DNA of 64,000 nucleotides from Oidiodendron maius Zn. Taxonomy: Eukaryota > Ascomycota > Leotiomycetes > Myxotrichaceae. The translations under genes and the position numbers were made by a program. Below, one piece after another: positions 1 through 64,000 of this stretch. The DNA is taken from contig KN832871.1 in assembly GCA_000827325.1 (NCBI GenBank), positions 1,426,001 to 1,490,000 of the forward strand, in the 5' to 3' direction. Below the pieces are notes generated by a model that did no database searches, had not been told where the DNA came from, and saw only the letters and a list, made by a program, of their open reading frames with translations. Within the stretch, counting starts at the first letter, position 1. Each line of letters opens with the position of its first letter.

Positions 1-1554
1 ACTGAGTATGCCCTATTCTCGACATCTGAATTAGACGACCCCGACTCTTTTTTCCTCTCAGATACGTCAATTCTCAACAATCCGATTTCCGATTTCTTGA
101 AAGCTATTCGCAACGTCATTCATGATGATCTGGCAAACGAGGATGAGCTTTGCTTGTCAATTGGGGATATGGGTATCGAAGTTGAGGAAGTTAGTCTCTC
201 TACCTATTACTCTTTGAGCACTATACTGAAGGTTTCTCCACAGACGTCTACGCTGATCCAAGATGTTACTCTGCGACAGATTCTCAATTTATATGAAGGA
301 TTGCTTCGGAATGATGGCGTAGACTCGCCACAGCCTTTCTGCGTCCAACTTGGTGTTAGACCGAACTTTGCAAAACGACTTGCGAATCTTGCGGCAGGAT
401 TTACAGAGGGTAAGGGTTTGTCTGAGCTAGTTTCTTTGGCCGAACACAGTAACAGCCCTGGAGCATCACTTGAAATGACTGGGAATAAGCACGGAGACGA
501 TGCGAAGACAGAAGAACTTGACCGAAGAGAGGTTGACAAAGAACACGAAGATGTGCAAGATAATTCTGAAATCTCTCAAACTTTGGTTCCGGACACGGAC
601 TTAAAGTCGCCCAATCCCGTTGGCAGTCCATCTGATAAGTCCACGACGAAGCGAAGCAACGAATTAACCACAGTGCTACTACCAGAGGATGAGTCTTCTC
701 AAACTGTTGGCGGGAACGGTATTAATAAGTATGAGGAGGATCTGATTGATTATTCAGACGAAGAGGCAGAGCAACCAGAAAAGCACACGAAACATAATGT
801 GGTCGTCAGTGAAGAAGAGTTTAGTCTTGACTCGGTACCGGTTTCAACTAAGGATAGTCTACCCGAGCAGTCTGTCATCGCACATGTGGAGCCTTCCGAT
901 GTCGACGATAATGGCCAAGAAGAACCGGGCGTTGAGTATGAAGAACATAATGAGGAGTCCTACTACCTTGAGAGTGAATTCCACGAAGACGTGGCCGAGG
1001 AATCTGCAATCGAGGCTTGGGAACATGAAGGTAATAATCAATTGGTTGAGACTCAAAACGGCCTCAAAAGCAACGAAAAGAGCCAAGATTCCGAGCGCGA
1101 TCCCGAAGACCCGGAGGACGACATCGGATACGACGAAGGTCATGATGCTGACAGCCAAGATCTTCTAAAACTTTCTGATGAAGATTTAGGACTTGAGGGC
1201 TCACCGGAGAAACCCTTAGAAGACGAGCATGATCATAGCCGTGCAGTCGGCAATACGGTGTCCTCAGAGAATGGCACAAGTGACAAGACCCTTGAAGCCT
1301 CTGCCGGAGCGGACGAGGTTTCTGGGGATGAAATTGACTACGACGACAATGATGATCCAGTTACGCCTGAGATCCAAGAATTCTTGTCTAGTGAGAAAGA
1401 CCCTGTGCAAATTGATAGCTCGGGTAAGAGACAGCGAGAAGATGCAAACCTGGATGAAGGCATGAATATGAGGAGTAAAGGTGTGTATCTCTTCAAAAGT
1501 TTCAACGAGAGTCCACTAATGAGGTCGGCAGAGGCGAAACGCCGCAAATCATGA
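1..1554 (+). CDS. Acidic fungal protein of unknown function, C-terminal part
   Basis: The frame is open from the first base of the window and closes with TGA at 1552-1554, so the true start lies upstream. The visible part is about 517 residues. The first ~140 residues look folded (motifs ELCLSIGDMGIEVEE and LYEGLLRNDGVDSPQPF). The rest is low-complexity, dominated by Glu, Asp and Ser, with repeated acidic clusters such as DLIDYSDEEAE and DEIDYDDNDD, and ends in a basic tail, AKRRKS. That combination suggests a nuclear acidic protein, but this is inference. I do not recognise the family and assign no function. No introns are apparent within the visible part. Confidence 0.75.
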   Translation, partial: TEYALFSTSELDDPDSFFLSDTSILNNPISDFLKAIRNVIHDDLANEDELCLSIGDMGIEVEEVSLSTYYSLSTILKVSPQTSTLIQDVTLRQILNLYEGLLRNDGVDSPQPFCVQLGVRPNFAKRLANLAAGFTEGKGLSELVSLAEHSNSPGASLEMTGNKHGDDAKTEELDRREVDKEHEDVQDNSEISQTLVPDTDLKSPNPVGSPSDKSTTKRSNELTTVLLPEDESSQTVGGNGINKYEEDLIDYSDEEAEQPEKHTKHNVVVSEEEFSLDSVPVSTKDSLPEQSVIAHVEPSDVDDNGQEEPGVEYEEHNEESYYLESEFHEDVAEESAIEAWEHEGNNQLVETQNGLKSNEKSQDSERDPEDPEDDIGYDEGHDADSQDLLKLSDEDLGLEGSPEKPLEDEHDHSRAVGNTVSSENGTSDKTLEASAGADEVSGDEIDYDDNDDPVTPEIQEFLSSEKDPVQIDSSGKRQREDANLDEGMNMRSKGVYLFKSFNESPLMRSAEAKRRKS

Positions 1555-2912
1555 TGTTACTGCCTTGCGTCCCTCATCAACCTTGGCTTGAAAATTAAGC
1601 CTCGATCCAGAACTGCTATACCTTCACACTTGTTTACCTTCTCTGGCACTTCGCCATTGGCCTCGCCTCCATTCGAACGCCTCGGTAGACGCGTCCATCG
1701 CTGGGGCTAGATTCTTCTGAAGCCCCCTGGATTGCCCTCGCCCATCCCATAAAGACACTAATACACAATTTACTAACGCCCCTCTAAGGTAGGTCCATAG
1801 GTATGCTCGCCTTGGCCCCTTCTTCACTTTTATCATCCCCTTCCAAAGCTCTTTAATACCCCCGATCCATTCCAAATTCACGCGCTGGCACCAATGTTTG
1901 CAGTGTATGGCGGATTTACCTTAGAACAGTTTCGATTTCCTTCCCTTTGATGGCATAGCGGGCACGCAAAGACTGAGGATCCACGAGCGGGGAATGGCGT
2001 CTGGGGAAAATGGAAGGTTCGGCATGGTGGGGATGGGTCATACTCCCTCGGGTTTGGAGGATAACTGTGGATGTTAACCAACCCTAAGCATATAGCATTA
2101 TTGTAGCAGATACAAGGCACCCCTCCTCACCCTCTTCCTTTTGTTTTTCTTCGGGTGCAATACGGGCGTGAGCACACTTGTGATGATGTTGACCGCGCAA
2201 TCCGACGATGGTGAGCGCCCCACTGCGTGCGCGGCCAGAAATCACGGCTGCCGAGGGGCAGGTGGAAAAGGGGTAAAATCGAGATCTTCCCTTCGTATCT
2301 CAAGCCGGTACCTCCCCAGCATCCATCCGGCACCGACCTTAATTACTGGGCGCAGTCAGCGGGCTTTTCAGCTACTCAGGTCTGGCTGCTGCAGGGGCGG
2401 AGTCCCGCTAAAAATAGGCGGAGCGAGGGGCCGCCTAGCAGAAGCACACAACTCAACTTCCATCCCTACAAACTTGGAAGTCGTTCAGTCACTCTTGGAG
2501 GAGCCGCAACAACCAGCCAGCCCTCCAACCTCCTCCCGCTCGCTCGCTCCACGGAAAGCCAAGGACGGTTCGCCCCTTCACCACTCCCTCGTGCTGCTCG
2601 AGTGTCGCGCGCTCCCTTCGACACTCCGTCCATCGCGCCCGTCCGTCATTACCCGCCCCCTCTGACCTCGGCGTCGATCACGCTTTCAACTGTAATTTAC
2701 AGGGGCCTGAAACCCTCCACGTCGACCGTGATCACGGCAATCTCTGCGCATCCTGCTGGCACGAGCCCTACGAATTTTGCTACTGAGCGTTGCGACCGCG
2801 ACCCTTTGCACCTCGCCCGACGCTCGATACGAGCGAGAGCCCAAACGACCCGGTCAGGTACACTGGACGACGCGCTGGAGTCGATCAGAGGGAGACCGGC
2901 ATCTGCGCAAAG
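1555..2912. other. Intergenic: 3' end of the acidic gene and long leader/promoter of the NIPA gene
   Basis: No gene could be supported here. The stretch from about 2140 to 2912 is GC-rich and stays open in two overlapping plus frames, but the translations are Ser/Pro/Arg-rich without recognisable domains. It is most likely the promoter and 5' UTR of the downstream transporter. Confidence 0.5.
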
Positions 2913-4588
2913 ATGCTAGACAAGTATGTTCCGGTCCCTGGCGCTTTCCGCAAGAACGTTTGCCGTATAATCTGGGTTCTTATAGAATGGGGGATGAGAG
3001 AGTCGATGGCTGATGCATACAAACAGATACATAGGGCTGGCCCTGGCAGTCACTGGCACTTTGGCCATAGGTAAGGGCGACTCCCCCATCAAGCTTGCTA
3101 CCATGACTGATGGGATTTGCGATTATAGGAACGAGTTTTGTTATCACGAAAAAAGTGAGCTGCGCAATCCCTATTCCAAATCGCTCTCCGCGCATTGGAT
3201 ACCACGCCGGGTACGTGGGACGTTGCTGACCACTCGTAGGGGCTTATGGATGCAGAGGAAAGACATGGCTTCGAGGGAGACGGATTCTCATATCTTAAAA
3301 CTCCACTCTGGTGGGCAGGCATCTTATCTCGTATGCGCCTAATCAACCCTTCAAATAGAGCGTATGCTGATCGGCGCAACAGTGGTCGTCGGAGAGGTAG
3401 CGAATTTTGCAGCATACGCGTTTGCGCCAGCGATTCTCGTCACCCCCCTTGGGGCATTAAGTGTTTTAATAGGAGCCGTATTAGGGTCCTACTTTTTGAA
3501 AGAAGCCCTGGGAACGTTAGGAAAACTGGGCTGCGCCATATGTCTCATAGGATCTGTGATAATAGTCCTCCACGCCCCTCCGGACAAGGAAATCCACACG
3601 ATTGACGAAATTCTGAGTTATGCGCTTAAGCCAGGTAGCTGACTTCTACTCCATTATACGTGCGCTCTAGCTAATAGGGTTACTAGGATTTTTAATTTTC
3701 TGCGTCGTCGTTACAGTGTTTGCTGTGGTCATGATTTACAAAGTCGCGCCTATGTATGGGAAGAAGAATCCTCTTGTCTTTTTATCCATTTGCTCGACCG
3801 TTGGATCTGTTTCCGTAATGTCGGTCAAGGCAATTGGAATTGCCGTGAAGTTGACTTTTGATGGGAAGAATCAGTTCACGCACCCTTCGACATACGTCTT
3901 CATCATCTTGACCGTGGTCTGCATTCTAACACAGATGAACTATTTCAACAAGGCATTAAGCCAGTTTCCTTCGGCAATGTAAGTTTAAATACATCTCTCC
4001 GCCAACGAGTTCGCTGACAAGACCTGCAGAGTCAACCCGTTGTACTATGTTACATTCACTACAGCGACTCTTTGCGCCTCATTCATCCTCTATGGTGGCT
4101 TCAATACCGTAGATGCAGTTAATACTATTTCCCTCCTGTGTGGGTTTCTGGTCATCTTCACTGGGGTGTATCTTCTCAACATCTCACGTGGCGACCCGGA
4201 TGGACGCAAGATGATCAGTGGCGTTGCACAGGATGGAATCGCCACCGACATAATTTCCGGCATTCAAACGAGAAGAAGCATGCAGGCTCGAAGGAGCATA
4301 GATCCCAATAGGATGAGCATGGGTAGCAATGGTTATGGACGTGGTGGAGATAGAGAGGGTCTTATTCGCGCATATGATGAAGAGGAGAACATGGGATTCG
4401 GCCTCACCGATCTAACAGAAGACACAGATGAAGAAGGGGACCACAGAGGTGCGAACGGTAAGGCTAACGGAAGGCTGAATGGAACACCAGTCGGGAATGG
4501 GAGTGTCAACAGAAGCCGCTTGGCCGAGCCCATAGAAAGATCCAGATCAAGAGGGTCGAGAGGGTCGAGAGTATCATCACCACGATAA
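2913..4588 (+). CDS. NIPA-type magnesium transporter (DUF803)
   Basis: Integral membrane protein of the NIPA/DUF803 family, whose characterised members transport Mg2+. The proposed model is join(2913..2923, 3027..3070, 3129..3154, 3240..3330, 3383..3634, 3687..3978, 4030..4588), 424 residues. The start was chosen because an 11-nt first exon (MLD plus two bases of Lys) followed by donor GTATGT splices to give MLDKYIGLALAVTGTLAIG, the usual NIPA N-terminus. Later joins give GTSFVITKKGL, WWAGILSLVVGEVANFAAYAF and FAPAILVTPLGALSVLIGAV. About nine hydrophobic segments occupy residues 5-310. The last ~110 residues are hydrophilic, with Arg/Ser-rich and acidic stretches, probably a cytosolic tail. 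The exon 4/5 acceptor (after 3382) was preferred over one at about 3358 because it restores family spacing. The gene converges on uS3. Confidence 0.88.
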
Positions 4589-5145
4589 CGGGGTGGTTGA
4601 GATCGATGCCCGCTGCACCTTCTCAGCATTGTATACGACTGTTACGGCTCAGATATCGGGAACGCCGTGTTTAAAAGACATCGTCAGGTCCTCACATAGT
4701 CTTTATGTATGGCTACATGAGGCATTGGGGCGTTTTGGTTTCTCTGTATAACAGGGTATCTTGTATGATATATATTCCGGGGAAAGGGGCATATACATCG
4801 GCGCTGCCGATCTCTAGCGGAGCCCAAAAGGGATCATCACTGCTCTATATCCTCGTATACAGGAGAGGATAATACAGATATATCCACTATATTACGGGTC
4901 TCCTTAAGCAGACTCAAAGTTGTAATTCGTGGGTCAAAGTCACTGGATCATCAGGAGAGCCTATCTCTAATATATATTCTAGAAGAACCAAATGGTGTCA
5001 ATGGCACAAGTTTTATTTTCTTGTAGTGTTAAAAAGCCGTGAAATTTCTTGGCTATGATTACAAGCCCATAGCAGTGCAGAGAAACCTTGCATGCAAATG
5101 ATCCCACACGCCCCCCAAGCTCGTCAAAGCAAACCCCATCTTTAT
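4589..5145. other. Convergent 3' spacer
   Basis: AT-rich spacer between the tail-to-tail NIPA and uS3 genes. It must hold both 3' UTRs and poly(A) sites. Nothing else is visible. Confidence 0.5.
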
Positions 5146-5982
5146 CTATTGCTCCTCGCCAACTTGTTCCTCTTGCTGCTCTGCCGTACGCTGTGCCTCA
5201 GCGGCAGCCTGAGCAGCAGCGGCCTTCGCACCGTAATCCTGGCTCATGGGCTGGACAACGCTCTGCTCCTCCTTTGGCTCAATGATGGTGACAGAGTCAG
5301 GGAGTGACTTTTGTGGGCCGGACTTTCCTTCTGGGTCGGATCCGCGCATGATCTTGACCTTAATACCGAGGACACCCTGACGCAGGAGGACGTGACGTGT
5401 GGCGAAGTCAATAAAGTCCTTGGCCGGTTGACCGGAGTGGATCATGAAGCCGTCGGTGAACTTCATGCTCTTGGCACGAGCCGCACGAAGCTTTCCGGAG
5501 ACGACAACCTCGCAACCCTTGGCACCGCTCTCCATAATGAATCGGAGGACACCGTAGCAGGCCCTTCGGACAGCCAGGCCGTTCAGCAGCTTGTATCGGA
5601 GGGACTCGCACTGGGCGACGGCGGAGAGACCACGGCTCTGCACCTTGGCAGCATAGAGGGAGACGGAGTTTTCGGGAAACTTGAAACGTTTCTGGATGAG
5701 GGAGGTGAGTTCGCGGATTCGTCGTCCTTGCTCGCCGAGAACCTCTTGTGTATGGGTAGCCCGAATGATGATGTCGGTGACGGTAGGAGTAACGCGAACT
5801 TCTACTCCCGAATATCCCTCCTCGGCCAATTCCCGCTGGAAGAACTCGTTCAACTCAGCATAGAAGACACCATCGGCCACGAACTTTCTCCGCTTCGATC
5901 TGCACAAGGACCCCGTCAGTTGTGAAATAGCAGCGAGGCCGCGAGTATCTTACATAGCGGCACCTGGAACACCGGAAGACAT
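5146..5982 (-). CDS. RPS3: 40S ribosomal protein S3 (uS3)
   Basis: Small-subunit ribosomal protein at the mRNA entry channel. The model is complement(join(5146..5899, 5954..5982)), 260 residues. The first exon encodes MSSGVPGAA and splices (donor GTAAGA) to [20 protein letters not shown], the conserved start of eukaryotic uS3. The KH domain (about residues 25-95) includes [15 protein letters not shown] and the [14 protein letters not shown] loop. The C-terminal domain has [14 protein letters not shown] and the phosphorylatable-looking [13 protein letters not shown]. The tail is Ala/Gln/Glu-rich ([13 protein letters not shown]), longer than in yeast but usual in filamentous fungi. The gene is divergent from YMR1. 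Confidence 0.97.
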
Positions 5983-6425
5983 ATTTGCGGTAATTGTCTT
6001 GGAGGTTGAACCTGTTAGTCGAGGTTCAATGTGGTTGTCGGTGGTGAAGTTGACTTGGCTTGACTTTGGACTCGCCAGTGGAATCTGAAAATTATAGGGT
6101 TTAGATTCTGTGTGCGCTTTAGCGGGGTTAGTCGCTTATCCTGAATGCCTCAGGTGTCAATATATATTAGATAACCCTCCCCCCGGGAAATCGTCAGGCA
6201 CAAGACGCATTAAGCCTTAGGCATAAATGTCCCGCTTCGCTTCCACAAGCTCACGAGTACGCAAGGCAGGCATGTCCTACCTGATTCAATAGGTAACTCT
6301 TCACGGCACGCAGGCATATTCCAGATACGAGATAGGTCAAGGTTGATTTCCAGAGTCTTGACATGTCACGGAAATCCCCGAGTCTGTGTTGATCCTGCCG
6401 CAACGGCAGCAACGGTTCGGCGAAG
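5983..6425. other. Bidirectional promoter region between uS3 and YMR1
   Basis: A 443-bp spacer between divergent start codons. A telobox-like motif is annotated separately. A TATA-like stretch (AATATATATTAG) lies near 6158-6170. Confidence 0.5.
6095..6103 (-). promoter_or_regulatory. Telobox/Tbf1-type motif upstream of uS3
   Basis: Plus-strand TAGGGTTTA (minus-strand TAAACCCTA), about 115 bp upstream of the uS3 start codon. Motifs with an ACCCTA core are bound by Tbf1/Teb1-type Myb proteins and are known in ribosomal protein promoters of several ascomycetes. Its function here is inferred from position and sequence only. Confidence 0.4.
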
Positions 6426-8781
6426 ATGGCTGACAAGCTCAAAATACACAAGGTCAGTAACCACAAACAAGGTTATTCTTTATACCTATTCTCACCAAAG
6501 AAAGGTCGAAAAAGTCCAGGTATTAAGCAACGGGGAAGTCTCGGTTGCAACTTTACATCTGATGCCACACCATCTTGTCTTGGTCCAGAGTTTCAGGCAA
6601 CCTTCATCTCATAACATTGCCTCTGCGGAACAGCGCGCAACTCCAGCCCGTACTCGAGAGTCATGGATTGCATACCCTATGATAGCATTCTGTACATTCC
6701 GGCCAACTGCTACCGGCTCAGCCCTCGCGTCATCAATACGCCTGCGCTGCCGCGATTTCAGGTTCGTAACCTTGAACTTCGAGGACGATAAGCAAGCTCG
6801 AGACGTTTTCGAAAGTATCAGGGGTGCAACTTGCAAGTTAGGTAGTATTGAGAAACTTTATGCCTTCAGCTATACCTCTCAGCCGGCTGAGAAAATGATA
6901 TCTGGATGGGACATATATGACGCCAGGGCGGAATGGAAACGGCAGGGCATCAGTGAGAAGGGCGCAGATAGGGGATGGAGGATATCTAAGATCAACTCTG
7001 ATTACTCCTTTTCCCCCACCTACCCTGCGCTACTCCCAGTTCCTTCATCGATATCTGATAATACCCTTAACTACGCAGGGAGATATCGATCCAGAGCTCG
7101 CATTCCGGTCCTTACCTACCTCCATCCGGTTAATAATTGCTCGATAACTAGAAGTGCACAGCCACTAGCTGGTATTCGCGGTCATCGGAGCATTCAAGAC
7201 GAGAAGCTGGTCGGCGCCTGCTTTTCTGCTTCCGCGCAAGTCGACGAACTTGATACTGGATCTTCGTCAGTCTCTAGGGCCAGCCCGGCTTCTAGCCAAG
7301 CCGACCTCGGTGGCTCGTTTGGTGCAGATGGAGACCTATCTGAAAGCGAGCACCTGGAAAATGAGATGATATCTTCTTCATCCTTGAGCATCGAGGCGGT
7401 CTCGCAAAAGCCACAGGTGGTATACGGAGCGCAACAGCATAACCTAATTGTAGATGCCAGACCTACTGTGAACGCGCTGGCCATGCAAGCCGTTGGGTTG
7501 GGGTCTGAAAATATGGACAACTACAAATTCGCAACGAAAGCGTATTTGGGAATTGACAACATACATGTCATGCGAGAGTCACTAGCAAAGGTAATGGAAG
7601 CTCTCAAGGACTCTGATGTCTCAAGCCTACCACCAAATCGAGAGCAACTCGCTAAAAGCGGGTGGCTCAAACATATTACTGCATTACTTGACGGAGCAAG
7701 CTTGATTGCCCGGCAAGTTGGGATTCAGCACTCGCATGTCCTGATTCATTGCTCTGACGGATGGGATCGAACAAGTCAATTAAGTGCGTTATCTCAACTA
7801 TTACTTGATCCTTATTATCGAACCATCGACGGATTCATCGTTCTGGTTGAGAAGGACTGGCTTGCATATGGACACATGTTCCAGCACCGATCCGGGTTTC
7901 TGAATAGCGATAAGTGGTTCACAATCCAAACTGACGCGTTGGCTGGCTCTGCTATCCAGCCTGGTGGGAATGGCGATGGCCGAGGAGATGCTATTGAGAA
8001 TGCTTTGCTCAGCGCTAAACGGTTCTTCAAGAGTAGCCAGAGCCAAGATACTACGGACTCAGATGGAGAGATGCTACCCGTTGACGAGTCTCCAAGAGGC
8101 AAGAAAACTCCTGTCTCGAAAGACAGTCTAGCGTATAAGGAAGCCACAAAGCCCAAGGAAACAAGCCCCGTATTTCACCAGTTTCTGGATGCTACATATC
8201 AGCTTCTCCGCCAATTCCCAACGAGATTCGAATTCAACGAACGTTTCTTACGGAGATTGCTCTATCATCTATACTCATGCCAATACGGCACGTTCCTGTA
8301 CAACAATGAAAAGGCCCGCCTGGATGCTCGTGTTCAAGAGCGAACGGTTAGTGTATGGCAATACTTCTTATCGAGCAAGGAGGGGTTTACGAATAAAGAT
8401 TATGATGGCGGTGCGATTGATGACCACGTCCTAGGCAAAGAGCGCATGATATTTCCGAATACCAACAGGGTGAGGTGGTGGCATGAAGTATTCAATAGGA
8501 GCGATGAAGACATGAATGGTCACGCGAATGCTGTCACAGAAAGGTACCTGGGCAGTCAGTCCTCAAGTCTGAGTAGTAGTGGTAGCTTTCCTTCTGGACT
8601 AGAGCCGCCTACAGCAGTTCCGGGGGTTGGGATTACACGACAGGTGTCAGATAGCAATGCAGGACCATTCGCAAGTCTTCGTGACGGAATTGCTGGATTG
8701 GGAATTGGTAGAGGGAAGGGAACACAGGGAACAAGTAGTCCGGGCATCGCCAGCAAGGAAATGGAAGTGGAAATGCAATAG
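6426..8781 (+). CDS. YMR1: Myotubularin-type phosphoinositide 3-phosphatase
   Basis: Dephosphorylates PI3P (and PI(3,5)P2 in the family), limiting endosomal PI3P. The model is join(6426..6452, 6505..8781), 767 residues. The first exon MADKLKIHK joins through donor GTCAGT to VEKVQVLSNGEV. Residues ~10-150 form the PH-GRAM region, with the RTRESWIAYPMI motif. The family core follows (GWRISKINSDYSFSPTYP, ARIPVLTYLHPVNNCSITRS, SIQDEKLV). The catalytic loop is HCSDGWDRTSQ, with the nucleophile Cys at about residue 425 and Arg at about 431, so the enzyme appears active. A Ser-rich insert (about residues 250-315) and a Ser/Gly-rich tail after ~690 are disordered. The gene ends 200 bp from the convergent FRS1. 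Confidence 0.93.
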
Positions 8782-8981
8782 TATTGGGACATGGTTGTCA
8801 TGGCGTTGGGAAGAGGATGGGTGCACTAGCATTGCAGGAGTGTTGGGATCATGGTATAAACGTGCTGTACGAATCCTCAGGAAGAAGTTATTTTCAGCTT
8901 TACCTAGCGAATAATCTGTGAGGCAGTATGCTTCTGGTGAAGAGGATCTTGTTAGAATCTATCTTGATCTAATGCACATGA

Positions 8982-10918
8982 TCATAAGAAGAGCTCAAGA
9001 TTGATCTCTAAGGTGCTGACAGGATATCTAACAGAAACATTAGTATTATGTAGTAGAGATAAGAGTATTCGTATCCTCTTACCTTAACTCAAACTTTTCG
9101 AGGACAGAAGGATGTAGGATACCAAACTCGCCGACTCGCACGTGCTTCCCATCCAGACGCAAATATATTGCTGCCGCGTGACCATTAAAGAAGGTGGGCT
9201 CGTCGATCTCCTCTATCCAATATCCATCAGGCTTGGTGGGGCTCTCTCGTACGTCGTACTGGAGGTCTTTGCCTTCCAGACCCTCCTCATGGGTTAAAAA
9301 GGCGGTCTTCAGCATTAACAGGACACGATCCAACAAGCCGTGGACATTTTCAAAGCCACTAGTCTTTCCATACCACGCAGCAGCAAAATGTCTCTCGTTT
9401 CTGCTCTTGCGCTCCAAACTGAGGTCTTTGAATGCAACATCGGCTACCTCGAAGATTTTCAATGGAACGCTGTGCTTCTTGTTCTCTCGTATTGTCTTTA
9501 ACAGCCCTGGCAGCAATGACGTTCGCACGACCTGATACTCTGCCGTCTTTGGGTTCGCCAGCCTGACTACAGTATTGCCATCGTCTTTACGGTTTAGCCA
9601 GGCGAAATTCTCATCGTGCGAGCATAGAATTAGTGGCATGACCTCGCTCCAGCCAGCCATAGCTGACTCCGTCCGCACAATATCTCCGAGCTTATTTATC
9701 TTCAGCGGCTGGGCGATGGTCGAGGCCTTATTTGGAGATGTTCTTGGAAGGTTGTTGAATCCATACGCAATAGCAACATCCTCCATGATGTCACATTGGT
9801 GGAGGACGTCAGCACGTGTTGGTGGAACCAGAACCTCGATCAAGTTCTTGTCATTAGGCGATGGTCTAGAAGTGTAAGACATCTTTGAGAGGAGCTCACA
9901 TATCCTTTCGGGAGATTCGCTAAGTCCACAGCAGTTATTTATGTAGTCGACTTCCGCTTCGGCTTTACGAGGGCTGAGATCTGGTGTTTTTCTGGTCTCC
10001 TCGTTGTGCGCAGAAATAATCTCCATTGGCTCGATGGTGAAAGGCTCGGCACAGTACTGAGAGAACATCGAAACGATGATATTGTTAACAATCTCCAGCT
10101 TTGTGCGATCTGTAGCAGTCATCTCGATGAAGACGTTCTTGGTGTTGAGTGTAATTTTCGAGTGGTCGCCATTGATAATAGGCGGCAGAGAGCAGACGAT
10201 GCGCTGAGAATCGTAAATAACGGGATATACTGGTTTGTCACGAATGATATGAAGGTATTTGCCGAGGTGTTTGTCGTTCTCGTAAAACTGCATCAGCTCC
10301 TCGCCGTTGAGTTTCTTGGTCTGGTTCAGAGGAACGAAACTAATGTCCTTTGGAGGCAGAGCTTCATAGGTGAACGGCCCCTTAATGGTATCCAAGTCAT
10401 GAGTGCCAATAGCAACCAGTGTCCGTTGCCTGGCGAGATTCTGGTGTAGTTTGTCTTGTAAACCTATGAAAGAGTCATAGCTCTGCTGGGTGAAGGAGAT
10501 GTTTCGTAATATGGCGCCAGAGACATATGGCCGTACTTTCAAAGTGTCAGGATGAACAGTGATCGATTCCAGCTTCCCACTCTTGGGCGTAACCAGCTTG
10601 TACTTCGGCAGTGACGTCCTCCCTCGGAAAATGTTCAGCATGAGAGCTATGCCCTCGAAACAGAGCATATCATATCGGTTCGCGGGAATTTCGATCCTAA
10701 GCTGCGGTGGTTCTTGCTTGCCATTGACAATCGGTCGCTCTGTATTCGAGGTATCCTCGTCCAGCTCAATGCCGAACTCGAAGCATAGCTCCTCAAATTC
10801 TTGGGTGGTGTATCTGCAGTTATTGTCAGCATCACTCTTGGTTGCCCGCTGCTTGGAGATAATACTCCTGCCCGAGCGCCTTGAACAGTTCGGCCTTGTC
10901 CACACTGATGGTAGGCAT
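8982..10918 (-). CDS. FRS1: Phenylalanyl-tRNA synthetase beta subunit, cytosolic
   Basis: Beta chain of the alpha2-beta2 enzyme that charges tRNA-Phe. The model is complement(join(8982..9027, 9083..10813, 10866..10918)), 609 residues, the usual length. The first exon begins [17 protein letters not shown] and joins to [20 protein letters not shown]. The large exon carries the B3/B4 region ([39 protein letters not shown]), the B5 domain ([20 protein letters not shown]) and the class II-like domain. The small 3' exon after donor GTAAGA supplies the conserved end [14 protein letters not shown]; without it the protein would stop early at FELR. The gene is divergent from the PP2A scaffold gene. Confidence 0.95.
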
Positions 10919-11612
10919 TTTTGAAATAGGAGATGGTTCCGCTGCGTCTTTGGATATTCACAAAATTCCCAAAATGTGCAGAATAGAGGACGGTGCAACG
11001 CAGAGCGGGTTATTCTCTTTCTTTATTTCGTGACTCTTGCGCCGGCAACTTTTTTGGTTGTGGTTTTTCTCGTCCGCCGTAGAATTTGGGGGCACGCCAA
11101 AGGCGGAGAGTGAATCGCTTCAAACCAACCTAATTCCCCATCAACAGCATCAGGGAACGTATAATTTCTCTCTCATATCCCTTCTCGCACCACCACCCCG
11201 ACTCCTGCACGCAACGGATCGAGCCTCTTGGCTCTAGATTATTGTGCAGGTAAGTTCAATGGCCATACGCCACCCCACCACATTCCTCCAGCGAGCTCCC
11301 TGGAGCGCAGCTTCATCGTCATTCTACTGCTTGTTTTCCCCACCATATGATCGATCTAACGCATCCTTGTGCGCCAACCAAACGCGCAAGGCCATGTACT
11401 AACAACGGAATAGAGTCTCTCATTCCTTCAGACCTTCCCTTGACATTGACTGAGCGCCTGAACTTTGTGGCGGCTCTATTTGACCTCTGATACGCGAACC
11501 ACGCGATCAACTCCCCACAAACACGGCTGCAAAGCAAACAGGTCTAAAGCTGGCCGTACCGATCTTCTTTTAAGCCCACCTCGATTACCAAAGTCTTCTT
11601 GAGACAGCCAAT
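10919..11612. other. Bidirectional promoter region between FRS1 and the PP2A A subunit
   Basis: A 694-bp spacer between divergent start codons. It contains CT-rich and CAAC/CACC-rich stretches, but no convincing element or extra gene was seen. Confidence 0.45.
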
Positions 11613-13866
11613 ATGTCGGACGGCCCAGACAAGACCGATGAGCTATATCCCATAGCCGTGCTCATTGACGAGTTAAAGGTACATAGATTATCCAGCCTTT
11701 ATGTCTAAAACTTACCTGCTTACCCCTGCCACAGCATGACGATGTCCTCCTACGATTAAATGCGATACACCGGCTCTCGACTATTGCTCTTGCGCTTGGC
11801 GCTGACCGAACGAGAGATGAGCTGATTCCATTTCTAGACGGTTAGCACCTTGCAACTGAACGTCTTCGTGTGCTGATTACTTGCTACAGAATCGGTGGAA
11901 GACGAAGATGAAGTCCTTACGGCTTTGAGCGAGGAGCTCGGAGGGTTTGTTGAATACGTGGGAGGTCCAGAATGGGGTCATGTCCTACTGTCACCCCTGG
12001 AGAACCTTGCTGCAATAGAGGAGCCTCTAGTTCGAGAGAAGGTGCAATCCCATGTGCAACATCTAGAGATACGTTGTTAACGAGACGTAGGCTGTCGAGT
12101 CGCTGAACAAGATCTGTGATGAGTTATCTTCCCAGCAGGTTGAAGAATATTTCATCCCTCTCACGATCCGACTTTCAAAAGCGGACTGGTTCACCTCAAA
12201 GATCTCCGCAACTAGTCTCTATAATGTGCCATACAAAAAGGCCACCCCCCCAATGCAGGAGCAGCTCAGACAACAGTTTGGCCTACTTGTTCACGACGAG
12301 ACCCCGATGGTACGAAGACAAGCTGCGAACAACCTGGCAAAATTTGTTAAGGAGATGCCTGCGACAATCGTTGTCGAGGAAATGATACCCCTTTTCCAAC
12401 ACCTTGCCAGCGATGACCAGGATAGTGTGCGATTGTTGACGGTAGAAATACTGATAGCCATTGCGGAGGTGGTGCCTAAGGAACAGCAGTCAAGTCACGG
12501 AGTTCTTCTTACGGCACTTAGGAGTTTGATCGAAGACAAAAGCTGGAGAGTAAGATACATGGTTGCAGATAGATTTGAAAAGGTGAGACAAGATACTGCT
12601 ACTTGGGAGAGACACTGCTGACACTATACAGATCGCAAAAGCTGTAGATGATGAAGTGGTCTCAAGAGATCTCGTACCTGCATTTGTGAAGCTGCTCAAG
12701 GACAGCGAAGCCGAAGTGCGAACAGCCATTGCAGGGCAGATTCCAGGTATATTTAATCTTTATTCCGCTCTTTAGTTTATACTGACACCATTCTAGGTTT
12801 CTGCAAGCTTGTTGAACGATCCACGTTACTTAATGATATTATGACAACGGTTGAGGATTTGGTATCCGATACTTCCCAACACGTTCGAGCTGCACTTGGC
12901 ACCCAGATCAGTGGTCTTGCTCCAATCCTCGGTAAACAAGAGTATGTTACTCAAAAGCAGGCGCCCGTCCGTTACTGACGATCCCCAGAACTATTGATCA
13001 CCTCCTTCCTATGTTCCTTCAGATGCTCAAAGATGAGTTCCCTGATGTCCGTCTACATATCATCTCCAAACTCGAGCTGGTCAATCAGGGTATGTGCTCG
13101 GAGAGAAGTTTCTCGACTATTACTAATAGCTATAGTTATCGGCATTGAGCTCCTCTCTCAATCACTTCTTCCCGCTATTGTCCAACTTGCTGAGGACAAG
13201 CAATGGCGTGTCCGTTTAGCCATAATCGAATATATCCCTCTCTTGGCGAGCCAGCTTGGAGTTAGATTCTTTGACGAGAAGCTCACTGCTCTGTGCATGG
13301 GTTGGTTAGGCGATACCGTATTCTCCATACGCGAAGCTGCCACCCATAATCTCAAGAAGCTTACGGAGGTCTTTGGTGTGGAGTGGGCAAATGATGCGAT
13401 TATTCCGAAGGTTATGGCTATGGGAGCACATCCAAACTACCTCTATAGAATGACGACCTGCTTTGCGATCACGGTATGAAGTACTATTCTCAACATCTAA
13501 GGAGACTTACTAACGGGAATCTAGACGCTTGCAACTGTTGTCAGCCTTGACGTCGTGTCGAAGTCTATCCTTCCCATGATGGACAAGCTTGTGGCAGATG
13601 ATATCCCCAATATCCGATTCAACGTCGCCAAGTCATACGCCGAGCTGATAACTGTCCTAAAACGACTTCCATCCAACGGAACGATCTACTCCCTGGAGAG
13701 GTCCGGAGTCACACTTGAAGCGTCTCCCGAAGGCCAGGAACTCATCCAAGAGAGGATCCTACCAAATCTGGAGAAGCTGCAGAAGGATGATGATGTTGAT
13801 GTTCGCTTCTTTGCTACTACCGCTGCTGCGTCGATCTCTGGTGAGCCTATGATTACTTCACCATAG
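11613..13866 (+). CDS. TPD3: PP2A regulatory subunit A (HEAT-repeat scaffold)
   Basis: Scaffold that holds the catalytic and B subunits of protein phosphatase 2A. The model has nine exons: join(11613..11678, 11735..11840, 11890..12041, 12091..12582, 12632..12746, 12797..12941, 12989..13089, 13136..13473, 13525..13866), 618 residues, which fits the usual 15 HEAT repeats. The start gives [22 protein letters not shown]. Repeat motifs include [54 protein letters not shown] and [20 protein letters not shown]. Every junction is in phase and has a GT/AG pair. The protein ends GEPMITSP, close to the normal fungal C-terminus, so a possible GTGAGC donor near 13840 was not used. Confidence 0.95.
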
Positions 13867-14263
13867 ATAAGATATTAAAGCGTTTCGGGGAAAATGGACG
13901 AATTTGGGTTGAAGGTCGTGTATAAACGAGACTTTCAAGTTTCTCCTTGTAGATCGGGAACAGGAATACCAGCATACCACTTATGAAGCCAGTCTCATGA
14001 GGTGACCGACTAATCTCTTCGAATCCGTATACATGTACTGCGTATATTTGACCATACATTGAACCAACCTGTAGGCCAGATGACTTGCCAGCACGTGATA
14101 TTCTCACCGCTCGCGAAAACAGATATCTAGAATCGGCAGAATTATAACGCAGAATGTGGGGGGTAGCGCTCCAGACGAAACTCAATTCCAGAGCTCCAGG
14201 GACCCAAAGATCCCTTCAGACTAGAGTACGCCGAAGTACCCTCCGGCCTTTCTTTTTTCAGAA
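13867..14263. other. Intergenic spacer, TPD3 to EFM4
   Basis: Tandem-gene spacer of about 400 bp. No gene or clear element was seen. Confidence 0.4.
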
Positions 14264-15169
14264 ATGGCACAAAACGATCCCTCCAAGCCCAACCATCTCG
14301 AGCCATCTCCTCTCGGCACAAAAGAGTAGTGAGCAACCCCGAAGTCCAACACAGACATCCAATCCCTCTTTATCATTGGACAGTAGAAATCACAGGTTCA
14401 CTAACTCTCCGTGAATGAAAGCTGGGACAATATCTACTCCACTGAGATCACAAACCATGCCGCAGACCCTTCGGACGAAGGCACCATCTGGTTCGACGAT
14501 TCTGCTGCCGAAGACAAGATCATCTCCTTCCTCGACACGCAGATCCTCGACTCAAAGATCCTAGGTGCCGGCATAGGGAGACATAATTGCAGTTTTCTGG
14601 ATTTGGGAACGGGGAATGGGCACTTTTTGTTTCGGCTGAGAGGAGGTGAGGGTGATGATGCATGCGAGGAAGAGGATGGAGGAGAGAGTGCAATATGGAA
14701 AGGACGAATGCTGGGTGTTGATTACTCCGAGAAAAGCGTTGAGCTTGCTCGAGGGATTGCGCAGGACAAAGGTTTCGGACCTGGATCTGGGACTGCGGAA
14801 GTTGAGTTTCGGTGGTGGGATCTCATGGTGCAGGACCCCAGTGGCGTGGTTCTCGAGGGGTCAGGTGACAAAGGCTGGGATATTGTGGTGGATAAGGGCA
14901 CATTTGATGCCATCAGCCTGTCTGAGGAGATGGACCAGACTGGACGCAGGGTTTGTGAAGGATATAAGGAGCGGGTGATCCCACTTATCAGAGTTGGCGG
15001 AATCTTGCTCGTAACGAGCTGCAATTGGACTGAAGATGAGCTGCGAGCTTGGTTTGATGGCGGCGAGCTGGAGTACGTCGATACCATCAAGTATAAGAGC
15101 TTCAGCTTTGGGGGCAAGAAAGGTCAGACAATCAGTAGTATTTGTTTAAGAAAACATCAATATCCCTAG
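14264..15169 (+). CDS. EFM4: EFM4-type protein-lysine N-methyltransferase (eEF1A)
   Basis: Seven-beta-strand SAM-dependent methyltransferase. Yeast Efm4/See1 methylates elongation factor 1A. The model is join(14264..14328, 14422..15169), 270 residues. Exon 1 (MAQNDPSKPNHLEPSPLGTK...) ends in TA before donor GTGAGC; joining to C at 14422 gives GTKEYWDNIYSTEI, the family signature. An in-frame downstream ATG at 14411 lies inside the intron and was rejected. Motif I is FLDLGTGNGHFLF (about residues 75-87). LGVDYSEKSVELA (acidic motif II region) and WDIVVDKGTFDAISL follow. The C-terminal GGILLVTSCNWTEDEL matches motif VI of the family. The gene converges on the beta-glucosidase. Confidence 0.88.
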
Positions 15170-15454
15170 CAACATGCCGTCCATCCTCTCCCACAACCTA
15201 CTTGAACATAGCTATCTAAATTTACAGAGGGTAATTGAATAATTTCCTGGGATCCGTGCGTAATTTCACTCAATGTACCAGAAGGACCGAAGGATGTAAT
15301 TGTTGTGAAATAATTATTTATAATCATTACAATACAAAGCCTCATCTAATGGAAACAACAGTTTTCCCCCGCGTAGACATGTTCTCTTCTAATGAGTGGT
15401 GGTATATCTCCCAATGAGTTCAACGTAGTCCTTCTGCCTGATTAGACTGTCCCC

Positions 15455-18400
15455 CTAATTGCTCAATGTCTGGCTCAGAGGCAAGTTCCTTGAGCTTGGG
15501 CCAACGTAAACGGTCTTTGTGTGGGATGTAACAACCCAGTCCTGAGCTACGGGGTCCCAGTTGCTCAGATCTCTGCGTTGGAGATCTGCGGAAAAAGTGA
15601 CAGTCTGGCCAGGTTGGATGCTTAAGCGGTCAAATCCCCGCAAGACAACCTTCGGGTCGTCAGGTCCTCCAAGGCTTAAGTATAGTTGAGGCACCTCTTC
15701 TCCAGGGAGGGAACCAGAATTCTTGATGCTAGCGGTCACAGTGTAAAGAACATCATAGAGACCGGGGTTGCCGCCGGGGGCACCGCCGGCTCTAAGGAGC
15801 GGCTGGGGCGATCCATCGGTGGCATTAGGTGGCAGGAACTGGCTAGGTTTCTCTCCGTAATCTGGATCGGCTGAAGCGACATTGGGATCGGTAGAATTTA
15901 GATAAGGGTAGATGTATTGCCAGATATGAGGAAAGCTGTCCGAGGGGAAGAGGTAATCTTTCAAATTGGTCGAGAAGCTTCCGAAAGTTGGTGCAGCAGC
16001 AGTCTTTCCTCTTGTAGGCGTATATTTTGGAGCGTTGACTTGCGTGACAACTAAGTTGGAGTATTCGAATGTGGTATAAGAGAGACCAAATCCGAACTCA
16101 TAAATGGGCTTAATGTTTTGCTTGTCGAAAGAGCGATAATCAATGAAAACACCCTCGAGGAAGTCATTCTGTGGCGGGCCGTTGCCGTTATTTGGCTCAT
16201 ATAAGAGGTCGGTTCCGTAACTCTCTCTAGTAGGACCCCAGGTGAATGGCGTTCGGGCAGCTGGGTTGACCTTTCCGTACAACACATCAGTGATACTGTT
16301 TCCACTCTCTTGGCCAGGAACACCGGCCCAGAGAATTGCAGTGACGTTCTCGCTATCATACCAGTCTGTGACCAAGGTTGGGCCAGTACTGTGAATGACA
16401 ACAATGGTGTTGCTGCACCAGCTGGACACGTTCTTAATCAAGTCGTCACCTGAGTGCCACAGAGTGAGGTTGTTCCTGTCACCTTCATTGCCGTCAACAT
16501 TGATGTAGCCTTCTCCTGAATCGGCATTGACAAAGACAATTGCGGTTACATCCGCCTGTGAAACTAGAGCCTGGATGCTAGAGGTTGCATAGTTGTCTAT
16601 AAATGCGGCAGTTAGCGTAAGCTTCGATAAGGTCTCAAGGGCCCACCGAGCAGCCATTAATTGCATTTAAAACCCCTTCGGAATTTGTTCCGAAAGCGAA
16701 TATAGTGATGAGGTTCAAAAGATGCACCTACCAAAAATGCTCTGATAGATGGTCCCATCAGCAATTGCCTGAGCCTGAAGGGCAGAATCTGGAGTAATGA
16801 GATAGGGGAAATTGGCAGTTCCAGATCCCCATGCCATGCCGAGTGTACCATTGTCACAGCCACGATCGCTACATCCATTAGGGCCAGCCAAGTTGGGACC
16901 TGGGTTGGACTCAAAGTCAGCATCGCACATAGATACGCGGGTGAATTGCGACATACCTGCGTCTTCGCCGATTATGGCCACGAATTTAGGCTTCGAAAGA
17001 GGTAGAGTGTTATTTACGTTCTTCAAGAGGACAGTGGCCTTTCCACCGATCTCCCGAATCAGATTTGCGTGATCACCACGTACATCCACATGCCAGTTAA
17101 CTTGCTGAATGTTGGCTCCAATAGAAGCATGGAGCGGACCATAGGTATCGAGGGTCCAGGAATCGAAATTAATCGGTGGCTCGTGGAGAGTTAATCCAAC
17201 CTTGAAGTAGGCGGCCATAATACGCATAGCCATATCGTCAACTCGCCACGCCGGGACCGTACCGTTGAGAACGGCAAGAGTCAGATTGGTGCCCCAGAAG
17301 CTTAGTCCACTGTTGAAAACAGTGTCTCCGGGCATGGTCCTAGTAGGAAATATAGTTAGTCCAGGATAAGCAAGGCAAGAAGAACATTGTCCCTAAGCCC
17401 CCGGAAACGGGTCTCAGAAAGACGGTGGACCTTACATATCCAAGCCTGCCAAAGCCGACGACTGTCTTCATTAGCCACAGTATTGTTGCACACGCATATT
17501 GAGCTACTTACAACACCACTATGTTGAGCTTGCCAATCAGACATGACAAATCCTTGGAACCCCAACTCGTCTTTAAGGATATTGTTCAAAAGCTTCGAGT
17601 TTTGACAACCATACGAATTGTTAATCTGGTTGTAAGAGCACATGATAGAGCCGACACCAGCTCGAACAGCGTCCGCGAATGGCCACAGATAAAGTTCATG
17701 TAGCGTCACATCATCAAGATTAGAGGATATAGCGTCGGATATGTTCCATCCGTAGCCCTCTGCCTCACCAACTTGGCGGAAGTGTTCCTAACAGCGATAC
17801 TTAGCAACCTTACTTGTAGTGGTATACAATATCCAGACGAACACAAAAGTGGCAGGCGAAAATGGTCAGTGTTATTTAACATACCTGTTCATTTCCAATA
17901 TAATGCTTCGCACAAGCAATCACGCCTGCGTCCTGAATGCCTTTGATGGTCTCTGCAATACCAACGCCAGTCAAATCTAGTCTAGTCAGTGGCAATACTC
18001 TCTCAAGACAGGTACTGGTATCACCGACATGGGTCAGGGCTGAAGCCTTCCCAGTTACGTCCGCCTTCTGGGCTGCGACCAATAGGGCCGGCAACAGGTC
18101 CAAGCTGCACAGTAACCCCCTTTCCCTTGTGCTCACGTCCCATAGCATAACCTCTGGCGTACAGCAGTTGCCGATCAAAAGTTGCAGCTACCGTCTGGCC
18201 AGAGGAGAAGACACTGTTGAAATCCGTATCACGGACACCAACAGGACTATCCTGCATACACAGAGAGCGGAACCCAAGCCTGGGAATAGAGCCAACCTGA
18301 CCAACACACTGTTCGCCCTCCCATCTATAAGACGTCAGTTGCAATCCGACATTTTTCTTTTCTTTTATATTTAGACAAAATAGCAGACAGCCGGCAAGAA

Positions 18401-18961
18401 ACAAGTGTCAATATTACGGCAAGTGGTCAACTTACCCCACTCCGGTAGTCAAGTTAATCTTCTCCGTCAAGGTGAGCTGTGAGACGAAGGCCTTGGCCTT
18501 GATGTAGGCGTCCTCCCAGCCCATGACTCCGGGCGTCATCCATGGCGAAGGATAGAAGGGATCCGACTTCTGGCCAAACTTGGCGCCGGCTGCAGCAGAG
18601 GGATCGATAGCTCCAGAGTAAGTCGTATTGGGGAAAATCTGCAGGCTTGTCAGCACTCGATCCAGCGGCGTTCCAAAGGGGCCAGGGCCGTGGCCAATTT
18701 CAAGAAGCCCCTCATATTGGGAAAGAGGGATTCCCAGCCGAAAAAAAGGTTTCAATGGAAAGGAGACGCTCCCAGCCTCATTACTCTCTGGCCTCCTTCC
18801 TCGTCCTTATGGAGGATCTGAGGGCACAAACCTTGACGGAGAGAAGGGATGATGAAGAGGGAGAAGCTTACCCCGGTATCAAAACCCGGCGACTGAAGGG
18901 ACGCGGGCGTCACGGCAGCGGCAGTGCCGGCCAGGAGAGAAAATGCGATTGCAGAGAGCAT
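15455..18961 (-). CDS. Secreted GH3 beta-glucosidase
   Basis: Releases glucose from cellobiose or beta-glucosides outside the cell. The model has eight exons: complement(join(15455..16596, 16732..17339, 17436..17461, 17512..17787, 17885..17976, 18029..18324, 18436..18638, 18872..18961)), 910 residues. The N-terminus [16 protein letters not shown] is a signal peptide. GH3 landmarks are [34 protein letters not shown]-type [15 protein letters not shown] and [11 protein letters not shown], with the predicted nucleophile Asp at about residue 311. The (alpha/beta)6 sandwich includes [14 protein letters not shown]. The C-terminal fibronectin-III-like domain starts near residue 760 ([20 protein letters not shown]). 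Exon 6 is only 26 nt but is needed for SSALAGLDM. Introns of 135 and 233 nt are long for this window. The long upstream spacer suggests complex regulation. Confidence 0.93.
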
Positions 18962-18987
18962 CTTGGCGAGAAGGAAGGCGAATTGCC

Positions 18988-19045
18988 GTCTTCTTCTTCT
19001 TCCTCTTCCTCTTCCTCTTCCTCTTCTTCTCGTTCTTGTTCTTCT
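18988..19045. repeat. TCTTCC-type microsatellite
   Basis: Near-perfect pyrimidine run of TCTTCC/TCTTCT units just upstream of the beta-glucosidase start codon, probably within its promoter or 5' UTR. Confidence 0.8.
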
Positions 19046-19178
19046 GTCGAGGAGCAAGAGTTTTGGCCTTTTATCCCAGCCAAGAAAAAAGAGGTCAGAC
19101 GTTGTTTACTTATACGACCATATGAAAGACACAGTCAGTATTGAAATTGTCTGGTGCCGATCCCCCGACACGCGAGTT

Positions 19179-19184
19179 CCCCGC
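19179..19184 (-). promoter_or_regulatory. Possible CreA carbon-repression site
   Basis: CCCCGC, complementary to the CreA consensus SYGGRG, about 220 bp upstream of the beta-glucosidase start codon. Single hexamers like this occur often by chance; relevance is inferred from the target gene type. Confidence 0.25.
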
Positions 19185-21332
19185 TTCCACCTCGACCTGC
19201 CGATCCCGTCGTTCCGGGTTGGCGAATCCCTGTTGGTTGGGGGGATGCGCCGCGCCTTCCAGCCACTCACGCTAGTATCAGTTACCCGAGGATGTCTAGG
19301 CTGCAATAGGAGTGGCAACCGAGAAAGAGCCTCGCGGGTGGCTTCCGAGGGGGTGGGGGAGCTCCGTGGTTGGCTCGGCTATTTGTCGGCCTAGGCAGGT
19401 ACAGGTAAGGCCTCCCTCGCCCGCCGTAGCTGCCGAGAGTCACGGAAAGCCGGACGGATTGAGCGCCGTGGATGGTACTTGTACAGTACACGTTAACATA
19501 CAGTACCACGTTCGCTGGTGCTGTAATATCTCCCTAGGCACCCATGAAAGACCTCATTACGGCGCTGCTCGGGTCAGATGAACATCGGCTATTCCCAGTC
19601 ACCCTCCGCCACAAGGCCGGCCAATCATGTCTCTGTGTGACGCTCTCGCTGACTGCATTCTCACCCTCGTATGCGATTGGTAACACTTGACAGGATACAA
19701 CCAAGTAACTCCTGTACCAAGCACCTAAACGAGATACGGGATGGCTACACCTGTCCTCCAGGTACCTCCGGCACGCGTTCCTCACGCTCTTCCCACGTTT
19801 CTCCAGCCTGCATTGCTCTTTCTGCTCCTCTTTGCGGAGCTGCTGGTGTGTTGTAGCGTGCCATGGATTTTGTTCGCCACGGACCGTCATAAGACGATCA
19901 AAGGTGACCGCCAACAACAAGACCCGCTATGCCAAGGCCGCCTTCCCCGCGTAATGAGTGGATAATGAAACACGGGTTCTCAGAGCGTGAGAAATTCTTG
20001 GCCTTCTGATGGTCTGTGTCAGTGGGGGCGGATACCATTCTCCTGCTCGCCTTGTTGCCGGTGTTTGCTCAAAGTCCTTGGAGAGCCCGCCAACGGGCTG
20101 TCAACACGAGCTTGTACCACCAAATCCCATGACAGAAGGCGAGAGGCTGGGTTATGCCGCTGCTTCTGCTCTTACTGCATTCACGCAGGACCCATCATCC
20201 TTTCTCATGTTTATGGAATCATAAAGCCGTTTTGTCGTGCAGCTCCCTAAAGTCTTGGCACCAGTCGAGCCCTGGATAGTGGGACAGTGTCGTCACTTGA
20301 ACTCTTCCATTGCTCCCTATGGGGAACGGTCTCATCTCGGGCAATTGGCCCATAATTACATATTCATTCAAGTCTTGGAATGTTCTTCTAAAGAGACCAA
20401 GAGAAATAGTGCATTCAGGACTCTTCGGCTACACTCAAGGCCCGTGGACCTGTCTTCCCCTTGTAATCTGTACCCATACACAAAATAGACCCAAGAAAAT
20501 GGTACGGCGAGATAGGTCCGCCCCTGCGATATGATTAATTCTCCGCTGACAAGATGTTTCACGTGAGATGGCATATACTACAATTGGCAATCTGTCCGGG
20601 CATAGGAGTTAAATCATCTCTATGGAATAGCGGCTCATCTGCAAAAGGAAGTCTAACCTAACTTCAAGCTAGACTTTCTCGTCATTGGTAGCCACGAATC
20701 AATCTTACCCTCGCGTGCCTAAAACTTACATGGCCACTCCTTCTGTACCTTTATATTTCTTTGTTGCCTTATTCTTTATACAGTTAGAAATCGCCATGTC
20801 TATTCGTTGGTGGTTACCCACACTACAGATGTTGCGATCCACCGGAATCTAGCTTTTGGTTGGCAGAGTATGCCATTTCATAACACATTGACCTATGCTC
20901 ACCTGGGAAATAGTCTATTTTTGCGGCAGAAATATCCATCGGCCTTGGTGACATGCAATACAAGTAACGCGTGGTTGAAATCGAATTCCGTAATGCCCAT
21001 CAAAAATTAATACTATGATAACTAAAATAAAGGGAATGAAGCTCGAGACAGGACATGCCCGGTGGTAGAATTATGTAAGATACTGATTGCACATTTGGAA
21101 ACACACATGCCGTATATCCCGACCAAGCACAAGGTACAAGTGGATAAACGATGTTCGTTAAGTTGAGGAGTTCTAGAAAGCAATATTTCTTTCTAGAATT
21201 CCCATATGGTCTTTCTCTCCTGTGGTTCCATAATGTGCGGAAAGATGAAACAACAATATATAGAACTATTAGGCCGTCCATGAATGGACTCATTCAAGTA
21301 TCGTGATTTTATTTTGAATACAATTACCAACC

Positions 21333-22469
21333 ATGAAGCGGCCCAAAACCATAGAAGGCCTCTCCCAGGAAGATCTCCACAAACTCGCCCACCTCCTGTC
21401 TTTAACCACAGACACATTATCCCAAGAAGAATGGCTCCGAAACCAAGCCCAATACATCAGCACCCTCTCACCCACCCTTCAGAAATGTCCGTCTCTCCTC
21501 TCCCGTCTCACTACTTCCCTCCCCCTTCACCCAGAGAGAGCATATCTTTGCACGGCACACCGAGCCCTTAACCCTTATCTGATTCGACACATCTTCCTCC
21601 TTATCTGCGCTGAAAGCACTATACATCTAACCCGACTCGTAAAGAAGCAATCACTCTCTACCAGAATCTCGGAATTCATAGACAGATTGCACTGCATTAA
21701 CACTCTGTGGATGACGGCAGGGCTTTATCACCTCGCGTTTGGAGAAATTCCCACAGGAAGTGCAAGCAAAGAGCGCATTGCGTCAGGGTGCGAAGCTTGC
21801 ATACTTGCTGCGGTCGGAGGAGATCGGTATATCCTGTCTGACTTACATGCGTCTCTCATAGGAAGAAAGAAGAAGAGGCGTCCGGTGGCAGAACTCCTGA
21901 CCTTGGTTGAAGCGTGGATTGATCGCATGGCTCGAGCCGAAGAAGTCTACGCCCAGAGTGAGGCTCTTGGGGCTGAGATACTGCGATGTAGACGCGAAAT
22001 GCAGAAGGCCAGAAGAAAGGCAAAGACAAGCGCTTCTGGAGAGAGTATGAGAGGCATGGCGTTAATGGTTGAAGGTTTAAGTAAGAAAGAGAGAGACGTG
22101 AATGACGAACATGACTTGGAGGGCTCGATCATCGACTTCTACTCAAATTTTCTTTCGAGCACTATTCTCCTCCCTAAATCGATCTCTGTTGAGGAGATCC
22201 ACCCTGCTTTCAGGAGTTCGATAGTGGTTCCACCAGCTGCCGAAGCGATTCGCAAAGATCTTTTCAGGCGCAGTTGGCAGACGACATATTCAGAGAGCAT
22301 TTATAGCAATTCGACCGGCGTTTGGAACGATGCTAAACTCCGAGAATCATTTCTAGAGCCAAATTGGAAGAGCTCAGACGAATATGCCGAAGAATACAAG
22401 CAGTTGTTTGTAGTTGGGGTGAAAGATGATAAGGAGGTCATAATTGTAGAAGCAAATAAAGACGCATGA
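21333..22469 (+). CDS. Fungal protein of unknown function, single exon
   Basis: A 378-residue intronless frame starting MKRPKTIEGLSQEDLHKLAHLL. The N-terminal ~150 residues are Leu-rich and probably helical. A central block (GCEACILAAVGGDRYILSDL, about residues 150-170) is followed by a charged, coiled-coil-like segment (EILRCRREMQKARRKAKTSA, residues ~210-230). The C-terminal part contains FRRSWQTTYSESIYSNSTGVW. No signal peptide or transmembrane segment is seen. The GCEACILAAVGGD block appears in uncharacterised ascomycete proteins as far as I recall, but I cannot assign a function. It ends 167 bp from the convergent TRZ1. Confidence 0.75.
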   Translation: MKRPKTIEGLSQEDLHKLAHLLSLTTDTLSQEEWLRNQAQYISTLSPTLQKCPSLLSRLTTSLPLHPERAYLCTAHRALNPYLIRHIFLLICAESTIHLTRLVKKQSLSTRISEFIDRLHCINTLWMTAGLYHLAFGEIPTGSASKERIASGCEACILAAVGGDRYILSDLHASLIGRKKKRRPVAELLTLVEAWIDRMARAEEVYAQSEALGAEILRCRREMQKARRKAKTSASGESMRGMALMVEGLSKKERDVNDEHDLEGSIIDFYSNFLSSTILLPKSISVEEIHPAFRSSIVVPPAAEAIRKDLFRRSWQTTYSESIYSNSTGVWNDAKLRESFLEPNWKSSDEYAEEYKQLFVVGVKDDKEVIIVEANKDA

Positions 22470-22636
22470 CTAGCCGGAAGTGCAAAAGGAGGTGGAGAAA
22501 TTCAGATAACGTAGAATCTGACGTTCATACATGATCATATAATTGGTATCATCTAGTAATAGCACAATATTATACAAATGATTTCGACACCAAGAGAGAA
22601 AAGCTGGGCCTTGCTCAATGCTCTACTACGGCCTGC

Positions 22637-25408
22637 TCACTTATCCTCCTTCTCCTCATATAGCTTCATCAAAGCAGGCTTGAAGGCTTCAACCTTGGCG
22701 AAATCCTCTAGCTTCACACGCATGTAATCAAAGGCTACAATCGCAACCTGATCCAAGCCATCACGATTTTGCATGATCGGAATCTTTTGGTATCTCTGCG
22801 AGAAGTGCGTGAGCAGGATCCGGCGGGCCCCCATCTGCCTGCCGATATCCAATGCCTCGGACGTGGTGCAGTGCTTCTTCGCCATTGCATCGCCGATGAG
22901 CTCGTCATCAAACGTAGCTTCGTGGATCAAGAGCGTAGATCCCTGTCCAATCCTCACAAAATCCCTCGATGGCCTGCAGTCACCTGAATAGGAGGCCTTG
23001 AACCCGTTCGGGAAGTTGAAGACCACTGCCATGGCTCCATTGCAGTGGTCGACATGGCATACTTGAATTGATGCGAGTCCATAGCGCTGAGATTGTTCGG
23101 GGTCAAACACGTTGTGAAAATTCTTGGCAGAGAATCCCATGGTGATGGGCTGAACTCGATCGAAACCAAAAGATTCAACTTCCGAGTACTCTCTCAGCCA
23201 CTGAATCATACCCTTGTCAGAAGCCACAATGAGCTTGTGGTCCTTGTTCTTCTCATCATTCCTCATCTCTTTATCCCAGGCTCTGATTACAGATGCTGTG
23301 CCTAGGTGATGATCTGCGTGCAAGTGACTGATCCAGATTGCCTTCAGCTCACGCAAGATATCTGGTAGATCATCTCCAAATACCCTCTTTAACTGACCAA
23401 GTGTATTCTCACCACAGTCAAAGAGATAGCTGCCAAATCCAGGCACCCGAAGCAACGTTGCTGAGACATTGCGATATTTGGATGGCAATGCAGACCCTGT
23501 CCCAAGTGTGATAACCTCAGCATCCTTGCTCGGGATATCTTTCTGGCGCTCTGCTAACCGTTCGAGATATTCCTGGCTTGTTACTTCTTCCCGAGCCTTG
23601 TCTGCTAGCTGCTGGACGTCTTTTGACACAGCAGTGATAGTTTTAGCGGTATTTAAGTACTGAACTATTCCGTTGTCTTGCACCTCCATTTTGGGCTCTA
23701 ATTGTATAGTTTTGCCAACTCTTGCAGGTTCATAGAGCAGCTCATTCCCATTTCCGTTCTTGGGTCTGACATTACTATGGACTGGGATCGGGAATCGCTG
23801 AGGATCTAGTAGATGTAATCGAATTGCAGCTTCAGATGGAGACTCCAAGGCAAGATAATTTGAAGACGTGTCAGTTGAAGAAACAATATGCTTGTACTCT
23901 TTGCACTCCTCCATGAACTTTTGTATTTTTGGATCCTCAATGACTCCAGGCCCGAGGATCCAGATCATAGCCCCAACTCCGTTCATTATCTCTTTTGACG
24001 TCCATTCTTTACGACTGACCAGGGCTTCGACGTAAGTCTTGTCTGGAAGATCGATAATGGCAACGCCACTACCGCCTTTGCCTGGTTCCATAACTTGCTC
24101 GGGAGTGACGACCGTTCCGTCATGTGTGGTAACAGATTTCCCGGTTGTCAGTTTGGAAAACAGCGGCCCAGGTGTAACACCAAGCTTCATAGCCACTTTA
24201 GGAAGGAACTTTCCACGTTGAGGGTGGCCTTTGATGATATATGAGACAGCCGTAGTCGCAGGCTTTGTAGGCGGAAGCTTCTCGATCAACGCCCCAGGCC
24301 AGGGATTTCGTACAAGAACATCTATATCAGGGACATCCTGTGCTTCGCCTATCATTGGACCTTGGTATTTCTCAATCTTCCCTTCTTTGTTGCGGAAGAA
24401 GATTGTTGCCGGTAGGATAACTTGTGAAAGCTTCTTTGTGACTAGGGCATCCAAGCGCCATTTTGAGGAAAACATAGCAGCAACAACACCTTTTCGAATC
24501 TGGTCATCCTGATCCTCTTGCGCTGTTACGTCCTCTGCAGAACTGCTCAAGGAGGCTGCTGCAACATCATTGCTGTATTCTTCATGACTTCTCTTCCTAG
24601 GGCTAGTAGCTTGCACTCTAGGTTCAAGAGGCATAGCCCACACCTTGACAAGATCGTCTTGCCATGACGGTTCCCAGTTCGTACTCTGCTCCTCCTTTAA
24701 AGCTCTGAACTCCTGTATATGTATGGGAAGCCCTTTTCGAAAGACGAACCGTCTCGCCGTCGCCAGCATGTGTGTGAGATTTGTGCTGCCATGGATATTC
24801 AGCCATTGCCCCGCTGGTGCATCGGGGCTTTGGGGTATATTCCCCTGGTTATTCTTTGAGTCCTCTCTCGAACCGGTAACGCTATCCGCAATCGTCAGGA
24901 TCATGCCTAGTAGCCCTCCAGTTGTCTTCCATTCCGTCCTTCCAGTTAAAAGAATATCAGAGACTTTTATCAGACCCGTCTTCCTCTGCGCCGCAGCTCT
25001 CTGAGTCCCCTCTGCAATATGGCCTATCAAGTACCGCTTGGAATCGAAATGGAGTACGAGCGCCGTGCCAGGTGTGTCTGCTGTCGGCGTGGTAAGGAAT
25101 TGAATCCAGCACTTCATTTTGTTGTATGCGTGGTTTCGGTTGGATTGCCAGATGTCGCCAACGCTGCAGACTGCACCACCGATCCTCGGGGATACCTTCT
25201 CAAAGGCAATTAACTGCTCGATCCTGGAGGGATAGTAACGCAGGCGCGGTCCGGGCAAGACCCGATCCAGAGGCAATCTTTTGCGGAAACTCGCATCAGG
25301 CGGGGGACGAACTTTCAAGTCTAGCGGTCCTCCCACTTGATTGCGCAACTTGCGCGTTCTGAGTCTCGGGATAAAAGACTTTTTGAGAACAGGTACAAAT
25401 TCGTGCAT
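22637..25408 (-). CDS. TRZ1: Long-form tRNase Z (ELAC2 type)
   Basis: Endoribonuclease that removes 3' trailers from nuclear and mitochondrial tRNA precursors. It is a single exon of 923 residues, typical of the long eukaryotic form made of two beta-lactamase-fold halves. The amino half is degenerate and includes HFDSKRYLIGHIAEGTQRAA and ISDILLTGR-type sequence. The carboxy half carries VITLGTGSALPSKYRNVSAT, the metal-binding HLHADHHLGT (first His at about residue 695), YSGDCRPS, LLIHEATFDDEL and LLTHFSQRYQKIP, so catalytic residues appear intact. The N-terminus (MHEFVPVLKKSFIPRLRTRK) is basic and could act as a mitochondrial targeting sequence; that is inference. The Ser/Gln-rich segment near residues 275-300 is probably disordered. 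Confidence 0.95.
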   Translation of the reverse strand: MHEFVPVLKKSFIPRLRTRKLRNQVGGPLDLKVRPPPDASFRKRLPLDRVLPGPRLRYYPSRIEQLIAFEKVSPRIGGAVCSVGDIWQSNRNHAYNKMKCWIQFLTTPTADTPGTALVLHFDSKRYLIGHIAEGTQRAAAQRKTGLIKVSDILLTGRTEWKTTGGLLGMILTIADSVTGSREDSKNNQGNIPQSPDAPAGQWLNIHGSTNLTHMLATARRFVFRKGLPIHIQEFRALKEEQSTNWEPSWQDDLVKVWAMPLEPRVQATSPRKRSHEEYSNDVAAASLSSSAEDVTAQEDQDDQIRKGVVAAMFSSKWRLDALVTKKLSQVILPATIFFRNKEGKIEKYQGPMIGEAQDVPDIDVLVRNPWPGALIEKLPPTKPATTAVSYIIKGHPQRGKFLPKVAMKLGVTPGPLFSKLTTGKSVTTHDGTVVTPEQVMEPGKGGSGVAIIDLPDKTYVEALVSRKEWTSKEIMNGVGAMIWILGPGVIEDPKIQKFMEECKEYKHIVSSTDTSSNYLALESPSEAAIRLHLLDPQRFPIPVHSNVRPKNGNGNELLYEPARVGKTIQLEPKMEVQDNGIVQYLNTAKTITAVSKDVQQLADKAREEVTSQEYLERLAERQKDIPSKDAEVITLGTGSALPSKYRNVSATLLRVPGFGSYLFDCGENTLGQLKRVFGDDLPDILRELKAIWISHLHADHHLGTASVIRAWDKEMRNDEKNKDHKLIVASDKGMIQWLREYSEVESFGFDRVQPITMGFSAKNFHNVFDPEQSQRYGLASIQVCHVDHCNGAMAVVFNFPNGFKASYSGDCRPSRDFVRIGQGSTLLIHEATFDDELIGDAMAKKHCTTSEALDIGRQMGARRILLTHFSQRYQKIPIMQNRDGLDQVAIVAFDYMRVKLEDFAKVEAFKPALMKLYEEKEDK

Positions 25409-25849
25409 GGAGTTGAAATGGTCACTCCATAAGTAGCACCTATTTGAGTGCTAACCTTGAGAAACGTCGAGCTAAAGAAATATTGCTACGCGCACAAGAA
25501 AAGTTCGGACGAGGCTGTAATGATGACTCAGCGGGGCGCTAGGCCTAACTTACCCGAAATGCTATATTTCTAGAGAGGTATTGTTTTGGCATGATATATA
25601 CCGATGCATTTTCTCTCGTATGGATGAACTCATTATGTCATATGATGAACTCGTACAGCTCTGTGCCCATCGGCTGATCCCTTGCCCCCCTCAGAAGCGA
25701 TTCTAAAGGCGTGATATTATCAGACACGCATTGACACAGAACTCATTATCAACGCCTATATGCATCGACCAGCACTTAGGTCATCCTAGATTGAGAACTG
25801 CCTTGCCTCCTCCCATACGCCGTCATATTTCATTAATCAACTCCGACCG
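25409..25849. other. Intergenic spacer, LAMMER kinase to TRZ1
   Basis: About 440 bp between two minus-strand genes: the TRZ1 promoter and the kinase 3' UTR. Nothing else was seen. Confidence 0.4.
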
Positions 25850-28151
25850 TCAGTGACGATATCCATTATGTCTTGCCGCTGCCCCTTCAGCTTGGAGCTG
25901 CCTCTGTAATCGAATCTTAGCAGCCTCAGTTCCATCATCTGGCGTTGCTGCCTCCTTGAACCAGGGGTGCTGCAGGGCTTGCTTCGCAGTGATGCGGTCA
26001 GCCGGATCATATACAAAGATCTTCTTGAGCAGATCAAGAAAATTGCTGCAGAATTTATTATTTTCGGCGGGAATGATTTCCTTGTGCATGTCAGCTGGGC
26101 GCTAATGTAGTGATCTTCTGAGCAGTCTTACCTCAAGCCTCTTCATAGCCTTTACAAACCGCCTGGAGGCTCTGGTTGTCTCTGGTTGCGGGTAGTCCAG
26201 CTTCAGTCGCTTGAAGAATCTTAAAACTGTTAGCGCATGCGTTCCCAGGGATGGAACTGTAACTTACTTGGCGGCAGAGTTCCCTCCATTCCTCTTCGCT
26301 AAGGTGTTTACTTGTTGGATAAGATGTGTGTCCAATCTCATGCCACAAACGCTCTCCATCATGGCAAGATGCTCCAGGTTATCATGAGTTTGAAACAGAG
26401 CGTCCCCTGTAAAGAATTCGACAAGGATGCAGCCAATACTCCAGATATCACACGGGAATGACCACCCCAGGCCCAATATGATTTCGGGGGCCCGATAATG
26501 CCGGGTGGACACAACAGAGGAGTGATATTCGTCTTGGAAAGTCGCTGAGCCGAAGTCGATCAGCCGTATCTCAGTATCGAGAAGGACCTTTCGTTGGGCC
26601 GCTTGCCGATTGATTGTGGTGGATGAAGATGGGATTCTGCGGCTGTATGTAAACGCTTGATAGGCATTATCACAGAGCAAAATATTTTCGGGCTTTAGGT
26701 CAGTGTGGATTAAGTTTAGATCATGTAAAACTGGACCTGAATCAGCGGGAAGTAGCGGGATGTGCTCGAGGAGAACGTACACGCAACACTTGTAAAGAGT
26801 TGTCGGGCAAAGCTCTGGATCTGACTGTTCGGAAATGGCACAAATGCGTTGCCTTTCAAGAAGTCAAAAACGCTCTGTCCAAGCAGGTCCATGACTATGC
26901 AGATGTGACCTCTGTAGTCAAAGCAATCACGAAGATGTATGCATCGGTTTCGATTTTCGTGGTCGTTTGCTTTGAGGGTCGCAAGGACACGCAGCTCTAT
27001 TCGGGACGCATCTCGGTATTTCTGCACGGATCTGATAATCTTGATGGCAACAAGCTTGTTTCTCTTCCTGTCATGGGCTTGCACAACCTTGCCAAAGGTC
27101 CCCTGGCCAAGAAGCTTGGTTACTTGATCTAGAGTTACGTTAGCTATTAAAGGATGTCCGGGTTGGAAGATCTGATACTTACATCTGTCTGTCAGGTCGG
27201 AGTCAGGTATTACAATGTAGTGGCCATCCTCGTCGTCGACCTTGCTGTTCCTGTTGTAAGAGTGCTAGGAATTTTGTCAGTGTTGTTTGCTAGTGTGTAT
27301 ATTCTAATACTCACATCCACAATCTGCTTGACCTGGACATCAGGGGCCTTGATTGGGGGTCTCGGCGGTGGACGATAGTTAGAGAACGCATCTCCATTGG
27401 CCTCGAGCTCCTTTCTCTTAGCCTCATTGGCAAGTTGTAACCGCGTCGCGGTCCTCTTCCTCTTCTGTCCCGGCTGGGTATCAACCACCTCGTACCCATT
27501 CTGGCCGTTCGATGAATGTGAGCCCAGCGAGGTGGCAGCGGTAGTGTGTATGGCTGATGTGGTCCGATCAGTCGAGATGGTGGACCCGGATACAGAGTCC
27601 TCATATCGTGGGCTCCGATCGTGGTGATCGTGGCCCAGATGGTAGACCGGGTCATAGGCCGAGTCAGCATCATCGCGTTTTCTCTTCTTGGCCGTGTGTC
27701 GACTGCTGCCCCCAGCTAGGGCATGACTTATGTGGCCATTTGACACAACTGAGGCAGATGGTTGAGGGGATGGGGAGTCGTCGATGACGATGATCTCTTT
27801 GGGCAGCCCGTTCTGGTAAAATTTCTTCCAGTCAGGCTCCCGCGGCTCCTTGAGCCTCTGTCGCTTCTTCGCGGGCGGCTTGGACGTGGTCGAGGAGATA
27901 GGCATGGCTACCGAGTCTGACTCGGACCGGGAGGAATGAGTGGTACTCTGGGCGGCTCGAGGGGGAGGTGCTCCAAGACCGCTTGTCGAGAGGGCAACAC
28001 TCGGCGGCGTCGGGAGGTTGTATGCTCCCAGCCGGCTCGCGCCGTTCAAGAGGGTATTGGCGGCTCGATATCCACTTGTCGATTGATAGTTCTGATGATG
28101 AGGGTATCCGTAGTTGGGATGATGTGGCGGTAGGGTCGATGGTGTCGACAT
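25850..28151 (-). CDS. lkh1: LAMMER-family dual-specificity protein kinase (CLK/Lkh1 type)
   Basis: CLK-type kinase. Fungal homologues (Lkh1, LkhA, Kns1) control cell cycle, development and SR-protein or Pol III targets. The model is complement(join(25850..26080, 26132..26219, 26268..26730, 26781..27128, 27183..27264, 27315..28151)), 682 residues. The N-terminal ~300 residues are disordered and rich in Ser, Pro and basic nuclear-localisation-like runs ([16 protein letters not shown]). The kinase domain has [38 protein letters not shown] and the LAMMER-class EHLAMMESV (canonical EHLAMMER), then HPWFKE. For the last intron I chose acceptor CACAAG before EIIPAENN: it gives a 51-nt intron and the family sequence, while an earlier acceptor would leave only 30 nt. 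Confidence 0.93.
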
Positions 28152-29977
28152 TGCAGTATCGGGGCTGAATTGATCGAAGATGGAGGGACCAGACGACGGC
28201 GGTGTCTGCAGAATGGGGATCTGAGAGGGCCCAGAACGGCAGATTGGCGGCAGTGGTCGTTACAGCATTGATCTGGCACCGGATGAGGGCCGTTCGAGTC
28301 GTCTTCTCGTGCGGGCGGGCGCGATGGGCGTTCGGGGAGGTGTCTTCTCGTCAACGGGCGCGTGGGCGACAAAGGGCAAAACGAGAACCCGAGGCTAGAC
28401 TCGAGGCATCTCGGGGCCGTCTGCGATGATCAGGATGCGGGCCGATGGTCTGGCGATGGCCTGGCAACAGAGACGAAGGAGACAGGGCGGGTGTGAACGT
28501 GTTTTCGCTGGTCGATCCTGCGAGGAGGTCGTTTTCCTGAGGTTGGGTCTCGAGTGAGTGAGGGAGCGCAAGCGAGAGAAAGCGGGAGTTCGTTCGCTCG
28601 CTCGGCGTGTCTGGCTGGCGGCGAGCGGCCTGGTTGGCGTGCTGGGTTTTGGCTGGCTTACGGACGTGGGCTCCAGAAGGGCTTTCCCTTCTCCTCAGCA
28701 CATGAGAACCTGGAAGGGGCCTGCTGTCGAGGTACAGGCAGCCAAAGGGGACCGGAATGGCGACGAATGCGAGTGGCCGGCAGGTGTCGTCCACTTGAGA
28801 CACTTACGCAGTGATGATATATCTACAGTACTACGATTACCACTCCTCCAGTATCCATCTCCAGTAGGCCCCTCCTGGCGCAACAATCCACGGGACTGGG
28901 CGGGGCGCGAGGGCCACTGAGAGGGGGTGGTGTAGCATATATTGTCTGTCCTGGCCAGGCCTCACTTCGAAGGGAAGACCATGATTCACCGTATCTATTT
29001 GAAGGGGCCTTACGCCTTATTATACGCGTTTTCTCCCGTAGTGCCGTGCTAGGAGAGGGAGAGAGATAGAGAGAGAGAGAGGTTGCGGCACTGGTGCCAT
29101 ATCTTTATTATCAATCAAGACTGGCCGGTGGTCCTTTTGTGTCCCTTCAAACCAGCCGGCACGTTACTCTCCAAGAGCCGGCTGGCCCGCTCAGCATCTG
29201 TGGCAACCCTTTCTCATTTCACCACGCGGGGGCGAAGAGGTTTTGCCCCTGTCTCTCCGCCCTCTGCACCCGCCGCGTCGACGGAAGCGCGTGCAGAGAG
29301 GAAGGGAAGAGGGAATGGGTAGTGATATGCTGTGTATGGAGAAGAGGAATCGTCCCTTCTCCATCATCTCCCAATCTCTCCATAATGGATACCATCTAGA
29401 GGTTGTCTCTGCGCGCATCCTCATCCGCCCACTCGGCCCCAGCTGCAACCCCAGGAAAGTGTCTAATGTATGGTGACCAGCGGAGGAATTGCCCTTCGGG
29501 GTGGCAACTGCACAAACACCCTCGAAGGATCGTCCAGTGGTCGCGCCAGCAACACAGAAACTTTTACTCGAATGGCCCCCGGGCCCTGCAGCCAAAACGA
29601 CTGGATCCGGCAAAATGGAGCGTCTCTTTTCTCCGCCCTATGGATCGCGAGACGGCGCAGAAATGCACGTTTCCTCACGTGACAAATACCCGTTGCAAGG
29701 AGCCCCGCATTGCACGCGCAAGACCATGTGTGTAAGTTTCGTTATCTCCGGGTGACATGAGTGGCCGCGGAAGATAGTTATATAAATTTTATCTTCTGCC
29801 CTTTGGCAGTCTACGCTATAAAGACTCATGTGTTTGGGTATTGTTGGCAAGACGCTCTCCCCCTTTATGCTTTCCTTGCCAGCGCCAGACCTATCGTCCG
29901 GGTAGCCATCGCCTGCATTTCTATTTCTCAAACAGTTCCGTCTCTAGGAAAACCCGCATACCAGTGTCCAGGTCTCA
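28152..29977. other. Intergenic: long GC-rich spacer upstream of the LAMMER kinase
   Basis: About 1.8 kb without a supportable gene. The first ~700 bp is GC-rich with many overlapping open frames on both strands, which is expected of composition. It is probably the promoter and 5' UTR of the kinase and may hold upstream ORFs or a UTR intron. A GA microsatellite lies near 29051-29082. Confidence 0.45.
29051..29082. repeat. GA microsatellite
   Basis: Purine run of GA/GGGA units interrupted once by T. Confidence 0.8.
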
Positions 29978-31242
29978 TTAGATCCCCCTATTGAATACTA
30001 CTTTACCTCCCTCGCCTCCCGTGTCCCAGAACTCCTCTTCGAGACTCGAAGCATCCACGCTCTGCCTCTGGGGGAAAGCTCCAAGGGCCAAGGGCAAAGC
30101 GAAGAGACTCGTACCTAGGATTAAGCCCAGGTTAATTGGCAATGTGAGCCTGGGGTTCCTCTTCAGCCACTCCTGTTTCTGCAGCCGCACCAGGATCAAT
30201 GGCGGGATGACCATGATAGGTGAGCTGTTCAATACTCTGCTGAGAGCAGTCTCCGACACAGCAATGACTGCTGCCTTCTTGCTCTTCCCTAACGGAGCTA
30301 CTGAGGACTCTGACTTCCCCTCTTCCGCTAGCCTGGCCTTGTCCGAGTCTGACAAAATGGGATACACATCAATGCCTTGCCTCATCTCTTCGCCACGCAT
30401 CAGAAATACGTTCAAAGCTCCAGCACTGGCCACGGCAGCAAATGGCACTAGCCTGGTGAGAATTGTCTTCGTAGACGGGCTCACTCGTTTTAACCGTGGT
30501 ACGAGAGCATTGAGTCCGAGAGCCACAGAGCAGGATGCGCCGACCGCAAGGAAGTATGATTGTGTGATTTTGGAGAGTGATAAAGGTGTTGATTTGTTGG
30601 CATTGGCATTATTGATCGCCACGTTGAGTGATTGGTTGGTTATCTGCCAGAGAAGAGTCCCGGCTGTCTGCAATATGCTCTGTTAGTACCACAGTATCCA
30701 AATTAAAAGCACGCTGCCAACAGGAAGAAAATCCCGAGGACTCACTCCCAGACCAGGTGTAAGCATTCCGGCTGTAACAACCAAGTTCGACAAGACAAAG
30801 CATGACATTCGAAAAGGGAGAAATACTGGCTTGCCAGTGTCTATGAACATTAATTAGCATAATATTTAATGACTTCACAACCCTAATAACATACCGGGGT
30901 GAAGGGTCGAGTCAACAATCTTCTTTGCACTCCACAGCTCTGCGTTCATATCTCTGATCTTTCCCTGTTTGTATTCTGCTATAAGACTCTTGGCATGGTC
31001 CAATTGCTCTCTACCAACTAACAGCGTCCTAAGAGACATTAGCATTTCGCTGGTAAGCCGTGGCCTTTGCTCCGCTCCCTGAAAGAAATGGGAATTGATT
31101 GCACTATCGACACAAACAACAGAACATGTCCTTCTCACCTGGGATCGGAAATATCTGCTGCATGCCGTACGCGTCCCCAGTACGTCCTGAGGTCGTATTT
31201 CGAGGTTGGCAGCTCTCGAGTGCCTGGTAAAGAGGCCGACAT
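29978..31242 (-). CDS. FSF1: Sideroflexin, mitochondrial inner-membrane carrier
   Basis: Member of the sideroflexin/tricarboxylate-carrier family; animal sideroflexin 1 carries serine into mitochondria. The model is complement(join(29978..30679, 30746..30840, 30895..31028, 31139..31242)), 344 residues. It begins MSASLPGTRELPTSKYDLRT and joins to RTLLVGREQLDHAKSLIAEY. Diagnostic features are the STLHPDTGKPVFLPFRMS region, the TLLWQITNQSLNVAINNANA motif with the family's conserved Asn residues, and about five hydrophobic segments. The C-terminal domain holds PIMVIPPLILVRLQKQEWL and LGTSLFALPLALGAFPQRQS. Splice sites are GT/AG and all phases fit. It is divergent from the AIM3-like gene. Confidence 0.93.
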
Positions 31243-31863
31243 TGTGAAATTCTCCAGGCGTCAGATACAAAAGTTGAGGAGATAATTAAGCCAGCAACAA
31301 ACCAGACACGTCCCTAATTCTCCAGTAGGAGAGCCCCAGAGCTAGGCTTTCTATGAGTTGGAGAGAGCGGTGAGGTTGACAGGGCGAAGAGAGATAAGAG
31401 TCAAGGTGCCGAATTCTGAAGATATTTAACTCCGACCTCGGTCCGATGTGGATGTACCACTCCACCAAAAAAGCGGAGTAAGGTACATCGCCCTGGTTAT
31501 CTGAGCCGACCCGAGCCGACCTTCATATGTGGTTGCTAGACCTGGATTTTCTTGCATGTAAGCCGATCGACAACATGCCTTATTTATGGTATAGGGACGT
31601 CCATAGCTCAACCTCGGGCTGATGTGACTGTAGCTAAATTGTAGCTATATGTAGACGCGTTCTAAAGAGTACATGTGACAAGAGTTGAGACTCGCTAGCA
31701 GCACTAACAACAGTGCCGGGGTCGGTGCCAGGAACCGCCTGAGATGCATGATTGCGTAGTGAACTACACACCTCTTGCATCTAAATCGTCTGAACGCACG
31801 CCAGGTCTGAGCACGCACACACGCACGCACGCACGCACACAATGTATCGCAGTACATTAAGCT
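31243..31863. other. Bidirectional promoter region, FSF1 and AIM3-like gene
   Basis: A 621-bp spacer. It contains a CACG/CA microsatellite at 31811-31841, only about 25 bp before the AIM3-like start codon. Nothing else was recognised. Confidence 0.45.
31811..31841. repeat. CACG/CACA microsatellite
   Basis: Alternating purine/pyrimidine run of GCAC units immediately upstream of the AIM3-like start; such tracts can vary in length and can adopt Z-form. Confidence 0.75.
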
Positions 31864-34177
31864 ATGCCTGACTTCAAAGAGATTGCGAAGAGTGGGTGGC
31901 ATCCGAAAGGCAAAGATGGCAAAGGAGAGAGCTGGAGAAGTGACTTCAAGGGCGTCAATCAGGTTGCCGGATGGTTAGGAAAGGGCAAGGACACTGGATC
32001 TTCCATACCAGCCGAGTATCATACCTCGCGCCCTTTGTCGTCATTACAGGATCCAGCTAGCTTCGGGCCACCGCCTAAGCACATCCACACTACTCAACCC
32101 AACCAAGTGAGAAGCTATATTGCCCTGTTGCGAGGAATATGCTCTGACGAAATAGGCTACCCCAGATACAACCGGCTTTGTGGCACCTTCAGGTAAAGGA
32201 GAGTTACAGCAAGAAACAGCAACCGAAGGAACAAAGCCCAGGCCCCCGCCTGTTCCATTTCGAATAGATACAACCGGCCTCTCCACATCACATCTTCCTC
32301 CGCCACCCAAAAGAAAGGGTGGTGGTGCTGATGCAAAGACACCCCTTCCCCAAGCACCAAAGCCCAAGCCCCCTGTCCTCCCACCACGACTGTCTTCGAG
32401 GCTTGGTCCTAGCCCTGTTTCATCTCTACCGCAGAAAGTTTTTCAGGAACCAGACGCTCACAAGGGTATCCTCAATCAAGACTCTTTGAGAAGGCTTGGG
32501 GCTGCAGGTGTGTCTGTCCCTACTCTGGGTATTGGCCCACCCTCCGCAGATTCGCTGGTTCAAACCCAATCTGCGCCAACAAATAATGCCGCGCAACTCA
32601 ACGAGCTTCAATCTCGCTTTTCGCGTCTTTCCTCGAATATACCAGGTCCTGGCATTCCCGAGGGGACTTCACTAGTTCACAAGCAGAAAGCCCTCAAGCC
32701 CCCTCCCCAGTATCGAAAGGATCTGTCTTCGCCATTGCCGAGTGATCCAAGAAGTGAGCAACCGGCTGGCCTAGGAAAAAAGAAACCACCACCTCCTCCA
32801 GTTAAAAAGGCAAGCCTGTTGTCCTCAGCATCTTCAATTGATACCACTCCACCGCCTATTCCATTATCCAGCAAACCAAATCCACAAGTAAGTAGTCAAT
32901 TTTATTCATCTCTCATGGAGACTTTCTAGTCCGTGATATGAATTGTTTGTCTCAAGTCAAAGACTGAAATTGCGTTTTAAACCACCCAATTTCCGTAGGA
33001 TGAGCAGTTATGCAACATTTATAATTGGGAATCAGTTTATCCTCTGGTTGCTTTTCAAGTTGACGGCAACTTGGTATAACCCTATGGCCTATCGTACTGT
33101 CTAGCTCAAATTGGATGTTAAGCGCTACCTACAAATTACTCTTCTATATAGAGCTATTCCAGCGATTCAAGTTGCTTCTACTACTCCTCGTCTGCAAGTC
33201 AATTCTATTGCTTCGTATTCCTGTCGATGAATTTCACTGCTCCATGTTACTCCGTATTCTTAACTTGTCTGACAAATATGGAAAACACCTATTAATTTCA
33301 TAGTCGGTCGAGTTGGACGCTCAAGACCTAGATCTCGACCTGAAGTCGCTGTGGTTCGCGAAATCGCCTCCATCCTTCCCTCCAGCTTCGATTAACCGTC
33401 TCCCTGGGAGCAGATCATTTGCGTCGTCGTCGGGCTGGACATCGTCTGGAGTCAGAAAGACCCATACTTTTACCGGTGCCATTCGCCATTGTAACACATT
33501 AGCGACAACCATTATCCACTTAACATGGGACAGCAGCAACCCAGGTGTGACAATCAAAGCCCAACAAAGACATATTCCTCCCCCGAGAAAACTCACAAGA
33601 GAGGAATTAGATATCAACCGAGATGAGTAAGGATATATCCGTGCATGCTTTATATTGTGCTAATAGAAGTAGATATTCGGATGAAATTGCCAGTTGGAGT
33701 GAGTCTAAAATGGGACAGCAGGTCGGAGATGGCGAATGCTGGACCCTAGCCAATGAGGCGCTGAAAGCCATAGGAACGAAAGCCTCTTCAATGGGCCGAG
33801 AAGCGTGCATGTCTTCGCAGTCATACGTACACGGGGCTCTCATCTACTCTTACATCCCAGCAACCTCACCATATCCAGACCCAAGGGGTGGAATTCGAGA
33901 AGCTAGTGTTGCAAGGGGCGATATACTGCAGTTACTAAGTGCCTATTTCAAGTCTAAGGACGGCAGGAGTGAGAAGTGGGCCGGAGCACCTGACCATACT
34001 GCAGTTGTAGTTGGCGTTAAGCCGAACGATGTTTTAAGTGTAGTGGAACAAAACATTGGTGGCGTAAAAAAAGTACGGGAGGGTACATATGATATGTCTG
34101 AATTGGTCAAAGGTGAGGTGAGGATATTTCGGGCTGTGGGTGAGGGTTGGGTTGGGAAGCTTGAACCGAAGTGGTAA
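31864..34177 (+). CDS. AIM3: AIM3-like cortical actin patch protein
   Basis: Similar to yeast Aim3, a proline-rich protein of cortical actin patches. The model is join(31864..32106, 32156..32887, 33304..33626, 33667..34177), 602 residues. The N-terminus has the family motif (GWHPKGKDGKGESWR and DFKGVNQVAGWLGKGKD). A long proline-rich middle (about residues 85-325) carries SH3-ligand-like PPPPP and KPPVLPPRLSS runs. The C-terminal ~170 residues (EIASWSESKMGQQVGDGECWT, APDHTAVVVGV) match the cysteine-proteinase-like domain shared by BBC1 and AIM3. There is no SH3 domain, which favours AIM3 over BBC1. The second intron is 416 nt, long for this window, so a missed exon there is possible. Confidence 0.75.
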
Positions 34178-35052
34178 GCATTTTACTTATGAGAGAATTT
34201 GAACTATGGTTGCTGTGCAATACAAGTTGAGGTATCGTCTACTACTGCCTTCCTTGAGCAGCTTACCTGCACGTTCAAGAGCTCAGAGACCGAAGAGTGT
34301 CACCGCTATCGGTGTTGTATTTCTTCCAAATTTCCATTAACCTACCACGCCTCAAGCTGAGGGTTGTGGATCTGGCAACCAAATACCTGCCCTGGGACTC
34401 CAGTGTGATATTTCACATGAGTTCAGTTGCTCTGCGCCACTTTCCTCGAACTGTATTTGCCCCAACAAGTCTTCCTTCTAATGATAGTTAAGGTCGTTAG
34501 GTGACAGAGGATATCTGAGCTTCATGGTTGCAGCACACCTATCTCTGGTTCGTGAAGTCACACAGCGACAAGCCTGTAATACATTATTTTCTATCTAATA
34601 GGTATATATCCTTTTTCATGCTAAAGAGACAAGACATGGTACGGTCATCTTCCTGAGTGAGTTTGTACGTTTACCGAAAACCATGCCCTGTTTTACTCTC
34701 TTCATTCGGTATGATTCTCATTGTTGACGTTTAAATGCAACTTTTGAGTCTCCTTCGCTCCCCCTACATCTTCAGCTCCTATATTCAAAACGTTGATCCT
34801 GTAAATAATAAGTACAAGCTGAATACTGCGATTGAGGCCCGCGCCAAGTCAGTATTGATGAATCCGAAGCTGCTTTCGGTGCCACTTGGATCCGCAGTTA
34901 AGCCGGATCTGGGAACAGTATCTCAGTCTCCTCTACCCATCGAAACTGAATTGGTCTCGTCTCGGAGCAACGTCAACAACTCGCCCACAACACAACCCCA
35001 CTATCATCCAACAACAAAAGACGCTCCCCGCAACCCTCGTACCACATTGATA
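34178..35052. other. Intergenic spacer upstream of the BTB gene
   Basis: About 875 bp. The frame of the BTB gene stays open back to an in-frame ATG at 34735, so part of this may be coding or 5' UTR. No other gene was seen. Confidence 0.4.
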
Positions 35053-35899
35053 ATGGCGACGCCATTACTAGCAAAAGAACAAGGAGCTACTCCACGCAGG
35101 CCAAGCACTGAGGGTTCAGTGGCAGCAGCACCATCAGCTAGGTCTCAAGGAGAGCATCCTCGGGCCCCCAAGCGTCCTCAAGAATCCTATAACGGGCCAT
35201 CACCAAACAAACGCGCTGCCCCCGATCTCTCGTGGGTTACATTTTACCTACTTTATACGTTTGTCTACTTACACATTTAGATCCCCACACAGCCAGTGTG
35301 TCAAAATCTACATTGGAGATGACAAGTCTGCGGAGCCTTTCATCATCCATAGGCCGTTTATCTTCCATCACTCACCCTACTTTGAGAAAGTCTTTAAAGA
35401 GCTAGATGACTCTCTCTTTGTTGGCGACGGAATGCCGTCAACCGTCTACAAAGAGACAAACCGTGATGCCTTTGGACTGTTCATGCGATACATCTACCGT
35501 GGTACAATCAAAGACAACAACAACAATAATCCTCCCGTCAAGCACACGGTCCAACTCTGGGTTCTCGCCGGCAAAATCGCCACTCCAGCTCTGCAGAATG
35601 CTGCAATGGAAAGCATCTTCGAGAATAAATGTGTTGTTGGGGTTGCGAGCTTGCTGTATATCTACGAGAACACGGAGCATGGCAGTCCTCTTAGAAGACT
35701 TGCGATCGATCAGGGTCTGATTAGGAATTGTACCATGGAATCCCTGTTGTCAATTTTCCGTGACCACCTGGTTAATCTACCAAGCGATCTGTTGGCGGAT
35801 ATGATCGTTGCTCAAAAGAAACTCTTAGCGGCCGGAGCTCATTTGCCTCCTTGCAGAATTGCGGATTACTATGTCCGGGTCATCGACAGGAGAGTCTGA
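35053..35899 (+). CDS. BTB/POZ domain protein
   Basis: Probable protein-interaction adaptor. The model is join(35053..35231, 35281..35899), 265 residues; donor GTGGGT and acceptor TTTAG join LSS to PHSQCVKIYIGDDKSAEPFI. The BTB fold covers about residues 65-170: FIIHRPFIFHHSPYFEKVFK is the hallmark of fungal BTB proteins, followed by FGLFMRYIYRGTI, LWVLAGKIATPALQNAAM. A short Asn run (DNNNNN) interrupts a loop. The rest is helical. There is no kelch, MATH or zinc-finger partner. The start at 35053 (MATPLLAKEQGATPRR) was preferred because the upstream residues look non-conserved, but an in-frame ATG at 34735 would give 371 residues. It converges on TCTP. Confidence 0.8.
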
Positions 35900-36128
35900 T
35901 CATGCTGGAAGAATGGCGGGATGGGCCGGATGAGTCAATGTTTCAGAAGGGAATGTAATAATACAAAGGAGAAATGAGGAAATTGGGAGTGGGAGGGAAC
36001 TTTTTGCTGTATTGGGTTTTCTACTGAGAGAAAGGATTGAGCACATCGCACGGTCTATACTGGCCGGTAGCGACGGCAATGCGGTAGGAAAGAGGACAAT
36101 CCAAGAATATACGACTCCAAGTCCACTC

Positions 36129-36875
36129 TTAGACCTTCATCTCTGTGAGACCGTGCTTCCAAACAGTGACGAACGGGGTGACACCGTCCTCACGGTAGTT
36201 CATGAGGACGACCCTGAACAAGAAGATCAGTACAATTTCGACCTCAGCACAAAGTCACAACTCACATTCCATCAGGGTCCATGGACTCGCCAATATAGAA
36301 GTCGTAGTCCTTGAAGTTGGACACGATCTTCTTGGCGAATGCCTGAGCGCCCTTTTCAAATGCCGTGATCTCATCCTCGGAGGATCCTTTCTCTTTCAGA
36401 GCCTCCTTGACCTTCTTCATGTATGCTGAACCCTAAATCAGACAACAATCTTGGGTTCGCGGGCTAAGTCTACGTACTCTTGAGATGGCTAAGATACGAC
36501 TTCTTGTCAAAGGACGTCGATTGGAGGCGGAAGGAATTGACAACATTGTTGACCTGGACAGCGCCATCCTCAACACCTTCATCGGCCTCCTCAGCAGAGG
36601 CGTTTGCACCAGTGTCTGCACACTACAGTTAGCTTTTGTGGCAGTTCAGGAACAACTAGAGTCACTCACTGACTTCGACCGCGCCGAGAGTAATCATGGC
36701 ACAATCAACCTCATACACGGTTCCATCGACCTCTTTGAGATCGTAAGAGTCGGAGATGATCTCGTCACCAGTGAGGATATCCTAGAATTAGACAGCATGA
36801 TCAGCAATGATCCCAAAGGTCCAGACTTTGGTGTGGGGAAGGCGCATCGGCTGAACCAACCTTGTAAATAATCAT
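36129..36875 (-). CDS. TMA19: Translationally controlled tumour protein homologue (TCTP)
   Basis: Small ribosome- and microtubule-associated protein; yeast Tma19/Mmi1 moves to mitochondria under stress. The model is complement(join(36129..36213, 36266..36425, 36478..36615, 36670..36781, 36861..36875)), 169 residues, the normal length. The first coding exon is only 15 nt (MIIYK). Joins give [79 protein letters not shown] and [17 protein letters not shown], the whole TCTP fold. No single frame is long, so simple ORF calling misses this gene. It is divergent from SUR2. Confidence 0.94.
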
Positions 36876-37623
36876 GGTGAAGGATGGGTGTGAGAAGAAG
36901 TGGATAATGTGTTAGGAGAGAAGAGGAAGGAAGGAGATATACGATCTTAGATCAACCAGAGACCCAGGTCAGATCAGAGCGGTAGTGGTGGGTTTGGAGA
37001 AAACAATTCGCGAGTGGGGAGTGGAGGGGCTCTTGAAACCTGAGGCCTAAACGAAGCGACTGCAACTAAGGCGAGATTGGATTAGTAGCTGAAGATAAAG
37101 TTTACTTTGTGCCTCAGGCTTAACATGTGATATGCCTCTGAGATCTGGACAGAAAAGACAGGATGATTTATCAATTGGATAGGCACCCTCTCGCATCTAT
37201 TGTCTCTAAGGCGTGGAATGATGCTGCTTCATATGAAGTGAAGCAGAGCTTATTTATGCTATATGCACCACTGAGGCCAGAAACGTCTATTTTTGCGAGT
37301 CGGAGAACGGAAGTCTTTAAACGAGATTTGATTATGGCAGATACAGGCTGAAAGTCTTTCTGTCTGTCTCACTCGTGCCTCCTCTCCATATCTAATCTTC
37401 ATTATCCTCAACTTTTTACATTCAACGTCTCTCCCTTCTTACCTTTTGGCTTTTAATAATTGGGCTTGTGCGGTGTCTCCCAACCCGCAGAGGCTGTACC
37501 TTACTTCACTTCGCCTTCCATACCGTGCCTCTTCAGTCTGCTCGACCACCTACTCTCCTTCGTGAGCAACACGATAACTGCACTGTCATAACACTGCAGG
37601 ACGACGAGACGACAACGGCAGCC
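36876..37623. other. Bidirectional promoter region, TCTP and SUR2
   Basis: A 748-bp spacer. It is CT-rich from about 37360 to 37600, consistent with a fungal core promoter and 5' UTR of SUR2. No other element was recognised. Confidence 0.45.
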
Positions 37624-38789
37624 ATGGCGACCAACATCACACTCTCCTCTAATATGTCCGCAATATCCGACCTCCCGCCGCTCCCTTCCTACACTCTCAG
37701 GCCCCTCCCGTCTCTCCTCCCCTTTATCTCTGACGTCTATCTCTCTCTCTTCCTCCCAGTAGTAGCCTACTGGGGCCTCTCCCTCTTCTTTCACGTCATC
37801 GATGTATACGACATATGGCCACAGTACCGTCTGCACACACCCGCTGAGATCCTGGCGAGGAATCGCGCCTCACGGTATGAGGTGGCGCGGGACGTCATCG
37901 TCCAGCAAGTTATTCAGACCATCGTGGGCGGCCTGATAGGTCTGACCGAGCCGGCGGATATGATAGGAAAGGAGGAATATGATGTTGCACGCTGGGCTAC
38001 GAGACTGCGTATTGCGCAGAGGGGCCTACCGCAGCTCCTGTCCCTCGTGGGCCTCAATGCTGCCGCCATCTCCAAGAACATGGCCCCCGCGCACCCCATG
38101 ATTGCTGGCATATTAGCTGGCGGGAGGTATCCGTCTCTGGCAATGGCACTGGATGAGATGACAGGATCTCCAGTTCTGACATTTGCCGCCTGGGAGCTAT
38201 TTGCTGCAAAGGCCTTGTACTGGTTTGTTGTACCAGCCCTGCAGCTCATGCTGGCCATCACTATCATGGATACTTGGGAGTACTTCCTGCACCGAGCCAT
38301 GCACATGAACAAGTGGCTCTACAGTGAGTAGTCTCTTACCTTCGCTGTCTCTTCCCTTCTGATCTCGTGACAGCTACATTCCACTCCCGACACCACCGCC
38401 TCTATGTACCATACGCGTATGGCGCCTTGTACAACCACCCCTTCGAGGGATTCCTTCTTGACACCGTTGGCGCCCTCGTCGGCTTCAAGCTCTCGGGTAT
38501 GACCGCACGTCAGGGGATGTTCTTCTTCACCTTCTCGACCATCAAGACTGTCGATGACCACTGCGGGTATGCGTTGCCCTGGGATCCCCTGCAGCACATC
38601 ACGAGCAACAACGCCGGCTACCACGATATCCACCACCAAAGCTGGGGCATTAAGACGAACTTCTCGCAACCCTTCTTCACGTTCTGGGATCGACTGCTCG
38701 GCACCATGTGGGCCGGGGATGCCAGCCTAAAGTATGAGCGGACGCGGAAGGCGGCGCACGACAAGGTGCAGGTGCAGGCAGAGAAGTAG
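37624..38789 (+). CDS. SUR2: Sphinganine C4-hydroxylase
   Basis: ER di-iron hydroxylase that converts dihydrosphingosine or dihydroceramide to the phyto form. The model is join(37624..38323, 38374..38789), 371 residues. The start MATNITLSSNMSAISDLPPL was chosen as the first ATG giving the family length; the frame opens further upstream. Hydrophobic segments span about residues 35-60, 95-115 and 190-215. The three His boxes are HRAMH (223-227), HSRHH (237-241, formed right at the splice junction) and HDIHH near residue 330. Other family sequence includes LYVPYAYGALYNHPFEGF and HCGYALPWDP. The C-terminus ends KVQVQAEK. Confidence 0.93.
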
Positions 38790-40346
38790 GCGATATGACA
38801 CCCCGAAATAGGTAAAATTGTGCGAGTAGGGCGAGAGGGGGGATAAATTTGTACCTGTACAGTATGTTTGTATGATATGATATGAGCCGTCACCTACGAT
38901 TGATTCCCGATGCGGGGGAGAGATGATAGGGGGTTATTGGATGTACCTGTCTTTGGATTGGTCCAGAAATGGGAGTTTGGTGGAGTGGGCTGGCAGGAAC
39001 TGGGAAGTGTAATCCGATGTTCGCGCGGAAGCTCAAAGCCGTGGTCAGATAAGTCATTCGTCCCTTCATAGTACAGGAATAGGTAGATCGCCCCTAATAG
39101 TCTAATAACATGATGCCACAATCAATCAATGAATCGAATTGATCTCTTTTACTCTCGCTCGTCCCCATCACGGTCGCCCTGGAAGTCCACGCCTCGGAGC
39201 ACAGGCACCGCCAGCACACCCACCAACTGTACGGACCGTAGTCACCCTTGGGTACCGGACTCCATGCGCTGCGGCAGATCACGCACCAGCCATGTGTTGC
39301 CCATGGTGTGGTCGAGTCCAATGGACTGGCGTGGTCTGCTCACGCTGGATGCCTCAGTCAGCACCGGGAAACCGGGCGGGGAGAACTTCGGAAGCAGGTC
39401 ATCATCTCATCAAACCGTTACAGCATTGTCACTGTTATGCTCGTTGTGGACCTCCCGCCAAGGTTCTTGCATAATCGAGATCCCTCAGCTTAGACCAGGA
39501 ATCGCGCCCACCACCGACCAGCCAGTGCCTGCCCCTGCGTAAGCTCCCATCATCGGACAGTAGCCAGATCGCCGTGTGCCTGAGAGCGGTCCAGCAACTG
39601 TCCATACCAAGGCCCAGCATGGAACACCTCACACAGGTCCTCGTTCATACGGCCGCCCTTTCTGCACCGTTAGTGAGGGTCATTCACGACTCATGAGCGC
39701 ATGATGGTCATCAATCTCTACAGCCCTGGTCCCTACCCCCCCCCCTAGTGAGAATACAATGCCTTCCGCCCATTATTAACTGCTAGGTCAATGGCTGTTG
39801 AGCGCGGGCCTCTCTTTGCGTTCCTATTGCCCACATTTATTTTTCGGGCCAGCCTCATCCCCCTTCAGCTGGGCTGGGCTGGGCTGGGCCTGGCCTCGTC
39901 GACGGCCGCACCGGCCCAAGCAGAAAAAGGGGAATTGCACGGGAAGTGGAAAACTTGCTTGAACCGTGCTACGTAGGGCCAGGCAGCCCATCCACTGGCA
40001 CCACGACTGGCTACCAGGCACACTGGGCGCCACCTACTTCCGAAGGACTGGGCGGAAGCGCAGAGGGCAGAGCGCGGAGGTTGTGTATATTGTATTATAT
40101 CATTGTCCGATGCCCACCCCCCATCTACATAAGGTCACCTTCATGCTGCCGGTCTCCTGAATCCGCTCTCCCTCTCTCAGTGCTTCCTCCGTGTGATACA
40201 CCGGCTCCTCTCCCCCTTCAATATGCGATCCAATCTCTCGTTCTGAGCTTCAGGGAACTACTGTGCAGGAAAAGGTCGTGCGACTCGGATTTCGAGCTTG
40301 GGCTGGACCTGAGCTGCGCTGCGCCCCGACTACCAAGCAGACAAAG
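38790..40346. other. Intergenic: 1.5-kb spacer
   Basis: No supportable gene; several overlapping short frames look accidental. It contains a short GGGCT tandem (about 39869-39893) and C-rich runs near 39738. Confidence 0.4.
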
Positions 40347-42649
40347 ATGGACACGACTCTGATAACCTTCCATCTGTACGTCAGCCCTATTTCCTCGCTG
40401 CTGCACTCTTGATCTTTTGACCCGCATTGAGTTTATCTTTTTTTGCCCGGGGTGTGGAGAAGGGCTGCCTGCGGGTTGTGGTTATTCTTAGAGATTCCCA
40501 TGATCCGCAATCTGGAGTTCCTGGGAAGTCCGCCCTTGGGAAACTCAGCCGGGTTCCGAAAGTCTCAACTCCACCGACTCTGTCCACCATATTTCCCCGC
40601 CTTGACTGCGCTCAACAGCACAAGCACACCGCCCTTCATAGGCTGGCTGCATTTACTGTTGTTGATCGGTTTTATGTGGGTAATGACACATGGTCCGGGT
40701 GTTCGTGTATCGTCGCACCTTCATGCGCCGGCGTCGGGAATGTGGGAGATAGGAGATGGGCCTTGTATTACCTACAGGACCAACGTATATCTGCCAAGTC
40801 TGGCCTCCTGTCTTTACCTCTACCAAAGGATCCGGTACCTATAGTCGGGTATTGGGCGATGTATATCCACTGCAATCTCATGTCACAGAAGTCTCTCATG
40901 TGTTTCGCGTAGCGCTCGCTGGATAATTTGGCATATATCACCGTGGTTATAGCATTGTATCCCAACGTGGTGTAAGAGCTAGGTGGCTCGCCATAGCTTT
41001 CCTTGATGCGGTATTTCATATCAATATCAAAAGCAATATTCGACTCTTTGCAATGCCATGTCATCTATCAGTGACTTCTCTTTTCACCTAGCTCACGATC
41101 TCCCAGCCAAACTGCCCCTTCGATACGCTCGGTCCATCTAATCGGATCATGGGACAATTTCACCAAGTCATATCGGATGGAGAGGGACATCAGGCGCGCT
41201 AGTGGCCAATGGCGCGGATGCTATGCGTTCGAGGGCATAACATGCGACGGCGACGGCGAGAGCAAGCCCAAACGGACAGGCGGCCTAAAGATGGGCCAGA
41301 CATACTATTACTACGTATGTGCCTTCATAAACCCGAAACATCAAGAGGAAAGAAAGTAAATATGCTGACTGCTGTATAAGTATGAGCTAGATGACGGCAC
41401 CGAGATCCACGACCCCTCCGTTCCGTCGACCACTATCTGCCCCTATCTCCCGGGGCAGCAAGTCAACCTCCTCTGGGTGCCCGTCGAAGTCTTGCCGCCC
41501 CGCGAACGCAGCGCCTCCATGAGCTCCATGGTTAACGAAACTATCAAGACCATGGCGCCGGGAGACAAGTTCCTGACTCCACGGGCACCGCCCCCTATCC
41601 CCCCTAAGCGAATCCGCGCCAACACTGCGCCCATGTCTGTCGTCAGGAGACGAACAGCTCGATCTGTCTCGCCCAGGCCAGAGAGGCTGCAGTGGTCGCC
41701 GAGGCTGCTGTTCGGTCGTCGGTCACCCTCGTCACATTCTCAGAAGGCAGAGAGACGTGGTCGGTGGTCCCCATTGAGCAGGTTCTTCGGCGACGACGTC
41801 AGCGGGAGGTCCCCTTCTCCCTCGAGATGGCTGAACGAGAAGAGGAACATATCTATGCCCACCGCACGAACAGCATCATCGTACTCCTTCGAGAGACCGC
41901 TAACCTCCAGGGAGCTCCCTCTTCGACGCGCCGTCTCTCAGGAACCCAGCAGCCACCTACCAATCATGCTACCAATGTCCGCCGAGATCGAAGGAGGAGA
42001 AGAGCTCAAAGAGGAGTACGATGAAGATGATGACGACGACGTCAACTTCGCGTCCCACATCCAACTCATCACTGTCTCCGACGACGCTGCCCACCTTCCC
42101 ACCGCCCTCTCCCCACCCTCCGCGTGCCCGCTCTCCCCGCCCGGTGCCAACGCAACCGCAACGCCTCCCGGTCCCGCAAGCACCACCCGCCCTCCTTCAT
42201 ACTCGTCCGCGCCGCCCTCCCCGGCCAACACATCCAAACCACTCCCGCTCCTTCCCCAGGACGATACCGCATCCTACCTCCCACCGCTCCTCTCGCGCTC
42301 GCACTTTTCCGCCTCGACAGTCGTGACCTCGCCCACGGCATCGTACTTCGATTTCTCTGATGACGAGGACGACAACACCGACACCCATTCCGCAGAGGAT
42401 GTCTTCGTCGATAGCCCCCTCGTCGAGCCTGTGGGCCCGCGTGGGCTAGGAGACGTCGTGAATGCCGCGAGGGAGGCGGAGAAGAGGAAACAGGACGAGG
42501 CGGCGAAGGAGGCGACCGTTGCGCTGTCGACTGTGGCGAGCAGGAGCACGTTTGGTGGCGCGGAAATGTTTGGCGATGGTGGAGGAGGTGGATATTCACT
42601 CGATGAGTTGAGGAAGGAGTTGGGATATTTGGGCGGGATGATTTGTTAG
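40347..42649 (+). CDS. CBM48-like (AMPK glycogen-binding-type) protein with disordered tail
   Basis: Unnamed fungal family with an early-set/CBM48-like domain. The proposed model is join(40347..40375, 41092..41314, 41381..42649), 506 residues. The two 3' exons are well supported: VHLIGSWDNF, YRMERDIRRASGQWRGCYAF, GLKMGQTYYYYYELDDGTEI, ICPYLPGQQVNLLWVPVEV form a CBM48-type sandwich (about residues 22-130). The first exon (MDTTLITFHL) is inferred from a GTACGT donor whose phase fits the acceptor before 41092; it implies a 716-nt intron and is uncertain. The tail is Pro/Ser/Arg-rich with an acidic run (EEYDEDDDDDVNFA), ending LDELRKELGYLGGMIC. It probably has a scaffold or polysaccharide-sensing role; substrate unknown. 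Confidence 0.7.
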
Positions 42650-43363
42650 GGTGGGATGGGAAAGTGTGTTTTATTCATTTACATCTTATTCCCGGTATGG
42701 TGTATACGTCAAGGGAAAGAGGGGCTTGGGAGTTGAGGTTTGTATTATTTGGAAGCTGGTTGGGATGAGATTGGGATGGTATGGGAGGTGTGTATGGTAT
42801 GCGGTATTGGCATGGATAATGGGGTGACATGGATTGGGGTTGTATATATCTAGATGGTTGGACGGACGACAGGTATACGGAGCATTTATGGTTCATGAGC
42901 TTTGGACTTGTATTTGTTATGTAGCTCGTAACAGGGCTCGATGAATTAATGGTCTTGTACGACGTTCTTAATATGAATGGACCAACTTCAGTAGTGTGTT
43001 GGAGTGAAAAGGACATTTCACTCGGGTGGTATAAACCTCTGTTATATTACTAGTTTACTCAGGAAAGATAAATATTCAATAATTAGCTATATTCATCCAT
43101 ACCACCACCACCTCGGCTCCACTTAGACAACTACTCGGTCACAGTTAAGCGGTCGATGTCCGCCCGTCCCCAAAGCCGGACCGATGCATACGGGCTGCGC
43201 GTGGCACGAGACCCAACCCGCTCAGGACCGGTCAAGGACGTCTCGAGCGAGAACCTGGATGTCAAAACCGGGCAGGCTGTCGTTGCAACAGACCGAAATG
43301 CATGTCCACCCCGAGACTTCATCTTCAACCAGCGTTAGAACGGGCATGCACCTACTGATTTAA
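42650..43363. other. Intergenic spacer
   Basis: About 700 bp, AT-rich and then GC-rich. No gene was recognised. Confidence 0.4.
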
Positions 43364-43650
43364 TATGGGTTCCACCGGTAATACTTTTCAGGCGGTCCTT
43401 AATGACTTCAACACGCGCCTAACGGCCAAGGAGTTAAAGTCTCTCCAATTTGTAAAGCTAGATGATGTGCGCTACTGCATACTCTGGATACAGAGAGTAG
43501 CAGCAGTTTAGGACTATGATGAATATGACCCGTCTCGAGTCGTTCCTTGAAGCCATGAAGTAGTTCAGCAAGATCATAGGGGTGTTTGGAAATTCATCAA
43601 GCTTGGTCGGATTCGTATGGGGACCGATGAAAATGTTTCTACAACATTAC
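43364..43650 (+). pseudogene. Relic of a fungal NLR/STAND-type N-terminal domain
   Basis: The plus strand carries GNTFQAVLNDFNTRL, then RLESFLEAMK, then VFGNSSSLVGFVWGPMKMFL. These match, in order, the conserved N-terminal region that precedes the NACHT or NB-ARC domain in many fungal NLR-like genes (typical wording: NSSEFVAFVWGPMKFLLQ). The pieces are interrupted by stop codons and a frame change, and no nucleotide-binding domain follows, so this is a decayed fragment. The identification rests on my recall of the family motif and is moderate. Confidence 0.5.
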
Positions 43651-44527
43651 TATGATTCTTGCAGAATGTTTAAGCATAGTGCCTTCTTCTCCAAGTCGCA
43701 ACGCCGTACTCGTGAACCAGTAAGCACTGACCCTAGACGAGTAAGCATCCCCTAATGCCATCGATCTGGTATGAGATTCTGATGCGTTTTGATACAGGAC
43801 CGATCGAAGATGTTTCGGCATCATCATCGCCGTTTTCGCCGTTTCTACATCATCATTGCCATTTCTACATCATTGTTGCCGTTTCGGCATCATCGTCGCC
43901 GGTTTTACCGTTTCTGCAGAAACGATTGATGTTCTTCAATATCAATTAATCCATCTTCCCTGTCACTAAACGTGCCGCCGAGCACAGGCTGATCAATCTT
44001 GCTGAGTAGACAGCAAGCACGTATGCAGAAGTGACATCCACAGCTCCGCCGCCACCAAAAGTTAGTGTTTTTCGTAAAACACCCAAGTTTATATATACAT
44101 GCATGTCACCTCGGTCATGCTTTGGCTCTCGCGTGCCTGTTTTCGGGTTGTCATTAGCGCGAGGCGAAGGCGGCGAGACCACGAAGGCGAAGCGCGGCCC
44201 TGCTGCCCTGCAAGACTCTCGCCAACCAAACTGCCCCTTTGAACCACTCCAAACATTCTCGAAGGCGCCTATTCCTTGGAAACATCGGCGTCACGGGGAT
44301 GCTGTATGCCACTAGCAAACATGGGACGATTCTGACAAGGGAAGAACGTGCGCAGTCACCAATAAGCATGATTCAGGAGGCTGATGTCTCCTCTGTTTGC
44401 TAGCTCCCGGCCCTCCATGGCAGTGGCTCTTTCCGTATATATCCCTACGGAAGGACGAGTATCGACTCGTTTAGCCCTATCTCTGTGGTCATACTCTCTT
44501 GCCAATGCTCTAGTCCTTCTCTTCAAT
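43651..44527. other. Intergenic spacer with imperfect 20-bp repeats
   Basis: Contains the tandem repeat annotated separately and the promoter of the secreted beta-propeller-like protein. No gene was recognised. Confidence 0.4.
43812..43926. repeat. Imperfect 20-bp tandem repeat
   Basis: About four diverged copies of a 20-bp unit like GTTTCTACATCATCATTGCC, separated in places by GTTTTCGCC-type 9-bp pieces. Confidence 0.7.
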
Positions 44528-45724
44528 ATGTATTATCCTGCAACATCTCTCTTCGCTCTTCTCATTCCAGCTGCCCATGCCCTGCCGGCTGTGAATCCCC
44601 CCACTTCTACGTACACTGTCGTAGAGCTGGGCATCGAAACCGACACGGCGAGCAACACCGCCGGGATCTTCCACGACGGTGGGGGCGGGGCCACTCAGAA
44701 TGGCTACCACGTCCAGGTGTTTGCGGACTCGTTCACGACATCCTCGGGCTTCAACTTCGTTCACAACTCTGTGGCGTACTATGGATATGTATGTGTCTTT
44801 TGACTGCTTTCGAGAGAATGGGTATGCTGACCGGGGAAACAGCGTGATGCGGCAAACCTTCTATCCCTATATACCTTCGGCATGGAGGGAGATGTTGGTA
44901 AAGCCATCTTCACTACTCAAGCACTTGGGGCGATGACGGACAACGAGACCGCGCTGGGCAGCAACTTTGCAATCTGGGCGACTGCCGGGATGACCCCAAT
45001 GCCGGACGGGAAGACCATCCTGGGCGTGTACCCTGCCATAAATGAAGGCACAAACCCCATCCAGAATTTGTATAGCACAATGGTGCAAATGGAGGTGGTC
45101 GACCCAACGACTGTGGCGCCAGGGCGGACTCCGCCCTTCACACGTCTCGGCACTGGCCGCCTGTTCTACCCCAACGAAGTGAACTACGGCACGTTCGCCC
45201 TCATGGCGGGAGTGGATGGATATGTCTATCTAGCAGGCGCCGACATCACGGGCATCAAGCTGGCGCGCACGCCTAACACGCCCGACAGCTTGGCGGACCG
45301 CAATCAGTACCAATACTGGAATGCGCTGGGCCAGACCTGGCAGACGGTGCCTCTGGGCCTGAACAACGGGATCGGGAACATCATCACCTGGAGCAGCAAG
45401 GACCTGAACGGGAACCAGATCGGCCCGGCCAACGGCGACATGTGGTACGACCCGTACCACCAGACGACTGTGATGATGTGGGGAGATGCCGGCATCGACG
45501 GGACGTTCTGGTTCAGCTACGCGCTGGACAATGACCTCCTGGGTGCCTGGAGCGATCCGGTCGCCATCTGGACCCCGCCACTGCTGGCCGAGTGCAATGG
45601 CAATAGCGAGGATTGGAATTACTGTGGGCATGCGCACCCCGGGTGGGACCCCAGTGGGCAGACGCTCCTGATCAGCTACTCGAGCTGCGCGAATTATGTT
45701 AGTTTTGCCAAGATTACTTGGTAG
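44528..45724 (+). CDS. Secreted beta-propeller-like protein (DUF4185/DUF5005-like)
   Basis: The model is join(44528..44788, 44843..45724), 380 residues; donor GTATGT follows YYGY and acceptor AACAG precedes RDAANLLSLYTFGMEGDVGK. The N-terminus MYYPATSLFALLIPAAHALP is a signal peptide, and the ATG at 44528 was preferred over 44384 because it places that signal at the very start. The rest is Gly/Trp/Asp-rich with spaced blade-like motifs (MWYDPYHQTTVMMWGDAG, GAWSDPVAIWT, YCGHAHPGWDPSGQTLLISY), as in five-bladed glycosidase-like propellers of the DUF4185/DUF5005 type. Four Cys residues near the C-terminus may form disulfides. Function is unknown; an extracellular carbohydrate-related role is inference. 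Confidence 0.8.
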
Positions 45725-46532
45725 AGGGGGTAAATGCCTCAGAAGGGCTCATTAGGCTGGGATAAGTCTGAGAGGAAATCCCTCGCGCCATCATCCTACA
45801 GAAGCCACGGCAGGGATGGCCACGATCGGCCACGCGGTCTTGTGATTTTATGGCGCGAGTTGGGACGAAGGACTGATAATGGTGGGCGGGTATTCAATAG
45901 TTCCAGACAGGTACCAGAGGACTCTACCGGTGGTGTTAATGGAGTCCATATTTATTTCACGTCACCCACAAAGTGCTATTGCGCGGCCCGGAATTCAAAC
46001 ATGTCGATCCAGCAGTCAGTCTCGGAGAATTTGTGACACAACGTCGTCCCGTGCAGCTGTCAAAGGCTGCCCGCATGTCTCATAAACCATCTGAATGTGG
46101 TGTGCGCTGCACGAGCTGCCGTGCCATGCAGCAGCTCCCTCCGCATCTGTCGTGATGCCGTCGAGCATGTGTCGTTGGACGGAAGTAAAAGTAAGATAAT
46201 TTATGGAAGAGGATAGGTGGAGATAGAGATGGCAGCCACCAACAACTCCCCGAGCAGCGGTGCCATGACAAGGCCAAGCCGTCGGGTCTCGGGGTGTTAT
46301 GCTGACATGTCCCGTGCAGCCAATAGAGGCTCTCACCGGTCCGTCTACACGGGTTGGTATCTTAGTTAAGCCGTAGCTCTCGACCCCACGCGCTTCCCAC
46401 GAGCTACCAGCCGCACAAATGTATATCTGATCGACCTCCCATGCCTCTCCATCGTCCAACTCACATGTAGTCTCTTCCCCCCGACGCCCATCCTCCTCCT
46501 CCTCCTCCTCCTCCTCTCACAGTGGGACAGCC
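45725..46532. other. Intergenic: promoter region of the KHA1-type antiporter
   Basis: About 800 bp, ending in a CCT trinucleotide run (about 46489-46515) shortly before the KHA1 start. No gene was recognised. Confidence 0.45.
46489..46515. repeat. CCT trinucleotide microsatellite
   Basis: Run of TCC/CCT units about 20 bp upstream of the KHA1 start codon, within a pyrimidine-rich leader. Confidence 0.8.
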
Positions 46533-49500
46533 ATGTCTTCCGTCGCCTCACTCCTCTCCTCCACGGCGGCTGCCGTCTCCTCTGCGGCCGTCTCACCCTC
46601 TCCCACCGCCCGCGCCACCCCGCAGGGCGGTATCTTAGAGGGTTCCAATCCGAGCGTGTATGACCCAAAGAACCCCATCTTCCTTTTCATCATCCAGGTG
46701 CGTGGATGGTTTCTTGTGATACATCGAAGGGCTTCATTCCAATAGCCCTGTCTGCTGCTTATATAAAATGTGAATTGCGGTCAGGGTTGGGGCGCTCATA
46801 TCTCGACCCAGGTGTCACAGTATATCGCCTCACACATAATCACCAGCTAATACATCTTCGCAGGCAGGAATCATCCTGATCTTCTGCCGCCTCCTCCACT
46901 GGCCCCTCTCCAAGCTGCGCCAGCCCCGCGTCATCGCTGAAGTCATCGGGGGCATTATCCTCGGACCCTCCGTCATGATGCGCATCCCTGGCTTTCAGAA
47001 CGCCATCTTCCCCGCCGCCGCAATGCCAAACCTCAACCTCGTCGCCAATCTCGGCCTGGTGCTGTTCCTCTTCCTCGTCGGCCTGGAGGTCAACGTCAAG
47101 CTCTTCATGTCTAACTGGAGAGTGGCGCTGAGCGTGGGACTCGCTGGCATGTTGCTGCCTTTTGGCCTGGGCTGTGCGATTGCCTGGGGCCTGTATAACC
47201 AGTTCCATAACGAACCTGGTACAGTCCCGATTACTTTCCCTGTCTACATGTTGTTTATCGGGACGGCACTGGCTGTGAGTATTCCGGGTCATGGCTATGG
47301 CCAGTCTAACTCCGTGCACAGATCACTGCGTTCCCAGTCCTTTGTCGAATTCTCACGGAATTGAAACTTCTCTCTACTCCTGTCGGCGTTACGGTCCTTG
47401 CCGCTGGTGTTGGAAATGATGTTGTCGGTTGGATCCTTCTCGCTCTCTGCGTGGCACTGGTCAACAATGGCTCTGGCATTGTTGCTTTATACGTCCTCCT
47501 CTGCTGTGTAGGGTGGGGACTATTCCTAGTCTTTGCTATCCGGCCAGCCTTCATATGGCTTCTCAGGCGCAGTGGCGCTATTCAAAACGGACCATCTCAG
47601 ACCATGGTCGCATTGACGCTTCTTATCGTCCTCACTTCGGCCTGGTTTACTGGCATTATTGGTGTACACCCCATCTTCGGCGGTATGTATATCAAGACCA
47701 GTTCTGATTCTAATGGCTAATTTGGCGCAGCTTTTATGGTCGGAGTGATATGCCCTCATGAGGGTGGCTTTGCTATTAAAGTTACCGAAAAGATAGAGGA
47801 TCTTGTGTCATCCCTCTTCCTTCCACTATATTTCGCCCTCTCTGGGCTGAGCACCAACCTTGGTCTGCTCAATAATGGAATCACATGGGGCTATGTTGTT
47901 GCTGTTATTGTGCTTGCGTTCGCAGGCAAGATTATTGGTGGCACTCTCGCTGCAAAGGCTTGCAAGTTGGTATGGCGAGAGAGCTTCTCTATTGGAGTCC
48001 TCATGAGTTGTAAAGGTCTCGTTGAACTCATTGTGCTTGTGAGTCTGCGCCTGACTATATCTATACCAAGGCTAACCGTAGCAGAACATCGGACTGCAAG
48101 CAAAGATTCTCTCGCAAAAGACCTTCACCATATTCGTTGTCATGGCTCTCGTTACCACAGTCGCTACGACCCCGCTGACAACTGCTCTCTACCCACCATG
48201 GTACCAGAAGAAACTGGAGGCATGGAAGAAGGGTGAGATTGACTGGGATGGAAACCGTCTCGATTCAGAGGGTCGAGAGGTATCCGAGGAGTCTCTCAAG
48301 AAGGCGCAAGAAGCCAAAATTCGCCACCTCCTTGTCTACCTAAATTTGGAAGGCCTGCCGAGTCTGTTCACCTTCATTGCGCTATTAGGAGGCGACAGGC
48401 CTACAACAGTACCAAAGGTTCACAGGTCGAAGTTGACGCTTCCCTCTGTTCCAGAAGATGTCCAGTCCTCGGCCAACTTAATACCAGAGTTCGAACCTAA
48501 GCGCCCTCTCGAAGTCCACGGCCTCCGACTGGTCGAACTTACAGACCGTACCTCTTCAGTCATGCAGGTTGCAGAGACGGAAGGGTATGGATACAGCGAC
48601 CCTGTCATCAACACTTTCCGAACCTTCGCGCAACTACACAATGTTGCTGCTTCAGGAAGTGTCTCTGTCGTCCCAGAATCCTCGTACGCAGAAACTTTAG
48701 CCACTTTAGCCTCAGATCATTCCTCTGATCTTGTCCTCGTCCCTTGGAGTGAGGGAGCTATCACATCTGATAGCGACTCGGAAAGCGAGCACATCTCGAT
48801 GGGGGCCCCTGATGCCTTTATCCAGAAGGTTCTTGAGAAGGCCACCTGTAACACCGCTGTATTTGTCAATCGTGGCTTCGGGGCTCCTTCTGCGGAGGGA
48901 CGCCCGCCACTTATGCGTACCATTAGTGGCCTTAGTCGGAGAAGCCATCAGGAGACGCCGCTTCAGCCAATTGCGGATCGAAGCCACCACGTCTATTTCC
49001 CGTTTTTCGGTGGAGTTGACGATCGGGCTGCCCTTCGGTTTGTGCTGCAGCTTGCGCAGAACTCTAATATAACTGTTACCATTATCCACTTCAGCACGAA
49101 GGAAGGCAAGACCCCGGCAACTGTTAGTGAGCTTCTTAGATCGTCGGGCAGCCGACCCAGCGGAATGGACGTATATACTTCTGGGAGGATTGATAGAGAA
49201 TCATTGATTGTAGAGGCAACGCAAGACACTGCTCTCCTCCACTTGCTTCGGGACACCCTACCCGAAGGGTTGGCCAGGCGGGTAGTGTTTGTTGAGGTTC
49301 CTACAACCACTCCAGTTGCCGATGCCCTCAGTCATGCCAGACAGGAGCTTGCGCAGATGCCACGAAATGCAGGTGACCTAGTGGTGGTTGGGCGAGGGAA
49401 CCACGCCTCGATCTCCTCCTCTGAGGGAGAGCTCACAACCAATGCGGCGGGAGCTGAGATGCGCAAGACACTAGGCATTGTGGCTGAGGCGATGGTCTCT

Positions 49501-49560
49501 GGCGGGGTGAGGGGCAGCGTTCTGGTTTTGCAGGCTGGCGGGCGCGGACTTGAGGGCTAG
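46533..49560 (+). CDS. KHA1: K+/H+ antiporter, CPA2 family
   Basis: Endomembrane monovalent cation/proton exchanger; yeast Kha1 acts in the Golgi. The model is join(46533..46697, 46864..47274, 47322..47682, 47731..48038, 48085..49560), 906 residues. The N-terminal ~45 residues are Ser/Ala-rich, then GILEGSNPSVYDPKNPIFLF begins the membrane part. About twelve hydrophobic segments run to residue ~440 and include VIAEVIGGIILGPSVM, LGLVLFLFLVGLEVN, ITAFPVLCRILTELKLL and AAGVGNDVVGWILLALC, the usual ion-binding region. The following SCKGLVELIVLNIGLQAKIL is also typical. The ~460-residue cytosolic tail has two USP-like halves (VYFPFFGGVDDRAALRFVLQ) and an acidic insert DSDSESEH. Confidence 0.93.
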
Positions 49561-50686
49561 ATAGGATTTCAATTAGGATTTCAATTTAATTTAATTAACA
49601 TGGGATTGCCTAGAATGATTCTGTCAGTGTCGTTCACATGCTCCTTTCTGTATGTGCCTGTCTCTAGCCCTTTGAGCAGTTACAAACGATCTCATGGCTA
49701 TCTCAGAAGCACGACAACTGATAACGATAGTGGAATCGTGGCGTACCAATAGGGTGATCTATGCTTTGTACAGTACTCCAGTCACCCCTATTTTAAGCGA
49801 GAGGCTTCCGTGCTGGACGAGCGGATGTTGATAACGCATTGAGTGCATTACACCGCTGTACATTCATATGAAGCTCTGTACAGGCGATCAGCGCTGCAGA
49901 GCCCCGCCACCTGCCAGATCTCGGCCCTGCCAGACACTGTTCCACTCTGCGGTGCTTCTAATTCACACATGAATGGGATGAGCCGAAGCCCTTTGGCCCA
50001 GAGCCGGCAAGGGCCATTGCTTTTGTTGGGGCGTCCCCACTTGCGTGCCGAGGAACGACGGATGGGACTGCGCAGTCCACACAATGTGAGGAGTCTCTAG
50101 AATACAAGTAAATGGAGAGGGGAGCTTTGAATCATGCCATGCGCACATCTACAGTCAGCACCGACAGGACCTGGAGAAGAGGAATAATCACATTCAGGGG
50201 GAGCGGCTGTAGGGAGGGCACACGTGAGGGACTGCCCAAAAAAGGACTCCCTAGTATGGACGGGAGTAAGCGAGCGAAGCTCAGCTCTGGCCGAATCTGG
50301 CGGGGATGACGCAGGAGCTCAACAAAAAAAACAACAACCCGAAATGCACCAAATGGCCAGTGGCGGCCCACACAACAAAAGCTCAGATGGACCTCGGGAG
50401 AAGGATGGGCATTGAGGCGCCATCGCCGCATTGGGCGAGTGGAGGGCGGTGGGCAACAGAATCTCCCTTTTGGGGGAGTCTGAGGGATGATGTCGAGAAT
50501 TATAGAGGGCGTTTCCGTTCATCCATCATCATCGTCTTTTCACTACGCCCTCCTCACAGGTGTTGTACCTGACCACACTCCCTCATACGACCACCACCTC
50601 CTCCTGATCCCCCTTCAGATCTCCAAACTCTCGTCGTCAATCAGGTCATTATATCTCCCAGTGATCACAATCCAATCCCACCTCTA
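49561..50686. other. Intergenic spacer, KHA1 to ELO
   Basis: About 1.1 kb. It contains an AATTTAATTTAATTAA stretch just after KHA1 (likely 3' UTR). No gene was recognised. Confidence 0.4.
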
Positions 50687-52208
50687 ATGCCGAGCATCAT
50701 GGCTGCTCCTGCGGTGTTCCTCTCATCGCCCTCTCTGTCACTCTTCACATTCCCTCCAGACCGAGAGCCGCAACCACTGGCACCTCCGCCATCCGGCTCG
50801 TCCGTCTCTGCTCCTCCCTTCACGATCCCCGCGTGGCTGTTCAGCGCCGCCCTCGATGTCAAGGTCCCCATCCTGATCGCCTCCCTCTACGCCATCTCGG
50901 TCAGCTTCCTCAACGCCTATAACAAGTCCAGCGGGAACAAGCCATGGCGGATAAGCAAGACGAGAGCCTTCTTCTGGTTCGTGGTTGCACACAACGTGTT
51001 CCTCGCCGTCTACTCGGCCTGGACCTTTGTCGGCATGCTCAACGCCCTAAAGCGGACCGTCCAGAGTCCAGCAGGCCCGTTTGGCCTAGTGGGAACTGTT
51101 GACAGTCTGTGCAAGCTCCATGGACCCGCCGGTATAGGCAACGCCATCATATATAGCCCCAATTCCTCGCAGTGGGTTTCAGAGTCACCGTCGAAGGTCT
51201 TCCTGAGCGAAATGGGCGTTCCAGATTCTATGGAGGCAGGGAGGTTATGGAATGAGGGATTGGCCTTCTACGGCTGGTTCTTCTACCTGAGCAAGTTCTA
51301 CGAGGTTCTGGACACGGTGATCATACTGGCTAAGGGGAAGAAGAGCTCGACCCTGCAGACATATCACCACGCCGGAGCCATGATGTGCATGTGGGCGGGC
51401 ATCCGATTCATGTCTCCCCCCATTTATACATTTGTGCTTCTAAATTCCGCAATTCACGCACTGATGGTAATAGATGCCGTCACCTTTTCTAAACATAGCT
51501 AATTTCTTGCAGTATACTTATTACACCTTGACCGCGTTCTCAGTCCCCATCCCCCAGGTGCTGAAGCGGAACCTGACCACTATGCAAATCATGCAATTCA
51601 TTTTCGGTGCCTCGTTTGCCGCCTTCCACCTTTTCGTCTCGTACACCATGCCGGTCCAGGTGCTGGACGTTAAGGCTTCCACCGCCAGCCTCGCCTCAGC
51701 AGCTTCTACAGCCGTCTCTTCCATGGCTGCCACTGCTAGCTCCGCTGGCGTGGCCGGCTTACTCAAGAAATTCCTCTTCCGAGCAGCTGGCGAGGAAGGA
51801 CTGGCCGAGAATGTTAACGCCCCATCCTCACTGCACATGGTCACGCCGCGCTTGGTTCACTCGGGCGAGCAGTACAGCATCGAGTACCAGACGATCTCGT
51901 GCATCGTGACCAGCGGACAGGCTTTTGCTGTGTGGCTGAACCTGTTCTACCTCGCGCCGCTCACTGTGCTCTTCGTGCGCTTCTTCATCCGGAGCTACAT
52001 CAAGCGAACGTCAGGCGTCACCACCCAGAAGAGTCGCGGGGCCGCAGAGAACGCAGGTCGGGACGCCATCAAGGGCGTGGAGAGGGAGCTGTACCGTAAC
52101 GGTGGTGTGAACGGCAGCGGGGTGACGGGGGCTGTGGTGGAGGAGGAAGAGGAAGGGGAGGAAAAGGTGAATAGCAAGGCGAATGGCAAGATGAACGGGA
52201 AGTACTAG
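50687..52208 (+). CDS. ELO-family fatty acid elongase
   Basis: ER 3-ketoacyl-CoA synthase of the ELO/ELOVL family. The model is join(50687..51466, 51513..52208), 491 residues. The N-terminal ~70 residues are Pro/Ser-rich, then membrane segments begin (VPILIASLYAISVSFLNAYN). Family signatures are FYLSKFYEVLDTVIILAKGK and the His box in LQTYHHAGAMMCMWAGIRF (His 227-228), then NSAIHALMYTYYTLTAFSVP across the splice junction. The QTYHH form of the box and the length resemble the fungal polyunsaturated/ELOVL5-like type more than ELO2/ELO3; substrate is not decided. There are large inserts in the C-terminal half (an Ala/Ser-rich stretch around residues 320-350). The tail has an acidic VEEEEEGEEKVN run and ends NGKMNGKY. 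Confidence 0.88.
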
Positions 52209-53152
52209 ACCGTGTCTGCATGAGCGAGGATGGGGGAAACAAAATAGAAGAGTTAGAGAGAAACATTTTTGCACGGGATTGGTGTTAGCGTTTGAAGATT
52301 TATGCATTGTTCCTCTAGGTATTTTCATGAAAGGTACGACCTTGTATATAGTAATGGGAATTTCATTCGCTCTTGCTAGAAGCATGTCCATCTTAAAACA
52401 CAAACTGCGTGATATTGATAGAAGAAAGTCCCATGAAATCTATATCCCTTCATACGACTTCCAAGGACATCAATCTCAAAACCTTCCTAATTCTTATCAT
52501 CCCCTTATCACATGAAGGTGCACACGCCAGCCCCGCCAAGCAGCATGATGCAAAAAGCATGTGAAAATGACAAGAAAAAAATGTCCCAACAGATAAATTG
52601 CGAAGGTCGACCACATGTGAAAAATGGAGGAAGATTCCGCACTCAAAGATCGTTGGGGAAGCGATGGATCTAGTCTCGTACGCGTCTCCCTAGAGGGACG
52701 GGCATCCAGCTCAAGACCAGCGTGGGGAAGGGGGAGCTGGGCGAGCGAGGTAGGAGACTGGTTGGGGTAGCGGTGGAGAGAAGAGTTGAAAAGGGGGTGC
52801 GTGTGGGGGATTGATAGGAGACATAGGGACTTGTCCTTAGCTTGAGATTTCTTGGATGGACTTACAGGTAGGAGAGAGTGGGTGACGGCTTCTATGGATC
52901 TGGTGGAAGTTTGGGGTTGTGTTGCGCACAGCTTTGATATTGACGCTTGGAAGGAAGAGGTGGTTGATTAGGAAATTTTTTGTTAGCGATATGGGAAGGA
53001 AGCTAACACTGATTAGGATTATCAAAGACGAACCCCTTCCTAAAGCTCTGGCCACGAGCACGGTAGTCCAAACGCTGTACCGCGACATATCTGTGCTGCG
53101 TTTGATCCAGAAATTCCATCTACTCTTTCTGGATTACTGCTAGAAATGAAAT

Positions 53153-53732
53153 TTGAAAGCAGCAAGTGCTGTCAATTCTACATGTGGTTACCTTCTGGGC
53201 CGTCTTGCCATACATCATGGGGACAGATACCCAGATTATCATCTTCCACCGTTCCCAAGCTTTTGGTGCCTCACCACTCTCTCGGTGCTCAGCCGAGGGA
53301 CCAATTCTAACTCGAGTCTTAATTCAATATTTGCGAAAGTCATGCTGCCCACCGTACTTACAACAGCGTTCATGATGGCATCTGGAATTTTAAGAGCTGA
53401 TCTACATGACTTCAACAGGGCTGTCGTATACCCTGGAATACAAAGATGTGGTAATGACTGCGTCACTCGACATGTATATTCCTTACGTGAGCATAACGTC
53501 GGCCGTACTTTGCTATCAAATGTCAGCGAAATTCGAGCTGGCAAATCACAACCTATCCCAAATATTCTGTCCTTCGAGCTACCAAACTCGACCTGCCCAT
53601 CAGATCGTCGGAGTTCTCGCCTCTGCAATTCTTCCCGCAATATGCTGCGGATTCAGGAGACAACTGCAAGGCAAAGAGGACTATAATCGCTTGCACCGAT
53701 ATGTCTCTTGGCTCCAACCCTCTCCATCTTAG
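53153..53732 (+). pseudogene. Unassigned open stretch, possibly a decayed membrane-protein gene
   Basis: Two plus frames remain open over much of this interval. One reads HQIVGVLASAILPAICCGF followed by RRQLQGKEDYN, which loosely resembles the first transmembrane segment of fungal rhodopsin-like integral membrane proteins. No complete domain, start or splice model could be built. It could be chance or an old gene remnant. Confidence 0.2.
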
Positions 53733-54327
53733 CCCTCCGTACTCCCACGCCTTGCAACATCCACTCTAGAACCTTTACCTGGCTCGGCAGTTGTTCGATC
53801 GAGATCTATGTCTTGTAGAACCACATCTGGCTCGCAGGAGACTCCAGTGGCCTCCACATAACTGGCCTCTGGAATCAGTTGCTTGACGTCGCCATCCTAA
53901 CGTTGAATTTTCTCTTGCTAGGCTCTCCCGTACGGGAACGGCACGCTGGACGCTAATGGCGTGTATTGTCGGTGGACATACGACTTTTGGAGGAGGAGAT
54001 AGGAGAGACGGCCTTAGCCTCTCTGGGAATGAAGACGGTTTAGAGTTGAAAATATCATTTCGTATAGGAAGGCCAAAGGTGGTAACTTGTAGGGGGACTG
54101 AATAGTGCGATGGGGGAATCAACGTGGAGGTTAACAGTTGTAATGGGCTCATTGCGGATAGGGGATTGGTTGTACAAATAGAGAGCATACTATAGGCAGA
54201 CATTATATGAAATAAACTCTTGGTGTTGGTGGTCCGGAGGGTTCAAGTAAGGGTCAGGATAGTGGATATATGTTGCCAAATCAGAACAAATATCAATCCC
54301 TCGATTAGCACAAGAAACATCAAATTC

Positions 54328-54657
54328 GAGGTAGTGATGGAAAGAGGGTAGTGAAGAAAAGAGGGTAGTGGTGAAAAGAGAGTAGTGATGAAAAGAGAGT
54401 AGTGATGAAAAGAGGGTAGTGATGAAAAGAGAATAGTGATGAAAAGAGAGTAGTGATGAAAAGAGAGTAGTGATGAAAAGAAGAGTAGTGATGAAAAGAG
54501 AGTAGTGATGAAAGGAGGGTAGTGATGAAAGGAGGGTAGTGATGAAAAGAGAGTAGTGATGAAAGGAGGGTAGTGATGAAAAGAAGATAGCGATGAAAAG
54601 AGAGTAGCGATGAAAAGGAGATAGCGATGACAAGAGGGTAATAATGAAAATAGGGTA
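54328..54657. repeat. 17-bp minisatellite, about 19 copies
   Basis: Tandem copies of a unit like AGAGTAGTGATGAAAAG, with scattered substitutions and a few length changes at the ends. Because 17 is not a multiple of 3, the minus strand stays open in shifted frames with a 17-residue period (SSLLSFHHYSLFITTLF). I regard that as a by-product, not a protein. Confidence 0.9.
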
Positions 54658-54918
54658 GGCACGTCGGAGTTCTCGCGATACCATATCACCGACGATGTGG
54701 TCCTTGTCATGAGAAAGGTGGTCGCGGATTTTGGGGAGTGCGTTGCGCATTTGTACGACATCGTTCGGGTCAGCCTGCATTGCTTCTACCCACGCTTTGT
54801 TGTTGTGTCACACGCCAAGTATCCTTTTTCAAGAGAGCGGTCAAGTTCTTGCTCCAAATACTTTTATTAGAATAATCATTGGGAAAGAACAAGATGTACT
54901 CGGTAACGAGATCATCTG

Positions 54919-55500
54919 AGAACTCTTGGTGATAGATTGGAAGATAATTACCAAGAAGCGAACTTTGAACGTGTAGAGGCTAAACAGAAGTGGGACAATG
55001 TGGAGAAGACTCGACTTCTTAGGGAGGAAATGCAAAGAGTTGTTGACCGCGAAATGGATCACCTACGTCAAGAGGCTGCCAAGAACGCGAATATAGAGAG
55101 TAAGCAAAGGAAAAGAAGAAAGTAAAACGGGACGCGAAGAGAAAGAAACAGATGGCTATCGATGAGGCCTAAAGGAGAAATGAAGAAAGAAAGCAAAAGA
55201 GCAAATTCAAGCGTCTTGAAGGAAAGAAATTGTGAATGGAGAGAAAGAGGATTAAGAGATACTAAAAGCCATACCAGGTAGATGCTCCGAAAAGTTCCAA
55301 ATTAGAACTAAAGAGAGAAATAGCTAAGCTTTAGGCCGCTTCTCTTAAAAGCTCTATAGATTCGAACGAGCAGAAAGTTGCGGCATATCTTGGTTTTAGT
55401 GATATAGCTAATCTTCGGAAAGCATCTTCAGGGGATGCAAAGTATTTTGAAGGTCACAGACTAAGGGAATGGTTGAGGCAAAGACATTATAGCAAGTGTT
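54919..55500 (+). pseudogene. Decayed coiled-coil-like coding remnant
   Basis: A 62-codon frame (54937-55125: MEDNYQEANFERVEAKQKWD...) is strongly Glu/Lys/Arg-rich and coiled-coil-like. Lys/Arg-rich coding-like sequence continues to about 55250 with interruptions, and a last stretch near 55415-55500 reads RKASSGDAKYFEGHRLREWL. It looks like one decayed gene of unknown family; host gene or mobile-element origin cannot be told. Confidence 0.3.
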
Positions 55501-55683
55501 GATTTCTCATTAGAGCGATGATTCTAGCAACATGATAATTGCTAATGAGTCTTCTGCAAAGTCCTAGTTTTACTCTTCTTCATGAGATGTCGCTCCCAGC
55601 ATCAATCCATCGTCTAGAGATACTATTAGGTCGCTCTGGCAGTTGCTCCATTTCCGAAATCACTACACCAATGCCTGCATCAT

Positions 55684-58353
<2,670 letters not shown>

Positions 58354-58956
58354 CTTGATTAATGTGCGTGCAGGAGGAGGTGGTAGTGTGGAGATGAAAG
58401 TTTATGTTCCCTTGCGGGATATGGCACAAAAACAGCCGAGGGGTGAGGAGCGTAGTCGAATCCGCAGACTGGTAATGTTGTCCTTGGAGTTTGTTGTTTG
58501 TAGCCAGAAATCAAGACGATGTTCACAACCCACCTAAAATCATTATGGACACCATTCATGCTTCTCGATTGAGGCTAAAGCCGGAGGGCCTGAGGCTGTG
58601 ACTCGAGCACTAGCACCCATTAGGTAAGGTGCGCATCTATTCCGAGCATAAAAACATCAACAGCCTCCAAGCGTTTTTCTTCTCCTTCAGACAACACGGC
58701 AGTTTACAACATTACTTACTTCGATGGACTCCAATTCACTCAGTTGATGAGACCATTTTCGCGCTGTCCGGAGAAGACTCTGACCCGTTGCTGGGCGCCT
58801 GGCTTTGAGGGGTCGTTTCGACTTCACTGAGAACTTGGGAATCAGCTGTGGTTACATATCCGTCTTACACATGCTATACGATGGCTGGCCTCTTCTAGGC
58901 TAAGATGATGGCTAATATGCTCCAATCTCGAATACGGGCTCTGGTCGCAATTGTGC
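58354..58956. other. Intergenic: SEC23 promoter
   Basis: About 600 bp between SEC23 and the first retroelement fragment. No element was recognised. Confidence 0.4.
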
Positions 58957-59289
58957 TCACTGTGCTACTACGCTTTGCTGCTGTTGACCCGTGTATTCCA
59001 AATTCCACCAAGAATCCCACCCTCTTTTCATCATCGCGATGTGCGTTACGGGTGTGTGCACTGGCTTATAATTTTGGGTAAGCCCAGTCAAGATCCATGA
59101 GTCGGTTGGCGAGTTTGTGTCCTCAGCCTGTGGCTGTATCTGTAGTTCTGCCCGGGATAAGTCCGACTTTCTTAGTTTGTCTGTGACAGACATCATGGCA
59201 TCGTTACCGAGATTGGACTTCGGGAGGCTAAGGATGAAATCGATTGTGATTGTATGGAAAGGTGCGGGGGGTGTGCTAAGAGGTCGCAT
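58957..59289 (-). mobile_element. Fossil Ty3/Gypsy-type LTR retrotransposon fragment (integrase region)
   Basis: The minus strand encodes PPAPFHTITIDFILSLP followed shortly by a VTDK motif, the hallmark of the integrase catalytic core start in fungal Ty3/Gypsy pol. Only this part is recognisable. The element is broken and looks old; no LTRs, gag or reverse transcriptase were found. Confidence 0.65.
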
Positions 59290-60512
59290 TGCGCCATGAA
59301 GAATGCCGTTGATAATATATGCGACATGGCCTGAGAGGACGGATACACGTGTCGGTCTATAGGGAGAGCAGGGCAGCTGGCCTGATGGCTGATATAGGCT
59401 TAAGGGGCAAACAGGGCAGAGGGCGTGGGGGATTGTATTCTGGTCCGTACGATCCCCCTAAACTAGGGAGGAGAGGGTGAGCCTGTGGGCAAAAGACCTG
59501 ACCCCTAGAGGGAAGCGTGGTGGGAGCTGGCTACTCCCTCTTATATTGTAGATTACTATAAGGGTTACAGTACTATAATATAATTCTGTTCCTGCCGTCC
59601 GAACCACTTTTATGTTTAGTCGCAGACCAGAACCAGAACAGCAAAGGCGACTATGAGAAGATAGACCTCAACCTCTTTGAACAAGCGCTCTACGCACACC
59701 TCCTGTAAGTGCAGGGTAACGAGGACACTACAGAGTAAGACCAGATAGTAGACAAGATTACAACCTCGCTCCAAGCAGCCATTGACGTGTCTACCCCTCT
59801 AGCACGAATATCGAGTTGCTTTATATATATTGATGCCTATACAGAGGCTGGTATAAAGGTAGGGAATTACAGGTGAAATACAGGTGATAGTATCTTATAG
59901 GCTTCTAGGATAACACCTATATCTTAAAGTAGAGTTCAATTTAAAGGTAGACTATTTCTTATAGAACCCTTAAAGAGGATCACTCTCTTTTAACTAGAGT
60001 CTAACTTCTATAATCTAGGAGTTATTATAGCTACATCCGCAAATCGGGGCGACGCCAACGGCGCCAAGAGCTCCACGGATGCAAGTCGATTATTTTGGCA
60101 CCAGATAAAACACTATACGACCAACTAGTAGAGGGTCGAGTATTTTGGTACCATTGGCAAATGGTCTGTGCAACTGGTAGAGTGTATTATTATTATTAGG
60201 ATTATTAGGATTATTAGGATTATTAGGATTATTAGGATTATTAGGATTATTAGGATTATTAGTGTCAAAGGTTACATGATCGAGGGATTCATCAGTATGT
60301 GTGTGGAATCGTTGTTATTGAGTTGACTAAAGGTTCTAAGATGCATATAACCACACAATATATGGTGCGCCGCCACCGCTACGTTATGGATATTCAGATC
60401 ACCCGTTTGGATCCGAATGCCCGAATATCCTTCACACACCCCTCGATTCTGAGGTGTAGGTCCGTAACCGCAGCCGTAGAATCGGTGCAATCCCTTCTTC
60501 ATTGTTGAGAGG
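59290..60512. other. Gap within the mobile-element island: TA-rich stretch and 9-bp repeat
   Basis: No gene. Bases 59780-60030 are notably TA-rich, as repeat-induced mutation leaves in ascomycetes. A 9-bp minisatellite follows (60187-60262). The part from about 60270 to 60500 may be LTR or 3' UTR of the Copia fragment, but I could not fix LTR ends. Confidence 0.4.
60187..60262. repeat. 9-bp minisatellite (ATTAGGATT)
   Basis: About eight tandem copies of ATTAGGATT, adjoining the Copia fragment. It resembles but is not the TTAGGG telomere repeat. Confidence 0.9.
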
Positions 60513-61097
60513 TCACTCCTCTGCCTGATCAGGTGGAACAACCCACCTAAGGCCCAGCTGAGATACAAAGCTCTTATGCTTTGCAGGTCCCAGTGGCTTG
60601 GTCAGTCCATCCGCAGCCATATCCTCCGTCAGGCAGTACCAGAATCGTACAACACCCTTACTACGCTCTTCCCTAAGGTAGTGATATTTAACTGCGATGT
60701 GTTTGGTGCGTTGATGCAGCTCAGGATTCTCTGTAAGGGCTAAGGAACCCTGGTTATCACCGTATATCTTGATGCACTTTACATCCTTTAAGTTCCAGCC
60801 AAGCTCTTTAAATATATACCGCAGCCAGGCTGCTTCAACTGTAGCCTTATACAGCCTGTAATATTCAGCTTCTATTGTGGATAAAGCCGTAATTGACTGG
60901 CGCTTCGATTGACTGGATATTAAGCCACCCGCAAACAGGAAGACGTATCCGGAAGTTGACTTGCGCAGCTCGATATCACCTACAAAGTCCGAATCTGAAT
61001 AGCCATACAGAGCTCCCTTGTCTGGATCAGAGTCTAAGTTGCCTCCACGCACCACTGCCAGGTATTTCAATCCTTGGATATATCGGAGCAGCCGATT
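60513..61097 (-). mobile_element. Fossil Ty1/Copia-type LTR retrotransposon fragment (RNase H end of pol)
   Basis: The minus strand encodes the Copia RNase H region: GYSDSDFVGDIELRKSTSGY, LISSQSKRQSITALSTIEAE, IYGDNQGSLALTENP, RTKHIAVKYHYLRE, and the closing ADGLTKPL. The upstream parts of pol are absent next to it and paired LTRs could not be defined, so this is a partial, broken copy. The preserved reading frame suggests it is younger than the neighbouring Gypsy fragment. Confidence 0.9.
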
Positions 61098-61293
61098 TTT
61101 TTACCGATAACACGCCTGCGGTGAACATGCGCCGTCCATAATACAGTAATTAATTAGTAATCTCGGGGCATGGATCTGGTGGATCATATCGCGGGAATGG
61201 AGCCAGAGGATCGTAAACTTGCTACTGCTACATATGGGAAGTTCCCTCAGAAGTAGCCTAGATACTTTAAAGTGCTTGCATTTCACGAAAACC

Positions 61294-61507
61294 CACCAGT
61301 GGTTGTCAGAATTGAGGAATAACCGAAAAGTTTCGCAAGTGTAATACTTCAACAACTGCAAGATTAAGACGTATAAAAAGTTAATATAAATATAATAGAA
61401 GCTGTAAATAATAGTTCTGCCTATTTAAAAATTTAATATTCTATTGTGTTGAAAAGTTATATATTAGTAGCAGTTTTCGATTGTTCATCAATTCTGACAC
61501 ACTGGTG
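61294..61507. mobile_element. MITE-like element A of tandem array (214 bp)
   Basis: Begins CACCAGTGG and ends CTGGTG. Its ends are imperfect inverted repeats of about 37 bp, sharing TGTCAGAATTGA. It is flanked by ACC on the left and GGT on the right. AT-rich interior, no coding capacity. Bases 61294-61500 are identical to the reverse complement of 62176-62382 (element E). Confidence 0.85.
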
Positions 61508-61517
61508 GGTGGTGGGT

Positions 61518-61736
61518 CACCAGGGGGTGTCAGAATTGATGGCACAGGTGCATACCCAACTTCTTCTTCTATATTACTATAACGCGCTCTCCCACCAGAT
61601 TCCACTACTAATTTACATCGATTAGGCATCTCAGATATATGCGCACGAACTTTTTCCATTTTAATGTTGCTCCATTGCTAATGTGGTATTTCAGCTAAAG
61701 TGGTGCCTGTGCCATCAATTCTGACACCCCCTGGTG
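61518..61736. mobile_element. MITE-like element B of tandem array (219 bp)
   Basis: Begins CACCAGGGGG and ends CCCCCTGGTG. The terminal inverted repeats are perfect over 31 bp (61518-61548 with 61706-61736) and include TGTCAGAATTGATGG. The interior is unlike A. It is separated from C by GTC. Confidence 0.85.
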
Positions 61737-61739
61737 GTC

Positions 61740-61946
61740 CACCAGGGGTTGCAAGGACACTCGAAGTTCAAAACTGCTTATAAATTTCCAACGCAAAACA
61801 AGAGAAAAATTCCCAAGAGCCCATTTTGTTCTCCGTAATTAGCTCTATATCTCAGTGTATTTTATGTTTATTCAAAAAGTGTGGTTTGTGTCGCGAACTA
61901 CTATTGACTTTCGTGGGTGTCCCATGAGCTGCTGCAACCCCTGGTG
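61740..61946. mobile_element. MITE-like element C of tandem array (207 bp)
   Basis: Begins CACCAGGGGTTGCA and ends with its exact complement; beyond these 14 bp the inverted repeat continues imperfectly with a GGACAC motif. The interior left side (CTGCTTATAAATTTCCAACG) resembles the interior of element E, which supports common descent. It is separated from D by GGT. Confidence 0.8.
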
Positions 61947-61949
61947 GGT

Positions 61950-62163
61950 CACCAGTGGGTGCATTAATTCATGGGACACCTGAATTTTATCACACGCTTC
62001 TAACTTTACAACACAATATAATTAAAGCTTCTAAATTGATGAGAACATTCGCTATACTGAGTTCTCTATTTTTACAGCTTTAGTTTTGTTTTAGGCTCGA
62101 AATTGTGAAAGAAATCCCGATTGTAAATTTCACGTGTCCCATGAATTAGTGCACCCACTGGTG
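61950..62163. mobile_element. MITE-like element D of tandem array (214 bp)
   Basis: Begins CACCAGTGGGTGC and ends GCACCCACTGGTG. The inverted repeats match for about 30 bp with one mismatch and include AATTCATGGGACAC. The same GGT trinucleotide lies on both sides (61947-61949 and 62164-62166), as a 3-bp target duplication would. Confidence 0.85.
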
Positions 62164-62166
62164 GGT

Positions 62167-62382
62167 TACCAGTAGGTGTCAGAATTGATGAACAATCGAA
62201 AACTGCTACTAATATATAACTTTTCAACACAATAGAATATTAAATTTTTAAATAGGCAGAACTATTATTTACAGCTTCTATTATATTTATATTAACTTTT
62301 TATACGTCTTAATCTTGCAGTTGTTGAAGTATTACACTTGCGAAACTTTTCGGTTATTCCTCAATTCTGACAACCACTGGTG
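62167..62382. mobile_element. MITE-like element E of tandem array (216 bp)
   Basis: Begins TACCAG and ends CTGGTG, with the TGTCAGAATTGATG-type ends of element A. It is the inverted twin of A (207 identical bases). It overlaps the 3' end of the minus-strand ORF 62354-62932. Confidence 0.85.
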
Positions 62383-62932
62383 ACCTAATGCAATAAAACG
62401 AAATCCATGCGATAAACCTAATTCCTTCCTTGCTCCCGGTCACATGAGGCCAAATTTCCCTAGAAATCTCTTCATGATTCCAGGCTCCGTTTCGACATTC
62501 GTACGTTGGTGGGCCCATATCTGGGAATTCGCTCCGCAGCCATCGATGCGTAATTGCTATTGACTCTGTCGGATTCTCATGGAAAGTTTTTTTGAGTGCA
62601 GTTTCCATACGCTTACCCATTTTCTCATATTTCTGGCTCCCACCCTTCTGCCTCTTCACTCTTCTCCTCTTCCGGCTCTTCTTCTTCTGCCTATTGTCGA
62701 ATGATTCTTCAAAGCCACTCTTGGTTCCTTGGGATGGTTTTCCGGTCTTAGGCGGTTGATCTTCCGCGGACATACTGGGAGGGGCCGGGGCATGGTATTT
62801 GGTTTTTTCCACACTGTTCTGGAAAGGGCGGTCAGGAAGATTGTTTGACGAGGGACGAGGGGTCTGGGAAGGGTTCTCCTGAAGCTCCTCTCCTTCCCCG
62901 TCCATCATGTCTTCTTCTTCCTCATCCACCAT
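62354..62932 (-). CDS. Lysine-rich protein of unknown function, 3' end inside element E
   Basis: A 192-codon frame from ATG at 62932 (MVDEEEEDMMDGEGEEL). It is acidic at the start, Pro/Ser-rich in the middle, and has a strongly basic run (RQKKKSRKRRRVKRQK, about residues 80-97) that resembles a nuclear localisation signal. A folded-looking end follows (WLRSEFPDMGPPTYECRNGA, WNHEEISREIWPHVTG). The last codons and the stop lie in or next to the end of element E, so the original C-terminus is probably replaced. I do not recognise it. It may be a truncated host gene or part of an unknown mobile element; expression is uncertain. Confidence 0.4.
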   Translation of the reverse strand: MVDEEEEDMMDGEGEELQENPSQTPRPSSNNLPDRPFQNSVEKTKYHAPAPPSMSAEDQPPKTGKPSQGTKSGFEESFDNRQKKKSRKRRRVKRQKGGSQKYEKMGKRMETALKKTFHENPTESIAITHRWLRSEFPDMGPPTYECRNGAWNHEEISREIWPHVTGSKEGIRFIAWISFYCIRSPVVVRIEE

Positions 62933-63684
62933 GGGAGAACGTTCCGCTAGTGGAAAGCGAGCTGGCCGGTTGATAGCCGGTTGCTGGGAAAAGGAAAGGC
63001 GAGCTTAAAGATATAACAACTAATTCAACCACCCTTTTTGACCCTATATTGCATATACAGTATCACCGGAGTGATACAAACACTTAACAAGAGCTTCAAG
63101 TCCCGTTAGTTAACGAGAGCTCCGATAATCGATTCGTGGGTCCTTTCGGTAACTGTCTGCGCTCTGTATGTCCAATACCGTCTAGTGAAAATTTTTCATA
63201 CACCCCAGAGGTGTCCTATCGTACAATCTAGGCAACCGGTTCAATAAGTTTAATTGATTGATTCTGCAGTTGTATCAAGGGCCTGCTCCCTAGACAGGCA
63301 GATCGTATATCGGATGGTACCTATTTTGATGGTAGTCCTCTGTTCTGGTGTTGTGCCGTACGGTCGCACGGTCGCAATCAGGGCGCCACCCCTTCGTACG
63401 ATCGTAACAACACAACAACTCAGCTCCATAGAATGCGCTGGTCTCCCGTTGGCTCTAGAGCAGTAGAACTGACCCTAGGTTTGTAGCCAGCACCACGTAC
63501 AGGTGGGAGTTCGACTTTGCTGGCCCTAGTGTTTTGGTGTTTTCGGCTAAAATGCACCCTGGTGAGGCATGCACGTGCGATGATGACTAATGATCGGCTA
63601 ATCTCTTAGCGCGCACTTTTCGTTATCCAAAACTTTCCCTTTCGTAAATTTCAATAACTCCAGCTCCTCAAACTCTACCGCAAC
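62933..63684. other. Intergenic: RPL12 promoter
   Basis: About 750 bp. An ACCCTA core (63472-63477), as in Tbf1-type sites, lies about 210 bp before the uL11 start. No gene was recognised. Confidence 0.4.

Positions 63685-64000
<316 letters not shown>

Follow-up and report, generated by a model that had tools for sequence, protein, structure and literature searches.

A regular array of five MITE-like inverted-repeat units in the fungus Oidiodendron maius

The locus and its surroundings

The window analysed here is a stretch of 64,000 nt from contig KN832871.1 of Oidiodendron maius Zn (assembly GCA_000827325.1, positions 1,426,001–1,490,000, forward strand), and all coordinates below refer to it. 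Its genes are typical of eukaryotes and include a myotubularin-like phosphatase, PheRS beta, tRNase Z, Sec23/24, ELO and DUF2420. Near its right end, a block of 1089 bp (61294–62382) is occupied by five consecutive inverted-repeat units, designated U1 to U5. The only Rfam matches in the window, snR32 and snR36, belong to families that occur in yeasts and other fungi and lie outside the array; at the array itself no Rfam family was matched, and no Pfam family was found in the tested ORFs over it. A transposase family was recognized neither in the nearby ORFs tested nor among the longest ORFs of the rest of the window.

To the left of the array lies a minus-strand ORF (60516–61100) that we take to be a truncated fragment of a Copia-type RNase H, judging from the motifs TSGYVF and STIEAEY. 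A Pfam search with this ORF gave no match, a PDB search did not confirm the assignment, and no LTRs (long direct repeats) were found near it. To the right, a minus-strand ORF (62357–63004) has a sub-threshold match to SR-25. Simple tandem repeats also occur in the window. A 17-bp repeat at 54330–54658 (consensus GGTAGTGATGAAAAGAG, 19.3 copies, 87% matches) overlaps two long minus-strand ORFs, although its period is not divisible by 3. At 60192–60262, a perfect 9-bp repeat, ATTATTAGG, is present in 7.9 copies and is read in a minus-strand frame as an Asn-Pro-Asn repeat.

Units, ends and junctions

All ten unit ends carry (C/T)ACCAG, and each unit possesses inverted arms of its own. The original prediction had proposed five such units, and their coordinates and lengths were confirmed. 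U1 (61294–61507, 214 bp) lies on the minus strand as an inverted copy of U5 (62167–62382, 216 bp), which is on the plus strand and has the inner tip TACCAGTAGG; the terminal inverted repeats of these two units match at about 33 of 36 positions with small gaps. U2 (61518–61736, 219 bp) has tips of the TGTCAGAATTGATG type and terminal inverted repeats that are perfect over 31 bp (31/31). U3 (61740–61946, 207 bp), probably oriented on the plus strand as are U4 and U5, carries tips of the CATGGGACAC type that match at 14 of 14 positions; about 9 bp of the right arm are probably missing from its left arm, through a deletion in one arm. U4 (61950–62163, 214 bp), also on the plus strand, has inverted ends agreeing at 37 of 40 positions, forms a nearly full-length hairpin and is bordered by GGT on both sides. 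The ends fall into two groups as had been claimed, with U1, U2 and U5 in one and U3 and U4 in the other. The two arms of a unit agree more with each other than with the arms of other units, except in U1 and U5, which are mutual copies. For instance, the ends of U2 and U4 have only about 28 of 40 positions in common, although the arms of U2 are perfect over 31 bp.

The array stands far above chance by tip counts, by a profile of the five units and by hairpin folding. With up to 2 mismatches allowed, the TGTCAGAATTGATG tip occurs at 7 sites in the window, 6 of them inside the array, where 0.74 would be expected by chance; a count of 7 was reached in none of 100 shuffles. The five-unit profile, run over the window, matched U1 to U5 and their own reverse-strand matches only, and no second copy of any unit was found elsewhere in the 64 kb. 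Every unit folds into a hairpin better than its dinucleotide shuffles (z = −3.6 to −14.2), comparably on both strands, with U4 giving z-scores of −14.2 and −9.7. Short (207–219 bp), low in G+C (29–44%), capable of hairpin formation and bounded by inverted arms, the units are MITE-like. MITEs are short non-coding DNA transposons that rely on a transposase encoded elsewhere.

The folding could alternatively be that of a structured RNA locus, in which tandem hairpins or one long RNA-interference hairpin are kept for function, and a full transcript of the array could indeed form a perfect duplex of 207 bp. Nevertheless, a preference for one strand is not seen in the folding, the arms match as inverted repeats at the level of DNA, no Rfam family is recognized, and the tips and target-like flanks fit transposons. 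A functional RNA is accordingly a very improbable explanation.

The four junctions between neighbouring units all derive from CTGGTGGGTYACCAG, that is, they are variants of CTGGTG-GGT-(C/T)ACCAG. The U3/U4 spacer (61947–61949) and the U4/U5 spacer (62164–62166) are both GGT, within the junctions CTGGTGGGTCACCAG (CTGGTG-GGT-CACCAG) and CTGGTGGGTTACCAG (CTGGTG-GGT-TACCAG), respectively. The U2/U3 spacer (61737–61739) is GTC, and its junction, CTGGTGGTCCACCAG (CTGGTG-GTC-CACCAG), has two differences from the consensus. The U1/U2 spacer (61508–61517), GGTGGTGGGT, is 10 bp long and a near-match to the consensus; the junction reads CT-GGTGGGT-GGTGGGT-CACCAG and is best explained as the usual GGT junction in which the 7 bp GGTGGGT have been duplicated in tandem. 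Since the four junctions are variants of one form, a single spacer GGT underlies them all, with two bases changed at U2/U3.

The inverted outer pair, the flanks and the interiors

Reverse-complemented, U1 agrees with U5 at 207 of 207 positions (61294–61500 and 62176–62382). At the outer CACCAG tips the identity breaks off precisely; beyond them the flanks are unrelated except for an ACC on both sides, and the inner ends of the two units differ within their last 7–9 bases. That the identity is limited by the outer tips lends independent support to the tips chosen in the original prediction. The description of the array as a head-to-tail train holds for a part of it, with U1 inverted relative to U4 and U5. 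A perfect inverted copy of 207 bp might also be produced by a chimeric inverted join during assembly. However, a chimeric fold-back would bring outer flank into the repeat, and here the identity stops at both outer tips while the inner tips differ; such an artefact is therefore hardly credible.

The ACC to the left (61291–61293) and the ACC to the right (62383–62385) of the block are probably the two copies of a 3-bp target site duplication around the whole of it, a match that is short and hence weak. Tip offsets and lengths were varied per unit and per block in a scan for duplications, and ACC/ACC at offset 0 was the sole duplication longer than 2 bp around the U1–U5 span. In the same scan GGT/GGT flanks were found for U4, for the U2–U4 block and for the U2–U3 block; no matching 3-bp flank pair was found for U1, U2, U3 or U5 singly. 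As a 4-bp alternative, U3 has GGTC on both sides, and U2 has GGTC at offset −1. Read on the opposite strand, the inner spacer GGT becomes the outer ACC. The probability that the left flank is GGT or ACC and the right flank matches it is about 0.0004 from the 3-mer frequencies of the window, a value computed after seeing the data. If the tips are taken to start with CAG, the spacers are read as 9 bp and GTGGGTCAC flanks the U2–U3 block on both sides. No such repeat is present outside the whole block, and the boundary at CACCAG with a 3-bp duplication is therefore preferred. The host flanks of the block also hold a short inverted repeat, TTGCATT/AATGCAA (61278–62395), which may be due to chance.

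The whole block could instead be a single non-autonomous DNA transposon of 1089 bp, foldback-like, with U1 and U5 as terminal inverted repeats of about 207 bp and the middle modules as internal or subterminal repeats. The perfect inverted repeats do reach the outer tips, ACC is duplicated around the whole, and different inner tips of U1 and U5 are expected if the identity depends on the outer ends. On the other hand, each inner unit has two (C/T)ACCAG tips of its own together with matching arms, and GGT on both sides of U4 is not needed by one element. We consider a single element unlikely.

The interiors were compared after removal of 45 bp from each unit end, with 300 dinucleotide shuffles as controls. 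The comparisons of U4 with U5 (z 5.2) and of reverse-complemented U1 with U4 (z 5.9) exceeded all 300 shuffles. That of U3 with U4 was weak but present (z 2.9, reached by none of the 300). For the interior of U2, the comparison with U3 did not rise above chance and those with the other units were only marginal. As judged by these alignments, the interiors of U4 and of U5/U1 belong to one family. The original prediction called the interiors diverged, which is borne out by identities of about 63% or less; they are not simply unrelated, as the alignment of U4 with U5 indicates. The RIP composite index is slightly above zero for U1/U5 and negative for U2–U4 and for the array as a whole, and RIP-type mutation was rejected as a general cause of the divergence.

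Related interiors at a regular spacing could also be left by an old, diverged tandem duplication of a 217-bp unit (one unit plus GGT), whose arms were kept matching by hairpin-templated repair and in which U1 was derived from U5 through gene conversion or an inverted duplication. U3 to U5 are in register and probably in the same orientation, the GGT spacer is constant, and in coral full-length CMITEs in tandem arrays have been attributed to replication slippage (PMC2872659). Yet neutral copies would not show interiors of about 63% identity alongside the perfect arms of U2 and the identical U1 and U5, and no array is called here by Tandem Repeats Finder. An old duplication is thus quite improbable. 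A tandem satellite was rejected, as none is called by that program, the interiors are diverged and U1 is inverted. The earlier view that the array is not a simple tandem duplication is supported, in so far as a recent one is meant.

A proposed history and its known counterparts

The reading that we favour, with a probability of about 60%, is that the array is a multimer of five MITE-like elements assembled by serial insertion, followed by movement of the compound block or by inversion between U1 and U5. Assembly from distinct subfamilies is argued for chiefly by the private matching arms of units that differ from one another, which suggest that each was separately mobile before joining. In this scheme the recognized end would be (C/T)ACCAG, and insertion would probably duplicate 3 bp (ACC/GGT). 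A new element would enter the copy of the target beside an existing tip, at a GGT/ACC target, so that neighbours come to share a single GGT. Repeated insertion at the element tip, as originally suggested, fits the shared GGT junctions, and no evidence was found for the replication from the tip that had been offered as the alternative.

The presence of GGT inside and ACC outside, both on the plus strand, calls for an extra step, either movement of the block or an inversion. U1 and U5 would represent one element in opposite orientations. The train might have been built at a GGT site, after which the complete block would have been transposed, as a compound element, into an ACC site. Alternatively, it might have grown in place at ACC, with recombination between U1 and U5 inverting the middle. 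Either history would make all the duplications consistent. If the insertion duplicated ACC, the empty site would read ACGAAAACCTAATGC.

The array is most likely a regular fungal case of a known kind, the MITE multimers. The statement that ordinary MITEs scatter singly was too strong, as multimers or arrays are known in rice, carrot, coral and pithoviruses. In rice, multimers make up 11% of MITEs (Jiang and Wessler 2001 as cited in PMC10664404). Stowaway-like MITEs of carrot are nested and clustered, and the DcSto elements among them resemble the present case in that short inverted-repeat elements have inserted into, or next to, elements of their own or a related family (PMC3695323); in contrast, the five units here abut at their tips across a nearly constant spacer of 3 bp, and the array is bordered by identical units in inverted orientation. 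In pithoviruses, two types of palindromic MITE-like repeat form (M1-M2)n-M1 arrays, in which adjacent repeats have a single copy of the target dinucleotide in common, the nearest parallel to the shared GGT (PMC10664404). They differ in the viral genome, the TA target, the shorter units and the very many copies, whereas the units here are diverged and separated by 3 bp. The coral CMITEs are alike in being complete MITEs arranged in tandem, but their units and spacers are highly similar, their target is TTAA and they are of the piggyBac type (PMC2872659).

Among fungal elements, the mimps of Fusarium (impala, Tc1/mariner) are similar in size, being 180–220 bp with inverted ends of about 27 bp (PMC5579170, PMC3599309). 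Both tips of U4 are 1 mismatch from the mimp tip pattern CAGTGGGNGCAAWAA (taken from PMC6131394), with 0.04 matches expected in the window, and no other unit is within 3 mismatches of it. However, mimps have a TA duplication beside CAG, whereas here CAC/GTG flanks the CAG tips, with TAC on one side of U5. Given the absence of TA flanks, the units are not assigned to mimp despite the tips of U4.

The tips also bear on a second comparison. A 3-bp duplication and a tip beginning with CAC recall the CACTA-type elements, whose terminus is CACTA or CACTG. The units here share only the CAC of that terminus (CACCAG), the ACC/ACC flank is short and hence a weak sign, and no transposase family was recognized in the ORFs tested.

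Relatives of the units were searched for in sequence collections. No relatives were found in IMG/VR and GTDB contigs with the tip and paired-tip patterns, nor in the plasmid and phage collections. The second tip type had a single match of 21 bp across the viral, prokaryote, plasmid and phage collections, which was dismissed as chance; it lies on a phage-like contig on which the unit model is silent, and it has no matching arm. The tip sequences were found in paper texts only in unrelated papers, judged by title.

As a single locus, the array mainly extends the known MITE multimers by a fungal case whose junctions are clean. It is unusually regular and hints at movement of the block in one piece. 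Tentatively, and with more doubt than attaches to serial insertion itself, MITEs with CACCAG tips could prefer the 3-bp duplication beside a family member as their target, and matching outer units could let the train move as a compound element. If so, MITE subfamilies would spread in a fungus as linked cassettes. Should the block occur as a unit elsewhere, it would be a clear case of non-autonomous elements forming a compound transposon and would show that tip-adjacent target choice can build ordered arrays.

The array may also touch its right-hand neighbour. The last codons of a minus-strand ORF of 192 aa (62354–62932) fall inside U5, and the element may thus supply the stop codon of the neighbouring gene.
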